NCBI RefSeq assembly: GCF_029953285.1
Contig: NZ_JASAOI010000035.1
Coordinates: 1-56,909 of the forward strand
DNA: 56,909 nucleotides
Reading direction: 5' to 3'
Source of the DNA: Yinghuangia seranimata
Lineage (GTDB): Bacteria; Actinomycetota; Actinomycetes; Streptomycetales; Streptomycetaceae
Below the pieces are notes generated by a model, which was not told the origin of the DNA, searched no databases, and worked only from the letters and a program-made list of their open reading frames with translations. Below, piece after piece: positions 1 to 56,909 of this stretch. Position 1 is the stretch's first letter. The number at the start of each line of letters is the position of its first letter. A program made the position numbers and the translations under genes.

Positions 1-75
1 GGGTCGGGGCTACCCCCCCCCCCCCGGGCCCCCCCCCCCCGGGGGGGGGGGCCCCCCCCCCCCCCGCCCCGGCCC
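1..75. other. Low-complexity poly-C/poly-G tract at the window edge
   Basis: Bases 13-75 are almost only long C runs broken by G runs. No codon structure or regulatory motif can be read here. Such homopolymer blocks at a sequence end are more often assembly or base-calling artefact than biology, so this stretch should not be trusted. The first gene begins only 39 bases later. Confidence 0.6.
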
Positions 76-113
76 CTCTGCCGCCCCCTCCGCTAGGGAA
101 GAGAGCCAGGGCC

Positions 114-1097
114 ATGCTCCGATTCCTTGTACGGCGCCTGCTCGGGGTGGTCGTCATCCTGACCGTCATCTGCGGCGTCACGTTCTACCTGTTCTTCGCC
201 TCGTCCGGCGCGGAGTCCGTGGTCAGCCTCTCGTGCGGCAAGAACTGCACGCCGGACATGCGTACGCACGTCCGGCACGACCTCGGGTTGGACAAGTCGC
301 TCGCCGAGCAGTTCTGGATCTACATCTCCGGGATCTTCACCGGGCGGGACATCGGCGCCAAGCACTGTGCCGCGCCGTGCCTCGGCTACTCGTTCAACAA
401 CAACGAGCCGGTGTGGAACACCCTGCTCGACCGCTTCCCGGTGACCCTGTCGCTGACCATCGGCGCCATCGCGATGATCATCTTCCTCGGCGTCACGCTC
501 GGCACGCTGGCCGCGTTCTACCGCGGCAAGGTGTTCGACAAGATCGCCATGGGCACGTCGCTGGTCCTGGTGTCGACCCAGATCTACGTCCTCGGGCCGT
601 TCCTGATCTGGGCGTTCGTCAACCAGCTCGGCTGGCTCGACCGGCCCGCCTACCATCCCTTCACCTCCGACATCGGAGGCTGGTTCACCGGGCTGCTGCT
701 GCCGTGGTTCTGCCTGATGGCCATCTTCATGGCGCTGTACGCGCGCCTCACCAGATCCACGATGGTCGACGTCCTCAACGAGGACTTCGTCAGAACCCTG
801 CACGCCAAGGGCCTCAACTCGCGGCGGATCTACTTCAAGCACGCCTTCCGCGCGGCGCTCAGCCCCATCATCACGGTCCTCGGCGTCGACGTCGGCGTGC
901 TGATGGGCGGCGCGATCATCACCGAGACGACCTTCACGCTGCACGGCATCGGCATGCTCGCGGTCACCTCGGTCACCGACTCCGACCTGCCGCTGATGAT
1001 GGGCGTCGTACTGGTCGCCGCCACCTTCACGGTCATGGCCAACCTCGTCGTGGACCTGCTGTACGCCTTCATCGACCCGCGCGTCCGCCTCGACTGA
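114..1097 (+). CDS. Oligopeptide/dipeptide ABC transporter permease (OppB/DppB type)
   Basis: Integral membrane subunit of a peptide importer, 327 aa. The N-terminus (MLRFLVRRLLGVVV) is the usual OppB-type first membrane helix. A soluble loop with LGLDKSLAEQFW follows, then about five more helices. The cytoplasmic EAA-type loop, EDFVRTLHAKG near residue 225, is the contact for the ATPase. The C-terminus ends in the family-typical DLLYAFIDPRVR. A purine-rich AGGGAAGAGAG lies upstream of the ATG. The next gene starts 12 nt downstream, so they form one operon. The partner OppC-type permease and the substrate-binding protein are absent and presumably lie left of the window. By position this may correspond to the bldK locus of Streptomyces; that is inference. 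Confidence 0.93.
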   Translation: MLRFLVRRLLGVVVILTVICGVTFYLFFASSGAESVVSLSCGKNCTPDMRTHVRHDLGLDKSLAEQFWIYISGIFTGRDIGAKHCAAPCLGYSFNNNEPVWNTLLDRFPVTLSLTIGAIAMIIFLGVTLGTLAAFYRGKVFDKIAMGTSLVLVSTQIYVLGPFLIWAFVNQLGWLDRPAYHPFTSDIGGWFTGLLLPWFCLMAIFMALYARLTRSTMVDVLNEDFVRTLHAKGLNSRRIYFKHAFRAALSPIITVLGVDVGVLMGGAIITETTFTLHGIGMLAVTSVTDSDLPLMMGVVLVAATFTVMANLVVDLLYAFIDPRVRLD

Positions 1098-1109
1098 CCA
1101 GGAGCCCTC

Positions 1110-2210
1110 ATGCCCGACACCCCCGACGGCGCCGGCGTGCTCCTGCCGAAGCAGGTGGCGCCCGACTCCGCCTCCGTCCCCGCCCCGGACGCCGCGATCC
1201 TGTCCGTCCGCGACCTCACCGTCCGGTTCCGCACCGAGGACGGCGTCGTGAAGGCGGTCGACGGCCTGTCCTTCGACCTCGCGCGAGGGAGCACGCTCGG
1301 CATCGTGGGCGAGTCGGGATCCGGCAAATCGGTCACCGCGCTCTCCGTGCTCGGCCTGCACAACCCCGAGCGCACCGAGCTGGGGGGCACCATCCGCTTC
1401 GACGGCACGGAGCTGATCGGCGCGCCGCGCCGCACGCTCAACCGGCTGCGCGGCCGCCGCATCTCGATGATCTTCCAGGACGCGCTGGCCGCGCTGTCCC
1501 CCTTCTATACCGTCGGCGAGCAGATCGCCGAGACCTACCGCGAGCACATGGGTGCCTCCCGCAAGGAGGCGAAGGCCCGCGCCGTCGAGATGCTCGGCCG
1601 GGTCGGCATCCCCAATCCGAACCGCCGGGCCGACGACTACCCGCACCACTTCTCCGGCGGCATGCGCCAGCGCGCGATGATCGCGATGGCCCTGGTGTGC
1701 GACCCCGACCTGCTCATCGCCGACGAGCCGACCACCGCGCTCGACGTCACCGTCCAGGCGCAGATCCTCGACCTGATCGCCGACCTCCAGGCGGAGACCG
1801 GCACCGCGATCATCTTCATCACCCACGACCTCGGGGTGATCGCCTCGACCGTGCACGACGTGCTGGTCATGTACGCGGGGCGGTGCGTCGAGCGGGGCAC
1901 CGTGCGCGAGGTCCTCAAGGATCCGCGACACCCCTATACATGGGGACTGCTCTCGTCGGTGCCCGAGCTGTCCGGCAGCGTCGACCTGCCGCTCCGGCCG
2001 GTGCGCGGCACGCCGCCGAGCCTGCTCAACCCGCCGCCCGGCTGCCCCTTCCACCCGCGCTGCGACTACGTGGCCCGGGTGCCGGAGCACGCCTGCTCGC
2101 TCGACCGCCCGCCGCTGGAGCTGGTGGCCGGGCGGGGCTCCGCGTGCCACCTCGCGACGGCCGACAAGACGCGGATCTTCGCCGACGAGGTGCGGCCGCT
2201 GCTCGGCTGA
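1110..2210 (+). CDS. Oligopeptide ABC transporter ATP-binding protein (OppD/DppD type)
   Basis: Nucleotide-binding subunit powering peptide uptake, 366 aa. Walker A is GESGSGKS (residues 67-74), the ABC signature is FSGGMRQR near 178, and Walker B is LLIADEP followed by TTALDV, then the ITHDLG switch histidine. The C-terminal oligopeptide-transporter extension contains the Cys-rich CPFHPRCDY stretch typical of OppD. An AGGAG precedes the ATG by 6 nt. It is co-transcribed with the upstream permease. The gap to the next ATPase gene (162 nt) holds a tandem repeat. A proline-rich 25-residue N-terminal extension precedes the ABC domain. Confidence 0.95.
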
Positions 2211-2225
2211 AAACCGCCCACCCGT

Positions 2226-2334
2226 CGCCCCCCGCCACCCATATTCGAAGGCGCTGCGCGCCTGCCCCCTCCTTCCCGCCGCCCCCCGCCACCCATATTC
2301 GAAGGCGCTGCGCGCCTGCCCCCTCCTTCCCGTC
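2226..2334 (+). repeat. Two tandem copies of a 54-bp intergenic hairpin element
   Basis: The gap between the two ATPase genes holds two copies of a 54-bp unit differing at about one base. Each copy has a C-rich stretch, the motif ATATTCGA, and then a hairpin AGGCGC-TGC-GCGCCT (2249-2263 and 2303-2317). A third, diverged copy lies at about 43487-43536, where the hairpin is GAGCGC-CCC-GCGCTC: both stem sides changed together. All copies point the same way relative to the downstream gene. This looks like a dispersed small intergenic element or conserved RNA hairpin, not coding sequence. Confidence 0.75.
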
Positions 2335-2372
2335 GCCCCCACCACCGCACCGTCGACCCGCAGGGAGCACGC

Positions 2373-3428
2373 ATGGACCAGAAGACCGGCGTCCAGGACC
2401 GGCCCTCCGCCGAGCCGGGCACGGCCCCGCTCCTCGAGGTCGCGGGGCTGGTCAAACACTTCCCGGTACGCACCGGCGGTCTGGGCCGGCGCCAGGTCGG
2501 GAAGGTGCGCGCGGTCGACGGACTCGACCTGGCGGTGGGCGTGGGGGAGAGCCTCGGACTGGTCGGCGAGTCGGGGTGCGGCAAGTCGACGACCGGGCGG
2601 CTGATCACCCGGCTGCTGGAGCCGACCGACGGGTCGATCCGGTACCAGGGGAGGGAAATCGGCCACGCGACGCGGCGCGAGCTGGCGCCGATCCGCTCCG
2701 AGATCCAGATGATCTTCCAGGACCCGTACTCGTCGCTGAACCCGCGCCAGACGGTGGGTGCGATCGTCGCGGCGCCGATGGAGATCAACCGCATCGACCC
2801 GCCCGGCGGCCGCAAGGCCAAGGTCAAGGAGCTGCTCGAGCGGGTCGGGCTCAACCCGGAGCACTACAACCGCTTCCCGCACGAGTTCTCCGGCGGGCAG
2901 CGGCAGCGCGTCGGGATCGCCCGCGCGCTCGCGCTGCGGCCGAAACTGATCGTCGCGGACGAGCCGGTGTCCGCGCTGGACGTGTCGATCCAGGCCCAGG
3001 TGGTCAACCTGCTGCAGTCGCTGCAGCGCGAGCTGGACATCGCGTTCCTGTTCATCGCGCACGACCTGGCGGTCGTGCGGCACTTCTCGGAGCGCGTCGC
3101 GGTCATGTACCTCGGCAAGATCGTCGAGGTCGCGGACCGTGACTCGGTGTACGGGAACCCGCACCACCCGTACACACACACTCTGCTGTCGGCGGTGTGC
3201 GAACCGGATCCGGACAAGGCGCGCGGTCGGCGCGCGCTGCCGATCGGGGACCCGCCGAGCCCGCTCGCGCCGCCGTCGGGATGCCGCTTCCGCACCCGCT
3301 GCCCGAAGGCCCAGCCGCTGTGCGCCGAGCAGGAGCCGCCGCTCGCGCAACTGGCCGAACTGGCCGACGGGCACAGGGTCGCGTGCCACTTCCCGGGGCC
3401 CGCCGAGGACACGTTGACGCACCGCTGA
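2373..3428 (+). CDS. Oligopeptide ABC transporter ATP-binding protein (OppF/DppF type)
   Basis: Second ATPase of the first peptide importer, 351 aa. Walker A is GESGCGKST, the signature is FSGGQRQRVG, Walker B is LIVADEP with VSALDV, and the switch is IAHDLA. The C-terminal OppF extension has the CRFRTRCPKAQPLC cysteine motif. The start ATG follows CAGGGAG. It is the last gene of the operon: a strong hairpin with a T-rich tail lies 33 nt after the stop. The 54-bp repeats sit just upstream and could tune expression relative to the OppD gene. Confidence 0.95.
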   Translation: MDQKTGVQDRPSAEPGTAPLLEVAGLVKHFPVRTGGLGRRQVGKVRAVDGLDLAVGVGESLGLVGESGCGKSTTGRLITRLLEPTDGSIRYQGREIGHATRRELAPIRSEIQMIFQDPYSSLNPRQTVGAIVAAPMEINRIDPPGGRKAKVKELLERVGLNPEHYNRFPHEFSGGQRQRVGIARALALRPKLIVADEPVSALDVSIQAQVVNLLQSLQRELDIAFLFIAHDLAVVRHFSERVAVMYLGKIVEVADRDSVYGNPHHPYTHTLLSAVCEPDPDKARGRRALPIGDPPSPLAPPSGCRFRTRCPKAQPLCAEQEPPLAQLAELADGHRVACHFPGPAEDTLTHR

Positions 3429-3460
3429 CCGGACCGCGCGTCCGCCCAGCGGGACCCCGC

Positions 3461-3491
3461 AGGATGCCGTCTCCGTCGGAGATGGCATCCT
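3461..3491 (+). terminator. Intrinsic terminator of the first peptide ABC operon
   Basis: AGGATGCCGTCTCCG pairs with CGGAGATGGCATCCT (15-bp stem with one G/T pair, one-base spacer so the tip will open) and is followed by TGTTTGTTTGT. It lies 33 nt after the OppF-type stop codon. Confidence 0.85.
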
Positions 3492-3905
3492 GTTTGTTTG
3501 TGCCACCGCGCTACGCGCGTCACCGACCCGGCCTCGGCGCCGATGGTCCACCTGGGTGCCGCCACTCTGCGTAGCGTTTTTTGCCGCACACCCCGAGGTA
3601 GGGACGCGGTGTGGTTGTTCGTTCATCGGACTGTATGCTCCGGACAGCGGTACCCCGTTACCGATTGGTCGCGTGTTGTTCGTGAAAATCTCACTCTGTG
3701 GCTGAGACGCTCCGGAGGGTCGCGTGATCAAACCGCAATGCTCCGAAGGGTTGGAGGCGCGGAAGTGGTGACGGATAGTAGAGGCGCTTGTGCTCGGAAC
3801 ACGGTCAATGCGCTCGGGGGCGCGACTGGACGGGCAGCCGCGGCGAGGACACCCCAGGGTTGCCCGTCGTTTTCACTTCCGAAGTGATGTTTGAGGAGGC
3901 AACCC
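3492..3905 (+). promoter_or_regulatory. Upstream region of the peptide-binding lipoprotein gene
   Basis: A non-coding stretch of about 410 bp. A candidate -10 TATGCT lies at 3634-3639, with only a weak -35 upstream. A 15-bp palindrome TCACTTC-C-GAAGTGA (3873-3887) sits just before the ribosome binding site GAGGAGG (3893-3899), so a protein bound there could block initiation, or the RNA could fold there. GTTGTTCGT occurs twice (around 3614 and 3673). The small open frame across this region has no recognisable product. Confidence 0.45.
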
Positions 3906-5570
3906 ATGCGCGGAACGACGCGCGCTAAGTGGCTGGCGGGGGTCGGGATCCTCGCCCTCGCCGCCACGGCCTGTGGCAGCAGCAGCGACAACAAGAAGAG
4001 CGACACCGGCTCCGGCGCCGGCAACAGCGCCAGCGGTGGCAGCTCGTCGGGCGGCTACTACACGGCCAGCAGCACCGAGCCGCAGAACCTCCTGCAGCCC
4101 GCCAACGCGAACGAGACCGGCGGCTTCTACCCGCTGAGCATGATGTTCCGCGGTCTGTACACCTACGACCCCAAGACCGGTGACACCGTCCCGGCCATGG
4201 CCGAGTCGATGGACACCACGGACTCCGTGAACTGGACCGTGAAGCTCAAGTCCGGGTGGACGTTCCACAACGGCGAGCCGGTCACCGCGAAGTCGTTCGT
4301 CGACGCCTGGAACTGGGGCGCGCTCTCCACGAACAAGCAGATCAACGCGACGTGGTACCAGCCGATCGAGGGCTACGACCAGCTCCACCCCGAGCAGGGT
4401 GAGCCCACCGCCCAGACGATGTCGGGCCTGAAGGTCGTCGACGACAACACCTTCACGATCAAGCTGACCTCGCCGATCTCGTCCTTCAAGGCGCAGATGG
4501 GCTACACGCCGTTCATGCCGCTGCCGACCGAGTTCTACAAGGACCCGGCCAAGTACGGCGAGGCCCCGATCGGCAACGGCCCCTTCCAGCTCGACACCGC
4601 CGCGGGCGGCTGGGAGCGGAAGAAGCAGATCACGGTCAAGCGGTACGACAACTACAAGGGCAACGACAAGGCGAAGGCGGCCGGCGTCAAGCTGGTCTTC
4701 TACACGACCTACGACGCCGCCTACACCGCGCTCCGTGACAACAAGCTGGACGTCATCGACCAGATGCCGACCTCGGCGATCGCCTCCTTCCAGAAGGACC
4801 TCGGCGACCGCGCGATCGTCCAGCCGCAGCTGTCGATCCAGAAGATCGGCTTCCCGCTGTACGACCCCGAGTGGTCGAAGCCGGGTGCCGAGAAGGTCCG
4901 CCAGGGCCTGAGCATGGCCATCGACCGTGCGGCGATCACCAAGGCGATCTACAAGGGCCTCGAGGTCCCGGCGAACGACTTCCTCGCCCCGGGCATCCCC
5001 GGCCACGCCGACGTCTGCGGCGACACCTGCAAGTTCAACCCGGAGAAGGCGAAGCAGCTCGTCGCCGAGGGTGGCGGCATCCCGCACGGCAAGCTGACCA
5101 TCGCGACCAACGCCGACGGCCCGCACCGTGAGTGGGTCACCGCGGTCTGCAACAGCATCAACCAGGTCATCGGCGCCGGCTCCTGCGAGCCGAAGCTGTA
5201 CCCGGAGTTCTCGGTTGCCCGTAAGGACATCAGCGGCCACAAGATGCAGGGTGCGTACCGCACCGGCTGGAAGGCCGACTACCCGTTCCCGGACAACTTC
5301 CTGAACGACGTCTACCGCACCGGTGCGGCGTCGAACGACGCGGGCTACAGCAGCCCGGTGTTCGACAACCTGGCCAAGCAGGCCATGGCCACGGCGGACA
5401 AGAACCAGTCGCTGGACCTGTGGAAGCAGGCCGAGGCCCAGATGGTGAAGGACCTTCCGTCCATCCCGCTCTGGTACTACACGACGAAGGCCGGCTACTC
5501 GACCAACGTCAGCAACGTCCAGTTCGACGTCTTCGGCAACCCGGTCTTCACCGAGGTCACCGTCAAGTAG
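3906..5570 (+). CDS. Peptide ABC transporter substrate-binding lipoprotein (SBP family 5)
   Basis: Extracytoplasmic binding protein of the second importer, 554 aa. The signal peptide (MRGTTRAKWLAGVGILALAA) ends in a lipobox-like ATAC, so the cysteine is lipidated and holds the protein on the outer membrane face. The low-complexity Gly/Ser linker after the Cys is typical. The body has family-5 features: YTYDPKTGD, the WTFHNGEPV segment, GNGPFQL and the FPDNFL region. ATG at 3906 is chosen because GAGGAGG lies 6 nt upstream; the in-frame TTG at 3891 is inside that ribosome binding site. Two hairpins after the stop separate it from the permease genes, probably giving more binding protein than membrane subunits. 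Codon use is strongly optimised, suggesting high expression. Confidence 0.95.
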   Translation: MRGTTRAKWLAGVGILALAATACGSSSDNKKSDTGSGAGNSASGGSSSGGYYTASSTEPQNLLQPANANETGGFYPLSMMFRGLYTYDPKTGDTVPAMAESMDTTDSVNWTVKLKSGWTFHNGEPVTAKSFVDAWNWGALSTNKQINATWYQPIEGYDQLHPEQGEPTAQTMSGLKVVDDNTFTIKLTSPISSFKAQMGYTPFMPLPTEFYKDPAKYGEAPIGNGPFQLDTAAGGWERKKQITVKRYDNYKGNDKAKAAGVKLVFYTTYDAAYTALRDNKLDVIDQMPTSAIASFQKDLGDRAIVQPQLSIQKIGFPLYDPEWSKPGAEKVRQGLSMAIDRAAITKAIYKGLEVPANDFLAPGIPGHADVCGDTCKFNPEKAKQLVAEGGGIPHGKLTIATNADGPHREWVTAVCNSINQVIGAGSCEPKLYPEFSVARKDISGHKMQGAYRTGWKADYPFPDNFLNDVYRTGAASNDAGYSSPVFDNLAKQAMATADKNQSLDLWKQAEAQMVKDLPSIPLWYYTTKAGYSTNVSNVQFDVFGNPVFTEVTVK

Positions 5571-5585
5571 TGAGCGACGTCTGAC

Positions 5586-5622
5586 GGGCCCGGCCTGATC
5601 CTCAGCGGACCAGGCCGGGCCC
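5586..5622 (+). terminator. Attenuator-type hairpin after the binding-protein gene
   Basis: GGGCCCGGCCTG and CAGGCCGGGCCC form a perfect 12-bp stem with a 13-nt loop. There is no T-run. It lies between the binding-protein stop and the first permease, the usual place for a partial terminator or 3'-end stabiliser. Confidence 0.75.
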
Positions 5623-5641
5623 CTCGGAGCGTAATGCGGGC

Positions 5642-5677
5642 GCAGCCGACGCCGTCCACAAGACGGGCGTCGGCTGC
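5642..5677 (+). terminator. Second intra-operon hairpin before the permease gene
   Basis: GCAGCCGACGCCGTC pairs with GACGGGCGTCGGCTGC (15 bp, one bulged G, 5-nt loop). It follows the first hairpin by 19 nt and ends 30 nt before the permease start. Confidence 0.65.
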
Positions 5678-5707
5678 AGGCCGTGTCACCCTAAGCAGGA
5701 GGCTGGC

Positions 5708-6637
5708 ATGGGGCGGTACGTCATCAGGCGGCTGCTGATGATGATCCCGGTGTTCATCGGGACCACGTTCTTGATCTATTACATGGTGTACCAGCTGGGT
5801 GGCGATCCCATCTCCGCCATGTTCGGGGACCGCGGCGCGGACCCCGTGTTCGTCGCACAGAAGCGGGCCGAGCTACACCTCGACGACTCGCTCATCGTGC
5901 AGTACTGGTACTACCTCAAGGGCCTCTTGCAAGGGGACTTCGGGACCACGCTGAACGGCATCCCGGTCGCCGACGAACTCAAGCGGGCCTTCCCGATCTC
6001 GATCCGGCTGGCGCTCGTCGCCTTCGCCATCGAGGTCGTCATCGGCGTCACCGCCGGCCTCATCGCGGGCCTGAAGCGCGGCAAGTTCGCCGACTCGGTC
6101 GTGCTGGTCGTGACGCTGGTCGTCATCTCCATCCCGGTCTTCGTGCTCGGCTACGTGCTGCAGTACTTCATGGGCCTCCAGTGGGGCTGGTTCCCGGCCA
6201 CCGCCACCCCCGGCGACCCGACCTGGGAGGACCTGATCCTCCCCGGCATCGTGCTCGGCTCCCTGTCGCTGGCGTTCGTCGCCCGCCTCACCAGGACGAG
6301 CATCGTCGAGAACATCCGCGCGGACTACGTGCGCACGGCGACCGCCAAGGGCCTGCCCCGGCGCCGCGTCGTCACCGTCCACCTGCTGCGCAACTCGCTC
6401 ATTCCGGTGGTCACCTTCCTGGGGGCGGACCTCGGCTCGCTGATGGCCGGCGCCATCGTGACCGAGGGCATCTTCAACGTCGACGGAGTCGGCCGGCTGA
6501 TCTACCTGTCGGTGACCCGGCACGAGAGCTCGACGGTCGTCGGCGCGGTCGCCGCGCTGGTCATGATCTACCTGGTCATGAACCTGATCGTCGACCTGCT
6601 CTACGCCGTTCTGGACCCGAGGATTCGGTATGCCTGA
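5708..6637 (+). CDS. Peptide ABC transporter permease (DppB type)
   Basis: First membrane subunit of the second peptide importer, 309 aa. The N-terminal helix is MGRYVIRRLLMMIPVF, followed by the periplasmic loop with LHLDDSLIVQYWYYL. The ATPase-contact loop ADYVRTATAKG lies near residue 207, and the end DLLYAVLDPRIRY is typical of the family. AGCAGGAGG precedes the ATG by 6 nt. Its last 8 nt overlap the start of the next permease gene, indicating translational coupling. Confidence 0.95.
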   Translation: MGRYVIRRLLMMIPVFIGTTFLIYYMVYQLGGDPISAMFGDRGADPVFVAQKRAELHLDDSLIVQYWYYLKGLLQGDFGTTLNGIPVADELKRAFPISIRLALVAFAIEVVIGVTAGLIAGLKRGKFADSVVLVVTLVVISIPVFVLGYVLQYFMGLQWGWFPATATPGDPTWEDLILPGIVLGSLSLAFVARLTRTSIVENIRADYVRTATAKGLPRRRVVTVHLLRNSLIPVVTFLGADLGSLMAGAIVTEGIFNVDGVGRLIYLSVTRHESSTVVGAVAALVMIYLVMNLIVDLLYAVLDPRIRYA

Positions 6638-7631
6638 GTACGAGAAGGATCACGAGCACCTGCCGACCGGGAGCCAGGAGCAGCCGGGTTTCGGCGACCA
6701 GGAGTTCCGTACGGTCGCGCTCGCCGACACCGAAGGCATGACGGTCGAGAAGACCGATGTGTACGCCGAGCCGGCGCCGGGCAAGCCGCGCGGCGCGTGG
6801 GGCGAGGCGTGGCGCGAACTGCGCCGCAGCCCGCGCTTCTACGTGTCGGCCGCGCTGCTCCTGCTGCTCGTCTTCATGGCGTTGTGGCCGGGCGTGTTCA
6901 GCAGCGCCGACCCCAACAACTGCCCGATCGTCGACACCGACATCAAGCCGAACGCCGACCACTGGTTCGGCACCAACACGCAGGGCTGTGACATCTACGC
7001 CCGCACGGTGTACGGCGCCCGCGCGTCGATCACCGTCGGCGTGGTGACCACCGCGCTCGTCGTGCTGCTCGGCGGTGTCATCGGCGCGTTCGCCGGCTAC
7101 TTCGGCGGCTGGATCGACGCGATCCTCGCGCGCGTCACCGACGTGTTCTTCGGCATCCCGCTGCTGCTCGGCGCGCTGGTCTTCATGAGCGCGTTCCCCG
7201 AGGACCGCACCATCTGGCTCGTGGTCGGCGCGCTCGGCGTGTTCGGCTGGATGCAGATCGCCCGCATCATGCGCGGCTCCGTGGTCACCGTGAAGCAGTC
7301 CGACTACGTGGTCGCGGCCCGCGCGCTCGGTGCCGGCACGCCGCGCATACTGATGCGCCACGTGCTGCCGAACGCCATCGCGCCGGTCATCGTCGTGGCG
7401 ACGATCTCCCTCGGCACCTTCATCGCCACCGAGGCGACGCTGTCCTTCCTCGGCATCGGCCTCCCGCCGACCGAGGTCTCGTGGGGCGCGGACATCTCCA
7501 GCGCCACCACGGTGATCCGGGACCAGCCGTACCAGCTGTTCTTCCCGTCGCTGTTCCTCTCCGTGACGGTGCTCAGCTTCATCCTGCTCGGCGACGCGGT
7601 CCGCGACGCCCTCGACCCGAAGCTCCGCTGA
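6630..7631 (+). CDS. Peptide ABC transporter permease (DppC type)
   Basis: Second membrane subunit, 333 aa. About 70 polar residues precede the first helix (FYVSAALLLLLVFMALWPG). HWFGTNTQGCDIYARTVYGAR is the conserved DppC region after helix 1. The EAA loop is SDYVVAARALGAG and the C-terminus ends GDAVRDALDPKLR, both DppC hallmarks. The ATG overlaps the upstream gene's stop by 8 nt. A GTG-started ATPase gene follows after 19 nt. Confidence 0.95.
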   Translation: MPEYEKDHEHLPTGSQEQPGFGDQEFRTVALADTEGMTVEKTDVYAEPAPGKPRGAWGEAWRELRRSPRFYVSAALLLLLVFMALWPGVFSSADPNNCPIVDTDIKPNADHWFGTNTQGCDIYARTVYGARASITVGVVTTALVVLLGGVIGAFAGYFGGWIDAILARVTDVFFGIPLLLGALVFMSAFPEDRTIWLVVGALGVFGWMQIARIMRGSVVTVKQSDYVVAARALGAGTPRILMRHVLPNAIAPVIVVATISLGTFIATEATLSFLGIGLPPTEVSWGADISSATTVIRDQPYQLFFPSLFLSVTVLSFILLGDAVRDALDPKLR

Positions 7632-7650
7632 CGGGGGAGGGGACATACCA

Positions 7651-8688
7651 GTGACGACGAACCAGCTGACCAAGACCGACGCGAAGGGCACCGTGCCCGG
7701 CGCGCCGCTGCTCGAGGTCGACAACCTGCACGTGGAGTTCCGGACCCGCGACGGGGTGGCCAAGGCCATCAACGGCGTGTCCTACTCGGTGGCCGCCGGC
7801 GAGACCCTCGCGGTGCTCGGCGAGTCGGGCTCCGGCAAGTCGGTGACCGCCCAGACGATCATGGGCATCCTCGACATGCCGCCCGGTGTCATCACCAAGG
7901 GCGAAATCCGCTTCCAGGGCCGCGACATGCTCAAGATGTCCGGCGAGGAGCGCCGCAAGATCCGCGGCAACAAGATCGCGATGATCTTCCAGGACGCGCT
8001 GTCCGCGCTGAACCCGGTGTACTCGGTGGGCTTCCAGCTCGGCGAGATGTTCCGGGTGCACAAGGGCATGTCGCGCAAGGACGCCAAGGCCAAGGCCATC
8101 GAGCTGATGGACCTGGTGAAGATCCCGGCGGCGAAGCAGCGGGTGAGCGACTACCCGCACCAGTTCTCCGGCGGTATGCGGCAGCGCATCATGATCGCCA
8201 TGGCGATGGCGCTCGACCCCGAGCTGATCATCGCGGACGAGCCCACCACGGCGCTCGACGTGACGGTCCAGGCGCAGGTCATGGACCTGCTCGCGGACCT
8301 GCAGCGGGAACGCAACATGGGCCTGATCCTGATCACCCACGACCTCGGCGTGGTCGCCGACGTCGCGGACAAGATCGCGGTCATGTACGCGGGCCGCATC
8401 GTCGAGGAAGCCTCGGTGCACGACCTGTACCAGCGCCCCGCGCACCCGTACACCGAGGGCCTGCTCGCGTCGATCCCGCGCCTCGACCTCAAGGGCCAGG
8501 ACCTGTACGCGATCAAGGGCCTGCCGCCGAACCTCATGCGCATCCCGACCGGATGCGCGTTCAACCCGCGCTGCCCGTACGCGCAGGACGTGTGCCGTAC
8601 CGACGTCCCGCCGCTGCACGAGGTGGCCCCCGGCCGCGGCAGCGCGTGCCACTTCGCCAAGGAGGTGCTCGATGGCAACCGCGGCTGA
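7651..8688 (+). CDS. Peptide ABC transporter ATP-binding protein (DppD type)
   Basis: ATPase of the second importer, 345 aa. Walker A is GESGSGKS, the signature [10 protein letters not shown], Walker B LIIADEP followed by [11 protein letters not shown], and the switch ITHDLG. The C-terminal peptide-transporter extension contains CAFNPRCPYAQDVC. The start is GTG after GGGGGAGGGG. The last 17 nt overlap the next gene. It is closely related to the 1110-2210 product, so the two operons are paralogous transport systems. Confidence 0.95.
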   Translation: MTTNQLTKTDAKGTVPGAPLLEVDNLHVEFRTRDGVAKAINGVSYSVAAGETLAVLGESGSGKSVTAQTIMGILDMPPGVITKGEIRFQGRDMLKMSGEERRKIRGNKIAMIFQDALSALNPVYSVGFQLGEMFRVHKGMSRKDAKAKAIELMDLVKIPAAKQRVSDYPHQFSGGMRQRIMIAMAMALDPELIIADEPTTALDVTVQAQVMDLLADLQRERNMGLILITHDLGVVADVADKIAVMYAGRIVEEASVHDLYQRPAHPYTEGLLASIPRLDLKGQDLYAIKGLPPNLMRIPTGCAFNPRCPYAQDVCRTDVPPLHEVAPGRGSACHFAKEVLDGNRG

Positions 8689-9700
8689 GCCGATTCTCCA
8701 GGTCAACGGGCTGGTCAAGCACTTCCCGCTGACCCAGGGCATCCTCTTCCAGAAGCAGATCGGCGCCGTCAAGGCGGTCGACGGCGTCTCGTTCGAGCTC
8801 CACAAGGGCGAGACGCTCGGCCTGGTCGGCGAGTCCGGCTGCGGCAAGTCGACGGTCGCCAAGCTCCTGATGAACCTGGAGCGGGCGACCAAGGGCCAGG
8901 TCATGTACAAGGGCCAGGACATCTCGAAGCTGAGCGGCGGCGCCCTCAAGGCGGTGCGGCGCAACATCCAGATGGTGTTCCAGGACCCGTACACGTCGCT
9001 GAACCCGCGCATGACGGTCGCGGACATCATCGCCGAGCCGTACGCGATCCACCCGGAGGCGAAGCCGAAGCAGGGCGCCAAGAAGCGCGTCCAGGAGCTC
9101 CTCGAGCTGGTCGGCCTCAACCCGGAGCACATCAACCGGTACCCGCACCAGTTCTCCGGCGGTCAGCGGCAGCGCATCGGGATCGCCCGCGGCCTGGCGC
9201 TCAACCCGGAGATCATCATCTGCGACGAGCCGGTCTCCGCGCTCGACGTGTCGGTGCAGGCGCAGGTCATCAACCTGATGGAGAAGCTGCAGGGCGAGTT
9301 CGGCCTGTCGTACGTGTTCATCGCGCACGACCTGTCGATCGTCCGGCACATCTCCGACCGCGTCGCGGTGATGTACCTGGGCAAGATCGTGGAGATCGGC
9401 ACCGAGACCGAGATCTACGACCACCCGACGCACCCGTACACGCAGGCGCTGCTGTCCGCGGTGCCGGTGCCGGACCCGACCGGGCGCGACAACCGCGACC
9501 GGATCATCCTGTCCGGCGACGTCCCGTCGCCCGCCAACCCGCCGTCGGGCTGCCGCTTCCGCACCCGCTGCTGGAAGGCGCAGGAGGTCTGCGCGCAGGA
9601 GGAGCCGCTGCTCCAGCTGCGCACGGGCATGCACGGGCCGGCGCTGCACGCCAGCGCGTGCCACTTCGCCGAGGAGAAGGACATCGTGCACGCGCACTGA
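8672..9700 (+). CDS. Peptide ABC transporter ATP-binding protein (DppF type)
   Basis: Last gene of the second importer operon, 342 aa. Walker A is GESGCGKST, the signature FSGGQRQRIG, Walker B IIICDEP followed by VSALDVS, and the switch IAHDLS. The C-terminal extension carries CRFRTRCWKAQEVC. It overlaps the upstream ATPase gene by 17 nt, so the two halves of the ATPase pair are translationally coupled. The stop is followed by a heptamer repeat array and a very strong bidirectional terminator shared with the convergent peptidase gene. Confidence 0.95.
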   Translation: MATAAEPILQVNGLVKHFPLTQGILFQKQIGAVKAVDGVSFELHKGETLGLVGESGCGKSTVAKLLMNLERATKGQVMYKGQDISKLSGGALKAVRRNIQMVFQDPYTSLNPRMTVADIIAEPYAIHPEAKPKQGAKKRVQELLELVGLNPEHINRYPHQFSGGQRQRIGIARGLALNPEIIICDEPVSALDVSVQAQVINLMEKLQGEFGLSYVFIAHDLSIVRHISDRVAVMYLGKIVEIGTETEIYDHPTHPYTQALLSAVPVPDPTGRDNRDRIILSGDVPSPANPPSGCRFRTRCWKAQEVCAQEEPLLQLRTGMHGPALHASACHFAEEKDIVHAH

Positions 9701-9719
9701 CGTCCCGCCCGAGGCGCAG

Positions 9720-9768
9720 GAACAGCGAACAGCGAACAGCGAACAGCGAACAGCGAACAGCGAACAGC
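9720..9768. repeat. Heptanucleotide tandem repeat (GAACAGC) x7
   Basis: Seven perfect, uninterrupted copies of GAACAGC lie between the DppF-type stop and the terminator hairpin. The unit length and perfection make it prone to slippage, so it is a potential strain-typing VNTR. No coding frame is supported across it. A-rich heptamer-like units (AAGGACA on the minus strand) occur just beyond the hairpin at about 9804-9830. Confidence 0.95.
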
Positions 9769-9803
9769 AAAGGAGCCCCGCACCGTTGGTGCGGGGCTCC
9801 TTT
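9769..9803. terminator. Bidirectional terminator between convergent genes
   Basis: AAAGGAGCCCCGCACC and GGTGCGGGGCTCCTTT form a perfect 16-bp stem with a 3-nt loop. The A and T ends give a U-tract in either direction. It serves both the peptide transporter operon and the minus-strand peptidase gene. Confidence 0.95.
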
Positions 9804-9844
9804 GTCTTTATGCCTCTTGTCCTTTGTCCTTCGGTGGGCCGGCC

Positions 9845-11980
9845 TCAGTCGCCGAGCGCGCGCTTGAGGAAGTCGACCTGCAGGAGCAGCAGGTTCTCGG
9901 CCACCTGCTCCTGCGGCGTCATGTGCGTGACGCCGGACAGCGGCAGCACCTCGTGCGGACGCCCGGCCGCGAGCAGCGCGGACGACAGGCGCAGGGTGTG
10001 CGCCGCCACCACGTTGTCGTCGGCGAGCCCGTGGATGATCATCAGCGGCCGGGCCGGGTCCGCGACCTCGCCCAGATCCCCGCCGTCCACCAGCGAGTTC
10101 GCCGCGTACACCGCGGGCTGCTCGGCCGGGTGGCCGAGGTAGCGCTCGGTGTAGTGGGTGTCGTACAGCTGCCAGTCGGTGACCGGCGCCCCCGCGACGC
10201 CCGCGTGGAACACGTCGGGACGGCGCAGCACGGCGAGCGCGGACAGGTAACCGCCGTACGACCAGCCGCGGATGCCGACCCGGGTCAGGTCCAGGTACGG
10301 GCGGTCGACGGCGAGCGCCTGGAGTGCGGCGATCTGGTCGTCCAGCGTCGCGCCCGCGAAGTCGTCGCGGACCGCCTTCTCCCAGGCCGGCGAGTAGTGC
10401 GGCGTGCCGCGGCCGTCCGCGACGATGACGGCGAACCCCTGGTCGGCGAACCACTGCGAGGTCAGGTGCGGGTTGCGCGCGGCGACGACGCGCTGGCCGT
10501 GCGGGCCGCCGTACGGGTCGAGCAGCACCGGCAGCGAGACGCCCGACGTCGGGTCGAAGCCGCTCGGCAGCAGGATGGCGCACGGGATGGCGTCCGCGCC
10601 CGCGGTGGTCAGCTCGACCTCGGCGGTGAGCACGGGGGTCTCCGCGAACGACGCGATCTCGCCTACGGCGACGCCGTTCTGAAGGACCGTCACCTGCGGG
10701 CCGAAGCGGTCGAGCGACGACGACACCAGCACCGTGGTGGCGCCGGACCGCACCGCGGCGTGCACGCCGGGGGTGGTGGTCACGCGCGTCGCACCGTCGG
10801 CGCCGACCGCGTAGACGTGGATCTCGCCGGTCTCGCGCTCCTCGGCCTCGGCGCCCGCGGAGGCGGTGACCAGGATGTCCTCGGCACCGGTGTCGAGCAC
10901 CGAACGCACGTGCAGCGTCGCGTCGGTGAGCGCCTTGTCGCCGACCAGGAGGCGGCGTGCCCCGTCGGCGTCGTCGACGAGCACGAGGCGGCCGTCGGGC
11001 GTCCACGCGGGCGCGCCGGGGATGACGTCGATCCACACCGGGTCGGTCTGGGTGCGCAGTTCGGTGGTCTCGCCGGTAGCCGGGTCGGCGGCGAGCACGC
11101 GCTGCGCGCGCTGGTCGCGGGTCTGCACGACCAGCAGCGGGGCGCCGGCCGAGCTCCACACGACGTTCGCGAGGTACGGGAACTCCTTGCGGTCCCAGGT
11201 GAGTTCCGTGCGCGCGCCGGTCGCGGCGTCGAATGCGAACAGCGTGACGTCGGCGTTCGCGGTGCCGGCCGCGGGGTAGGCGACCTCGTGCGCGGGGGAG
11301 GCGGGGTTGGCCGGGTCGGCGATCCACCAGCGGTCCACGGGCGCGTTGTCGACGCGCGCCGCGATCAGCGACGCGCCGTCCGGCGCCCACCAGTAGCCGC
11401 GGCTGCGCTGCATCTCCTCGGCGGCGATGAACTCCGCGACGCCCCATGTCACGTCGTCGTTGTCGGGGGTGGCGAGGGCGCGGTCGCCGGTGCCGTCGGC
11501 GTTGACGACGCGCAGTTCGCCGCCCGCGGTGTAGGCGATCAGGCCGCCGGTCGGGGCGGGACGCGGGTCGATCACCGGTCCCGGGGTGTCCAGTTCGGTG
11601 ATGGCGCCGGTCGCCAGGTCGGCGGCGTACAGGCGCCCTGAGAGCGTGAACGCGGCCAGCGCGCCCGAGTTGTCGACGGCGTAGCCGACGATGCCGGCCG
11701 AGCCTTCGCGGCTGCGTTCGCGGCGCGCGCGCTCCTCCGCGGACAACTCCTCGGCGGCGCCGCCGAGCAGCGCGGCGGGGTCGGCGACGAGCCGTTCGCC
11801 GTCGCCCGGCCGGTAGGCCCACAGGCACGTGGCGCGGTCCTCGCCGGACTTGGACCGGAGGAACAGGACGGTGGGACCCGCGCCGGACGCGCCTGCGGTG
11901 ATGGTGAAGGCGCGCGGCACCCCCAGCGTGAAGCGCTGGGTGCGGGCGTGTTGCCGGGGAAAGGTGATCTCCGAGCTCAT
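9845..11980 (-). CDS. Prolyl oligopeptidase family serine peptidase (S9, DPP-IV-like)
   Basis: Cytosolic peptidase of 711 aa that removes dipeptides or cleaves at proline in short peptides. The first ~450 residues form the beta-propeller (DPPIV_N). The C-terminal alpha/beta hydrolase has the nucleophile in GIRGWSYGGYLS, the acid in IHGLADDNV and the histidine in LSGVTHMTPQ. No signal peptide is seen. The start MSSEITFPRQ at 11980 is chosen because a -10-like TAGGCT ends exactly 7 nt upstream; a longer frame exists but its extra residues look non-native. The convergent neighbours are peptide importers, so imported oligopeptides may be substrates (inference). Confidence 0.92.
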   Translation of the reverse strand: MSSEITFPRQHARTQRFTLGVPRAFTITAGASGAGPTVLFLRSKSGEDRATCLWAYRPGDGERLVADPAALLGGAAEELSAEERARRERSREGSAGIVGYAVDNSGALAAFTLSGRLYAADLATGAITELDTPGPVIDPRPAPTGGLIAYTAGGELRVVNADGTGDRALATPDNDDVTWGVAEFIAAEEMQRSRGYWWAPDGASLIAARVDNAPVDRWWIADPANPASPAHEVAYPAAGTANADVTLFAFDAATGARTELTWDRKEFPYLANVVWSSAGAPLLVVQTRDQRAQRVLAADPATGETTELRTQTDPVWIDVIPGAPAWTPDGRLVLVDDADGARRLLVGDKALTDATLHVRSVLDTGAEDILVTASAGAEAEERETGEIHVYAVGADGATRVTTTPGVHAAVRSGATTVLVSSSLDRFGPQVTVLQNGVAVGEIASFAETPVLTAEVELTTAGADAIPCAILLPSGFDPTSGVSLPVLLDPYGGPHGQRVVAARNPHLTSQWFADQGFAVIVADGRGTPHYSPAWEKAVRDDFAGATLDDQIAALQALAVDRPYLDLTRVGIRGWSYGGYLSALAVLRRPDVFHAGVAGAPVTDWQLYDTHYTERYLGHPAEQPAVYAANSLVDGGDLGEVADPARPLMIIHGLADDNVVAAHTLRLSSALLAAGRPHEVLPLSGVTHMTPQEQVAENLLLLQVDFLKRALGD

Positions 11981-11987
11981 GCCGCTC

Positions 11988-11993
11988 AGCCTA
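11988..11993 (-). promoter_or_regulatory. -10 hexamer (TAGGCT) of a leaderless peptidase transcript
   Basis: TAGGCT ends 7 nt before the ATG at 11980 on the minus strand, with no ribosome binding site between. This is the same geometry as several other genes here. Confidence 0.6.
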
Positions 11994-12180
11994 CGGGGGC
12001 AGGGCCCGCGGTGTGGATGTCCGACAACCCGACCGGCCGGCGTTCGCTGTCGGCCGACCGGACCTGTCGCGGAGCTGAACGGGTGATTTCCGGCCGTGAC
12101 TGTTGCGTAACTCATCGTGTCTGAGCTTGATTCGTTGTAACGGGCTTTTCAGCAACTTCGTCCCGGGAGGTGCGTGACCC

Positions 12181-12375
12181 ATGGCGGTCTCGATCTCCGC
12201 CGTGCTGCTTCTGGGCATCATGGCCGTCTTCCTGATCCGCAAAGCCGCGCTTCGCCCGCTGCACGCCGTCGTGTGCGCACTGCTCGGCTTCTACCTGGCC
12301 GGTACCTCGCTGGCCCCGTCGATCCGCGACGCCGGCACGAGCTTCGCCGGCCTCGTCAACGGCATCCATTTCTGA
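12181..12375 (+). CDS. Small conserved membrane protein (64 aa)
   Basis: A 64-residue protein with two hydrophobic segments (about residues 2-20 and 27-45) and the end SFAGLVNGIHF. The ATG follows GGGAGGTG at a good distance. Similar short two-helix proteins are common in actinomycetes, both on chromosomes and beside plasmid transfer genes, but I cannot assign a function. It is transcribed away from the peptidase gene and 130 nt before a methyltransferase gene. Codon use is normal for the window, which supports a real gene. Confidence 0.75.
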   Translation: MAVSISAVLLLGIMAVFLIRKAALRPLHAVVCALLGFYLAGTSLAPSIRDAGTSFAGLVNGIHF

Positions 12376-12491
12376 CCCGGTGCGCTTCCCGATCCGCGTC
12401 CGGTTCCGGGCCCGCGTACATCCGCGCATCCGGTTCCGCTCGCTCGCGCGGCGCTTCCGGCACGGCCGGTAATCCGTTCCGGCGGTCGACG

Positions 12492-12497
12492 TAGGGT
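12492..12497 (+). promoter_or_regulatory. -10 hexamer (TAGGGT), leaderless
   Basis: TAGGGT ends exactly 7 nt before the ATG of the methyltransferase gene at 12505; no Shine-Dalgarno is present. Confidence 0.6.
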
Positions 12498-12504
12498 TGC
12501 GGTC

Positions 12505-13131
12505 ATGACGACCGAAGCCCCTCGCAACCGCTGGCTCGAAGTCACCGGCGGCACCCGGGGTCCCGCGTACGCGGAGCGCTTCCGGCGGCTCGCCGCCGAG
12601 GGCCGCGACATGCACGGCGAGGCCCGGTTCTGCGACGCGCTGCTGCCGCGCGGCGCCCGCGTCCTCGACGCCGGGTGCGGCACGGGGCGGCTCGGCACCG
12701 AACTGGCCCGGCGCGGGCACGTCGTCGTCGGCGTCGACATCGACGCGTCGATGGTCGGCGAGGCGCGCGCGGAAGCCCCCGAGCTCACGTGGCTGGTCGG
12801 CGACCTCGCCGAGCTCGACCCACGGGAGGTCGGCGGACCCGACGCGTTCGACCTCGCCGTCGCGGCCGGCAACGTCATGGTCTACCTGACGCCCGGCACC
12901 CTCGCGGCCGTGCTCGGCACCCTCGCGGCCTGCGTCACCCCCGCCGCGGGGCTCGTCGTCGCGGGCTTCGCCCTGGACGGCGGCAACGACGGCCTGCTGG
13001 TCACACCCGACGCCTACGACGCCGCGTGCGCCGCGGCCGGCCTGGAGCCCGTCGACCGGTTCGCGGGCTGGGACCGCGAGGAGTGGGACCCGGCGGGCGA
13101 GTACGGCGTGTTCGTCCACCGGCGGCGCTGA
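12505..13131 (+). CDS. Class I SAM-dependent methyltransferase
   Basis: A 208-aa methyltransferase with the Rossmann SAM-binding motif [12 protein letters not shown] (about residues 53-64), then [11 protein letters not shown] (acidic end of strand 2) and LVGDLAELD (motif III region). The later part has [16 protein letters not shown], matching strand 4 of the fold. The substrate cannot be told from sequence. The gene appears leaderless. It lies directly upstream of mshB but has its own promoter signature, so a link to mycothiol is not implied. Confidence 0.9.
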
Positions 13132-13206
13132 GCCCCGTCGGCCGTCGGCGGTTCCGGGCCGCCGGATCCGGCAGCGGGGCGCCCGGCGGTCGGCGCGGAC
13201 GCGACG

Positions 13207-13212
13207 TAGGCT
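13207..13212 (+). promoter_or_regulatory. -10 hexamer (TAGGCT), leaderless mshB
   Basis: TAGGCT ends 7 nt before the mshB ATG; no ribosome binding site is visible. Confidence 0.65.
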
Positions 13213-13219
13213 GGCCGTC

Positions 13220-14110
13220 ATGACTGCGCCCGCATCGCCGCTCCGGCTGCTCCTGGTCCACGCCCACCCCGACGACGAGGTCATCAACAACGGTGCGAGC
13301 ATGGCGCGCTACGCCGCCGAAGGCGTCCACGTCACGCTGGTGACCTGCACACTCGGTGAGGAGGGCGAGGTCCTCGTGCCCGAGCTGGCGCACCTCGCCG
13401 CCGATCGGGAGGACGCCCTCGGGCCGCACCGGATGACGGAGATCGCCGACTCCATGAAGGCGCTCGGCGTCGACGACCAGCGCTGGCTCGGCGGCCCCGG
13501 CCGCTACCGCGACTCCGGGATGATGGGCACCGCGCCCAACGAGCGCCCCGACTCCTTCTGGCAGGCCGACGTCGACGAGGCCGCCTCGCACCTGGTCGAG
13601 ATCGTGCGCGAGTTGCGCCCGCAGGTGCTGGTCGCCTACGACGAGATCGGCGGGTACGGGCACCCCGACCACATCCAGGCGCACCGCGTCGCGATGCGCG
13701 CCGCCGAGCTGGCCGCCGACCCCGCGTACGGCGAGGGCGAGCCGTGGGGGATCAGCAAGATCTACTGGAACGCGGTCCCGCGCTCGGTCATCAAGGAGAG
13801 CTTCGACGCGCTCACCGCCCAGGGCAAGGAGCTGCCGTTCGACATCGTGGACGTCGACGAGCTGCCGTTCGTCGTGGACGACGCCCTGATCACCACCGGC
13901 ATCGAGGCCGGCGAGTACCTCGACGCCAAGGTGGCGGCGCTGAAGGCGTACCCCACGCAGATCGCCACCGACGACACGTTCTTCGCGCTGTCCAACAACG
14001 TCGGCCAGTCGATCATGACGATCGAGCACTACCGGCTGGTCAAGGGCGAGCTCGGCGAGCGCAACGGCAAGGGCCACGAGACCGACCTGTTCGCAGGGCT
14101 GCGCGGCTGA
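13220..14110 (+). CDS. mshB: Mycothiol biosynthesis deacetylase MshB
   Basis: Zinc deacetylase that removes the acetyl group from GlcNAc-inositol to give GlcN-inositol, the second enzymatic step of mycothiol synthesis in the cytosol. 296 aa, LmbE/PIG-L family. The metal site is AHPDDE (about residues 15-20) with the third ligand in [11 protein letters not shown]. The internal segment [11 protein letters not shown] and the C-terminal region fit MshB better than the paralogue Mca. In S. coelicolor mshB is, from memory, SCO5126 in the same neighbourhood. It appears to be made from a leaderless mRNA and is followed 29 nt later by a small membrane-protein gene. Confidence 0.88.
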
Positions 14111-14127
14111 CCCGCGCGGACCGGCGT

Positions 14128-14133
14128 TAGAGT
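14128..14133 (+). promoter_or_regulatory. -10 hexamer (TAGAGT), leaderless
   Basis: TAGAGT ends 6 nt before the GTG at 14140, with no Shine-Dalgarno. Confidence 0.5.
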
Positions 14134-14139
14134 TCCTTT

Positions 14140-14535
14140 GTGATCGCCAAAGTCGGCCTGGGTGCCGCCTACCTCGCCCTCTTCGCGCTCGGCTGCGCGG
14201 TCGGCGTCGTCGGCGCCTTCGTGCAGGCCGCCTACCTGCCCGGCGGCCTGATCGCCGCGCTCGCGGGGGCCGGCGGCCTGTTCGTCGCGGGCGGCACCGT
14301 GATGCGCTCCAAGGCGGGCGCGGTGGTGCCCGCCGCGGCCTGGCTCATCACGGTGTTCTACATCGCCGCGGCGCCGCGCGCGGAGGGCGACTTCCTGTTC
14401 AGCAGCGGCGCGACGTCGTACCTGTACCTGTTCGGCGGCTCGATCCTCGGCGTGATGATCGCTATGCAGCCGTGGGGCGGCGGCAGCGGCCCCGTACTTC
14501 TTTCGGGTGAAAGGCTGCCGGGTCGCGGGAAGTGA
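14140..14535 (+). CDS. Small four-helix membrane protein (DUF6113-like)
   Basis: 131 aa, nearly all hydrophobic, with about four membrane segments (residues ~3-27, 32-52, 60-78, 95-115). The ending GERLPGRGK is positively charged and likely cytoplasmic. The start is GTG. It matches my recollection of a conserved actinomycete family next to mshB; no biochemical role is known to me. It is probably transcribed from its own leaderless promoter, with possible read-through from mshB. Confidence 0.7.
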   Translation: MIAKVGLGAAYLALFALGCAVGVVGAFVQAAYLPGGLIAALAGAGGLFVAGGTVMRSKAGAVVPAAAWLITVFYIAAAPRAEGDFLFSSGATSYLYLFGGSILGVMIAMQPWGGGSGPVLLSGERLPGRGK

Positions 14536-14820
14536 CCCGGCGCCCGGCCCATCCTCGTTGACGTGGGACGGTGCGGCGCCTCGGCGCAGCGCGTGCCGCG
14601 TCGTGAACGTAACTTCCGGCGCGCCGCATTCGTTGCTCCGCATGTAGCGGCCAAGTCCAGTCATGGCCCCACGTGTGCCGGAGAGGCACGCGGTTCCGTC
14701 CCGGTTACGGCGCGCCGCACACGATCCTGACCGGTCGGTGGCGGGTGCCGAGGACGCAACCGAGCCGTCGGTGGCCGCCTCGCGGGGCGGTCGAGGATCG
14801 CAACGGAGAGTTCGTTCGTC

Positions 14821-17469
14821 GTGAGCAACGACCACCCCACCACGCCGTCCGGCCTGCCCGAATCCGAGGAGCCGCACCCCTACTTCGATCCGCCGCCCCG
14901 GCGGCGGACCGAGCCGGGGCGCGACGCGGACCCGCCGGACCTGTCGGACCTGCTGCCGCCCCGTGACCCCGCCGAGTTCGACGCGTGGTTCGACGACGAG
15001 CCGGTGCGGCCCATGCCGCCGGTCGACGTCGTGCCGCCGACGCCCAGCGTCCCGGAGTACGAGTACGGGTACGAGACGCCGGAGCCTGACCGTGAGGACG
15101 ACGGCGGCTCGGGGGACGGCGGCGGTTTCGGGGACGACCGGGCCTTCGGGGACGACCGCGGGTTCGGGGCGGGCGGCGGGTTCGACCCGGCGCCGTCCGG
15201 CGACGCCGCGCCGCTCGACCCGCTGACGCCGTTCGACTCCCTCGACTCCGTCGACCCCCTGGACGCACGCGAGCCGCTCGAACCGCTCGCGGCGCCGGCC
15301 GGGGTCGCCTCGTCAACGTCCTCTTCCGCGTCCTCCGACGCGGACCGCGGCGCGACCGGGCTGCCCGCCAAGGCCGGCCGGCGCAGCCTGATCGGCGCGT
15401 TCGGCCCGCCCGCCGACCTGCGGACCCCGATGCAGTCGGAGGGCTTCACACGGGGCTCGTCCGACGGCGACGGCGTCGACCAGACCATGACCACCCGGGT
15501 CAGCATCAAGATCCCCGGCTCGCGCCCGATCCCTCCGGTCGTGCTGCGCGGGCAGGCGCCGCTGGGCCTCGACGAGGACGGCTACGACGGGGTCGCCGGC
15601 CCCGGCGTCGACGCGGCCGGCATCCGCGGCTGGGACGACATCGACGACCACGAGTTCGGCGTCGACACCCCCGCGCGGGGCAACGCGCCCGTGGCCGCCG
15701 CGGCCCGGCGCGGCACGGGCACCGCGGGCACCGGCAGGCGCCGCCGCCGGACCCCGCTCATCGCGGCCGCGGCCGCGGTCGCGCTGGTCGGCGGGCTGTA
15801 CGGCGCGTCGCTGGCGTACGCGGGCGGCGGCGTCCCGCGCGGCACCTCGGTGCTGGGCGTCGACATCGGCGGCCAGTCCAGGTCCGAGGCGGTGCGCACG
15901 CTGGAGAGCCGGCTCGGCGACCGCGCGGCCGGCCCGTTCGCGGTGCGCATCGGCGACAAGGACCTGGCGCTCGATCCGCCCAACGCCGGTCTGATCCTGG
16001 ACGCGCGCGGCACCGTGGACCGCGCCGCGCAGCGCAGCCTCAACCCGTTCACGTCGATCCCGGCGATGTTCGGCGGCTCCCGCGACGTCAAGCCGCGCAC
16101 CGTCGAGGACCCGGCGAAGCTGGCCGCCGCGCTCGACCAGCTGGCCTCCGACGCGGGCGAGCACCAGCGCGAGGGCGGTGTGTCGTTCGAGGGCGGCCGG
16201 GCCACCGCGATCCCGCCGCAGGTCGGCAGGGTGCTGGACACGCAGGCCGCGGTCGCGGTGGTGCGCGACGCGTACCTCAACACCAAGGGCCCGGTGGTGC
16301 TGCCGACCAAGCAGGCGACGCCGAAGGTCACGCAGGAGGAAGTGGACCGGGCGATGCGCGAGTTCGCGGTCCCGGCGATGTCCGGGCCGGTGACGCTGAC
16401 GGCCGGCAAGGTCAGCCTCAAGCTGGAGCCCGCGACGCTCGCGAAGTACCTGTCGATGGTGCCGGACGCGAACGGGAAGCTGGTCCCCAAGATCGACACG
16501 GTCGGGCTGCAGGACGCGCTCGGCAACACCTTCTCGGCGGTCGGCCAGAAGCCGGTCAACGCGACGTTCAAGGTCGACAACGGCAAGGTCGCCGTGGTGC
16601 CGTCGAAGCCCGGCCAGGGCGTGTCGGGGGAGACCGCGGCGCAGGCACTGCTCGGGGTGCTGACCAAGTCGTCGGCGCGGACCGCGGCGGTGACGCTCGG
16701 GCCGGTGGAGCCCGCGCTCACGACGGCCAAGGCGGAGGCGCTCGGGATCACCGACGTGATCTCGACGTACACGACGAACTACCCGTACGCGGCCTACCGG
16801 CTGACCAACATCCACCGTGCCGCGGACCTGATCGACAACGGCGTGGTGATGCCCGGCGAGACGTGGTCGCTCAACGAGACCGTCGGCGAGCGGACCGCGG
16901 AGAACGGCTTCGCCAAGGGCACGATCATCAACAACGGCCGCTTCCAGACCGACTACGGCGGCGGCGTCTCGCAGGTCGCCACGACGATGTTCAACGCGGT
17001 GTTCTTCGCGGGGCTCAAGGACGTGCAGCACAAGCCGCACAGCTTCTGGATCGACCGCTACCCGGCGGGCCGCGAGGCGACCGTCGCGTGGCCGTCGCTC
17101 GACCTGAAGTGGCTGAACGACTCGGGCAAGCCGGTCTTCATCGACACCTCGTACACGGACTCGACGGTGACCGTCACGCTGCTGGGCACCAAGAAGTACG
17201 ACCAGATCAAGTCGGTGAGTTCGGCCAAGTACGACCCGGTGCAGCCGAAGACGGTCAACGACACCAGCCCCGGGTGCGTCGCGCAGGGGCCGTCCGCGGG
17301 CTTCAAGATCGACGTGACGCGGGTGTTCGTCCAGGACGGCCGCGAGGTGCGGCGCGAGCAGTTCCACACCCGGTACGACGCCGCCGACAACATCGTCTGC
17401 GGGCCGGGGACACCCCCGGCGAGCGGCGCGGGCGCGAGCCCGCCGCCGCCCGCGGGGGCCAACGACTAG
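14821..17469 (+). CDS. Membrane-anchored VanW / peptidoglycan-binding protein
   Basis: 882 aa. The first ~310 residues are a disordered acidic/Pro/Gly region with short repeats (GDDRAFGDDRGF). One membrane helix follows (LIAAAAAVALVGGLYGASLAYA). Outside the cell come about two putative peptidoglycan-binding (PG_binding_4-like) repeats and then a VanW domain near residues 640-800, with YPYAAYRLTNIHRAADLIDN, LNETVGERTAENGF and DYGGGVSQVATTMFNA. The tail is Gly/Pro/Ala rich. VanW proteins are thought to act at the cell wall but have no proven reaction. The start is GTG behind GGAGAG. It converges with the next gene and their stop codons overlap in CTAG. Confidence 0.88.
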   Translation: MSNDHPTTPSGLPESEEPHPYFDPPPRRRTEPGRDADPPDLSDLLPPRDPAEFDAWFDDEPVRPMPPVDVVPPTPSVPEYEYGYETPEPDREDDGGSGDGGGFGDDRAFGDDRGFGAGGGFDPAPSGDAAPLDPLTPFDSLDSVDPLDAREPLEPLAAPAGVASSTSSSASSDADRGATGLPAKAGRRSLIGAFGPPADLRTPMQSEGFTRGSSDGDGVDQTMTTRVSIKIPGSRPIPPVVLRGQAPLGLDEDGYDGVAGPGVDAAGIRGWDDIDDHEFGVDTPARGNAPVAAAARRGTGTAGTGRRRRRTPLIAAAAAVALVGGLYGASLAYAGGGVPRGTSVLGVDIGGQSRSEAVRTLESRLGDRAAGPFAVRIGDKDLALDPPNAGLILDARGTVDRAAQRSLNPFTSIPAMFGGSRDVKPRTVEDPAKLAAALDQLASDAGEHQREGGVSFEGGRATAIPPQVGRVLDTQAAVAVVRDAYLNTKGPVVLPTKQATPKVTQEEVDRAMREFAVPAMSGPVTLTAGKVSLKLEPATLAKYLSMVPDANGKLVPKIDTVGLQDALGNTFSAVGQKPVNATFKVDNGKVAVVPSKPGQGVSGETAAQALLGVLTKSSARTAAVTLGPVEPALTTAKAEALGITDVISTYTTNYPYAAYRLTNIHRAADLIDNGVVMPGETWSLNETVGERTAENGFAKGTIINNGRFQTDYGGGVSQVATTMFNAVFFAGLKDVQHKPHSFWIDRYPAGREATVAWPSLDLKWLNDSGKPVFIDTSYTDSTVTVTLLGTKKYDQIKSVSSAKYDPVQPKTVNDTSPGCVAQGPSAGFKIDVTRVFVQDGREVRREQFHTRYDAADNIVCGPGTPPASGAGASPPPPAGAND

Positions 17470-18161
17470 CCCAGGGGGACGCGCCCGACGTCGCTCGCCA
17501 GGTCCAGGCCGAGGGTGCGGTCGAGGTGGACGAGGGCCTCGAACCGGGCGCCTTCCGGCAGCGCCGTGTCGCCGGCGAGGGCGTTCAGCAGGGTGAGGGC
17601 GCCGGGCGTGTCGAGGCCGTCGTCGACCGCTGTGTGCCAGGCGGCGATCCGGTCGGCGGGCGGCGCGGCGGACGGCGACTCGGCGAAGCGGGCCACATCG
17701 GCCCGCAGTTCGCGGAGCCGGACGGCGGCCGCGGCGAACTCGTCCGCGCCCGGCGCGGGGTCGCCGGGGGCACGGCCGAGCAGGGCGAGGCGTACCGCGA
17801 GCGGGTCGGCGTCGGCCGCGCCCGACTCCGGGTCGGGGCCCACCGCGATGGTGAACCGGGCTCGGGCCGGGGAGGCGGGGTGGCCGGTCGGGACGACGTC
17901 CACGTCGGGCGGGGAGGCGGCGTCCCACTCCGCGTTCGGCGGGTGCACGTTGAAGGCCATCAGGTCCGGTACGGGGGCCTCCGGGCAGGTGTGCGCCGCG
18001 ACGGCGGTCACCAGGCGCGCGCGTTCGGCGGCGCGGCGGACGAGGTCCGCGGTGACCGCCGCGCGCAGCGACGCCGGGCAGTAGGCCACCCGCAGCCGCC
18101 GTACGCCGGGTGGGGCGACGGGCTGCGGGCGGCCGGTCTGCGGGTCGGTGAGGTGCAGCAT
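17466..18161 (-). CDS. Degenerate cysteinyl-tRNA synthetase / MshC-like protein
   Basis: 231 aa, not annotatable by a catalytic motif. The opening (LHLTDPQTGRPQPVAPPG then RRLRVAYC) resembles the first strand of CysRS/MshC, but where HIGH should follow it has PASLRAAV. The C-terminal half (WHTAVDDGLDTPGALTLLNAL, then FEALVHLDRTLGLDL) looks like the CysRS helical region. KMSKS and the zinc-binding core are absent, and length is about half of a real CysRS. It is probably a non-catalytic paralogue. MshC is itself a CysRS paralogue and mshB lies 3.4 kb away, so a mycothiol or cysteine link is possible but unproven. It appears leaderless. Confidence 0.6.
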   Translation of the reverse strand: MLHLTDPQTGRPQPVAPPGVRRLRVAYCPASLRAAVTADLVRRAAERARLVTAVAAHTCPEAPVPDLMAFNVHPPNAEWDAASPPDVDVVPTGHPASPARARFTIAVGPDPESGAADADPLAVRLALLGRAPGDPAPGADEFAAAAVRLRELRADVARFAESPSAAPPADRIAAWHTAVDDGLDTPGALTLLNALAGDTALPEGARFEALVHLDRTLGLDLASDVGRVPLG

Positions 18162-18167
18162 GAGGGC

Positions 18168-18173
18168 ACCGTA
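18168..18173 (-). promoter_or_regulatory. -10 hexamer (TACGGT), leaderless
   Basis: On the minus strand TACGGT ends 6 nt before the ATG at 18161; no ribosome binding site is seen. Confidence 0.5.
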
Positions 18174-18188
18174 CCGGCGGGGGAGCGC

Positions 18189-18953
18189 TCAGCGGCGGAC
18201 CGCGACGAAGCGCAGGCGTGTGTAGTCGGCGGACCATCGCCCGGAGGAGTCCGTGAGCCGGTCGCGCAGCAGTTCGTCGACGCGGGCGAGCAGCGCGTCG
18301 TGCCGCTCGACGGGGAAGGCGGCCAGCGTGCGCGGGCCGAACATGCGCCACCAGTCGGCCGCCGTGTCGCCCTCGGCGAGTGGCGTGGGGCGGTCGAAGT
18401 AGTGCGTGTAGACGACCTCGAACCCGGCGTTCTCCAGGCGCGTGGCGTGCTCGGCGGTGGACGGGAAGTACCAGGGCAGCGCGACCTCCGCCTCGGGCAC
18501 GACCTCGGCGACGGCCTGCCGCAGCCCGTCGATCAGCGTCGCGACGTTGCGCCCCGCGCCGAACTCGGCGACGAACCGGCCGCCGGGCAGCAGCGCGTCC
18601 CGGACCCGGGCGATCGCGTCGTCGGGCCGGGTCAGCCAGTGCAGCACGGCGTTGGAGAACACCGCGTCGAACGGCTCGGCCACGCTCAGCTCGTAGACGT
18701 CGACGACCTCGAACGACGGTGCCCCCGGGGCCGATCCGTGCTTCTCCCGGGCGGTGCGGATCATCTCCGGGTCCCCGTCGACGCCGTGCACCACGGCGCC
18801 GGTCGCGGCGATCTCGACGGCCAGGTCGCCGGTGCCGCACCCGAGGTCGAGGATCCGCTCGTCGGCGCGCGGAGCGAGCAGCTCCACCACACCGCGACCG
18901 TACTGAGACACAAAGGAGAAGTTGCTGTCGTACTGCTTCGCGTTCCAGCTCAT
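18189..18953 (-). CDS. SAM-dependent methyltransferase (trans-aconitate methyltransferase-like)
   Basis: 254 aa. Motif I is ILDLGCGTGDLAVEIA (about residues 32-47), then VHGVDGDPEMI, and motif IV FDAVFSNAVLHWL, whose Asn/His/Trp are typical of Tam-like enzymes. ADWWRMFGPRTLAAFP in the C-terminal half is also typical of this family. The start MSWNAKQYDSNFSFVSQYG at 18953 fits the family; an ATG four codons upstream (18965) is equally possible. The substrate is unknown. The region 18954-19197 between it and the divergent gene holds both promoters, but I see no clear motif. Confidence 0.85.
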   Translation of the reverse strand: MSWNAKQYDSNFSFVSQYGRGVVELLAPRADERILDLGCGTGDLAVEIAATGAVVHGVDGDPEMIRTAREKHGSAPGAPSFEVVDVYELSVAEPFDAVFSNAVLHWLTRPDDAIARVRDALLPGGRFVAEFGAGRNVATLIDGLRQAVAEVVPEAEVALPWYFPSTAEHATRLENAGFEVVYTHYFDRPTPLAEGDTAADWWRMFGPRTLAAFPVERHDALLARVDELLRDRLTDSSGRWSADYTRLRFVAVRR

Positions 18954-19197
18954 GCCTTGAAACATAAGGGGTGTGGTCGGAATGTGATACGGGTTTCTTG
19001 AATGTTGAGACAGCGGTCGGCGATGTGACGTACCCGGGGCCCGCCCCGCGGAACGATCCCGTTCCCGGTGCGTTGGAAGCGAGTAGAGTCCTTGCGCCAC
19101 CGACAAAACCCGTAGGCCAGTCGATTCGCCCGACGGCTGCACCCGGCCGGGGCACCTGGCGAATCCCCCGGACACGTGCAGGACTTCGGAGGCAGGG

Positions 19198-20847
19198 ATG
19201 GGGCCGAGCCGCGCGAACGCGCCGAACGGCGCCGCCGTGCCCGGCCCCGGAGACCGCGGCCGCGGCCCGCGCCGCGCCGGTCTCGCCGCACTGTTTCGCG
19301 GACGCCGACGCGGACGCCTGCGCTGGGCGCTCGTGATGGCCGTACTCGCCGCGCTGCCCGCCGTGTTCGTCGTCGCGCTGTCGGACGACAACGCGCACAC
19401 CCGCGTCACCGCCGAATACGTGCCCGTCGAGAACTGGGACACCGGGTTCAAGTCGCTCTACATCCTGCGCAACACCGGCGACGAACCCGCGCACGGCTGG
19501 ACGCTCCGCTTCCGCCTCGCGCCCGGCAGCGAGATCAGCCGCGTGTGGAACGGCCGGCTCGACGGGGAGGGCGGCCTGTACACCGTCCGCGGCGACGGCG
19601 AGCTCGGCCCCGGCAAGAGCGTCGACGTCACCATCGAGGTACGGCGCGGCGACACGCACGCGCCCCCCGAGATCCCGACCGACTGCACCATCGACAACCG
19701 GCCGTGCGCCGTCGCCGGGACGGCCGGAGCCGCCAACGGCGCCCGTGCGCCGATGCCGTCGCAGCAGTCCACCCCGGGCGTGCCCACCGAGTCCGAGCGC
19801 CGCGGCTCGGGGAAGCCCACCACCGACACGACCTCGCAGGGGCCCCTCGTGCCGCCCGCCCCGGCCACGCCGCCGCCCGGCACGGTGCCCACCCCGCGGC
19901 CCGGCGGGAGCACGGCGGTGCGGGTCAGCCCGTACATCGACGTGTCCGCGCCCGGCCCGTACGACCTCGCGGGGGCGCTGCGCACCACCGGAGTGCGCGA
20001 CTGGACCCTGGCGTTCGTCGTCGACAGCGGCGACTGCACCCCCTCGTGGGGCGGCGGCATGCGGCTCAACGACCCCGCGGTCGTCCAACGCGTCAACGAA
20101 CTGCGCACGCTCGGCGGCGACATCGGCATCTCCTTCGGCGGCTCGGCCGTCACCGACCTGGCCGCCTCGTGCACCACGCCGGAGGCCCTGGCCGCGGCCT
20201 ACCTGAAGGTCGTCGACTCCTACCAGCTCACGCGCGTCGACCTCTACGTGGACGGTCGTTCGCTCGGCCGCCGCGACATCGTCGAGCGCCGCAACCAGGC
20301 CCTCGCGATCGTCGTCGACGCCGTCCACCGCAAGGGCGGCACCCTCAACATCACCTACTCGCTGCCGGTCACCCCGACCGGCTTCGGCGACGACGCCCTC
20401 GCGCTGCTGCGCGACGCCGGCACCCGGGGCATCCCCGTCGCGTACGTGAACCTGCTCGCGATGGACTACGGCTCGGCGATAGCGCCCGACCCCGCAGGGC
20501 GCATGGGCCGCTACGCGATGGACGCCGCGCGCACCGTCCACGAGCAGCTGCGCTCGCTGTGGCCGGCACTCGCCGACGAACAGGTCTGGCAGCGGATCTC
20601 CGTCACCCCGATGATCGGCACCGACGACGTGCCCGGCGAGGTCTTCACGCTCGAGGACGCCCGGCAGCTCGCCCGGTTCGCCGCCGAACAGCACGTCGGG
20701 CGGCTGTCGTGGTGGTCCGCGGGCCGCGACCGGCCGTGCGGCACGGGGGCGGGGCTGGTCATGGCCGACCCGGCGTGCAGCGGGGTCGCGCAGTCGCCGG
20801 AGTCCTACCTGGGGGCGTTCACCAGCCCGCCGCCCGCGGGCGACTGA
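19198..20847 (+). CDS. Secreted CBM2 plus GH18 chitinase-like protein, active site substituted
   Basis: 549 aa. A basic N-terminus and membrane helix (LRWALVMAVLAALPAVFVVAL) act as signal anchor. Residues ~70-180 are a CBM2-like carbohydrate-binding module (GFKSLYILRNTGDEPAHGW, SRVWNG). A Pro/Thr linker precedes a C-terminal domain that follows the secreted GH18 chitinases found with CBMs: VSPYIDVSA, ISFGGSAVTDLA, LLAMDYGSA and LSWWSAGRDRPC. The DxDxE catalytic motif reads VDLYVDG, so the middle Asp is Tyr and the acid/base Glu is Asp. It may be a chitin or glycan-binding pseudoenzyme. An ATG with CGGAGGCAGGG upstream sets the start. Confidence 0.82.
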   Translation: MGPSRANAPNGAAVPGPGDRGRGPRRAGLAALFRGRRRGRLRWALVMAVLAALPAVFVVALSDDNAHTRVTAEYVPVENWDTGFKSLYILRNTGDEPAHGWTLRFRLAPGSEISRVWNGRLDGEGGLYTVRGDGELGPGKSVDVTIEVRRGDTHAPPEIPTDCTIDNRPCAVAGTAGAANGARAPMPSQQSTPGVPTESERRGSGKPTTDTTSQGPLVPPAPATPPPGTVPTPRPGGSTAVRVSPYIDVSAPGPYDLAGALRTTGVRDWTLAFVVDSGDCTPSWGGGMRLNDPAVVQRVNELRTLGGDIGISFGGSAVTDLAASCTTPEALAAAYLKVVDSYQLTRVDLYVDGRSLGRRDIVERRNQALAIVVDAVHRKGGTLNITYSLPVTPTGFGDDALALLRDAGTRGIPVAYVNLLAMDYGSAIAPDPAGRMGRYAMDAARTVHEQLRSLWPALADEQVWQRISVTPMIGTDDVPGEVFTLEDARQLARFAAEQHVGRLSWWSAGRDRPCGTGAGLVMADPACSGVAQSPESYLGAFTSPPPAGD

Positions 20848-20875
20848 CGGGAAGTCATCGGCCGCCGCACGGAGG

Positions 20876-21739
20876 TCAGTTCAACCGGGCCCGCGCGGCA
20901 CGGGCCTCGGTCCTGACCACTTCGGCCAGCTCCTTGTCGATCGCGCCGACGAGGTTCCCGAAGTCCTCCAACTCCGCGGCGCCGCCCAGGAAGTCACCGG
21001 TCAGCACGAGCAGCGAACCGCGCTCCCTGCGCAGCGCGGCCGGATGACGGGGGAGCAGCAGCGACAGCTCCACCGCCCACAGCCGCGTCCACGCGCGCTC
21101 CGGGGCCTGCGCCGGGTTCTGCGCCCAGACGCGGATGTTGTTCAGGATGCGCAGCAGCACGGCGATCGGCTGCGCGGGCGCGAACAGGTGCGGGTCGTCC
21201 GGCGAGCCGCCCGCGCCGAGCGCCAGGCCGCGCGCGTCGTCCACGGTCAGCAGCCTGCCGCCGTGGAACGGGTCGGCGAGCACGAACACGCCGTCCGGAT
21301 CACCCACCCCGACCACGAAGTGCCCCGGCAGCGCGACCCCGTACACCGGGAGCCCGGCCCGGCGGCCGACCTCGATCCAGACCACCGACAACAGGATCGG
21401 CAGCCCGCGGCGCCGGCGCAGCACCTCGTGCAGCAGCGACGAACGCAGGTCGGTGTAGTCGGCTTCGGCCCCGCCGAACCCGGCCCGCACCCCCAGCACC
21501 AACGCCAGCACCGCCGCGGCCTGCGCGGGCTCCAGCTCCTCGGCGGGCCCTCCGAGCTTGCCCCGCACCGCCTCCGCGAGCCGGTCCAACTCGGCGAGCC
21601 ACACCCCGGGTTCCACCCCGGGATCGGCCTCCCCGCCCATGACCAGACAGGCCTCCGCGAGCCCGACCGGCTCCCCGCGAACCAGCTCGGCGAAGCGCGC
21701 CCGCCGGGCATCCCGGTCGGCGGCGTTCGGGTCGGTCAC
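20876..21739 (-). CDS. SirB1-family transglutaminase-like protein
   Basis: 287 aa. The Transglut_core2/SirB1 signature is clear: GLPILLSVVWIEVGRRAGLP and VYGVALPGHFVVGV, then FVLADPFHGGRLL. The C-terminal half has RILNNIRVWAQ and a helical-repeat region (LWAVELSLLLPRHPAALRRERG), also standard. Family members are widespread, with no settled function. The start is GTG (21739) behind GGGAG; longer frames upstream run into non-coding composition. It converges with the chitinase-like gene with only 28 nt between stops. Confidence 0.85.
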   Translation of the reverse strand: MTDPNAADRDARRARFAELVRGEPVGLAEACLVMGGEADPGVEPGVWLAELDRLAEAVRGKLGGPAEELEPAQAAAVLALVLGVRAGFGGAEADYTDLRSSLLHEVLRRRRGLPILLSVVWIEVGRRAGLPVYGVALPGHFVVGVGDPDGVFVLADPFHGGRLLTVDDARGLALGAGGSPDDPHLFAPAQPIAVLLRILNNIRVWAQNPAQAPERAWTRLWAVELSLLLPRHPAALRRERGSLLVLTGDFLGGAAELEDFGNLVGAIDKELAEVVRTEARAARARLN

Positions 21740-22155
21740 CCTCGCGACTCCCTGCGGTAGTGGGGACGCACAGGCCGAACACACCCGCGACCCGAGCCGA
21801 CACACCAGGGCCCACCCCCGGGCGTTCCCCTGGACAGGCCCTAGTCTGCCCGCCCCCAGCCCCCACCGCACCGACCCGACCCCCCTACCCCCCAACGCGT
21901 CGCCCCCACGAACCCTCCCACCAACGGCCCCCGCCCCCGACGAGGCCACAAAGCACAGGCACGAGCCCCCACTGGCCGACGACGCGCAGACGATCAACCC
22001 GACGGCCTGCCACACCACTCACGGGGACGCCGCGCGCCGAGGACGCGGGCAGGGGCACGCGGCCGTCGGGGCGACCCGGGACAGGCGGGTGTCCTGACGC
22101 CGTGAGATCGGGGTGACGCGGTCTGTGCTGGGCACGAAGTCGCCCGTCGACGGCC

Positions 22156-22230
22156 GCCTGCCTGCCGAAGGTCGCTGCCGCGAGGCCCCGCCGCTGCGCT
22201 GGACGGGCCCGCGCGAGCAACGGCGGGGTA
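22156..22230 (+). repeat. GC-rich ~75-bp direct repeat, copy 1
   Basis: It runs from GCCTGCCTGCCGAAGGTCGC to GAGCAACGGCGGGGTA. It contains the inverted pair CCCCGCCG / CGGCGGGG around a GGGCCC core, so it can fold. Copy 2 lies about 241 bp downstream in the same orientation. Confidence 0.8.
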
Positions 22231-22396
22231 GAAGACGGCGGGCGGTCGTCGGGACGCGCCCCGGGACGCGCGGGCATCGTGGCGCCACGAGGAGGTCGAG
22301 TGAGGCGCTCTCCTCAGGGGACGAAGCCGCGCATTGAGGGACCGCCTGGCCCGAGCACCCGACGACCCACGAGGCCGCCGCGCACGGGTGGGAGTC

Positions 22397-22472
22397 GCCT
22401 GCCTGCTGACGGTCGCTGCCGCGATGCCTCCGCCACTGCGCAGGACGGGCCCGCGCGAGCGACGGCGGGGTA
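22397..22472 (+). repeat. GC-rich ~75-bp direct repeat, copy 2
   Basis: It is nearly identical to 22156-22230 with roughly ten substitutions and one single-base indel. One arm of the inverted pair is weakened (CTCCGCCA). It ends 22 bp before the stop codon of the GNAT gene. Confidence 0.8.
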
Positions 22473-22493
22473 CGGGGCGGGGCTCGTCGGGGG

Positions 22494-23477
22494 TCAGGCC
22501 CTTGTTCGGTAGTGGTAGTGGTGGTGGTCGGTGAAGCCCAGGGTGTCGTACAGGGTCCGTGCCGGGGTGTTTTCTGGTTCGACCGAGAGATAGGCCAGGA
22601 CGGCGCCTTCTGAGAGGGCTCGTGTGGTCAGGGCGGCCATGACGGCGCGGGCCAGGCCTTGGCGGCGGTGGGGTGGGGCGACCTCTATGGCGGTGAAGTT
22701 GGCGAGGCGTAGGCCGGTGCTGAGGTCGACGGTGCAGCGGCCGATGGCGACGGGGGTGTCGGCGGTGGTGGCCTCGGCGAAGAACGTGCCTCGGCTGCCC
22801 GTGAGGACGTGGCGGGCGGCGTCCGCGGCGGGGCCTGACGGGGCGGTCTTGTGGTAGACGCTCATCCAGTCGGCGTCGAGCTCGTCGGTGACCGTGACGG
22901 TCAGGCCGTCGGGGACGGTGACCCCGGTCAGGCGGTCGTGGACGGCGGCGAGGCGGGCCGTGCGGACGATCGCGGAGGCCTCCGTACCCCAGCCCCGTTC
23001 GGCCAGCTGGAGGTCCAAGGGGGAGCCGACGACGACCTGGAGGCGGGTCGGTAGGCCGCGGTCGGTGTACCAGCGTTCCGTGTGGGCCAGGGCCTCGTCG
23101 AGGGGCACGCCGGGCTCGTCGAGCGGCAGGACCGAGTTGGCGCGCCGGGTGAACCCCGCCGCCGCGCGCAGGTGCCACCCGCCGAGCGCCTCGTGTTCGA
23201 CGGCCGGCCACGCCCGGTCGAGGGCGGCCTGCAGGACGGCGGGCGCGAGGGCCGAGGGTCCGCGCGTCGGAACAGCGGGCACGACTTTGCCCGCGACGAG
23301 TGTGTGTTCCGCCACCCGGGTGACGGTCCCGTCCTTCCGGGTGATGGTCAGAACTCCGTCGGTCCAGTCGCTGAGTTCGCCCACGACGTCGCCGTACACA
23401 GGGGCCTCTCCGGGCGGCCCCAGAAGGCGCCGAACCGACACCCTGCGCCCGACGTCCCCGGGTGTGATCCGGTTCAC
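22494..23477 (-). CDS. GNAT family N-acetyltransferase
   Basis: 327 aa. Residues ~1-70 form a small beta-rich domain (MNRITPGDVGRRVSVRRLLG, then LTITRKDGTVTRVAEHTL), found in front of actinobacterial GNATs. The acetyl-CoA site of the C-terminal GNAT domain is APPHRRQGLARAVMAAL, followed by LSVEPENTPARTLYDTLGF. The protein ends in a His/Tyr-rich tail common in this group. The acceptor is unknown. GTG at 23477 is the likely start with a G-rich ribosome binding site. Codon choice in the 3' half is less biased than in neighbours. It is divergent from fdxA, with 168 bp between the two starts. Confidence 0.88.
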   Translation of the reverse strand: MNRITPGDVGRRVSVRRLLGPPGEAPVYGDVVGELSDWTDGVLTITRKDGTVTRVAEHTLVAGKVVPAVPTRGPSALAPAVLQAALDRAWPAVEHEALGGWHLRAAAGFTRRANSVLPLDEPGVPLDEALAHTERWYTDRGLPTRLQVVVGSPLDLQLAERGWGTEASAIVRTARLAAVHDRLTGVTVPDGLTVTVTDELDADWMSVYHKTAPSGPAADAARHVLTGSRGTFFAEATTADTPVAIGRCTVDLSTGLRLANFTAIEVAPPHRRQGLARAVMAALTTRALSEGAVLAYLSVEPENTPARTLYDTLGFTDHHHYHYRTRA

Positions 23478-23645
23478 CTGAACCCCCGCCTGACTTTGCT
23501 GACCTGAGACCGTGATCTCTGTTGGTATGGGCCCGCTAGGAGATAGCCCGGGACCACCGCGATACTAGTGACGGGCATCGACGTTGCCGCGCTCCCGCGC
23601 ATCTGTAACGACCCAGGCGTAGCCCGCCTAGAGGAGGAATCCCAC

Positions 23646-23972
23646 GTGACGTACGTCATCGCGCAGCCCTGCGTCGACGTGAAGGACAAGGCTTGCATCG
23701 AGGAGTGCCCCGTCGACTGCATCTACGAGGGTGAGCGCGCCCTCTACATCCACCCTGACGAGTGTGTGGACTGTGGCGCGTGTGAGCCGGTCTGCCCCGT
23801 CGAGGCCATCTTCTACGAGGACGATGTCCCGGAGCAGTGGAAGGACTACTACAAGGCGAACGTCGAGTTCTTCGAGGACCTCGGCTCGCCCGGCGGCGCC
23901 TCCAAGCTCGGCCTGATCGAGAAGGACCACCCGATCATCGCCGCGCTGCCGCCGCAGAGCGAGGACGACTGA
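23646..23972 (+). CDS. fdxA: 7Fe ferredoxin [3Fe-4S][4Fe-4S]
   Basis: 108-aa electron carrier. The cysteine pattern matches Azotobacter-type FdI: C9, C17 and C50 for the 3Fe-4S cluster, and C21, C40, C43 and C46 for the 4Fe-4S cluster, with C25 as the extra free cysteine. The C-terminal extension after residue 55 is standard for actinobacterial FdxA. GTG at 23646 is the start because GAGGAGG lies about 10 nt upstream; an upstream in-frame start at 23568 would add non-homologous residues. dapC follows 5 nt after the stop, so the two are co-transcribed, as in other actinomycetes. Confidence 0.95.
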   Translation: MTYVIAQPCVDVKDKACIEECPVDCIYEGERALYIHPDECVDCGACEPVCPVEAIFYEDDVPEQWKDYYKANVEFFEDLGSPGGASKLGLIEKDHPIIAALPPQSEDD

Positions 23973-23977
23973 GCCTC

Positions 23978-25132
23978 GTGACCGCGACGCACGACAGCAC
24001 CGCGCCGTCCGCCCCTGCCCAGGGGTGGGCGGCGCGGCGCGTCTCCGCCCGCCTGCCGGAGTTCCCGTGGGACCGCCTCGAGGTGTTCAAGGCGACTGCG
24101 GCGGAGCATCCGGACGGCATCGTCGACCTGTCGGTCGGCACCCCCGTCGACCCGACGCCGAGGCTGGTCCAGGACGCGCTCGTCGCCGCCGCCGACTCGC
24201 CGGGCTACCCGCTGACGTACGGCACGCCGGCGCTGCGTGAGGCGGTGGCCGACTGGCTGCGCCGCCGACTCGGTGTGACCGGCGCGGACCCGGCCGCCGT
24301 GCTGCCGCTGATCGGCACCAAGGAGCTGGTCGCCGGGCTGCCCGCGCTGCTCGGCCTCGGGCCGGGCGACAAGGTGCTGCATCCCGCGCTGGCGTATCCG
24401 ACGTACGACGTCGGCGCGCGGCTCGCGGGTGCCGAGCCGGTCCCCGTCGCTGCCGGCGAGACCCCCGACCCCGAGGGCGTCCGCCTGGTGTGGCTCAACT
24501 CGCCGGGCAACCCGCACGGAGCGGTGAGCACCGTCGAGGAGCTGCGCGAGGTCGTGGCGTGGGCGCGCGGCATCGGCGCGCTGGTGGTGTCGGACGAGTG
24601 CTACATCGAGCTGGGCTGGGACGCCGAGCCGGTGTCGGTGCTGCACCCGGACGTGTGCGGCGGCTCCCACGAGGGGCTGCTCGCGCTGCACTCGCTGTCG
24701 AAGCGCTCGAACCTGGCCGGCTACCGGGCGGGGTTCGTCACCGGCGACCCGGCGGTGGTCAAGGAGCTGCTGGCGGTGCGCAAGCACGCGGGCATGATCG
24801 TCCCGGGCCCCGTGCAGGAGGCCATGCGGGTGGCGTTCGGCGACGACGAGCACGTGGCCGAGCAGAAGGCGCGGTACGGGGCGCGGCGCGCGCAGCTGCG
24901 CGGCGCCCTGGAGTCGGCCGGCTTCCGGATCGACCACTCCGAGGCCAGCCTGTACCTGTGGGCGACCCGCGACGAGCCGTGCTGGGACACGGTGGCGTGG
25001 CTCGCCGAGCGTGGTGTCCTGGTTGCGCCGGGCGACTTCTACGGGGTCGCGGGCGAGCGGCACGTACGGGTCGCGTTCACCGCGACCGACGAGCGGGTCG
25101 AGGCCGCCGTGGAGCGGCTGAAGTCGGCCTGA
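23978..25132 (+). CDS. dapC: Succinyldiaminopimelate transaminase (DapC)
   Basis: PLP-dependent aminotransferase converting N-succinyl-2-amino-6-ketopimelate and glutamate to N-succinyl-LL-diaminopimelate, for lysine and peptidoglycan. 384 aa, class I fold. It has the LTYGTPALREAVADWL segment, NSPGNPHG (substrate and PLP contact), SDECYIELGW and the PLP lysine in SLSKRSNLAGYRAG. The start is GTG (23978), 5 nt after fdxA, with GAGGACG as a weak ribosome binding site. dapE, the next step of the succinylase branch, lies 1.7 kb downstream. A strong hairpin terminates the operon. Confidence 0.92.
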   Translation: MTATHDSTAPSAPAQGWAARRVSARLPEFPWDRLEVFKATAAEHPDGIVDLSVGTPVDPTPRLVQDALVAAADSPGYPLTYGTPALREAVADWLRRRLGVTGADPAAVLPLIGTKELVAGLPALLGLGPGDKVLHPALAYPTYDVGARLAGAEPVPVAAGETPDPEGVRLVWLNSPGNPHGAVSTVEELREVVAWARGIGALVVSDECYIELGWDAEPVSVLHPDVCGGSHEGLLALHSLSKRSNLAGYRAGFVTGDPAVVKELLAVRKHAGMIVPGPVQEAMRVAFGDDEHVAEQKARYGARRAQLRGALESAGFRIDHSEASLYLWATRDEPCWDTVAWLAERGVLVAPGDFYGVAGERHVRVAFTATDERVEAAVERLKSA

Positions 25133-25153
25133 GGGCCGGCGGCCGAGACGTGT

Positions 25154-25190
25154 GATGTGCGGGGCGGGGCTCGGTCCCGCCCCGCACATC
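25154..25190 (+). terminator. Hairpin after the fdxA-dapC operon
   Basis: GATGTGCGGGGCGGG and CCCGCCCCGCACATC form a perfect 15-bp stem with a 7-nt loop, 21 nt after the dapC stop. No T-run follows. It can also serve the convergent secreted-protein gene. Confidence 0.85.
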
Positions 25191-25260
25191 CGGGGGTTCC
25201 GCACGACGGATCCCGGCGGGATCCGGCTGATCGTTCTCGGTCGGTGCAGACCGGCTGTGA

Positions 25261-25650
25261 TCAGAGGGACTGCGGAACCTCGCGGAGCGGCGTGCTGACG
25301 CCGCCGACGGTCTCGGCCGCGTTGGTGACCAGGTAGTTCTGCGTGCCGGTCGCGAGCGCGGCGTCGGCGTAGGGCAGCGCGGAGTTGAGCGACTTGTCGG
25401 TGTAGTAGCCGGCGATCGGCAGCGCCGGGTTGAGGCCCCACATCGCCGGGCCCAGGACGGACTCCTCGAGCTGCCGGCTCGCCATGTCGGCGGCCGTCGT
25501 CGGGACCGCGAGGTCGGGCTGGCTGATCCCGCCGACCGCGGGCAGCGGCAGGTCGGCGGCCTGTGCGGGGGCGGCCGCCAGGACGGGGGCCGCGCCGGCG
25601 GCGACCAGCAGCGCGGCCTGGGCCACACGGCGCGGGAGGGTGCTCGACAT
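25261..25650 (-). CDS. Small secreted protein of unknown function
   Basis: 129 aa. There is a clear Sec signal peptide: MSSTLPRRVAQAALLVAAG, a hydrophobic core, and cleavage after APAQA near residue 32. The mature part is about 97 residues with two Tyr-rich patches (AGYYTDKSLNSALPYADAA) and no cysteines or anchor. The ATG follows GAGGAG. I do not recognise a named domain. It is in the same orientation as the membrane protein gene to its right, but about 200 bp separate them. Confidence 0.78.
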   Translation of the reverse strand: MSSTLPRRVAQAALLVAAGAAPVLAAAPAQAADLPLPAVGGISQPDLAVPTTAADMASRQLEESVLGPAMWGLNPALPIAGYYTDKSLNSALPYADAALATGTQNYLVTNAAETVGGVSTPLREVPQSL

Positions 25651-25847
25651 CGCGCTCCTCAAGAACACATCGGTTGGCCGGAGACAGGACCCGGCGCCCG
25701 TGCCGTTGGGGGCTCGGACGCCGGGTATATCTGCCGGAGCACCCGGAAGGTTCCGGGCACTGCGCCATGTGAGGGGATGAATTTGCGCGGTGTTCGGCTC
25801 GCCTGTGCGAACGCCGCGGCCCGGCCGGTGCCGTCGACCCTGTCGGC

Positions 25848-26774
25848 TCAGTCGGCGTAACGAATCCGCACGGTGCCCGGGTCGGGCGCGGCGCTCTTGC
25901 CGCCCTTGGACTGAGCGGTCGTCCAGCCGTCGCCGCCGTCGGAGCGCGACCACACCTTGCCGTCGTACGCGATCTCGCGGATGCCGAGCGTCTTGGCGTG
26001 CGCCAGCGCCCACTCGGCGACGACCCAGCCGCGGTCCGTCGCGCCGGGGCGGACGGTCACCGTGCCGGGGGTGTCCTCGCCGATCGACTGCGTGGTGAGC
26101 GCGCCCTTGAAGTCGTCGGTCAGCGCGTCGCGGATCGGCGCCGCGGTGGCCACGCCGGGCTTGCCCGTGAGCGTGCAGGTCATGCCGGCGGGGACGCGCC
26201 CGGACAGCGCCCCGGCGAACGCGGCGGCGCGCGGCTCGTGGCGGGCGTACGCCTCGGGGAACGCGCTGCGCTGCACCTTCTGCGCGGCCTCGGTCAGCGG
26301 CAGCGTGGGCCAGTCCTTGACCTTCACCAGGGCCTCGTAGAACTTGCCGGCCGCGTACGACGGGTCGGTGATCTGCTCGGCGGTGCCCCAGCCCTGCGAC
26401 GGCCGCTGCTGGAAGAGCCCCAGCGAGTCGCGGTCGCCGTAGGTGATGTTGAACAGCTTCGACTCCTGCAGCGACGTCGCGATCGCGATCGTCATGGCGC
26501 GCTCGCCCTGCGGCAGGGCGCGTGCGTTCGCAACCGCGGCGATGGTCGAGGCGTTGGCCGCCTGCTCGGGGTCGAGGCGGACCTCGGTGCCGTCGGCGCC
26601 CTTCGCGGTGCACTCGTCGGAGGCGCCGCCGCCGGGGTTCAGGATCTTGACCACGGCGACGCCGACCGCCGCGAACAACCCGAGCACGACGGCCAGCGCG
26701 ATCGCCCAGCCGACTATGCCGCCGCGCCCGTCCGCCTGCTCGTCGTGCTCTGAAGTGCGTTTTCTCTGGCCCAC
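25848..26774 (-). CDS. Membrane-anchored protein with a lysozyme-like segment
   Basis: 308 aa. After a polar N-terminus, one membrane helix ([21 protein letters not shown], about residues 19-39) places the rest outside. Residues ~90-125 read [19 protein letters not shown] then [14 protein letters not shown], which resembles the Glu-centred active-site region and GLFQ loop of lysozyme/transglycosylase folds. Actinomycete homologues often carry an unconvincing 'heavy metal transporter' label. Cell-wall hydrolysis is my inference. GTG at 26774 is chosen because a TAGTCT hexamer ends 7 nt upstream, overlapping the dapE promoter on the other strand. Confidence 0.75.
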
Positions 26775-26798
26775 ACGGCAAAGACTATGGTGATACGC
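26775..26798. promoter_or_regulatory. Overlapping divergent leaderless promoters
   Basis: The 24 bp between the two start codons contain TATGGT (plus strand, 26786-26791) and TAGTCT (minus strand, 26787-26782), overlapping by 2 bp. Each ends exactly 7 nt before its own start codon (ATG 26799, GTG 26774). No Shine-Dalgarno fits on either side. Each -35 would lie inside the other gene's coding start. Confidence 0.65.
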
Positions 26799-27875
26799 AT
26801 GCCTGGTGCCCTGGACCTCACGCGTGACGCCGCCCATGTGACCGCCCAGCTGGTCGACGTCCCGTCGGTGAGCGGCGAGGAGAAGGCGCTCGCGGACGTC
26901 GTCGAGGAGGTGCTGCGCGGGCTGCCGCACCTGACCGTCGACCGCGACGGCGACGCGGTGGTCGCCCGCACCTCGCTGGGCCGCGCCGAGCGGGTCGTGC
27001 TCGCCGGCCACCTGGACACCGTGCCGATCGCCGACAACGTGCCGTCGCGCCTCGACGGGCCGCTGCTGTACGGGTGCGGCACCTCGGACATGAAGTCCGG
27101 CGTCGCGGTGCAGCTGCGGCTCGCCGCGCTGCTGACCGCGCCCAGCCGGGACATCACCTACGTCTTCTACGACAACGAGGAGGTCGAGGCGCACCGCAAC
27201 GGCCTCGGCCGGCTCGCCCGCAACCGCCCCGAGTGGCTCGCGGGCGACTTCGCGGTGCTGCTGGAGCCGACCGACGGCGTCGTCGAGGGCGGCTGCCAGG
27301 GCACGCTGCGGGTGCGGGTGACCACCGAGGGGCGTCGCGCGCACTCGGCGCGCTCGTGGCTCGGCGACAACGCGATCCACAAGGCCGCGCCGATCCTCGC
27401 CGCGCTGGAGGCCTACGAGCCGCGCGTCGCGGTGATCGACGGGCTGGAGTACCGCGAGGGCCTCAACGCGGTGGGCATCGAGGGCGGTGTGGCCGGCAAC
27501 GTCATCCCGGACGCCTGCTCGGTGCTGGTCAACTTCCGCTTCGCGCCGGACCGTTCCGAGGCCGACGCGGAGGCGCACGTGCGCGAGGTGTTCGCGTCCG
27601 CGGTGGCGCGGGGCGCGACGGTGGAGCTGACCGACTCGGCCCCGGGCGCGCTGCCCGGGCTCGGGCAGCCGGCCGCGGCGGCGTTCGTCGAGGTGGTCGG
27701 CGGCGAGCCGCGCGCCAAGGTCGCGTGGACGGACGTCGCGCGGTTCTCCGCGCTCGGCGTGCCCGCGGTCAACTACGGCCCCGGCGACCCGGCGAAGGCC
27801 CACACCCGCGACGAGTACGTCGAGGTCGCGCAGGTGCTGCGGGCCGAGGAGCGGATGCTCGCCTGGCTGGGCTGA
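26799..27875 (+). CDS. dapE: Succinyl-diaminopimelate desuccinylase (DapE)
   Basis: Zinc hydrolase (M20 family) that removes succinate from N-succinyl-LL-diaminopimelate in the cytosol. 358 aa. The metal site is AGHLDTVP, the bridging Asp is in [10 protein letters not shown], and the catalytic Glu pair is in [18 protein letters not shown] is the dimer-domain histidine motif, and [15 protein letters not shown] carries the last ligand His. It starts at ATG 26799 if leaderless; an ATG four codons upstream is possible but lies within the -10. Together with dapC it completes the succinylase branch. Confidence 0.92.
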
Positions 27876-27994
27876 TGAACCGCACGTGCCTCGGGCGTGA
27901 CCGCCCGGTGCCTGCGCGTACCGATCGGATGATGTGATCGCGACAGTCGGGCAAATACCTCCGTCTGATCGCCCGCCGTGCCAGTGTTGTCGGC

Positions 27995-28765
27995 ATGGAC
28001 ACGCGCTACACGCCCGAGGAACCCCCTGAGTTCGCGACCCCCGCCGAGCTCGCCGCCGCACACCCGACGACCGTCCGGCACCTGGGCGCCGAGGCGTGGC
28101 GGGTGCTGCGCATCCAGTCCGAGTTCGTGGAGGGCTTCGGGGCGCTCGCCGAACTCGGCCGGGCGGTGGCGGTCTTCGGATCCGCGCGCACCCCGGTCGG
28201 GACCCCCGAGTACATGCTCGGCGAGCAGGTCGGCAAGGCCCTGGTCGAGGCCGGGTACGCCGTCATCACAGGCGGCGGGCCGGGCGCGATGGAGGCGGCC
28301 AACAAGGGCGCGCAGGAGAACGGCGGCACGTCGGTGGGCCTCGGCATCGAGCTGCCCTTCGAGCAGGGCCTCAACCCGTACTGCGACATCGAGCTGAACT
28401 TCCGCTACTTCTTCGTCCGCAAGACGATGTTCGTGAAGTACGCGCAGGGCTTCGTCGTGCTGCCCGGCGGCATCGGCACGCTCGACGAACTGTTCGAGGC
28501 GCTCACCCTCGTCCAGACCCGCAAGGTCACGCACTTCCCGCTGGTGCTCATCGGCCGCGACTACTGGACCGGCCTGGTGGACTGGCTGCGCGACCAGGTC
28601 GTCGCGACCGGCAAGGCGTCCCCCAAGGACCTCGACCTCATCCACATCACGGACGACGTCGAGGAAGCCGTGCGCATCATCGTGAACGCCGACCTGCTGC
28701 TCGAGGAGGCCGAGGCCGCCGCGCGGCGCGCCAAGGAGGAGGCCGAGCGCCGCGCCTGCGGCTGA
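27995..28765 (+). CDS. LOG-like / TIGR00730 family nucleotide phosphoribohydrolase
   Basis: 256 aa with the Rossmann-like lysine-decarboxylase-like fold. AVFGSARTP opens the core, VITGGGPGAMEAANKGAQE is the first conserved loop, and PGGIGTLDELFEAL is the PGGxGTxxE catalytic/nucleotide motif. Characterised members cleave nucleoside 5'-monophosphates, including cytokinin precursors; which one this uses is unknown. A C-terminal Glu/Ala-rich helix follows. The same gene follows dapE in mycobacteria and Streptomyces. A CAGTGT hexamer lies 7 nt before the ATG, again compatible with a leaderless transcript. Confidence 0.88.
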   Translation: MDTRYTPEEPPEFATPAELAAAHPTTVRHLGAEAWRVLRIQSEFVEGFGALAELGRAVAVFGSARTPVGTPEYMLGEQVGKALVEAGYAVITGGGPGAMEAANKGAQENGGTSVGLGIELPFEQGLNPYCDIELNFRYFFVRKTMFVKYAQGFVVLPGGIGTLDELFEALTLVQTRKVTHFPLVLIGRDYWTGLVDWLRDQVVATGKASPKDLDLIHITDDVEEAVRIIVNADLLLEEAEAAARRAKEEAERRACG

Positions 28766-28974
28766 CCCGCGGTGGGCCTCGGCTGACGTGACGCCAGGGG
28801 CGTGCGGGCCGACTGCGCCAAAGGGACGAACGGTCGACTGACCGGCATCCCGCCGACCGGCGGTGTTCACCGGGACGACACCGCCACGCGGGAGCGTGGC
28901 TGCGCCCGGTACGCCTCCCGGCGCCGGTGACGCGCGTTGATCACGCGGGTCCGTCCACTTGAGCAGGAGATCCG

Positions 28975-30426
28975 ATGTCGCTGTCCCGTAGAGGCTTCCT
29001 GGGCCGCTCCGCCGTGGCCGGAGCCGGTATCGCGTTCGTCGGCAGCACCGAGGTGCTGCTCGCCCCCGGAGCCTTCGCGGCGCCCCGCGACAACCAGGAC
29101 GACCAGGACGACGAGCGCCGCGGCCGCCCGTCGTTCGGCTACGGCCCGCTGGTCCCGGACCCGGCCGGCCGCCTCGCGCTGCCCGCGGGCTTCTCGTACC
29201 AGATCGTCAGCCAGGCCGGCGTCACCAAGCTGGAGTCGGGCCACTTCACGCCGAGCAACCACGACGGCACCGGCGCGTTCGACCGCGCGGGCGGCGGCAG
29301 CGTGCTCGTCAACAACCACGAGCTGCGCGGCAAGCTGGCCGACTGGCCGCTCCCGGTCCCGCACATCGAGGGCTACGTCTACGACCCGGGCGTGGCCGGC
29401 GGCTGCACCGTCGTCGAGGCGGACCGCCACGGCCGCCGCATCCGCGAGTACGTCGGCGTGGCCGGCACCTCGACGAACTGCGCCGGCGGACGCACGCCGT
29501 GGGAGACCTGGCTGACCTGCGAGGAGACCGAGGACCTGGCGGGCCAGAACGGCGCCACCAAGGACCACGGCTACGTGTTCGAGGTCGAGCCGTACGACAA
29601 GCACGCCAACCGCGACCCCAAGCCGATCAAGGCGCTGGGCCGGTACGCCCACGAGGCCGTCGCGGTCGACCCGCGCCGCGGCCACCTCTACCTGACCGAG
29701 GACGCCGGCAACCCGAACGGCCTGCTCTACCGCTGGGAGCCGCCGCGCGGCTTCCGCCACGGCCGCGGCCGCCTCAAGGGCCTCGCCGACGACGCGGGCA
29801 CGCTCGCCGCGATGCACTGCCTCGACGCCGCCGGCAACCACGTCGACGACCTGTCGCGCGCCACCGAGATCGGCACCACCTACCAGGTCAAGTGGGTCCC
29901 GGTTCCGGAGCGCGACGCGCGCAAGACGGCGGTCCGCAAGCAGTTCACCAACAGCGACGTCACCCGCGGCCGCAAGCTCGAGGGCATCGCGTGGAACGAG
30001 ACCGGCGTGTACGTCGTCACGTCGTTCGCCCGCGCCGAGAGCCCCGTCGCGCACGACGGCCAGGTCTGGTACTACGACCCGGCCCGCCAGCGCATCACGC
30101 TCAAGCTGCGCTACGGCGTCAACCCGAACCCGGCCGTGGACGGCGCGTTCGACAGCCCGGACAACATCACCGTGTCGCCCCACGGCGGCGTCATCCTCGC
30201 CGAGGACGGCGAGGGCATCCAGCACCTGGTCGGCGCCGCGAGCAACGGCCGCTCCTACCCGCTCGCGCGCAACGACGTGAACATGGGCACCCCGGAGAAG
30301 CCGGAGTACAGCGAGTTCACCGGCCCGACGTTCTCGTCCGACGAGAAGATCCTGTTCGCGAACGTCCAGGAGCCCGGCACCATGTTCGCGATCACCGGCC
30401 CGTGGCGGCACCACGCGGAGCTCTGA
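28975..30426 (+). CDS. Tat-exported PhoX-like (DUF839) protein
   Basis: 483 aa. The N-terminus MSLSRRGFLGRSAVAGAG is a twin-arginine signal, with cleavage near APGAFA. The mature region starts with a short acidic stretch and then follows the PhoX/DUF839 beta-propeller: SGHFTPSNHDGTGAFD, LVNNHELRG, TPWETWLTCEE, GRYAHEAVAVDP, EDAGNPNGLLYRW. PhoX enzymes are Ca/Fe-dependent phosphatases; whether this one is active is not provable here. AGGAG lies 7 nt before the ATG. A TatB gene lies in this same window, though the Tat pathway serves many proteins. Confidence 0.87.
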   Translation: MSLSRRGFLGRSAVAGAGIAFVGSTEVLLAPGAFAAPRDNQDDQDDERRGRPSFGYGPLVPDPAGRLALPAGFSYQIVSQAGVTKLESGHFTPSNHDGTGAFDRAGGGSVLVNNHELRGKLADWPLPVPHIEGYVYDPGVAGGCTVVEADRHGRRIREYVGVAGTSTNCAGGRTPWETWLTCEETEDLAGQNGATKDHGYVFEVEPYDKHANRDPKPIKALGRYAHEAVAVDPRRGHLYLTEDAGNPNGLLYRWEPPRGFRHGRGRLKGLADDAGTLAAMHCLDAAGNHVDDLSRATEIGTTYQVKWVPVPERDARKTAVRKQFTNSDVTRGRKLEGIAWNETGVYVVTSFARAESPVAHDGQVWYYDPARQRITLKLRYGVNPNPAVDGAFDSPDNITVSPHGGVILAEDGEGIQHLVGAASNGRSYPLARNDVNMGTPEKPEYSEFTGPTFSSDEKILFANVQEPGTMFAITGPWRHHAEL

Positions 30427-30589
30427 CCCGGGCTCCGGCCTCCGGCGTACCGCCGGACCACTGAACGACCTCTGACCGGCACGCCGCGGCAGGGGATCAC
30501 CGGCGGCGCAAGGACGGCGGCGACGTCGGGCGGTTGACGACCGCCTCGGTTGAGGGCGGCGGTTCGTCGAGCAGGGAAATACGGGGGAA

Positions 30590-30631
30590 GGGCCCCGCGT
30601 ACCGGAAGGATCGATCCGGTGCGCGGGGCCC
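30590..30631. terminator. Terminator hairpin between the convergent PhoX-like and folP genes
   Basis: GGGCCCCGCGTACCGG pairs with CCGGTGCGCGGGGCCC (16 bp, one G-T pair) around a 10-nt loop. It sits between the two convergent stop codons and can act in both directions. Confidence 0.8.
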
Positions 30632-30663
30632 TGTCGTCCCGTCGGCGTTCGTCGTACGCGCGG

Positions 30664-31530
30664 TCAGGCCAGCGCGCGGCGCGCCACCGCGGGCGCCCGC
30701 GTGCCCTGGATCGTCGCCACCATGTCGAGCACCTGGCGCGTCTCGCGGACCTGGTGCACGCGGTACAGCCGCGCGCCCAGCCACGCCGACACGGCCGTCG
30801 TGGCGAGCGTGCCCAACAGCCGTTCGTTGACCGGCGCGTCGAGCGTCTCGCCGACGAAGTCCTTGTTGGACAGCGACACCAGCACCGGCCACCCGGTCTC
30901 GGCCATCTCGCCCAGCCGCCGGGTCGCCTCCAGCGAGTGCCGGGTGTTCTTCCCGAAGTCGTGGCCCGGGTCGATGATGATCGCGTCGCGGCGCACCCCG
31001 AGTCCGAGCGCGCGCTCGGCCAGGCCGACCGTCACGTCGAGGATGTCGGCCATGACGTCGTCGTAGCCGACCCGGTGCGGGCGGGTGCGCGGACGCGCGC
31101 GCCCCGCGTGCGTGCACACGATGCCGACGCCGTACCGCGCGGCCACCTCCGCGAGCTTCGGGTCGACGCCGCCCCACGCGTCGTTCAGCAGGTCGGCGCC
31201 GGCCTCGCAGACCGCCTCGCCGACCTCGTGCCGCCAGGTGTCGACGCTGATCACGACGTCCGGGTGGCGGCGGCGCACCTCGGCGACGAACGACACCGTG
31301 CGGCGCATCTCCTCGGCGGCGTCCACCTCCGCGCCCGGGCCGGCCTTGACCCCGCCGATGTCGACGATCCCGGCGCCCTCGGCCACCGCGCGCTCCACGG
31401 CCTCCAGCGCGGGGCGGTCGTCGAACGTCGCGCCCTTGTCGAAGAACGAGTCCGGCGTGCGGTTGACGATCGCCATGATCACGTGTTCGTCGTCGGCGAA
31501 CTCGCGCGGCCCCAGCCTCAGCATCGCCAC
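30664..31530 (-). CDS. folP: Dihydropteroate synthase-like protein (FolP2 type)
   Basis: TIM-barrel protein of 288 aa. AIVNRTPDSFFDKGATF carries the family start motif, with DIGGVKAGPG at the second strand and IIDPGHDFGKN at the pterin site. The reaction of true DHPS joins p-aminobenzoate to dihydropterin pyrophosphate. The 'RTPDSFF' form and position in the dapE/tag block match the mycobacterial FolP2, reported not to complement DHPS, so folate synthesis is uncertain. The start is GTG (31530) with GGAGG 5 nt upstream. In mycobacteria gpgS follows folP2; here that gene is absent. Confidence 0.85.
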   Translation of the reverse strand: MAMLRLGPREFADDEHVIMAIVNRTPDSFFDKGATFDDRPALEAVERAVAEGAGIVDIGGVKAGPGAEVDAAEEMRRTVSFVAEVRRRHPDVVISVDTWRHEVGEAVCEAGADLLNDAWGGVDPKLAEVAARYGVGIVCTHAGRARPRTRPHRVGYDDVMADILDVTVGLAERALGLGVRRDAIIIDPGHDFGKNTRHSLEATRRLGEMAETGWPVLVSLSNKDFVGETLDAPVNERLLGTLATTAVSAWLGARLYRVHQVRETRQVLDMVATIQGTRAPAVARRALA

Positions 31531-31698
31531 CCGTGCCTCCAGTTCATGCGTTCCCGTGCCGTGCGCACGCCGTCGCGGCGTTCCCGCGGCAGGCGGACAT
31601 CCCCACCCCAGATCGTGGCACGATCGTCCCGTGCACGGCCGACAGGGGGCCGTGCCTGCTGCCGATCAGGGCTGCCGATCAGGTCAGGGGAGTGTCCG

Positions 31699-32154
31699 GT
31701 GTTCTGGATCCAGCTAGTCGTCGTGACCGGCGTGGTCTTCGTGGTCGCGGCGGTGGTCCTCGGCGCGGGCGGCACGCTGCCCGACGCGTACCCGGACCGC
31801 CCCGACCTGTCCTGGACCACCGACCGGCCGCTGACCGTCGAGGACGTCGACCGTGTGCGGTTCCCCGTCGTGCTGCGCGGCTACCGGATGAGCGAGGTCG
31901 ACTACACGCTCGACCGGCTCAGCGCCGAGCTGTCCGCGCGCGACGCGCGGATCATGGACCTCGAGTACCGGCTCGCGGGCGTGCTGCCGGCGGGCGTCGC
32001 GGCGCCCTACACGCCGATGACCGTCCAGATGCCGCCGCCGGGCACCCAGGCCGCTCCCGACACGACCCCCGCCCAGGGCGACACGCCCGGTACCGGCGAC
32101 CGTTCCGCGGGCCCCTCGGGCGGGCAGGACCGTACGGAAGGCGGACAGGCGTGA
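31699..32154 (+). CDS. DivIVA-motif membrane protein
   Basis: 151 aa. The N-terminal membrane helix (FWIQLVVVTGVVFVVAAVVLGAG) is followed by one DivIVA-type motif, FPVVLRGYRMSEVDYTLDRL, a short helix (LSARDARIMDLEYRLAG), then a disordered Pro/Thr/Gly tail. The motif is the one by which DivIVA/Wag31 relatives recognise membranes, so a role in polar growth or envelope organisation is plausible (inference). GTG at 31699 follows GGGGAG. The stop overlaps the next gene's GTG by 4 nt (GTGA), so tag is translationally coupled. Confidence 0.8.
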   Translation: MFWIQLVVVTGVVFVVAAVVLGAGGTLPDAYPDRPDLSWTTDRPLTVEDVDRVRFPVVLRGYRMSEVDYTLDRLSAELSARDARIMDLEYRLAGVLPAGVAAPYTPMTVQMPPPGTQAAPDTTPAQGDTPGTGDRSAGPSGGQDRTEGGQA

Positions 32155-32765
32155 GCGACGAGCAGAAGGCCGTGGAGGCCGCAGAGCCGGGCGCGGTCGT
32201 CGTCGGCGAGGACGGCCTCGCACGCTGCCCCTGGGGGCTCAGCACGCCGGACTACGTCGAGTACCACGACACCGAGTGGGGCGTCCCGGTGCACGGCGAC
32301 GACGCGCTGTTCGAGCGGCTGTGCCTGGAGGCGTTCCAGTCCGGCCTGTCGTGGATCACGATCCTGCGCCGCCGCGAGGGCTTCCGCGCGGCGTTCGACG
32401 GCTTCGTGATCGACAAGGTCGCGGTGTTCGACGACAAGGACGTGACGCGGCTCCTCGCGGACCCGGGGATCATCCGCAACCGCTCCAAGATCGAGGCGTG
32501 CATCGCGAACGCGAAGGTCGCCCAGAACCTGTCCGGCGGCCTCGACGCGCTCATCTGGGCGCACGCGCCGACCCCGAAGGGGCGCACCGCGCCCCGGACC
32601 GTCTCCGACGTCCCCGCGACCACGCCGGAGTCCGTGGCGCTGTCGAAGGACCTGCGCAAGCAGGGCTTCAAGTTCGTGGGACCGACGACGGCGTACGCGA
32701 TGATGCAGGCGTGCGGCCTGGTCGACGACCACCTGGCCGACTGCCACGCCCGTCGTACGGTCTGA
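32151..32765 (+). CDS. tag: DNA-3-methyladenine glycosylase I
   Basis: Base-excision repair enzyme of 204 aa that removes 3-methyladenine from alkylated DNA. Family marks are RCPWGLSTPDYVEYHDTEWG, with the first zinc Cys, then FERLCLEAFQSGLSW, whose Glu/Trp form the base pocket, and LIRNRSKIE-like IIRNRSKIEA. KFVGPTTAYAMMQACGLVDDH and the final CHARR supply the remaining zinc ligands. About 15 residues at the N-terminus are an extension. It is translationally coupled to the DivIVA-like gene, as in S. coelicolor and M. tuberculosis. Confidence 0.94.
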   Translation: MSDEQKAVEAAEPGAVVVGEDGLARCPWGLSTPDYVEYHDTEWGVPVHGDDALFERLCLEAFQSGLSWITILRRREGFRAAFDGFVIDKVAVFDDKDVTRLLADPGIIRNRSKIEACIANAKVAQNLSGGLDALIWAHAPTPKGRTAPRTVSDVPATTPESVALSKDLRKQGFKFVGPTTAYAMMQACGLVDDHLADCHARRTV

Positions 32766-32922
32766 CCCGGGCCCGACGAGGCCAACACGCTTGGCAGCAC
32801 GGCCCGGTGGCCGAACGGCACGCGCTCCGCGCGGCCGCGAAGCGGGCGACCCCTCCCGCGATCGCTAGCGCCCGCCCGCATACCCTCCCGTCCACGCGCG
32901 AGCCTTCCGCCCGCCCCGCCCC

Positions 32923-32942
32923 CGCCCCGCGTGCGCGGGGCG
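32923..32942. terminator. Short GC hairpin between convergent tag and crotonase genes
   Basis: CGCCCCGCG and CGCGGGGCG flank TG; allowing a 4-nt loop gives an 8-bp stem. It has no T-run and is surrounded by other G/C-rich sequence, so confidence is modest. Confidence 0.5.
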
Positions 32943-32989
32943 CGGGCGCGAGGGCGCGGGCGGGACGGGAGGCGATGCGCGACGCCGCC

Positions 32990-33778
32990 TTACTTGCCGG
33001 TGAACTCCGGCTTCTGCTTCGTCAGGAACGCGTCGACCGCGATGCGGTGGTCGTCGGACCTGCCCGCGCGCAGCTGGAGTTCGTCCTCCTTCGCGAGCGC
33101 GTCGACGATCGAGTGGTCGGCGGCGTACGCCAGCGACTCCTTGATCGCGCCGTAGGCGACCGTCGGGCCGGACGCCAGCTTCGCGGCCAGCTCGCCCGCC
33201 GCGGCGGCGACCTGGTCGGCCGGGACGACCCGCGTCGCCAGGCCCAGCTCGAGCGCCTTCGCGGCCGGGATGGTCTCCGGCAGCATCAGCAGCTCCGTGG
33301 CGCGGGCGTGCCCGACCAGCCGCGGCAGCGTCCACGACGCGCCCGAGTCGGCGGTCAGCGCGACGCCCGCGAACGCCAGGTTGAAGCCCGCCGTGTCCGC
33401 CACGACCCGGAAGTCGCACGCGAACGCGATCGCCGCGCCCGCGCCGGCCGCCACGCCGTTGACCGCCGCGACGACCGGCTTGCGCATCGTCGCGAGCGCG
33501 GTGACCAGCGGGTTGTAGTGCTCCGACACCGTCGCGAACGTCGCCTCGGGGCTCTTCTGCAGCAGCTCGATGTGCTGCTTGAGGTCCTGGCCCACGCAGA
33601 ACGCCCGGCCGGTGCCGGTGAGCACGACCGCGCGCACCTGGTCGTCCTCAGCCGCCCGCAGGACCGCGTCGCGCAGCGCGACCTTGGTGTCCGTGTCGAG
33701 CGCGTTCATGGCGTCGGCACGGTTGAGGGTGATGGTCGCGACGCCGTCGGCGAGGTCGTAGAGCACGTTGTCGGCCAC
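32990..33778 (-). CDS. Enoyl-CoA hydratase/isomerase family protein
   Basis: Crotonase-fold protein of 262 aa. The oxyanion-hole segments are AFCVGQDLKQH and AAVNGVAAGAGAAIAFACDF. The position of the catalytic Glu of true hydratases is occupied by a stretch reading AFAGVALTADSGASWTLPRLVG, so the two-Glu active site is not obvious and isomerase or other chemistry is possible. The first residues MADNVLYDLADGVATITLN are standard. The start is GTG with AGGAGA upstream. It lies alone on the minus strand between tag and DUF3117. Confidence 0.88.
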   Translation of the reverse strand: MADNVLYDLADGVATITLNRADAMNALDTDTKVALRDAVLRAAEDDQVRAVVLTGTGRAFCVGQDLKQHIELLQKSPEATFATVSEHYNPLVTALATMRKPVVAAVNGVAAGAGAAIAFACDFRVVADTAGFNLAFAGVALTADSGASWTLPRLVGHARATELLMLPETIPAAKALELGLATRVVPADQVAAAAGELAAKLASGPTVAYGAIKESLAYAADHSIVDALAKEDELQLRAGRSDDHRIAVDAFLTKQKPEFTGK

Positions 33779-34000
33779 GAGGGTCTCCTGTACGTGAGGG
33801 TCATCCGGCGATTACGGACAGGTCCGCCAGGTCAGCATGCCGGACGCCGCTCCGGCGGCCGCCTCGGCCCCCGTACCGCCGTCGTCCCACCCGTGGTCCC
33901 GCCGTGCCGCGCCACCGTCTCCGGCAGGTCGGCGGGGATGCGCGGAAACCCCGGAAAACCGGGCCGGGAAGGCCCACGAGTCGGTCGTCCATGACCGATG

Positions 34001-34031
34001 TTGCTCACCCCACCGCCGTATGCGGGATAAT
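34001..34031 (+). promoter_or_regulatory. Candidate promoter for the DUF3117 gene
   Basis: TTGCTC (34001-34006) and GATAAT (34026-34031) with 19-bp spacing. The rest of 33779-34107 is GC-rich and shows no other clear motif. Confidence 0.4.
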
Positions 34032-34107
34032 GGGGCCTGATCAATGCGCTCGAAGACCGGTGGCCGGATGAGCACCGGTGTGTCGATATGCAGGAAGGGG
34101 AACGAGC

Positions 34108-34284
34108 ATGGCGGCCATGAAGCCGCGGACGGGCGACGGCCCGCTCGAGGTGACCAAGGAAGGGCGGGGCATCGTCATGCGCGTTCCGCTTGAGGGTGGA
34201 GGGCGGCTCGTTGTCGAGCTGACCCCCGACGAGGCGGGTGCGCTCAGCGAAGCGCTGGCCAACGCCACGGGCGCCAAGGCCTGA
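34108..34284 (+). CDS. DUF3117 protein
   Basis: 58-aa protein beginning MAAMKPRTGDGPLEVTKEGR, followed by the highly conserved IVMRVPLEGGGRLVVELTPDEA. It is nearly identical to the family found next to tag in many actinobacteria (Rv1211 in M. tuberculosis, from memory). It looks like a small beta-rich protein; function unknown. ATG at 34108 follows AGGAAGGGGAACG; the longer reading frame upstream is not conserved. A structured non-coding element lies 40 nt after its stop. Confidence 0.93.
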   Translation: MAAMKPRTGDGPLEVTKEGRGIVMRVPLEGGGRLVVELTPDEAGALSEALANATGAKA

Positions 34285-34323
34285 CCTTCCCGGTGCCACC
34301 CTCGACCGTGTCGCGGTGAGCAG

Positions 34324-34418
34324 CGGCCCCGGCCGGTATGTGTTCAGGGAGTTCCAACGCGGATCGCAAGATCCACGGAGAACGGGACGAATCCGTGAGA
34401 ACGTACCGGCTGGGGCCG
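34324..34418. other. Structured intergenic element (long imperfect hairpin)
   Basis: Outer arms CGGCCCCGGCCGGTA (34324-34338) and TACCGGCTGGGGCCG (34404-34418) pair over 15 bp with one G-T; pairing continues inward with TGTTC / GAACG. Inside are a GGATC-GCAA-GATCC hairpin with a GNRA-type loop (34361-34374) and a CACGGA/TCCGTG pair. It lies between two convergent stops. It could be a bidirectional terminator, a 3' UTR structure or a small RNA; no T-run follows. Confidence 0.6.
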
Positions 34419-34479
34419 TCGCATGCCCGCACACGGTCGTCGTCGTACCTCCGCCACGCCCGGCGCGGGGCGGTAGCGG

Positions 34480-35115
34480 TCAGGCCTTCTTGACCGCGCA
34501 GAGCAGCCCGTCGCCCACCGGCAGCAGCGCCGGCACGAGGGCGTCGTTCTCCCGGACCGAGCGCAGCACGTCGCGCACCGCGGTCGACTCCGCGTCCCGG
34601 TGCGCCGGATCGGCGACCCGGTCGTGCCACAGAGCGTCGTCGAAGCACACCAGGCCGCCCGGGCGCAGCAGGCGCAGGGCCTCGGCCAGGTACTCGCCGT
34701 ACTCGCTCTTGTCGCCGTCGCAGAACACCAGGTCGTAGCCGCCGTCGGCGAGCCTCGGCAGCACCTCCAGCGCGGGGCCGGGGATGAAGCGGGCCCGGCC
34801 GCCGGAGAATCCCGCCTCGGCGTACGTCTCCTTCGCGATCCGCTGGTGGTCGGGCTCCAGGTCGACAGTCGTCAGGACGCCGTCGGCGCGCATGCCGCGC
34901 AGCAGGTGCACACCGGACACGCCGGTGCCGGTGCCGATCTCCGCGACCGCGCGGGCGCCGGTCGCGGCGGCGAGGAAGCACAGCGCCGCGCCCCCTCCGG
35001 GGCTGATCGGCGTGACGCCGACCTCCCGGGCGCGGTGGCGGGCCTGCACGAGGACCGCGTCCTCGCCGGCGTACGCCTCCGCGAAATCCCAGCCGGCCTG
35101 GCGGTTGCTGGAGAT
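34480..35115 (-). CDS. O-methyltransferase family 3, apparently with an AUC start
   Basis: SAM-dependent O-methyltransferase, 211 aa. [16 protein letters not shown] is motif [15 protein letters not shown] motif [15 protein letters not shown] motif [13 protein letters not shown] is the usual end. The substrate is unknown. The conserved N-terminus of homologues (xxSNRQAxxFA) is encoded only if translation begins at ATC (35115), which has a perfect AGGAGG 5 nt upstream. The first standard in-frame start (GTG 35049) would delete that segment and has no ribosome binding site. In S. coelicolor and M. tuberculosis (Rv1220c) the orthologue is also divergent from sigE. Confidence 0.85.
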
Positions 35116-35303
35116 GGCTTCCTCCTCGCGTCGGGGCGCCCGGGGACCAGGGCGGCCGATTTCCGCAAGAGTAATGGAGCCCGCCCCGGGTCACCGGGGG
35201 TCCGGGCTCGCGTCGTGGCAGGTCGGGGCGGTGGTACGGGTCCCCCCGACGGGCGGCGGGGGAGCACGGCCGGAAAACGTGGCGAGGTCGGGACGCCGTG
35301 TCG

Positions 35304-35329
35304 GGAACCTGGCGGGCGGGTGGCTCGTT
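35304..35329 (+). promoter_or_regulatory. ECF-type promoter upstream of sigE
   Basis: GGAAC (35304-35308), 18 nt, GTT (35327-35329). This is the GGAAY-N18-GTT pattern of several actinobacterial ECF sigma factors, and it is the region that would drive the sigma gene itself, suggesting autoregulation. A weaker GGAAC lies at 35339. The rest of 35116-35452 shows no further motif. Confidence 0.6.
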
Positions 35330-35452
35330 GGCCACTTCGGAACAGGAAAACAGCAGGTTCGTGCTGCCGGTCCGGTGCCGGGAGGCACTTATCCGGGCTT
35401 AACAGGCAGGTTGTCTATGGTGGTTGCGCTACTCGAAAGAGGAGGTGTGGCA

Positions 35453-36202
35453 GTGGACGACCACCGCGGGGATCAGACCGCTCCTCGCGCCGTCGCGCCT
35501 ATGCCAAATCACGTGGCCGAAGCCGCAAACGCAACCACCGATCGCATGCCCGCCCCCGTCGTCGCCGACACCATGGCGCCGTCCGGGGACTTCGCGCCGA
35601 AGGCACCCGTGGAGGGCACGACCGCCCGCCCCGGCGCCGACGCGTGGACCCCGCCGTCGTGGGAGGACATCGTCCGCACCCACTCGGCACGGGTGTACCG
35701 ACTTGCCTACCGACTGAGCGGCAACCCGCACGACGCGGACGACATCACGCAAGAGGTGTTCGTCCGGGTCTTCCGATCGCTGTCGAGCTACACGCCCGGC
35801 ACGTTCGAAGGCTGGTTGCACCGGATCACCACGAACCTGTTCCTCGACATGGTGCGGCGTCGCCAGCGCATCCGGTTCGAGGGTCTCGCCGACGACGCGG
35901 CCGAACGGCTGCCCGGGCGCGAGCTCTCCCCGGCCCAGGCGTACGACGACGCGCACTTCGACGCGGACATCCAGCAGGCGCTCGACGCGCTCGCCCCGGA
36001 GTTCCGCGCCGCCGTCGTGCTTTGCGACATCGAGGGCCTGTCGTACGAGGAGATCGCCACCACGCTCGGTGTGAAACTGGGGACCGTTCGAAGCCGCATC
36101 CACCGCGGCAGGTCCCAGCTCCGGGCGGCGCTGCGGCACCGTGCCCCCCGGACCTCCGCCGACCGCGAGGACCACCCGGGGTGCGCGTCGGTGCAGAGAT
36201 GA
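35453..36202 (+). CDS. sigE: ECF sigma factor (SigE-type)
   Basis: 249-aa RNA polymerase sigma factor of the extracytoplasmic-function class. A ~70-residue disordered N-terminus precedes region 2 ([21 protein letters not shown], then [24 protein letters not shown], binding -10). Region 4 follows ([45 protein letters not shown], binding -35). GTG at 35453 is preceded by AGAGGAGG at 7 nt; the ATG at 35417 overlaps that region poorly. The next gene is its ZAS anti-sigma. Position and neighbours match sigE of M. tuberculosis (Rv1221) and S. coelicolor SCO5147. Confidence 0.92.
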
Positions 36203-36274
36203 GGGCACCGTGACCGGTTCACCAGCCGGGGTGGCAGTCTGTACTGCTAGTTCTGCGGCTTTGGGAGCAGGCCA

Positions 36275-36928
36275 GTGAACCACCCCGAGGACAAGCTCGC
36301 CGCCTACGTGGACGGCGAGCTTGGGCACGAGGCCAGGGAGAAGGTCCTGGCCCACCTGGCGCAGTGCGCCGAATGCCGCGCCGAGGCCGAGGAGCAGCGG
36401 CGCGTCAAAGCGCTGCTCGCGCAGAGCCGGACGCCCGCGCCCTCGACGGACCTGATGGCGAGACTGCTCGCGCTGGGCGCCGGCGACGGTGGCCCCGGCG
36501 GCGAGGGCGAGGAGGCCGCCCCTCCTCGCGTCCCAGGGGCCGTCGCGCCCCTGACCGGCCGTGTCCCCGTTGCTCCGCCGCGCCCGCGCGGAGCCACCGG
36601 CCCGCGCCAGGGCCGGCCCAACAACGCCCCCGCACGGGTCCGACCGCCGGTCACCCGGCGCCGCCTCACGTTCGCCGCGGCGGGCGCGTTCTCGGTGATG
36701 GCCATGGCGCTCAGCAGCGCCGTCCTCACCAACGGCCCGGCCGGCGGATCGGCGGGCCGCCCCGCGGCCCCCGTCGTCGAGCGCAACCTGGTCGAACAGG
36801 CCGGCACCTTCGGCGCCGCCGCGACCCAGGCCCCGGAGACCCTGCAGCCGGCCGCCCTGACGGGCCAGACCCGCCCGCTGGCCGACCGCTCCCCGACCGA
36901 GGTCCCGACCGGCGCCCGCCGCCGCTGA
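36275..36928 (+). CDS. Zinc-binding anti-sigma factor (ZAS family, RseA-like)
   Basis: 217 aa. The cytoplasmic N-terminal ZAS domain has the HxxxCxxC zinc motif HLAQCAEC (about residues 27-34) in the sequence YVDGELGHEAREKV. A Pro/Arg-rich linker leads to one membrane helix (LTFAAAGAFSVMAMALSSAVL, about residues 129-149). The outer tail is short and disordered. It should hold SigE at the membrane until the signal (often thiol oxidation or proteolysis) releases it. GTG at 36275 follows GGGAG. The gap of 72 nt from sigE suggests one operon. Confidence 0.9.
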   Translation: MNHPEDKLAAYVDGELGHEAREKVLAHLAQCAECRAEAEEQRRVKALLAQSRTPAPSTDLMARLLALGAGDGGPGGEGEEAAPPRVPGAVAPLTGRVPVAPPRPRGATGPRQGRPNNAPARVRPPVTRRRLTFAAAGAFSVMAMALSSAVLTNGPAGGSAGRPAAPVVERNLVEQAGTFGAAATQAPETLQPAALTGQTRPLADRSPTEVPTGARRR

Positions 36929-37040
36929 CCCGTCCGTCGACGACACGCCCCGCCCTGTTCGGAATCCGGACCGGGCGGGGACACTTGTGCGGGACCATTC
37001 GACGAAAGAGTGGCGCGGCCGCAACACGGAGGAACCCCGC

Positions 37041-38726
37041 ATGACCGACGACCAACCCGCGGCCGCAGGTGCACACGACGGGCCCACCCCGCCCGCACCG
37101 GAGGGCGAGAGCCCGACCCCGAGCCACGACCACGGCCACGACGCCGTGCCGGACGCTCCGACCGCCGGGGGCACGTGGCCGGTGGGCGACGCGGATGCTC
37201 CAACGGGACCTGGTGCGCATGCCGAGCCGCACGCGAGCGGCACGGGCGCGGGCGACCGGACAGCCGTGCAGGCCGCGAGCGACGCGGGTGCACGCGACGG
37301 CGTCACGCCGCCCGCGGCTGGGAGCGCGGGTTTGACGCCGGGTCAGGGCCACGGCCACGACGCCGTGCCGGGCGCTCCGACCGCCGGGGGCATGTCGGCG
37401 GCGGGCGATGTGGGGCAGGCGTCCGCTGCGGGGGCGTATTCGGCTTATGGGGGCCAGCAGGGTGGGGCTGGTTGGGGGGCTGGGCAGGGTGGGGGCGTGC
37501 CTGGGTGGGGGTTTCCGCATCCGGCGGGGCAGGCGACTGTTCCGCCCTATTACGGGACTCCGTACGGGTGGCCGCAGGCGTATGCGATGGCGGCGCCTGT
37601 CAAGGAGCCCCGGGAGCCGGTCAAGTGGACGTGGCGGGTGGCGGCGGGGTTGGCGTGTGTGGCGTTGGCGGCCGGGGCCGTCGGGGGTGGGGTCGGCGCC
37701 TGGTGGGTGAACCGGGGCGAGTCGAGTGTGACGTTGCATCAGCCGGTGGCGTCGGGGCCTGAGCGGCCGAAGGGGACGGTCGCCGGGCTGGCGGCCAACA
37801 CGTTGCCCGGGGTCGTTTATATCCATGCCGTGAAGGACGGCAAGGAGGCCACCGGCACCGGGTTCGTGCTGGACGGCAACGGCGACATCCTCACCAACAA
37901 CCACGTCGTGGCGGACGCCGTCGACGGGGGGACGATCCGGGTCGTGTTCAACGGCGGCGAGGTCGCCGTCGCGGGGGTCGTCGGCCGGGACACGGGCTAC
38001 GACCTCGCCGTGATCCGCGTCGACCACGTCAAGGGCCTGACCCCGTTGACGCTCGGCAACTCGGACGCGGTGCAGGTCGGCGACCCGGTCATCGCGATCG
38101 GCGCCCCGTACGACCTGGAGGGCACGGTCACCACCGGCATCATCTCCGCGAAGGACCGCCCGGTCAGCGCCGGCGGCGGGGGTGACGCGGTCTCGTACAT
38201 CAGCGCGTTGCAGACGGACGCGCCGATCAACCCCGGCAACTCGGGCGGCCCGTTGATCGACGCCGCCGGCCGGGTGATCGGCGTCAACTCGGCGATCCGT
38301 TCCGCCGGCGGCGGCGAGGACCCGTTCGGCGGCGAGCACGCGGCCGGCAGCATCGGCCTCGGCTTCGCCATTCCGATCAACCAGGCGAAGCGCGTCGCGC
38401 AGCAGTTGATCGACAAGGGTTCGGCCGTGCACCCCGTGATCGGTGTCACATTGGACGTCGGTTACACCGGTGAGGGCGCGCGGGTCGCGGAGAGCGCCGC
38501 GAAGGACCAGCCGCCGGTGCGTTCGGGCGGTCCCGCGGACCGGGCGGGGGTCAAGCCGGGCGACGTCATCACGGCGATCGACGGCAAGAAGGTCACGGAC
38601 GCGAACGGCCTGATCGTCGCGGTCCGCAGCAAGGCGCCGGGCGATCACGTGAAGCTGACGGTGCAGCGTAGCGGCCAGGAGCTGGCGTTGGACATGACGT
38701 TGGAGGGCGAGGGCGGCAAGCGCTGA
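37041..38726 (+). CDS. HtrA-like membrane serine protease with PDZ domain
   Basis: 561 aa. Residues 1-190 are disordered, Gly/Pro/His rich, and contain an internal duplication. One membrane helix (VAAGLACVALAAGAVGGGVGAWWV) places the protease outside. The trypsin-like domain has His in LTNNHVVAD, Asp in GYDLAVIRV, and Ser in NPGNSGGPLID. A PDZ domain follows (IGVTLDVGYTGE, GGPADRAGVKPGDVITAIDG). HtrA proteases degrade misfolded envelope proteins; the gene follows sigE/anti-sigma as in mycobacteria, so it may be both output and part of signal processing. The start is ATG with GGAGG. The 3' end of the coding sequence is partly duplicated downstream. Confidence 0.93.
   Translation: MTDDQPAAAGAHDGPTPPAPEGESPTPSHDHGHDAVPDAPTAGGTWPVGDADAPTGPGAHAEPHASGTGAGDRTAVQAASDAGARDGVTPPAAGSAGLTPGQGHGHDAVPGAPTAGGMSAAGDVGQASAAGAYSAYGGQQGGAGWGAGQGGGVPGWGFPHPAGQATVPPYYGTPYGWPQAYAMAAPVKEPREPVKWTWRVAAGLACVALAAGAVGGGVGAWWVNRGESSVTLHQPVASGPERPKGTVAGLAANTLPGVVYIHAVKDGKEATGTGFVLDGNGDILTNNHVVADAVDGGTIRVVFNGGEVAVAGVVGRDTGYDLAVIRVDHVKGLTPLTLGNSDAVQVGDPVIAIGAPYDLEGTVTTGIISAKDRPVSAGGGGDAVSYISALQTDAPINPGNSGGPLIDAAGRVIGVNSAIRSAGGGEDPFGGEHAAGSIGLGFAIPINQAKRVAQQLIDKGSAVHPVIGVTLDVGYTGEGARVAESAAKDQPPVRSGGPADRAGVKPGDVITAIDGKKVTDANGLIVAVRSKAPGDHVKLTVQRSGQELALDMTLEGEGGKR
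37131..37392 (+). repeat. Internal duplication in the HtrA N-terminal region
   Basis: A 43-bp segment at 37131-37173 recurs at 37350-37392 with one mismatch, 219 bp (73 codons) apart. It encodes GHGHDAVP(D/G)APTAGG. The phase is kept, so it is a coding duplication in a disordered region. Confidence 0.85.
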
Positions 38727-38741
38727 ACGCCCAGGCGTACG

Positions 38742-38775
38742 GCGCGCGCGAGGGCGGCAAGCTCAAGCGCGCGCC
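38742..38775 (+). terminator. Hairpin after the htrA-like gene
   Basis: GGCGCGCGC and GCGCGCGCC pair over 9 bp. The loop includes GAGGGCGGCAAGC, a copy of the last codons of the coding sequence at about 38709. It has no T-run and is probably a weak terminator. Confidence 0.5.
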
Positions 38776-38942
38776 ATGGCCTGGTCATGACGGGGGCATG
38801 ACTGTCTGATCACATCTTCGGGCTAACCCGACAAACCAGACATTTCGCCGAAGAGGCCGGTGCCGGTCTCCGGCATCCGCCGTTACTGTTGTTGGGATCC
38901 GGTCGGCCGACCGGCTCTCGCCGCGCATCTCGTGGAGTCCAG

Positions 38943-39353
38943 GTGTTCGACGTCGGTCCGCTGGAGATGGTGGCGCTCATCGTCCTCGCGATCGTCATCT
39001 TCGGCCCCGACAAGCTGCCGAAGATGGTCGGCGAGGCCGCCCGCACGATACGCAAGTTCCGGGAGTTCTCCAGCAACGCGCGCTCCGACCTGCAGAAGGA
39101 GCTCGGCCCGGAGTTCGAGAACATCAAGTTCGAGGACCTCAACCCGAAGACGTTCGTCCGCAAGAACCTCATGGGCGACGACGACGCGCTCGGTCTCAAG
39201 GAGTTCGGCGACATCCGCCAGGACCTGACCAAGCAGCTGCGCTTCGAGGACGACGTGAACGGTTCCGCGAAGCCGGCGGCGCACCCGATGGAGAAGAACG
39301 GCACGCGCGTGCAGCCGGGCGAGCGCCCCCCGTACGACGCCGACGCCACCTGA
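38943..39353 (+). CDS. tatB: Sec-independent translocase subunit TatB
   Basis: 136 aa, part of the twin-arginine translocase, where TatB with TatC recognises RR signal peptides. The N-terminus VFDVGPLEMVALIVLAIVIFG is the single membrane helix, the hinge is GPDKLP, and the amphipathic helix follows (KMVGEAARTIRKFREFSSNA). The acidic/disordered C-terminus is as expected. The FDVGPLEM start and length distinguish it from TatA. GTG at 38943 has GGAG at 6 nt; longer upstream frames are not conserved. It is located after htrA as in M. tuberculosis (Rv1224) and Streptomyces. Confidence 0.94.
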   Translation: MFDVGPLEMVALIVLAIVIFGPDKLPKMVGEAARTIRKFREFSSNARSDLQKELGPEFENIKFEDLNPKTFVRKNLMGDDDALGLKEFGDIRQDLTKQLRFEDDVNGSAKPAAHPMEKNGTRVQPGERPPYDADAT

Positions 39354-39511
39354 CGCGTGTCGGCGGAACAGCCGTAGTCTCGTCCCCCGTGCGACCCCCG
39401 AAACGGCGGGTCGTGGGCGATTGCCGCACACGCACCGGGCCCAAGGCCGTACCGTGCGAGAGCGGCACCCGGTGACGCGCTGGTGCGTCGCGCGAGCAGA
39501 CAAGGCGAAGC

Positions 39512-40165
39512 ATGGACACGATCAGCCACGCAGGCGTTCCGGACGAGGTGGTGGAGGACACGGTCGCGGAGGGGGCGGTCCCGTCGCTGTTGGACCAGTA
39601 CCTCGCGGCCGATTTCCCGTGGTACGGCCTCGACGAGGGCTGGGACGGCCGCCGCTGGCTGGCCTCGGTGTGCCAGGGGCGTGAGGGCCTGGAGTACGGC
39701 ACGCTGGGCCACGGCGACGCGCCGAGCCGCCGTCCGAGCGACCCGACGCCGCGCAGGTTCGTCTCGGTGGTGACGGTGCCGCAGCGCGACCGCCGCCCGA
39801 GCGGCGACGGCGCGGGGCTGCTGGAAGCCACGTCGATGGCGAGCGCCGCCTCGGTGGCCGGTGTCGCGCTGCTGGCCGACAGCTGGCCGTGGGAGCTGGA
39901 CCGCGAGCTGCGCCAGGAGTGGATGGACCAGCAGACGCACCTGGCCTGGGAGTTGGCCGACCACCTCGACGGCGACGGCTGGACGGGCCTCGCGCTGCCG
40001 GTGAACGGCGTGCCGAGCCGGTTCCGCTACCGCGAGTCGGAGTACGGCTGGGTGCTGGCCGGCCAGGCCGCGGGCGTGTATCTCGGTGTGTACGGCGTCG
40101 GTGTGAGCGCGTACGGCCTGGGGCTGTCCCTGATGCCGGGGCTCAAGGCGTACGACACCCCGTAG
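39512..40165 (+). CDS. Conserved hypothetical protein
   Basis: 217 aa, soluble except for a glycine/tyrosine-rich C-terminus (VYLGVYGVGVSAYGLGLSLMP). It is rich in Trp and acidic residues (FPWYGLDEGWDGRRWLAS, DSWPWELDRELRQEWMDQQ). I do not recognise a domain. A gene with this position between tatB and mrp exists in Streptomyces, so it is real and conserved. The ATG has only a weak AAGG upstream. A strong terminator follows. Confidence 0.75.
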   Translation: MDTISHAGVPDEVVEDTVAEGAVPSLLDQYLAADFPWYGLDEGWDGRRWLASVCQGREGLEYGTLGHGDAPSRRPSDPTPRRFVSVVTVPQRDRRPSGDGAGLLEATSMASAASVAGVALLADSWPWELDRELRQEWMDQQTHLAWELADHLDGDGWTGLALPVNGVPSRFRYRESEYGWVLAGQAAGVYLGVYGVGVSAYGLGLSLMPGLKAYDTP

Positions 40166-40201
40166 GGGCCCCGCGCTCCGCGAGGCCGCCAGGACAACGG
40201 A

Positions 40202-40243
40202 CGAGGCCCGGTAGCGCCGCTCAGCGGCGCGTACCGGGCCTCG
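40202..40243. terminator. Bidirectional terminator between the hypothetical gene and mrp
   Basis: CGAGGCCCGGTAGCGCCGC pairs with GCGGCGC-G-TACCGGGCCTCG: a 19-bp stem with one bulged G and a 3-nt loop, located between convergent stops. Confidence 0.9.
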
Positions 40244-40287
40244 CACGTTCCGGCTCGCGTCCCGACAGAGAGCCGGGACGCCCCCGG

Positions 40288-41457
40288 TCAGAACTTGCGC
40301 TTGGGCGTCAGCCCCAGCTGCATGCCGCTGAGCCCGCGCGACCGGTTCCCCAGCTTCGCCGCGATGCCGCGCAGCGCGACCGCCGCCGCCGAGTCCGGCG
40401 CGTCGAGGACGACCGGGGTTCCGGTGTCGCCGCCTTCGCGCAGCCGGGTGTCGATCGGGATCTGGCCGAGCAGCGGCACCTTGGTGCCGGTGGCCTGCGA
40501 CAGGCCGTCGGCGACCCGCTGGCCGCCGCCGCTGCCGAAGACGTCGAGGATGTGGTCGTCGCAGTGCGGGCACGGGAGCCCGGACATGTTCTCGATGACG
40601 CCCGCGATGGTCTGCCGGGTCTCGACCGCGATGGTGCCCGCGCGCTCGGCGACCTCGGCCGCGGCCTGCTGCGGCGTCGTGACGACGAGGATCTCGGCGT
40701 TCGGCACCAGCTGCGCGACGGAGATGGCGATGTCGCCGGTGCCCGGCGGCAGGTCCATCAGCAGGACGTCGAGGTCGCCCCAGAACACGTCGGCGAGGAA
40801 CTGCTGGAGCGCGCGGTGCAGCATCGGCCCGCGCCACACGACGGGCGCGTTGCCGGGCGTGAACATGCCGATGGAGATGACCTTCACGCCCTGCGCGGAG
40901 GGCGGCATGATCATGTTCTCGACCTGGGTGGGCCGCCCGTCGACGCCGAGCATGCGCGGCACCGAGTGGCCGTAGATGTCCGCGTCCACGACGCCGACCT
41001 TGAGGCCCTGGGCGGCGAGCGCCGCCGCCAGGTTCACGGTCACCGACGACTTGCCGACGCCGCCCTTGCCGGAGGCCACGGCGTACACGCGGGTCAGCGA
41101 CCCGGGCTGGGCGAACGGCACCTCGCGCTCGGCCTGGCCGCCGCGCAGGTGGCTCGCCAGCTCCTTGCGCTGCGTGTCGCTCATCACGTCGAGTTCGACG
41201 TCGACCGCGGTCACGCCGGCGACGCCGGCGACCGCGGAGGACACCCGGGTGGTGATGGTGTCGCGCATGGGGCAGCCCGCGACGGTCAGGTAGACCGCGA
41301 CCTTGACCCGCCCGTCGGGGGCGATGTCGACGGACTTGACCATGCCGAGCTCGGTGATCGGCTTGTTGATCTCGGGGTCGTCGACGGTCGCGAGGGCGTC
41401 CCGCACGGCGTCTTCCGAGACCGCGGTCCGCGGACCGTCGGATTCGAGGGTTGCCAT
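40288..41457 (-). CDS. mrp: Mrp/NBP35-type ATP-binding Fe-S carrier
   Basis: Cytosolic P-loop ATPase that carries or delivers Fe-S clusters. 389 aa. Residues ~5-90 form the MIP18/DUF59 domain (ALATVDDPEINKPITELGM, then VAGCPMRDTI). The deviant Walker A is ASGKGGVGKSSV; DADIYGHSVPRMLG and LLMDLPPGTGD follow; MSGLPCPHCDDH carries the CxxC cluster ligands. A TAAGCT hexamer ends 7 nt before the ATG, and no ribosome binding site is present, so it appears leaderless. The start MATLESDGPRT fits homologues. Confidence 0.93.
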   Translation of the reverse strand: MATLESDGPRTAVSEDAVRDALATVDDPEINKPITELGMVKSVDIAPDGRVKVAVYLTVAGCPMRDTITTRVSSAVAGVAGVTAVDVELDVMSDTQRKELASHLRGGQAEREVPFAQPGSLTRVYAVASGKGGVGKSSVTVNLAAALAAQGLKVGVVDADIYGHSVPRMLGVDGRPTQVENMIMPPSAQGVKVISIGMFTPGNAPVVWRGPMLHRALQQFLADVFWGDLDVLLMDLPPGTGDIAISVAQLVPNAEILVVTTPQQAAAEVAERAGTIAVETRQTIAGVIENMSGLPCPHCDDHILDVFGSGGGQRVADGLSQATGTKVPLLGQIPIDTRLREGGDTGTPVVLDAPDSAAAVALRGIAAKLGNRSRGLSGMQLGLTPKRKF

Positions 41458-41464
41458 ACCAGTG

Positions 41465-41470
41465 AGCTTA
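41465..41470 (-). promoter_or_regulatory. -10 hexamer (TAAGCT), leaderless mrp
   Basis: On the minus strand TAAGCT ends exactly 7 nt upstream of the mrp ATG at 41457; no Shine-Dalgarno is visible. It lies just after the DUF1003 gene stop. Confidence 0.6.
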
Positions 41471-41488
41471 CGTCCCCGCGGAAGGGCC

Positions 41489-42079
41489 TCAGCGCCGGGG
41501 CGCCTCGATCCCCGGGCCCCCGTCGGGGCCGGGGAGGTCGCTCTGTGACGCGAGCCACGCGTCGGCCTCGCGCCGCTCGTCCAGCTCCTTGATCATCGAC
41601 TGCAGCTCGGAGCGCACGAAGTCGCGCGTCGCGACCTCGCCGAGCGCGATGCGGAGCGCGGCGATCTCGCGGGTCAGGTACTCGGTGTCGGCGATGTTCC
41701 GCTCGTTGCGCGCCCGGTCCTGCTCGAGGTTGACGCGGTCGCGGTCGTCCTGCCGGTTCTGCGCCAGCAGGATCAGCGGCGCCGCGTAGGAGGCCTGCAG
41801 CGACAGCGCGAGGGTCAGGAAGATGAACGGGTACTCGTCGAACTTCCAGTCGCCGGGCGCCACGATGTTCCACAGCACCCACAGGATGATGGTGCCGGTC
41901 ATGTAGACCAGGAACCGGCCGGTGCCGAGGAACCGCGCGATCCGCTCGGAGAACCGGCCGAACGACTCCGGGTCGTAGTTCGCGAACGGGCTGAACCGCC
42001 GCCTCGGCAGCCTCGGCTGGTCGAGCCGCGGCCGACGGCGCCGCTCGTCGGTGGCGGTGCCCCGCTCCTCACGCGCCAT
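41489..42079 (-). CDS. DUF1003 membrane protein
   Basis: 196 aa. A basic N-terminal tail is followed by two membrane helices (FLVYMTGTIILWVLWNIVAP and FIFLTLALSLQASYAAPLILLAQ), then the family motif QNRQDDRDRVNLEQD and a coiled-coil-like region (RNIADTEYLTREIAALRIAL). The family is widespread and of unknown role; its place next to MgtE/CBS proteins is common. It overlaps the upstream gene's stop by 11 nt, so expression is coupled with the CBS protein. Confidence 0.9.
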   Translation of the reverse strand: MAREERGTATDERRRRPRLDQPRLPRRRFSPFANYDPESFGRFSERIARFLGTGRFLVYMTGTIILWVLWNIVAPGDWKFDEYPFIFLTLALSLQASYAAPLILLAQNRQDDRDRVNLEQDRARNERNIADTEYLTREIAALRIALGEVATRDFVRSELQSMIKELDERREADAWLASQSDLPGPDGGPGIEAPRR

Positions 42080-43373
42080 GCAGGCGGCTCCTCACCTGAG
42101 CGGTGTCCACGCGGTACGGCTCGCCGTGCGCGGCGCCCTCGCGCCAGTCGGTCGGCAGCAGGTGGTCGAGGACGTCGTCGACGGTCACCGCGCCGAGCAG
42201 GTGGTCGTCCTCGTCCACGACGGGCGCGGCGACCATGTTGTACGCGGCGAGGAAGCTCGTCACCTCGGCCAGCGGGGTGTCCGGGCGCAGCGGCCGCAGG
42301 TCGGTGTCGACGACGGCGCCGACGAGCGTGAACGGCGGGTCGCGGAGCAGCCGCTGGAAGTGCACGGTGCCCAGGTACTTGCCGGTCGGCGTCTCGGTCG
42401 GCGGCCGGCACACGTACACCTGGCTGGCGAGCGCGGGCGACAGGTCGGGGTTGCGGACCAGCGCGAGCGCCTCGGCGATGGTCGCGTCGGGCTCGAGGAC
42501 GATCGGCTCGGTGGTCATCATGCCGCCGGCGGTGTCGTCCGAGTAGGTGAGCAGGCGGCGGACGTCCTCGGCCTCGTCGGGCTCCATGAGGTCGAGCAGC
42601 CGCTCCGCGGTGGCCTCGGGCAGCTCGTTGATGAGGTCGGCGGCGTCGTCCGGGTCCATCGCCTCCAGGACGTCGGCGGCGCGCTCCTCGCGCAACTGGC
42701 CGAGGATCTCGACCTGGTCGTCCTCGGGCAGCTCCTCGAGGACGTCCGCGAGCCGGTCGTCGTCGAGTGCGGCGGCCACCTCGACGCGGCGCTTGGACGA
42801 CAGGTTGTGCAGCACGTTCGCGAGGTCGGCGGCGCGCAGCTGCTCGAACGTCGCGAGCAGGTTCGCGGCGCCCTGCTGGTCCTCGGGGCGCTCGAACCCG
42901 GTGACCGCGTTCCAGTCGACGGTCAGCGTCTCGCCGCGGCGCCGGCGCAGCGCGGAGCCGCCGCCGGACTTCTGCACGAACAGCTTGCTGACGTTCCAGT
43001 CCCGCCCGCGCCCCGCGCTCATCGCGACGTCGAGCACGGTGACCTGGTCGCCGGTCTCGCCGAGCGAGACGCGCCGGTCGAGCATCTCGGCGAGCACCAG
43101 CGTCTCGGTCGGCCGCTGCTCGAAGCGGCGCATGTTCACCAGGCCGGTCGTGATGACCTCGCCGGTCTCGACACTCGTCACGCGGGTCATCGGCACGAAG
43201 ATGCGGCGCCGCGTCGCGACCTCGACGACGAGGCCGAGCACGCGCGGCGGCTGGCCGGCCGAGCGCAGCGCCACCACGACGTCGCGCAGCCGCCCCACCT
43301 GGTCGCCGCCCGGGTCGAACACCGCGGCGCCGGACAGATGCGAGATGAACACGCGGCCCGGCGTGCCGTTCAT
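42069..43373 (-). CDS. MgtE N-terminal plus CBS-domain protein without membrane part
   Basis: 434 aa. Residues ~1-150 are PRC-barrel-like (VFISHLSGAAVFDPGGDQVGRL, MTRVTSVETGEVIT). The MgtE-N helical repeats follow (LADVLEELPEDDQVEILGQL, AADLINELPEATAERLLDLM), then two CBS domains (GGMMTTEPIVLEPDATIAEAL; VVDEDDHLLGAVTVDDVLDHL). The five-helix Mg2+ channel domain of MgtE is missing, so this is a cytosolic sensor rather than a transporter. Mg2+ or nucleotide sensing is likely by analogy. ATG at 43373 follows GAGGAG. It overlaps DUF1003, suggesting a functional pair. Confidence 0.9.
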   Translation of the reverse strand: MNGTPGRVFISHLSGAAVFDPGGDQVGRLRDVVVALRSAGQPPRVLGLVVEVATRRRIFVPMTRVTSVETGEVITTGLVNMRRFEQRPTETLVLAEMLDRRVSLGETGDQVTVLDVAMSAGRGRDWNVSKLFVQKSGGGSALRRRRGETLTVDWNAVTGFERPEDQQGAANLLATFEQLRAADLANVLHNLSSKRRVEVAAALDDDRLADVLEELPEDDQVEILGQLREERAADVLEAMDPDDAADLINELPEATAERLLDLMEPDEAEDVRRLLTYSDDTAGGMMTTEPIVLEPDATIAEALALVRNPDLSPALASQVYVCRPPTETPTGKYLGTVHFQRLLRDPPFTLVGAVVDTDLRPLRPDTPLAEVTSFLAAYNMVAAPVVDEDDHLLGAVTVDDVLDHLLPTDWREGAAHGEPYRVDTAQVRSRLHGA

Positions 43374-43486
43374 GTCCGCTCCTCTCGACGCGTCGACTCG
43401 ACAGCACAGTACCGGCCGGGCGCCGTCCATGATCGGGTGAGGGACGGCCTTGTACGCTGCCCGTGACCCGCCCGCCCACCCACGTG

Positions 43487-43536
43487 TCGCCCCCCACCGC
43501 CCGTATTCGAGAGCGCCCCGCGCTCGCCCCTTCCCG
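43487..43536 (+). repeat. Third, diverged copy of the 54-bp hairpin element
   Basis: It shares the C-rich start, (A/G)TATTCGA and a C-rich end with the copies at 2226-2334. Its hairpin is GAGCGC-CCC-GCGCTC (43511-43525) instead of AGGCGC-TGC-GCGCCT, so base changes on one arm are compensated on the other. It lies just upstream of the lipoprotein start, as the other copies precede a gene. Confidence 0.65.
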
Positions 43537-43552
43537 AACCCGAGGGGATCCG

Positions 43553-44401
43553 TTGCGTCGTCGTCTGCGCGCCCCGCTCGTCGCGCTCCTGCTGGTGTGG
43601 GCCTTCGTGGCCGGCTGCTCGTCGGGCGACGACCCCACCGGGCTGTCGGCCGAGCCGACCGACTCGATCCTGACCAAGTCCCGCGATGCCGCCAAGGCCG
43701 CCACCTCGGTGCACGTGACCGGCACCTGGATAACGCAGCGCGTCGAGTACCAGATCGACATACGGGTCAAGACGGACGGCGCGGTCGGCACCATCAAGAC
43801 GTCCGGAACGACCATCGAGCTGCTGCGCGTCGGCCCCGACCTGTTCGTGCGCGGCGACGAGGCGCTCTACCAGCCCCGCGACGGCCGGGTCGACCCGGAC
43901 GCGGGGGCCGCCGCGCAGGTCCTGCGCGACAAGTTCGTCAAGGTGCCGCCGGACGACCCGTCGTTCGCCCGGCTGTCCGGGTTCACGCAGCTGCACCCGC
44001 TGCTGGACGACCTCTTCCAGCTGACCGGCAAGGTCAAGAAGGACGGCCGCAAGAACGTCCGCGGCAGCGAGACGCTGGTCCTGGTCGCCAACTCGGGACG
44101 CGGCGGCGAGGTCTACGTGTCGCTCGGCCAGCAGCCCTTCCCGATGCGCTACAGCCCGGGACCCAACGCCGGGCGGCTCGACCTTTACGAGTACAACGCG
44201 GACTTCCCCGTCGAGGTCCCGACCGGCGACCGGGTGATCGACTACGGGTCGCTCAACGGCAACCCGACGCAGGCCCCGGGCACCGACGCGGGCGCGGACA
44301 ACCCGCAGCCCGGCACGTCCGGCGCGCCGACCGGCACCGCCAAGCCGTCCGCCTCGCCGACCGCGAAGCCGACGGGCAAGTCGACCGGCACACCGCGCTG
44401 A
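43553..44401 (+). CDS. LppX/LprG-like lipoprotein
   Basis: 282 aa if started at TTG 43553, which has GAGGGGA about 5 nt upstream and gives a compact signal peptide: RRRLRAPLVALLLVWAF then lipobox VAGC. A GTG at 43463 would add 30 residues covering the hairpin repeat, which I reject. The mature protein follows the LppX_LprAFG pattern (ATSVHVTGTW, VGTIKTSGTTIELLRVGPDLFVRG, LVLVANSGRGGEVYVSL), a half-barrel that holds lipids in mycobacteria. The tail is Thr/Pro/Gly rich. It is paralogous to the next gene. Confidence 0.83.
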   Translation: MRRRLRAPLVALLLVWAFVAGCSSGDDPTGLSAEPTDSILTKSRDAAKAATSVHVTGTWITQRVEYQIDIRVKTDGAVGTIKTSGTTIELLRVGPDLFVRGDEALYQPRDGRVDPDAGAAAQVLRDKFVKVPPDDPSFARLSGFTQLHPLLDDLFQLTGKVKKDGRKNVRGSETLVLVANSGRGGEVYVSLGQQPFPMRYSPGPNAGRLDLYEYNADFPVEVPTGDRVIDYGSLNGNPTQAPGTDAGADNPQPGTSGAPTGTAKPSASPTAKPTGKSTGTPR

Positions 44402-44489
44402 CCGGTCACCGCGCTGTATCGCCCGGTCGCAGCGGGATACGGTGGCTCCCGGCTTCACAGAACCTCACACGGTAAGGACACACCCGGCG

Positions 44490-45416
44490 GTGATTCGAGG
44501 AAGCGCCCGGCGGCGTACCGGACTCGTGACGGCGGCGCTGCTGGCCGTGGCACTGGCGGCCGGCTGCAGCGTGGGCAAGCCCGCGCACCGGTCCTTCACC
44601 GACCCCAGCGACGAGCCGTCGGTCGGTCTCCCGCTCGGCAACCAGGTCGGCGGCCTCGACCCGGCGGCGATCCTGCAGCGCGCCCAGGCGGCCACGGCGG
44701 CGGCCGCGTTCGTGCACGTCAAGGGGCAGATCGCGGACCACGGCGCGGGCACGCCGTTCAGCGTCGACATGCGGTTCACCAACGCCGGCAGCGACGGCAC
44801 GATCGTCCAGGACAAGGTGACCGCGCAGGTCACGCGCGTGCAGAACCAGGTGTGGCTCAAGGGCGACGACCGGTTCTGGACGCAGGTCGGCAGCGCGCAG
44901 GCCGAGGAGGCGAACCGCGGCAAGTACGTGCAGGTCCCGGTCGGCGACAAGCGGTTCACCGGCCTGGTGGAGAACACGTACGTCGAGCGCCTCGTCGCCA
45001 AGCTGCTCGGCAAGCCCGGCGCCCTGGAGAAGGGCGACACCCGCGAGGTCAACGGGCGCCCGGCGATCGCGCTGGTGGACCACACGGGCGGCGGCACCAT
45101 CTGGGTCGCGACCGAGGGCGCGCCGTACCTGATGCGCCTCGAGTCGGCGCAGAACGCGAAGACGCGCGGCGCGATCGACTTCCTCGGCTACAACGAGCGC
45201 AGCGTGATCAGCGCGCCGGACCCCGACCAGGTCGTCGACAAGGACCTCTCGTCCGGCCCGCCCCGCACGGCGACGTCGACGAAGAAGCCCACGAGCGGCG
45301 GCGGCACGGGCGGCAAGACGCCCACGTCGAGCGGGAGCGGCTCGTCCCGCACCACGGCCCCGAGCACGACGCGCGGCACCAGCAGCGGCGCCACGGGCCT
45401 TCCGACCTCCGGCTGA
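44490..45416 (+). CDS. Second LppX/LprG-like lipoprotein
   Basis: 308 aa. The signal peptide (MIRGSARRRTGLVTAALLAVALAA) has lipobox LAAGC. The domain layout matches the upstream paralogue: AATAAAAFVHVKGQIADHG, DGTIVQDKVTAQVTRVQNQVWLKG, FTGLVENTYVERLVAKLLG, IALVDHTGGGTIWVATEG. A long Ser/Thr/Gly tail from residue ~255 probably spans the wall. GTG at 44490 has AAGGA 11 nt upstream; an ATG at 44442 would place a polar stretch before the signal peptide and is less likely. Carrying a lipid or glycolipid to the surface is inferred from family. Confidence 0.83.
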   Translation: MIRGSARRRTGLVTAALLAVALAAGCSVGKPAHRSFTDPSDEPSVGLPLGNQVGGLDPAAILQRAQAATAAAAFVHVKGQIADHGAGTPFSVDMRFTNAGSDGTIVQDKVTAQVTRVQNQVWLKGDDRFWTQVGSAQAEEANRGKYVQVPVGDKRFTGLVENTYVERLVAKLLGKPGALEKGDTREVNGRPAIALVDHTGGGTIWVATEGAPYLMRLESAQNAKTRGAIDFLGYNERSVISAPDPDQVVDKDLSSGPPRTATSTKKPTSGGGTGGKTPTSSGSGSSRTTAPSTTRGTSSGATGLPTSG

Positions 45417-45427
45417 CGAGGCGGGCG

Positions 45428-45988
45428 TCAGCGCCCGCGCAGCCGGCGCCCGAGCGAGAAGTTCCTCGGCAGCGGCCCGCGCGTCGTCGCCGGAGTGGGC
45501 GGCGGCGTTGCCGCGTGGCCGCCGTCGGGGAGGTTCGGGCCGTGCGTTATGGCCTCGGGGGGACCGAGGCGCACGATGACGCAGTCGCGGGCCCAACGCT
45601 CGGGCGCGTGCTCCCCGTCGTGCGCGTTGAGGCGCTCGCCGTGCAGCGCGGCGGCGGCGTCCGGCCACCCGGGCGCGTCGGCGGCCAGCACGACCACGGC
45701 GGCGGCCCACACGACCAGCCGGCCGCCCTTGTCCTTGCTGCGGACCGTCACCTCGGCGCGCGACGCCTCGACCAGCCCCGGCACGTACTGCTCCAGGCCG
45801 CCCGCGGCGGTCGCCACCAGGATGTGCACGGCACCGTCGTGCCACACGTGCCACACCGGCCTCGGCACCGCGGCCGCGCCCTGCGGCGTGACCCACAGCA
45901 GGCCGGACTTCTTCGCGGCCTCTTCGGCCAGCGCGGCGTCGAACAGCGCGTCGGCGGTGGGCGCGGGACCCCCGGGCAGCTCGCTCAT
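45428..45988 (-). CDS. Conserved hypothetical soluble protein
   Basis: 186 aa. Strands such as RPVWHVWHDGAVHILVATAA, RAEVTVRSKDKGGRLVVWAA and WARDCVIVRLGPPEA suggest a split-barrel (FMN-binding-like) fold, but no cofactor motif is certain. The last 40 residues are Pro/Arg rich and disordered. ATG at 45988 lacks a good ribosome binding site, so the start is moderately sure. It is convergent with the lipoprotein gene (11 nt gap) and divergent from the lyase gene. Confidence 0.65.
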   Translation of the reverse strand: MSELPGGPAPTADALFDAALAEEAAKKSGLLWVTPQGAAAVPRPVWHVWHDGAVHILVATAAGGLEQYVPGLVEASRAEVTVRSKDKGGRLVVWAAAVVVLAADAPGWPDAAAALHGERLNAHDGEHAPERWARDCVIVRLGPPEAITHGPNLPDGGHAATPPPTPATTRGPLPRNFSLGRRLRGR

Positions 45989-46094
45989 GGACGCCAGGGT
46001 CTCACGTACCGGACGCGGTGTACCCCACATAGCCCCGCTGGTGACCTGCCAGTAACCTGACCGCACGATCCGCATGCAATGGGAGGACCTTCTT

Positions 46095-47063
46095 ATGGCC
46101 GCCACATCGCGAAGCCTGCGTTCCCGCCGTTCGTGTATGGCAGTTCCGGGCAGCAACCCGCGCTTCATCGAGAAGGCCCAGGGCCTTCCCGTCGACCAGG
46201 TCTTCCTCGACCTCGAGGACGCCTGTGCGCCGCTGGCGAAGGAGGGCGCGCGGCACACCATCGTCGACGCGCTGAACAACGGGGACTGGGGCAACCGGAT
46301 CCGCACCGTGCGGGTCAACGACTGGACGACCCACTGGACGTACCGCGACGTGGTCACGGTCGTCGAGGGCGCGGGCGCCAACCTGGACTGCATCATGCTG
46401 CCCAAGGTGCAGGACGCGTCGCAGATCAAGGCGCTCGACCTGCTGCTCACACAGATCGAGAAGACGGTCGGCCTGGAGGTCGGGCGGATCGGCATCGAGG
46501 CGCAGATCGAGAACGCCCGCGGCCTGGTCAACGTCGACGAGATCGCGGCCGCGTCGGACCGCATCGAGACGATCATCTTCGGCCCGGCGGACTTCATGGC
46601 GTCGATCAACATGAAGTCGCTGGTCGTCGGCGAGCAGCCGCCCGGCTACGACACGGGCGACGCCTACCACTACATCCTCATGCGGATCCTCATGGCCGCG
46701 CGCATGCACGACCTGCAGGCGATCGACGGCCCGTACCTGCAGATCAAGGACACCGACGGGTTCCGCCGCGTGGCCGGCCGCTCGGCCGCGCTCGGCTACG
46801 ACGGCAAGTGGGTCCTGCACCCGGGCCAGATCGACGCCGCGAACGAGGTGTACGCGCCGTCGCAGTCCGACTACGACCACGCCGAGATGATCCTCGACGC
46901 CTACGACTGGTGCACGTCGGAGGCCGGCGGCAAGAAGGGCGCCGCGATGCTCGGCGACGAGATGATCGACGAGGCGTCCCGCAAGATGGCGCTGGTCATC
47001 TCCGCCAAGGGCCGCGCCGCGGGCATGGAGCGCACGACCAAGTTCGAGCCGCCGCAGGGCTGA
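46095..47063 (+). CDS. CitE-like lyase, probable malyl-CoA/beta-methylmalyl-CoA lyase
   Basis: 322 aa, HpcH/HpaI aldolase fold. CMAVPGSNPRFIEKAQGLP, QVFLDLEDACAP (Mg2+ and acid cluster), RTVRVNDWTTHW, IMLPKVQDASQI, IGIEAQIENARGL with the metal-binding Glu, and GPADFMASINM fit L-malyl-CoA/beta-methylmalyl-CoA lyases rather than true CitE. KWVLHPGQIDAANEVYAP is the usual C-terminal signature. Such enzymes cleave or form malyl-CoA from acetyl-CoA or propionyl-CoA and glyoxylate, as in the ethylmalonyl-CoA pathway; no other pathway genes are in the window. ATG 46095 follows GGGAGGA. Confidence 0.88.
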   Translation: MAATSRSLRSRRSCMAVPGSNPRFIEKAQGLPVDQVFLDLEDACAPLAKEGARHTIVDALNNGDWGNRIRTVRVNDWTTHWTYRDVVTVVEGAGANLDCIMLPKVQDASQIKALDLLLTQIEKTVGLEVGRIGIEAQIENARGLVNVDEIAAASDRIETIIFGPADFMASINMKSLVVGEQPPGYDTGDAYHYILMRILMAARMHDLQAIDGPYLQIKDTDGFRRVAGRSAALGYDGKWVLHPGQIDAANEVYAPSQSDYDHAEMILDAYDWCTSEAGGKKGAAMLGDEMIDEASRKMALVISAKGRAAGMERTTKFEPPQG

Positions 47064-47082
47064 GCCCCGGTCGCACGACGAG

Positions 47083-47117
47083 GCGGCCCCGCATCCGTGC
47101 CGGGAGTGCGGGGCCGC
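47083..47117. terminator. Terminator between the lyase and RsbW-like genes
   Basis: GCGGCCCCGCA and TGCGGGGCCGC make a perfect 11-bp stem with a 13-nt loop between convergent stops. Confidence 0.8.
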
Positions 47118-47129
47118 GTCCGTTCCGGG

Positions 47130-47549
47130 TCAGCGCCGGTCGCCGAGCGGCAGCACGACCCACATGGTCTTGCCGCCGTCCTCGGTGGACTGCACGTCGG
47201 TGATGCCGTCCGCGTCGTGGACCACCTCGGTGACCACGCCCAGTGCGCCGAGCGCGTCGCGTGCGGTGGCGGGCGGGCGCGGGTCGGCGTCGTGCACGCC
47301 GACGCCGATGTGGCCGTCGCCGAGCACCATCGTGAGGGTGAAGGAAGGGGAGAGCCGGTCGGCGTTGCGTACCGAGTTCGCGGCCAGTTCGGAGACGATC
47401 AGCCGCAGGTCGTACGCGAGGTCCGTGCCGGGCGGCACGCCCCAGTCGGCGAGCGCTTCGGCGAGCAGCCGGCGGGCGTGGGGGATCGAGGCCGGGGCCG
47501 CGTTGAGGTGGGCGGTTCGGTGGCGGGCCCGCTGGTCGACAGTTGTCAT
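47130..47549 (-). CDS. RsbW-like ATP-binding protein (GHKL fold)
   Basis: 139 aa, single HATPase domain of the anti-sigma/serine-kinase type. The N-box is DLRLIVSELAANSVRNA, the G1 region HIGVGVHDADPRPP, and G2 is poorly kept (GALGVVTEVVHDADGIT). Actinomycetes have dozens of such proteins; some bind sigma factors or anti-anti-sigmas, most are unknown. The ATG at 47549 has GAGGA at 6 nt. It is divergent from a second protein of the same family, with 379 bp between. Confidence 0.88.
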   Translation of the reverse strand: MTTVDQRARHRTAHLNAAPASIPHARRLLAEALADWGVPPGTDLAYDLRLIVSELAANSVRNADRLSPSFTLTMVLGDGHIGVGVHDADPRPPATARDALGALGVVTEVVHDADGITDVQSTEDGGKTMWVVLPLGDRR

Positions 47550-47928
47550 AGGGTCCTCGCGCGACGTGCGGACGGGCGGGCTGCCCGTGCGGCACCGGAC
47601 GGCACCGCGCGGACATCCGGCGGCGACGGCCGAGGCGCACAGCGGCTCGGTGCCGTGCGCCGCGCGGCGGAGCGGGCGAGGGAAAAGCCCGTCCGCGCAC
47701 CACGCATCGGTCCGAAGTGGCCCACCATCCACCGGACAAGCCCCTAGCATGGCGCGCGCGGAGATCACGCCGCAATGCGTTCCCGGGCTCCGGTTCCCGC
47801 GCTGACCTGCGGTGTCTGGCCCGGTGCCGTTCTGCGCGGGTAGATCCGACCGGGTCCGGGGGTGTCCGACGCCGCGGAACGGGCACTATCCACTCTGCGA
47901 ACCAGCCCGAGCGAGGTGGAAGCGGTCA
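47550..47928. other. Divergent intergenic region between two RsbW-like genes
   Basis: 379 bp that must carry both promoters. Composition is GC-rich; I see no palindrome, repeat or convincing -10/-35 pair. Short open frames here lack ribosome binding sites and are not supported. Confidence 0.5.
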
Positions 47929-48441
47929 ATGAGCGCCATGCGGTCGCGTGCCACGGGGAGCGGCGACGCGCGCGACCCCGGGCCGATGGGACGGCAGGTG
48001 CGGCGGCTTCCGTTCACGTCGGCGTCCGGCGCGGTGGCCCGGTCGCGGACCTTCCTGCGTACGTCGATGCGGGCGTACGGGTGGCTGCCGTCGGACGGCC
48101 GCACGAGTGCACCCGCGGCGGACGACATCCTGCTGGTGGCCGTCGAACTGGTCACCAACGCCTGCCTGCACGGCGGCGGCCCGGTCGAACTGCGCATGGT
48201 GCGCGAGGACGGCACGGTGCGCATCGAGGTCGACGACCGCAGCGACGCGCGGCCCGAGCCGCGCAGTCCGTTCGACGGTCCGCGGGCCGGCGGGCACGGC
48301 CTGCACATCGTGCGCCGCCTGGCGCGCGAGTGGGGCGTGCGGCCGCACGGGCACGGGCGGCACGGCAAGACGGTGTGGGCGGAACTGGCGGAGCCCGACC
48401 GCGCCGTCGAGGACGACGGGCGGCCGGGCTCCGGGGTGTAG
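47929..48441 (+). CDS. RsbW-like ATP-binding protein, second copy
   Basis: 170 aa. A ~50-residue basic N-terminal part precedes the HATPase domain: N-box ILLVAVELVTNACLHGGG, G1 VEVDDRSDARP-like IEVDDRSDARPEPRS, and an intact G2 GGHGLHIVRRLA. So unlike its divergent neighbour it has a clear ATP lid. ATG at 47929 follows GAGGTGGAAG; further upstream GTG/ATG codons lie in non-coding composition. Partner sigma or anti-anti-sigma is not next door. It lies directly before the surface-protein cluster, but on the opposite strand. Confidence 0.85.
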   Translation: MSAMRSRATGSGDARDPGPMGRQVRRLPFTSASGAVARSRTFLRTSMRAYGWLPSDGRTSAPAADDILLVAVELVTNACLHGGGPVELRMVREDGTVRIEVDDRSDARPEPRSPFDGPRAGGHGLHIVRRLAREWGVRPHGHGRHGKTVWAELAEPDRAVEDDGRPGSGV

Positions 48442-48519
48442 CGGTCGCCGCGGTGTGTTCCGGCGCTCCCTTGGCGGGGCGTCAGTTCAGCGCTGCGGCA
48501 GGGGTGTTCGCCGGGACGA

Positions 48520-49662
48520 TCACCAGTGGACGGCGATCGGCGCGAGAGCGACCTTGTCGAACTTGAAGGTCCAGTCGATCTCCGCGGCGGTGATCGTGTT
48601 CACCTTGGTGCTGGTGACCAGGATCCAGGTGGTGAACTTGCCGTCCGAACCCGCCCACGCCGCCGAGAAGTTCGCGACCGGGGTGGTGCCGTTGACGCCG
48701 ATGATGGCGATCAGCGTGTTCGGGGTGAAGTTCTCACCGGTGACCTTGACGAAGGTCCACGGCCGGATGTCGGTCTTGCTCAGCGTGATCTTCCGCTGCG
48801 GGACCGGGATTTCCTTCTTCTTCACCGCGATCGGCGCCGTGGCGGTCTTCGCGCCCTGGCTCACCTGCACGGTGTAGGAGCCGTCCGCGGTGCCGGCCGC
48901 GACGGTGGCCGTCCCGCCCAGCTTGCCGTCGGCGCCGACCGCCAGGGTGTTGGCGGAGATGCCGGCCGCGTTGCAGTTCGCGCCGGCCGCGTCGCAGAGC
49001 GCGGCGGTGGCCGGGGCGTTCGGCGTCCAGTTGAGGCCCGCGAGGGTGGTCGCGGTGCCGGGCTCGACGGTGCCGGGGTCGGCGCTGAGCGTCGGGACCT
49101 CGGGCTGCGGGGTCTTGACCGGGACGGTCTCGACCGCGCCGCCGCCGGACGTGATGTCGCACGGCGTGATCTGCGTGAGGTTGTACGCCGGGATGAAGAC
49201 CTTGGTGACCAGCTTGGTCGGCGTGAAGGTCACGTCGCCCGAGGCGGTCGCGGGGATCGTCACGGAGCCGGTGTACGGCGGAGGCGTGATGGGCGCGTTC
49301 TGCGCGACGTCCATCGTGGTGGTCGCGCCGGTCACGGAGACCGTGCCGGACGCGCCGCCGCCGAGCGTGAACTCGATGGTCGGCGTCACCTGCACGCCGC
49401 TGAGCGCGACCGGGCTGGTCGCGGGGCTCGCGCCGAGCGTCACCGACGCGGTGACCGAGCCGCCGGGATCGGCCGGCTTCGGCGACATCGTCACGTCGAT
49501 GGACTGCGGTCCGACGAAGTGTTTGTTGAGCGCTTCGACGAAGCAGTCGACGGTCGGCGTGACCGTGCCCGCGGACGCCGCGGGTGCGACGGCCAGCAGG
49601 CCGCTCGCCACGATCGCCCCGGCGCCCAGGCCGGCTGCGAGCCGCCTGCCGAGTGAGGTCAT
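48520..49662 (-). CDS. Secreted modular surface protein (modules A-C-D, no anchor)
   Basis: 380 aa. The signal peptide is residues 1-31 (ends APAASA). Module A (~32-190) starts GTVTPTVDC, holds GPQSIDV and ends with a second Cys in PCDITSGGG; it is shared with the genes at 54364 and 55613. Module C (~205-295) is Ig-like with a Cys pair (LCDAAGANC). Module D (~300-378) is a TIG/Ig-like unit (KVTGENFTPNTLIAIIGVNG). It ends abruptly at AVHW with neither WxL domain nor LPXTG, so it may be released or bound by partner proteins. AAGGGAG precedes the ATG by 9 nt. It has the shared promoter and palindrome upstream. Confidence 0.85.
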   Translation of the reverse strand: MTSLGRRLAAGLGAGAIVASGLLAVAPAASAGTVTPTVDCFVEALNKHFVGPQSIDVTMSPKPADPGGSVTASVTLGASPATSPVALSGVQVTPTIEFTLGGGASGTVSVTGATTTMDVAQNAPITPPPYTGSVTIPATASGDVTFTPTKLVTKVFIPAYNLTQITPCDITSGGGAVETVPVKTPQPEVPTLSADPGTVEPGTATTLAGLNWTPNAPATAALCDAAGANCNAAGISANTLAVGADGKLGGTATVAAGTADGSYTVQVSQGAKTATAPIAVKKKEIPVPQRKITLSKTDIRPWTFVKVTGENFTPNTLIAIIGVNGTTPVANFSAAWAGSDGKFTTWILVTSTKVNTITAAEIDWTFKFDKVALAPIAVHW

Positions 49663-49753
49663 GGGGGTGGAGCTCCCTTCTGGAGGAGCAGGAAATCCGG
49701 GGGTACGGCCGGGGGCTCCCGACCCCTGTTCGGGAGCCGTCCGGCCGCACGAC

Positions 49754-49812
49754 TGAAACGTGTTACAGAAGTGGGGCTGGGACATTGAGCCGTGTATTTC
49801 CAGGGAAGTCAA
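49754..49812 (-). promoter_or_regulatory. Promoter with +10 palindrome, surface gene 1
   Basis: On the minus strand: -35 TTGACT (49812-49807), 17 nt, -10-like CTCAAT (49789-49784), 16 nt, then TGTAACACGTTTCA (49767-49754). The palindrome would lie about 10 nt into the transcript. The same spacing is found upstream of the genes at 52375 and 55613. Confidence 0.75.
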
Positions 49813-49869
49813 GAGTCGAATTACTGCGGGTAACACGCGGATCGGGGGGTGTGCAAGGCGCTGACCTGC

Positions 49870-49884
49870 GGTGACACGTGTCGA
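49870..49884. promoter_or_regulatory. 15-bp box GGTGACACGTGTCGA, copy 1
   Basis: It contains the perfect 10-bp palindrome GACACGTGTC. It lies 58 bp upstream of the -35 for the 48520-49662 gene. An identical 15-mer lies at 54018-54032. Confidence 0.55.
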
Positions 49885-49938
49885 CTTAAGGCGGCTCGGC
49901 GCGCCGGACCAATTCCGCGGGGCATTTGCAAAAACACG

Positions 49939-49981
49939 GAGGGTGCGGATCCCGTCCGCAAAGGACGGGCTCCGCACCCTC
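49939..49981 (-). terminator. Intrinsic terminator of the 785-aa WxL protein gene
   Basis: On the minus strand GAGGGTGCGGA...TCCGCACCCTC and CCCGTCC...GGACGGG build an 18-bp stem with one mismatch, followed by CGTGTTTTTGC. It begins 37 nt after the stop codon. Confidence 0.88.
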
Positions 49982-50017
49982 GTGAGGCCTCCCGGCACGG
50001 GCCGGGTCAGGCCGGGA

Positions 50018-52375
50018 TCACACCAGCGTCAGCGTCACCGTCGCGGTGTACTGACCCGCCATCTGGTACTTCGGCACCGACAGCGCCAGGTCGGCGTCCG
50101 CCGCGAACTTGCCGCCGGTCACCTGCCCCGGTCCGCTCACCGCCGACGTGCTGCACAGCAGCGCGCCGTTCACCGGGCCGGCCGAGCCGGTGCTCACCGC
50201 GCTCGGCGAATCCGGGTCGGTCACCGTGCACTTCGGCGTCCAGCGCAGCCCGGTGCTCGGGATCGCGCCGTTGGTCGGCGACGTGAACGGCGTGACCTTG
50301 GCGGTCAGCGACCAGCCCAGCTGGCTGCCCCGGAAGTCCTGCACCGTCACGGTGTTGAGCTTGCCGGTCATGGTCTGGGCGGTGCCGTTGAGCGTGATCG
50401 GCGACAGCGTGATGCCCGGGCTGGCCTGCGTCATGGCCAGCGGACCCGGGTTGACCGGGCCGCCGGTGTCGCCGCCGGTCTCGACGGTGAACTTGGCGGC
50501 CGCCGCCTTGTTCATGTCGGTGCCCTCTGCCGCCGCGATCTGGTCGGTCTGCGCCTTGGTCACGGTGAGCTGGGCGGTGAAGGTGCCGTCCGGCCCCGAC
50601 TTGAGGAACGCCAGGTCGAAGGTCGGGTTGAGGTCCTTGTCGACGCCCGCCACCGAGATGTCGACGTTCGGCGCGTAGCCGGTGCCCTTCACCGTCACCA
50701 CGGTGCCCAGCGGCCCGTGGTTCGGGGTCAGCGTCACCGCGCGGTTGTTCGCGGCGGGCGGCTGTACCTCGAGCGGCGCGGTCGCCGACGCCGTGCCGAC
50801 GGACACCTTGAACAGCCGTGCGCCCTGCGGCGCCGTGGGCTTGAGCGTCGCGGTGCCCGACAGCTTGCCGTCCGCGGCCACCGTCAGGGTGTTGGCGGAG
50901 AACGCCGCCTCGTCGCACGCCGAACCGTCGGCGGCGCACAGCGCGGGACGCGGAGTGTCCGCGCCCACGGGCCAGTTGATGCCGCCGGCGGTCACCGCGT
51001 CGCCCGCCTTCACGGCCGCCGGGGTGGCGGTCAGCGTCGGCGCGGGCGGCGCCGGGATGCCGACCTGCGCGGTCGACGAGACGCCCGGCGTGCCGGACGC
51101 GGTGCACGTCGAGGTCTGTGCGATGAGCTTGAGCGAGTAGTCGCCCGGGCTCACGCTGATCGGGCCGTTCGCGGTGACCGGGAAGGTGCCGGTCATGTCG
51201 GACGCCTGGACGACGGCCGGCGGCGCGCCCGCGCCCGGGTTCTTCTTCGGACCGTTGACGACGACCGTGCCGGTCTGCGCGCCGGTCAGGGTCACCACGC
51301 CGGACGGCGTGACGGTGTCGGCGAGCAGGATGACGCCCGGCATCTGCGGATTGCGCGGGTAGTCCTTCCACCGCCACGTGACGGTGACCTGGTCGCCGAT
51401 GCTGTAGTACGGCTTCTCCGGGCTCAGCTCCAGCACGACCTTCGGCGTCCAGCCGTAGTTCGCGTTGTTCGTCACCTGCTTGCAGTTGACCGAGTACGCG
51501 ACCGGCTCGGCCCACGCGGGTGCGTCGTTGCGCACCTTCAGCGGGACGGACACCGACGTCGCGCCGGAGGTGACGCGCAGCTTGTAGTCGCCCTCACCGG
51601 TGGTGTTGAGCACCCCGGCACGGCCGGTCAGGTTGCCGTTGGCGTCGACCGCCACACCGCTCGCGGCCACCTTCGAGGTGCCGCACGCGGTGCCGTCCGC
51701 CGCGCACAGCTCGACGAGCGGCGCGGCGCCGCCGGCAGGCCAGTTCGCCCCGGTGAGCAGCACGGGCGCGCTGCCCGGGCGGATCGCGGAGCGGCTCACG
51801 CCGAGCGTCGCGGGCTGGATGGAGCCGTCGACGTCGAGCGTGGTGGACACCCCGGGGGTGCCGGTCGCGTTGCAGGGGGTCTCCCACGTACCCACCTGGT
51901 GCGCGACGTTCTTGTAGCTGCCCGGCGACAGGCTGATGGTGCCGGGCTTGCTGACGGTGAACGTGCCGGTCATGTTCGACAGCCACAGCGGCTGGCCGCT
52001 CGGCGTCGACGCGTTCTTCTGCGGTCCGGACACCGCGACCGTGCCGCCCTGCGCGCCGGAGACGTTGACGGTGCCGAACGGCTGGACGGAGTCGGCGTTG
52101 ACGGTCACACCGGACGGGTTGTTCGCGGCGGCCTTCCACGTCCAGGTGACGGTGACCTGGTCGCCGACCGCGTACTTCGGCTTGACCGGGCTGACGCTCA
52201 GGTCGACCTGGGCGTTGAAGTCGAACGGGCCGCCGCCGACGCTCGGCGGCGTGCAGTGCACGTTGTACGCGACGGTCGCGGCATGCGCGGCAGGTGACCC
52301 CAGCGCGACGACGGCCCCGACGGTCATGACAGCGGTCCCCAGGACCGATGCCAGGGTCCTCGCGGGTTTGCGCAT
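50018..52375 (-). CDS. Large WxL-domain surface protein (modules B-C-B-C-D-WxL)
   Basis: 785 aa. The signal peptide is residues 1-33 (ends AAHAA). Module B occurs twice (~34-185 and ~291-445; shared core GDQVTVTWxWK, GAQxGTV, MTGTF, SPG). Module C, Ig-like with LCAADGxAC, occurs twice (~186-282 and ~446-543). Module D is ~544-643. The last ~142 residues look like a WxL wall-binding domain: ITLNGTAQTMTGKLN, VQDFRGSQLGWSLTAKV, then LALSVP and AGQYTATVTLTL. The second WxL tryptophan is replaced by leucine, and a Cys pair (KC...LLC) is present. GAGGAGG precedes the ATG by 9 nt. Probably binds peptidoglycan non-covalently (by analogy). Confidence 0.88.
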   Translation of the reverse strand: MRKPARTLASVLGTAVMTVGAVVALGSPAAHAATVAYNVHCTPPSVGGGPFDFNAQVDLSVSPVKPKYAVGDQVTVTWTWKAAANNPSGVTVNADSVQPFGTVNVSGAQGGTVAVSGPQKNASTPSGQPLWLSNMTGTFTVSKPGTISLSPGSYKNVAHQVGTWETPCNATGTPGVSTTLDVDGSIQPATLGVSRSAIRPGSAPVLLTGANWPAGGAAPLVELCAADGTACGTSKVAASGVAVDANGNLTGRAGVLNTTGEGDYKLRVTSGATSVSVPLKVRNDAPAWAEPVAYSVNCKQVTNNANYGWTPKVVLELSPEKPYYSIGDQVTVTWRWKDYPRNPQMPGVILLADTVTPSGVVTLTGAQTGTVVVNGPKKNPGAGAPPAVVQASDMTGTFPVTANGPISVSPGDYSLKLIAQTSTCTASGTPGVSSTAQVGIPAPPAPTLTATPAAVKAGDAVTAGGINWPVGADTPRPALCAADGSACDEAAFSANTLTVAADGKLSGTATLKPTAPQGARLFKVSVGTASATAPLEVQPPAANNRAVTLTPNHGPLGTVVTVKGTGYAPNVDISVAGVDKDLNPTFDLAFLKSGPDGTFTAQLTVTKAQTDQIAAAEGTDMNKAAAAKFTVETGGDTGGPVNPGPLAMTQASPGITLSPITLNGTAQTMTGKLNTVTVQDFRGSQLGWSLTAKVTPFTSPTNGAIPSTGLRWTPKCTVTDPDSPSAVSTGSAGPVNGALLCSTSAVSGPGQVTGGKFAADADLALSVPKYQMAGQYTATVTLTLV

Positions 52376-52519
52376 CGAGAGAGTTCCCTCCTCGGGACAG
52401 GAAGACGGCCCGTCCCGGGGTGTGCGGAAGAAGGCTGCGGGCGGCACGGGCGACGCGGTGTCAGGGGAAGGCCGCGGCCGAGTGGTCCGGTGCCCCACAC
52501 ACCGGATCCGCACCCGCAG

Positions 52520-52578
52520 TGAAACGTGTTACAGAAATGAGCTCCGCTAATTCAGCGGTGCCGGGGCCCGGAAGTCAA
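52520..52578 (-). promoter_or_regulatory. Promoter with +10 palindrome, surface gene 2
   Basis: On the minus strand: TTGACT (52578-52573), 17 nt, CTGAAT (52555-52550), 16 nt, TGTAACACGTTTCA (52533-52520). The palindrome and its flanking TTC are identical to those at 49754-49767, though the spacers differ. Confidence 0.75.
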
Positions 52579-52621
52579 GGGCGGCACGGACGTTCCAACC
52601 GTCCTTTACCCTCCGGACCCC

Positions 52622-52661
52622 GCTCAGGCTTGGCTCAGGTCCGGCTCAGGTCAGGCTCAAC
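52622..52661 (-). repeat. Four direct repeats with an 11-bp period
   Basis: GCTCAGG starts at 52622, 52633 and 52644, with a fourth diverged copy GCTCAAC at 52655: one helical turn apart. They straddle the stop codon of the 404-aa gene and lie 45-85 bp upstream of the -35 of the 785-aa gene. The layout suits a DNA-binding protein stacking on one face. Confidence 0.6.
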
Positions 52662-53860
52662 GTGACGGTCACGGCGTACGGTTCGACGCCCTGGCGCGGC
52701 GCGTCGAGCACCAGGCCCACGTCCACCTGGAACTCGCCGCCGGTCACCGCGCCGGTGCTCGCGCCCTGCTGGCACAGCAGGCCCGGGTCGAGCGCGGCAG
52801 GGCCGACGCTGCCGCTCTGCACGGCACTCGGCGACTTCGCGGTCGCGCCGCAGCGTGGCATCAGTGTGATGCGGTCGCCGGGCAGCGCGCTGCCGTTCGG
52901 GCCGGTGACGGTGCCGACCTGGCCGGTGAGCGACCAGCCGAGCGTGCTGCCGCGCTGGTCGACCACGGAGAACGGGGCGAGGCTGCCGGTCAGCGGGCCC
53001 GTGCCGTCCGCCGGCGCCGAGGTGTCGGCCGACGTGCGGGGCTGGATGAACAGCGAACCGGGCGGCGGGCCTTGCTGCGCGGCGGGTGCCGCGTCGCCGC
53101 CGGGAACGCCGGCGCCCGCACCCGCGCCCGGTCCCGTGCCGCCCGGGGAGACCGACGTGCTCGGGGCGGCGCCCGACGGCGTCGCGCCCGGCGTTGCGGT
53201 GGCCCCGGGCGTGCCCGGCGCGGGCGTGCCGCCGGGGGACGCGGTGCCTCCGGGGGTCGGGCTGCCGGTGCCGCCGGGCGTGGGCGTACCGCCGCCGCCG
53301 GGGGTCGGCGTGGTGCCGGACTGGATGCTGGTGGCCACGGCGGGTGTTCCCGTGGGCGTGCACGTCGACGGACCGACGGCCTGCCATGTGGTGAAGGCGT
53401 AGACGCCGGGGGAGAGGTCGATGCGACCGGCCGCGGTCACCTTGAACTTCCCGGTCATGTCGGACGCCGCCAGCGGCTGACCGCCCCACGACGTCGGGTT
53501 CTTGCGCGGACCGGTCATCGCGATGTCGCCGGTCTGCGCGCCGGTCGTCTTTACCACGCCGCTCGGCGTCGCGGTGTCCGCGGCGACCACGAGCCATGAA
53601 GAGGGGTTGCGCGGCGGGGTCTTCCAGTGCCACGTCACGGTGACCTCGTCACCGATCGCGTACGCCGCCTTCTGCGGCGCGACGCTCAGCTCGATCTGCG
53701 GCTGCCAGTCGAAGTCGCCGCCGTGCGCGGGCCACGTGACGCAGCGGACCGTGTCGGTGACGGCCGCGGCGCGGGCCGGCTCCGGTGCCGCGATCCCGGC
53801 CCCCGCGACGGCCGCGAGGATTCCGAGGGCCGTGAGGAGCCCGGTGCGCCGTCGTTCCAT
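52646..53860 (-). CDS. WxL-domain surface protein (modules B-linker-WxL)
   Basis: 404 aa. The signal peptide (MERRRTGLLTALGILAAVAG, ends PARAA) is ~32 residues. One module B follows (~33-180: GDEVTVTWHWK, GAQTGDIAMTGPRKNP, SDMTGKF). A ~95-residue Pro/Gly/Thr linker comes next, then a WxL-like domain (~275-404) with VVDQRGSTLGWSLTGQV, a Cys pair (PRC...LLC), and the end EPYAVTVTLSLT. The distal tryptophan is again missing. The ATG at 53860 has AAGGAAG about 10 nt upstream. It has its own promoter and no obvious terminator, so it may read into the 785-aa gene on the same strand. Confidence 0.86.
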   Translation of the reverse strand: MERRRTGLLTALGILAAVAGAGIAAPEPARAAAVTDTVRCVTWPAHGGDFDWQPQIELSVAPQKAAYAIGDEVTVTWHWKTPPRNPSSWLVVAADTATPSGVVKTTGAQTGDIAMTGPRKNPTSWGGQPLAASDMTGKFKVTAAGRIDLSPGVYAFTTWQAVGPSTCTPTGTPAVATSIQSGTTPTPGGGGTPTPGGTGSPTPGGTASPGGTPAPGTPGATATPGATPSGAAPSTSVSPGGTGPGAGAGAGVPGGDAAPAAQQGPPPGSLFIQPRTSADTSAPADGTGPLTGSLAPFSVVDQRGSTLGWSLTGQVGTVTGPNGSALPGDRITLMPRCGATAKSPSAVQSGSVGPAALDPGLLCQQGASTGAVTGGEFQVDVGLVLDAPRQGVEPYAVTVTLSLT

Positions 53861-53929
53861 GGTGCAGCGCTTCCTTTCCGCGGTGCCGTGCCGTTCGCCT
53901 TGCCCCCCGACCGGCCGCACTACTGACCG

Positions 53930-53973
53930 CCGGTTGAACAGCAATTCACCCGGCTTGACTGACGGCGTGTCAA
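53930..53973 (-). promoter_or_regulatory. Promoter and inverted repeat, surface gene 3
   Basis: On the minus strand TTGACA (53973-53968), 17 nt, GGTGAA/GTGAAT. CCGGTTGAA and TTCACCCGG (53930-53953) form an inverted repeat covering the -10 to start-site region. The TGWAACASGTTYCA palindrome of the other promoters is not at the +10 position. Confidence 0.5.
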
Positions 53974-54017
53974 GGTGTCGCGCCACAACCGGCGGTGGCC
54001 GCGGCGGGCGCGGATTT

Positions 54018-54032
54018 GGTGACACGTGTCGA
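54018..54032. promoter_or_regulatory. 15-bp box GGTGACACGTGTCGA, copy 2
   Basis: Identical to 49870-49884. It is located 45 bp upstream of the -35 for the 404-aa gene, and also upstream of the divergent LPXTG protein gene. Confidence 0.55.
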
Positions 54033-54145
54033 TCCGCTCCAGTTGGCCGATTCCATGTCAAGCGTCTTGTCGATACGGCGATTTCCCTGCTTGCGGGCGA
54101 TGCCGAACCGTTTCCCGACACCGGCGTTTTTTCTGTCGATGACTG

Positions 54146-54220
54146 TTGTTCGCTGATGCCTCTTGTCGTACCGTCACCCCAGGATCTGACATGCCATCAA
54201 TGACTGGCACAGTCTTGATG
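54146..54220 (+). promoter_or_regulatory. Candidate promoter and inverted repeat of the LPXTG protein gene
   Basis: TTGTTC (54146-54151), 17 nt, TACCGT (54169-54174) is the best promoter-like pair. An inverted repeat CATCAATGACTG...CAGTCTTGATG lies at 54195-54220, again just downstream of the start site. The rest of 53861-54363 shows no gene. Confidence 0.4.
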
Positions 54221-54363
54221 TCTCTCGGGGTGCGGTGCAGACGGGGTCTTCGAGCGACTGAAGCCCAGGTCAGCGTGCCCAGGGCCTGTGCGTTCGTACG
54301 GGCCGTCGAGTCCGTTCTCGGCCGTCGATACGACAGGCAAGTCCCCGAAGGGAGAACCACTCC

Positions 54364-55185
54364 ATGGCCAGGGCTCTCAAGTCCCTTTCCGGCGGTATAG
54401 GCGCCGCGGCGCTCGCGACCGGCGCGGTGCTGGCCTTTGCGCCGCAGGCGTCCGCAGGCACGATCAACCCGACCGTCAGCTGCACGGTCCCGGTCGTCGG
54501 CGAGCAGCACGGCCCGCAGTCCATCCAGGTGGACGTCAACCCGGCCAGCGCCGCCGCGGGCGCCAAGGTCAAGGTGAAGATGACCACCGGCGAGGCGCCT
54601 ATCAAGTCGCCGCTGGACGTCGGCAAGACCAAGGTGACGCCTTCGGCGACCTTCAAGCTGTCGACGGGCGGCACCGCCACGGTGACCGGTCCCGAGCAGG
54701 AGATCGAGGTCAAGAAGGACACGCCGCAGAAGCTCGCGCCGTGGGAGGGCGACCTCACCATTCCGGCAGGCGCCTCCGGCAAGATCGACCTGACGATCGA
54801 CAAGATGGTCACCAAGACCTCGTACGGCGACACCCCGTGCGTCATCACGGCCGGCAACGGCGTGGTCGCGAGCATCACGGTCACCGGTGGCGGAACCTCC
54901 GGCACGACGACGTCCGGCACCACGAGCGGCACGACGACGTCCGGCACGACGTCCGGCACGACGAGCGGCACGACGACGTCCGGCACGACGAGCGGCACGA
55001 CGACGTCCGGCACGACGACGTCCGGCACCAGCACGTCGGGCACCACGTCCGGCAGCCTGCCCAAGACCGGCCCGCTCGACGACGCGCTCTCCATGGGCCT
55101 GGTCGGCGGCACCGTCGGCCTGCTCGGTATCGGCGCCGTCCTCGTCGCGACCCGCAGGGTGCGCAACTCCCGTAACACCGCCTGA
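54364..55185 (+). CDS. LPXTG-anchored surface protein (module A)
   Basis: 273 aa. The signal peptide is residues 1-31 (ends PQASA). Module A (~32-175) is close to the N-terminal part of the 380-aa and 55613 proteins: GTINPTVSCTVPVVG, GPQSIQVDV, IPAGASGKIDL, TPCVITAGNGVVASI. A Thr/Ser/Gly repeat region (~178-230) spans the wall. The end is a sortase signal: LPKTG (232-236), hydrophobic LVGGTVGLLGIGAVLVA, then RRVRNSR. It should be covalently fixed to peptidoglycan; no sortase gene is in the window. ATG follows AGGGAG. A strong terminator follows. Confidence 0.9.
   Translation: MARALKSLSGGIGAAALATGAVLAFAPQASAGTINPTVSCTVPVVGEQHGPQSIQVDVNPASAAAGAKVKVKMTTGEAPIKSPLDVGKTKVTPSATFKLSTGGTATVTGPEQEIEVKKDTPQKLAPWEGDLTIPAGASGKIDLTIDKMVTKTSYGDTPCVITAGNGVVASITVTGGGTSGTTTSGTTSGTTTSGTTSGTTSGTTTSGTTSGTTTSGTTTSGTSTSGTTSGSLPKTGPLDDALSMGLVGGTVGLLGIGAVLVATRRVRNSRNTA
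54892..55053 (+). repeat. In-frame Thr-Ser-Gly coding repeat
   Basis: Alternating 12- and 15-bp units built from GGCACGACG(ACG)TCC/AGC encode TTSG and TTTSG blocks. Units keep the reading frame, so copy-number change would alter stalk length without a frameshift. Confidence 0.85.
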
Positions 55186-55204
55186 TTTTCAAACGCGCAT
55201 ATCA

Positions 55205-55241
55205 GTGCCGCCGAGCCCCCGAGGGGCGGGCTCGGCGGCAC
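55205..55241 (+). terminator. Terminator of the LPXTG protein gene
   Basis: GTGCCGCCGAGCCC and GGGCTCGGCGGCAC form a perfect 14-bp stem with a 9-nt loop, 19 nt after the stop. Confidence 0.88.
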
Positions 55242-55332
55242 CGTGCGCGCTTGTCGGAACCGGTATTCCAAGATCGGACTTGTCGGGCCAGATGGTGTAT
55301 TACGCAACTGTTAACGCGAGGCAGCTAAAGCC

Positions 55333-55391
55333 TTGACATCTGAGGCGCGTAAAGGCATCAATGGCACGCCTGGTTTTTGAAACAGGTTCCA
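55333..55391 (+). promoter_or_regulatory. Promoter with +10 palindrome, surface gene 5
   Basis: TTGACA (55333-55338), 17 nt, CATCAA (55356-55361), 16 nt, TGAAACAGGTTCCA (55378-55391). Distances are identical to those at 49754-49812 and 52520-52578, though the strand and the other bases differ. The remaining 5' region to 55612 shows no gene. An inverted GGAACCGGTATTCC lies at 55256-55269. Confidence 0.75.
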
Positions 55392-55612
55392 CCCGCACGT
55401 CGGTCTCGCGCACCTCTACCAACCCGGGGGCGTGAAGACCGCGAGACGGCCGCCTCGGCCGTGTGCGACGGAAATACGAGGCGACCGTCCCAGGACGGCA
55501 CCGGAGCGCCTAAGGCCATGGTAGTGCGCTCTCCGGCTCAACTCCGGTGTGGTGTTCGACTGCCCCGCCCCCCGGCGGCGGCAGCAGCCCCTGGAAGGGA
55601 GTAGCACCTCAA

Positions 55613-56909
55613 ATGTTCGTATCCCGTAAGAAGATCGCCGCGGGCCTTGGCGCCGTGGTGGTCGCGGGCACCGCGGGCCTGGTGGCCGTGGCGCCGGCTG
55701 CGAGCGCGGGGACGGTCACGCCGACCGCCACCTGCGTCGTGCCGGTCGTCGGCACCAAGGTGGGACCGCAGGACATCAAGGTCGACCTGACCCCGGTCAC
55801 CGGTCCGACCGGCACGGTCGTGACCGCGAACGTGGACCTCGGCCCGCCGCCGATCACCAGCCCGTTCGCCTTCGACTCGGCCAAGGCGCAGAGCACTCTG
55901 CACCTTGCCATGTCGGGTGCGGCCACCGGCACCGTGGACCTGGCCGGTCCCGAGGTGACGTTGCCGATCCCGAAGGACGTGCCGATCGACCCGGCGCCGT
56001 TCACCACGACCTTCACGATTCCGGCGGGCGCGAGCCTGGGCGCCATCAACTTCACGCCCACCGGATCGACCAACAGCACCGATATCCCGGGCTTCGGCAA
56101 GCAGGTCGCCGAGTGCACGTACGCGGGTGGCGGCGTCGTGGCGTCGTTCACGGTCAAGGCCCCCGTCCCGCAGCCGACCCTCACGGCGACGCCTCCCGGC
56201 AAGCAGCCGGGCCAGGCGATCGACCTGAACGGCACCAAGTGGACCGAGCCCGGCCCGTACAAGGTCGAGCTCTGCGACGCGGGCGGCAACGCCTGTGACG
56301 TGGCGGGCTTCTCGGCCAACACCGTCGCGGCGGACGGCTCCGGTGTGCTGACCGGCACGGCGACCCTCGCGGCCTCGGCCACGCCGGGCGCCCACCAGGT
56401 CAAGGTGTCGAACAGCGGCCAGTCGGCCTCTGCGGCGTACACCGTCGCGGGCATCCCGCCGCGGACCGGCAACATCTCGCCGGCCAGCGGCAAGGCCGGC
56501 ACCGTGGTGACCGCCACCGGCTCCAACTTCGCCCCGAACGCGTCGGTCGCGATCGCGGGTGTCGCGGGCGCCGGCCAGTCGACGGACGCGCCGACCATCG
56601 TCCAGACGGACGCGAACGGCTCGTTCAGCGGCACCATCACGGTCAACGACCCGAACACCACCGGGATCGCGATGGCCGAGGTCGCCGACCAGACCAAGGT
56701 CGTCCTCAAGTCCTTCCTGTTCATCAAGGACAACGAGGTCACGCTGAACCAGAACGCCAGCGGTGACATCAAGCCCGGTGTCCTGAACATGACCCAGACG
56801 ACCCCGGGGATCACCCTCTCCGAGATCACCCTGAACGGCACCGCGCAGACGATGAACGGCAAGCTGAACCAGGTTGCCGTCGTCGACTTCCGCGGCAGCA
56901 CCCTGGGTT
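55613..56909 (+). CDS. WxL-type surface protein (modules A-C-D-WxL), 3' end cut by the window
   Basis: Open to the window edge (432 codons visible). The signal peptide is residues 1-32 (ends PAASA). Module A is ~33-190 (GTVTPTATCVVPVVG, GPQDIKVDL, second Cys in AECTYAGGG). Module C is Ig-like with VELCDAGGNAC (~195-280), module D is ASGKAGTVVTATGSNFAPNA (~283-370). The final residues read LNMTQTTPGITLSEITLNGT then AQTMNGKLNQVAVVDFRGSTLG, matching the start of the WxL domain of the 785-aa protein right up to the expected tryptophan. About 100 more residues are expected outside the window. AAGGGAG precedes the ATG. Confidence 0.87.
   Translation, partial: MFVSRKKIAAGLGAVVVAGTAGLVAVAPAASAGTVTPTATCVVPVVGTKVGPQDIKVDLTPVTGPTGTVVTANVDLGPPPITSPFAFDSAKAQSTLHLAMSGAATGTVDLAGPEVTLPIPKDVPIDPAPFTTTFTIPAGASLGAINFTPTGSTNSTDIPGFGKQVAECTYAGGGVVASFTVKAPVPQPTLTATPPGKQPGQAIDLNGTKWTEPGPYKVELCDAGGNACDVAGFSANTVAADGSGVLTGTATLAASATPGAHQVKVSNSGQSASAAYTVAGIPPRTGNISPASGKAGTVVTATGSNFAPNASVAIAGVAGAGQSTDAPTIVQTDANGSFSGTITVNDPNTTGIAMAEVADQTKVVLKSFLFIKDNEVTLNQNASGDIKPGVLNMTQTTPGITLSEITLNGTAQTMNGKLNQVAVVDFRGSTLG

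What the first reader, a model, noticed from the sequence alone, without database searches (positions are those of the whole stretch)
48520..56909. Actinobacterial WxL + LPXTG cell-surface system
Five adjacent signal-peptide proteins are assembled from shared modules (A, B, C, D). Two end in a domain with WxL-domain hallmarks (DxRGSxLGWSL, LSVP, YTATVTLTL), a fifth is cut as that domain begins, and one carries LPKTG plus hydrophobic segment plus Arg tail. Firmicute Csc clusters combine exactly these anchor types: WxL proteins and a small LPXTG protein. I am not aware of a described equivalent in actinomycetes. Shared modules and shared promoters argue that the products form one surface complex.
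Basis: partly seen in the sequence, partly recalled or inferred. Interest (0 to 1): 0.85.

Follow-up and report, generated by a model that had tools for sequence, protein, structure and literature searches.

The report
Actinobacterial WxL surface-protein cluster
An actinobacterium carries a cluster of modular, wall-anchored surface proteins ending in a divergent WxL domain, a type of system described mainly from lactic-acid and related bacteria; it recurs with its usual partner protein in other actinobacteria, so a little-noticed surface system can be tested there.

Summary
Five secreted-looking modular proteins lie at 48520-56909: A-C-D; B-C-B-C-D-WxL; B-linker-WxL; A-linker-LPKTG; A-C-D-WxL, cut by the contig end. 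The C-terminal domain is a divergent WxL domain: one window protein (narrowly) and one paralogue pass Pfam's WxL cut-off, and a profile of 24 actinobacterial domains matches Bacillota WxL proteins (95%, E 4e-8). The second WxL tryptophan is lost (0 of 47 distinct complete domains), so this is a variant. In 61 relatives WxL occurs in 27, WxLIP in 26, both in 25, mostly as neighbours; in 396 phylum genomes, 28 and 25 (18 both). A 14-base element (up to one mismatch) occurs only twice in 9.8 Mb, before g1 and g2. Nine searches of one open-access library showed no account of WxL clusters in actinomycetes, though DUF916 neighbours are mentioned there. Most likely a WxL/WxLIP/sortase surface complex; wall binding and complex formation are inferred. 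New variant of a known kind.

The parts
48520..49662 (-). g1: secreted A-C-D protein, 380 aa, no WxL domain and no sorting signal
   Evidence: no Pfam match over a cut-off (best FliD_N, E 0.32) and no NCBIfam match
50018..52375 (-). g2: large WxL protein, 785 aa, B-C-B-C-D-WxL
   Evidence: PF13731 25.3 bits (cut-off 25)
50021..50428 (-). WxL domain of g2 (first motif GWSL kept, second W replaced by L, two Cys)
   Evidence: AlphaFold2 model mean pLDDT 89
52646..53860 (-). g3: WxL protein, 404 aa, B - Pro/Thr/Gly linker - WxL
   Evidence: no Pfam match of the whole protein at E<=1; domain matched by alignment A1 at 189 bits (g3 is itself one of the four A1 rows)
52649..53059 (-). WxL domain of g3
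54364..55185 (+). g4: module A + Thr/Ser/Gly repeat linker + sorting signal, 273 aa
55057..55182 (+). LPKTG motif, hydrophobic segment and Arg-rich tail of g4
   Evidence: sequence
55613..56909 (+). g5: A-C-D-WxL protein, cut by the contig end inside the WxL domain
56795..56908 (+). start of the WxL domain of g5
49754..49767 (-). shared element TGTAACACGTTTCA before g1
52520..52533 (-). same element before g2
   Evidence: recurs in WxL clusters of relatives
49870..49884 (-). second shared element TCGACACGTGTCACC before g1
54018..54032 (-). second shared element in the g3/g4 divergent intergenic region

Best explanation
This is one arm of a WxL/WxLIP/sortase cell-surface system, a divergent actinobacterial counterpart of the Csc (WxL) clusters of Bacillota. 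The proteins are exported by signal peptides (read from sequence). g2, g3 and g5 are held at the wall by their C-terminal WxL domain, with the membrane-anchored WxLIP, encoded by a companion operon, as docking partner (inferred from co-occurrence, gene adjacency and published WxL/WxLIP work). g4, and the LAxTG proteins of the companion operon, are linked covalently to peptidoglycan by sortases encoded elsewhere in the genome (inferred from the sorting signals). The Ig-like C/D modules act as stalks that lift A/B modules off the hyphal surface, and A/B modules, present in each of the five window proteins, are the exposed contact units, binding each other or a carbohydrate or solid surface (inferred). 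The genes are probably co-regulated through shared, cluster-specific sites (sites shown; regulator and effect unknown).
For: WxL domain: Pfam over cut-off in g2 and the C22 paralogue, 24 of 24 domains at E<=1, hhalign with Bacillota WxL 95%, E 3.9e-8, 132 columns, controls 0.38% and 0.36%. The domain ends within 4 residues of the reading-frame end in all 74 hits of the first loci. WxLIP in the own genome, 37.3 bits (cut-off 27.3), in one operon with a WxL protein and LAHTG and LAKTG proteins. Relatives: WxL in 27 of 61, WxLIP in 26 of 61, both in 25; 33 of 39 WxLIP domains have a WxL domain ending <2 kb upstream on the same strand. Phylum sample: 28 and 25 of 396, both in 18; 23 of 32 WxLIP domains have a WxL domain 108-351 nt upstream (own genome included). 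WxLIP profile matches Bacillota WxLIP, 98.7% over 190 columns. G001 and G005 have the WxLIP operon directly after the g4-like (G001) or g5-like (G005) gene. Sortase genes within about 2.5 kb of WxL/WxLIP at two loci of G038 and one of G029. Element TGTAACACGTTTCA: 12 of 13 occurrences in six genomes lie in WxL clusters, reversed-pattern control 0.
Against: No wall binding, interaction or localisation was tested. The second WxL Trp is absent in 47 of 47 distinct complete domains and in 35 of 35 later ones. WxLIP_HBD (DUF3324) was not detected in 9 of 9 actinobacterial WxLIPs. g3 and the C68 WxL protein are below the Pfam cut-off. The DUF916 model is not specific to WxL carriers: of 14 controls it also rings in Thermotoga maritima at E<=1e-5. 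In the phylum sample 10 of 28 WxL genomes lack a DUF916 match and 7 of 25 DUF916 genomes lack a WxL match. In Y. soli the g5-like gene is followed directly by the response-regulator gene and the WxLIP operon is on another contig, so contiguity is not universal; that C13 and C68 are neighbours in the own genome is inferred from synteny only. g1 has neither WxL domain nor sorting signal. No sortase lies in the cluster of the own genome, G001 or G005.
Confidence: 0.75

Rival explanations
1. The C-terminal domain is a pilin-like, incomplete Ig domain whose job is assembly rather than wall binding: WxLIP donates a strand during export, and WxL proteins then join one another or a wall-bound base by donor strands, giving a fibre or mesh.
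For: Foldseek of the AlphaFold2 model (pLDDT 89): by my count 24 of the top 50 PDB hits are chaperone-usher pilins or adhesins (CfaE, CS17, Csu, Fim, Pap, Caf1 and others), best of them E 8.7e-4, TMq 0.47; TMq up to 0.51. Weak sequence hits to DUF4402 (6 of 24, best E 0.01) and Fimbrial (1 of 24, E 0.018). Published AlphaFold2 predictions have a WxLIP hairpin strand completing the WxL sandwich in parallel (PMC10599100, parts 1 and 2 of 4 read). Arrays of up to 8 WxL genes in one cluster (G020).
Against: TM-scores at or below about 0.5 are fold-level hints; the very best hit and 11 others of the 50 are GH123-type enzymes. No fibre is known, no usher was looked for, and Bacillota WxL domains bind peptidoglycan (Brinster et al. 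2007, known to me through PMC5817068 passages).
Confidence: 0.2
2. The proteins are secreted, modular Ig-like proteins that only loosely bind the surface; WxL resemblance is remote homology without the wall-binding function, and g4 is an unrelated sortase substrate that shares a module by shuffling.
For: Second WxL Trp lost in 47 of 47; g3 without a Pfam match as a whole protein; g1 has no anchor.
Against: Frequent pairing with a WxLIP gene (33 of 39; 23 of 32), shared sequence elements, and A/B modules shared between anchored and WxL members.
Confidence: 0.15
3. Similarity to WxL is coincidental (common Ig-like beta-sandwich features).
For: Ig-like folds share beta patterns; some scores are marginal (25.3 against 25); 6 of 24 domains also match DUF4402 weakly.
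Against: Profile-profile 95% over 132 columns against two controls at 0.4%; the D and R before the motif in 53 of 53 and the first W in 52 of 52 domain strings; genomic association with WxLIP.
Confidence: 0.03

Closest known systems
Csc / WxL gene clusters of Bacillota (L. plantarum, Enterococcus, Listeria; Siezen 2006, Hassan & Williamson 2022, Hassan 2023)
   Same: C-terminal WxL domain, companion WxLIP (DUF916) with a hydrophobic C-terminal segment, larger and smaller WxL proteins, LPxTG-type protein, gene clustering
   Different: Second WxL Trp lost; two Cys in 35 of 47 domains; WxLIP second domain not recognised as DUF3324; the LPxTG protein carries a module of about 150 aa (CscD proteins are 90-140 residues in all, PMC1534035 passage); up to 8 WxL genes in a cluster; A/B modules without a Pfam or NCBIfam match over a cut-off; own shared sequence elements
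WxL/DUF916 neighbours of Paenibacillus (L101, L104)
   Same: WxL protein near a DUF916-type protein; the two sequences examined lack the second WxL Trp
   Different: No A/B/C/D modules seen in the two small WxL proteins examined; the Paenibacillus urinalis WxLIP retains a weak DUF3324 match (20.2 bits, below the cut-off)
Chaperone-usher pilins (fold only)
   Same: Largest class among the top 50 PDB fold neighbours of the WxL domain
   Different: TM-scores at most about 0.5; no fibre shown; gene set of chaperone and usher not looked for

Membership tests
WxL domain (PF13731) | Profile match over the curated cut-off | tested here: met
   g2 25.3 and the C22 paralogue 30.8 against 25; g3 (no match as a whole protein) and the C68 protein (19.8) do not reach it
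WxL domain (PF13731) | First motif D-x-R-G-x-x-x-G-W-x-L | tested here: met
   D and R in 53 of 53, W in 52 of 52, L in 47 of 52 domain strings
WxL domain (PF13731) | Second motif YXXX(L/I/V)TWXLXXXP (quoted in PMC5817068) | tested here: not met
   No Trp in the last 12 residues of 47 of 47 distinct complete domains, nor in the last 14 of 35 later ones; typical end YTATLTLTL-x-stop
WxL domain (PF13731) | C-terminal position | tested here: met
   Domain ends within 4 residues of the frame end in 74 of 74 hits, within 7 in the later loci
WxL domain (PF13731) | Peptidoglycan binding | not testable with these tools
   needs a binding assay
[quoted passage not shown]
   Not in the window (contig ends). 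G005 and G001 have WxL genes on both sides of WxLIP; the own genome has WxLIP + one WxL on C68, probable neighbour of C13
WxL (Csc) cluster | WxLIP made of DUF916 + DUF3324 + TM helix | tested here: not met
   DUF916 in 9 of 9 (8 over the cut-off); DUF3324 in 0 of 9 at E<=10; L. plantarum control 136.7 bits. A hydrophobic segment and basic tail are present in the C68 protein
WxL (Csc) cluster | LPxTG protein | tested here: met
   g4 LPKTG; C68 operon LAHTG and LAKTG
WxL (Csc) cluster | Physical complex of the products | not testable with these tools
   interaction reported for E. faecium WxL proteins (PMC5817068 and PMC9772566 passages); not tested here

The most novel reading that the evidence does not exclude
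WxL/WxLIP is a monoderm relative or analogue of donor-strand systems: the WxL domain is a pilin-like, incomplete Ig fold, WxLIP is its membrane-bound strand donor, and Yinghuangia and its relatives have multiplied the subunits into a fibre or mesh of interchangeable A/B-tipped proteins under one dedicated operator. Loss of the second Trp in actinobacteria would mark a different strand-groove core.
Probability: 0.18. Interest if true: 0.85.

Novelty: new variant of a known kind. Interest (0 to 1): 0.62.

Why it matters
WxL systems are presented as a Bacillota, mainly gut-commensal trait tied to host binding (PMC9772566: over 91% of 938 WxL sequences in Firmicutes, the rest not broken down in the text read; PMC10599100). 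A recurrent, expanded version in Streptomycetaceae and other actinobacteria implies a more general wall-surface function and offers non-pathogenic species (my knowledge) for testing it. The variant separates what is constant (first WxL motif, WxLIP DUF916 domain, adjacency) from what can be lost (second Trp, recognisable DUF3324). The cluster-specific element gives a handle for finding a regulator. In the two plasmid records examined, the WxL genes are annotated as 'hypothetical protein' and 'RICIN domain-containing protein' and their partners as 'DUF916 domain-containing protein'.

Tried and rejected
Rejected: coincidental Ig-like similarity (two controls). Whole-protein NCBIfam gave one sub-cut-off Ig-like hit only. 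Solved-structure sequence searches found no credible relative of the WxL domain or WxLIP (best E 0.29 and 0.37). Module B model (pLDDT 84.7): no PDB hit at E<=0.001, best 0.1, so its fold class beyond beta-rich stays open. Names from genome contigs: one locus only, Yinghuangia soli, because one scan was allowed and the pattern was narrow. Idea that Y. soli contigs C31 and C72 share an identical g5: the genes are 76% identical as DNA, so paralogues. Idea that contig C13 ends at an exact repeat: the end is 87% identical to the C22 paralogue, not exact. Host binding as in gut bacteria: nothing here bears on it. One literature search was too loose to be useful.

Counts and selections: one search fetched 18 regions chosen by me; one search worked on the 90 WxL and 39 WxLIP places. 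One search used 53 domain strings from the loci then held, 3 of them cut short; a recount by distinct last 90 residues gives 47 complete domains. A2 used 24 of the 53, chosen for diversity, and includes rows from genomes later counted (own genome, G010). In one search only the 10 best first-look candidates per genome were scored, so 28 of 396 is a lower bound; own genome is among the 28 and the 25. The four Bacillota WxL proteins of A5 include two that are 97% identical. Fisher tests ignore shared ancestry. Thresholds differ: WxL E<=1e-3, WxLIP E<=1e-5, WxL E<=1e-5.
Full report
What is there. The window is contig C13 of a 9.8-Mb genome. A same-genus genome, G002, has a contig of 83636 bases with the same WxL places as a Yinghuangia soli scaffold of 83636 bases, so the genus is taken as Yinghuangia. 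At the right end of the window lie five secreted-looking modular proteins, three on the minus strand (g1, g2, g3) and two on the plus strand (g4, g5), g5 being cut by the contig end at 56909. Module HMMs give g1 A-C-D, g2 B-C-B-C-D-WxL, g3 B-linker-WxL, g4 A-linker-LPKTG, g5 A-C-D-WxL(partial). A and B share two invariant cysteines in 11 of 11 rows. The same or similar architectures recur in Y. soli, G001, G005 and others.

Is the C-terminal domain WxL? Yes, as a divergent branch. Pfam WxL: g2 25.3 bits (cut-off 25), C22 paralogue 30.8, C68 protein 19.8, g3 none as a whole protein. In a whole-genome search the Pfam WxL model finds two places in the own genome and, of 14 control genomes, only Lactococcus lactis. 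Of 24 diverse actinobacterial domains 24 match PF13731 at E<=1, best 1.4e-8; the next family, DUF4402, matches 6 of 24, best 0.01. A profile of these 24 aligned with four Bacillota WxL proteins (two near-identical Lactobacillaceae, two Paenibacillus) at probability 95%, E 3.9e-8, 132 columns; control pairs gave 0.38% and 0.36%. The first motif is kept (W 52 of 52; D and R 53 of 53 strings). The second Trp is gone in 47 of 47 distinct complete domains and 35 of 35 later ones, giving a YTATLTLTL-like end. The two Paenibacillus WxL proteins also lack it, so this is not unique to actinobacteria.

Is there a WxLIP? Yes. The own genome has one DUF916 protein, on contig C68: 37.3 bits against 27.3. 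Its operon reads WxLIP, Ig-like TM protein, small WxL protein, LAHTG protein, LAKTG protein (A-C-D), A-module TM protein, then a response regulator. Contig C68 ends 140 bases before the WxLIP start. In G001 (8.3-Mb contig) the order is g3-like, g4-like (LPKTG), WxLIP operon; in G005 (7.0-Mb contig) it is a WxL array including g1-, g2- and g3-like genes, then g4-like, g5-like, WxLIP operon. In the window and G005 an HpcH/HpaI lyase gene lies to the left, and a frame with a similar C-terminal end in G001; to the right comes a response regulator (C68, G005, Y. soli), in Y. soli followed by a DraK-type kinase, GtrA and PurK. So C68 probably continues C13. Y. soli is an exception: its g5-like gene is followed directly by the regulator genes. 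The DUF916 model is less specific than the WxL model: of 14 controls it rings at E<=1e-5 in L. lactis and Thermotoga maritima.

How general? In 61 relatives (own genome included) WxL is found in 27, WxLIP in 26, both in 25. 33 of 39 WxLIP domains have a WxL domain ending within 2 kb upstream on the same strand; of the other six, four (own C68, G001, G002 C72, G055) have a WxL domain 3-4 kb away and two (G034, G049 C358) none on the contig. In 396 phylum genomes: WxL 28 (a lower bound), WxLIP 25, both 18; 10 WxL-only and 7 WxLIP-only; 23 of 32 WxLIP domains have a WxL domain 108-351 nt upstream. For several of the WxL-only genomes a looser WxLIP model built from one sequence does match next to the WxL gene (for example L069, L077, L091). 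Named examples: plasmids of Streptomyces goshikiensis and Clavibacter phaseoli each have a WxL-WxLIP pair, with glycoside hydrolase genes nearby, which recalls the carbohydrate-utilisation idea of Siezen 2006 (PMC1534035: title, start of abstract and passages seen). Of six genomes searched for sortases, two have one within about 2.5 kb of a WxL/WxLIP pair: G038 at two loci, G029 at one.

Regulation. TGTAACACGTTTCA with up to one mismatch occurs twice in the own genome, before g1 and g2. In five relatives there are 11 matches, 10 of them inside WxL clusters, one elsewhere (G020:C111); the reversed-pattern control gave 0 throughout. TCGACACGTGTCACC has three exact matches in the own genome: before g1, between g3 and g4, and at the 5' end of the second C22 WxL frame; of five one-mismatch sites one lies about 1 kb from that gene and four elsewhere. 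So WxL genes at two loci share a sequence element; a regulatory role is inferred.

Structure. The g2 WxL domain model (5 sequences, pLDDT 89, pTM 0.81) has GH123-type domains among its best PDB hits (12 of the top 50, including the first) and chaperone-usher pilins or adhesins for 24 of the top 50, by my count, with TM-scores of about 0.5 or less; two hits have E<=0.001, one of each class. Hassan 2023 (PMC10599100; parts 1 and 2 of 4 and passages read) reports AlphaFold2 models in which a WxLIP hairpin strand completes the WxL sandwich; the words donor, chaperone and usher do not occur in its main text. This is the basis of the novel case.

Literature. Nine searches of one open-access library showed no account of WxL clusters in actinomycetes, judged from titles and abstract starts except for the papers opened: PMC9772566 (parts 1-3 of 4), PMC10599100 (parts 1-2 of 4), PMC5817068, PMC1534035, PMC12537917 and PMC4449606 (passages). 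Subscription journals and supplements were not seen; PMC9772566 leaves the 9% of WxL sequences outside Firmicutes unnamed in its text, so their presence in actinobacteria may stand in a supplement or in Pfam itself. Against full novelty: PMC12537917 reports DUF916 domains among the gene neighbours of Ang-2 proteins, which it finds only in Actinomycetota; no WxL analysis of actinobacteria appears in the passages seen.

Shown or inferred. Shown: domain homology, gene order, co-occurrence, sorting signals, shared elements. Inferred: export, wall binding, WxLIP docking, sortase linkage, one complex, and the role of the A/B modules.

Noticed in passing
G000:C66 and G000:C110 (L054, L055): 16,280 bases 100% identical between two contigs, both carrying one WxL gene of a 654-residue frame; probably duplicated assembly, so the own genome has perhaps 7 rather than 8 distinct WxL genes.
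   Followed up: partly
L056 (G000:C22:385001-396000), L052 (G001): A second type of WxL locus: an A-C-D-WxL protein next to an A-C-D-C-D protein without WxL domain or sorting signal, in two genomes.
   Followed up: no
L053 8097-12571; L050 13049-13906; L014 128-991: The WxL island or WxLIP operon sits beside a response-regulator gene, in Y. soli with a DraK-type kinase, GtrA and PurK genes; a link between this two-component system and the WxL genes is possible.
   Followed up: no
L063 (G038), G029:C3: WxL/WxLIP loci with a sortase gene close by.
   Followed up: partly
L097, L098: WxL-WxLIP pairs with glycoside hydrolase genes nearby on Streptomyces goshikiensis and Clavibacter phaseoli plasmids.
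   Followed up: partly
L101, L104: The two Paenibacillus WxL proteins examined also lack the second WxL Trp.
   Followed up: no
L058 (G002:C72) 7535-8914 and L053 5643-7190: Two g5-like genes in Y. soli, 76% identical as DNA over 1190 columns but with the same residues at the start of the WxL domain as displayed, suggesting gene conversion.
   Followed up: no
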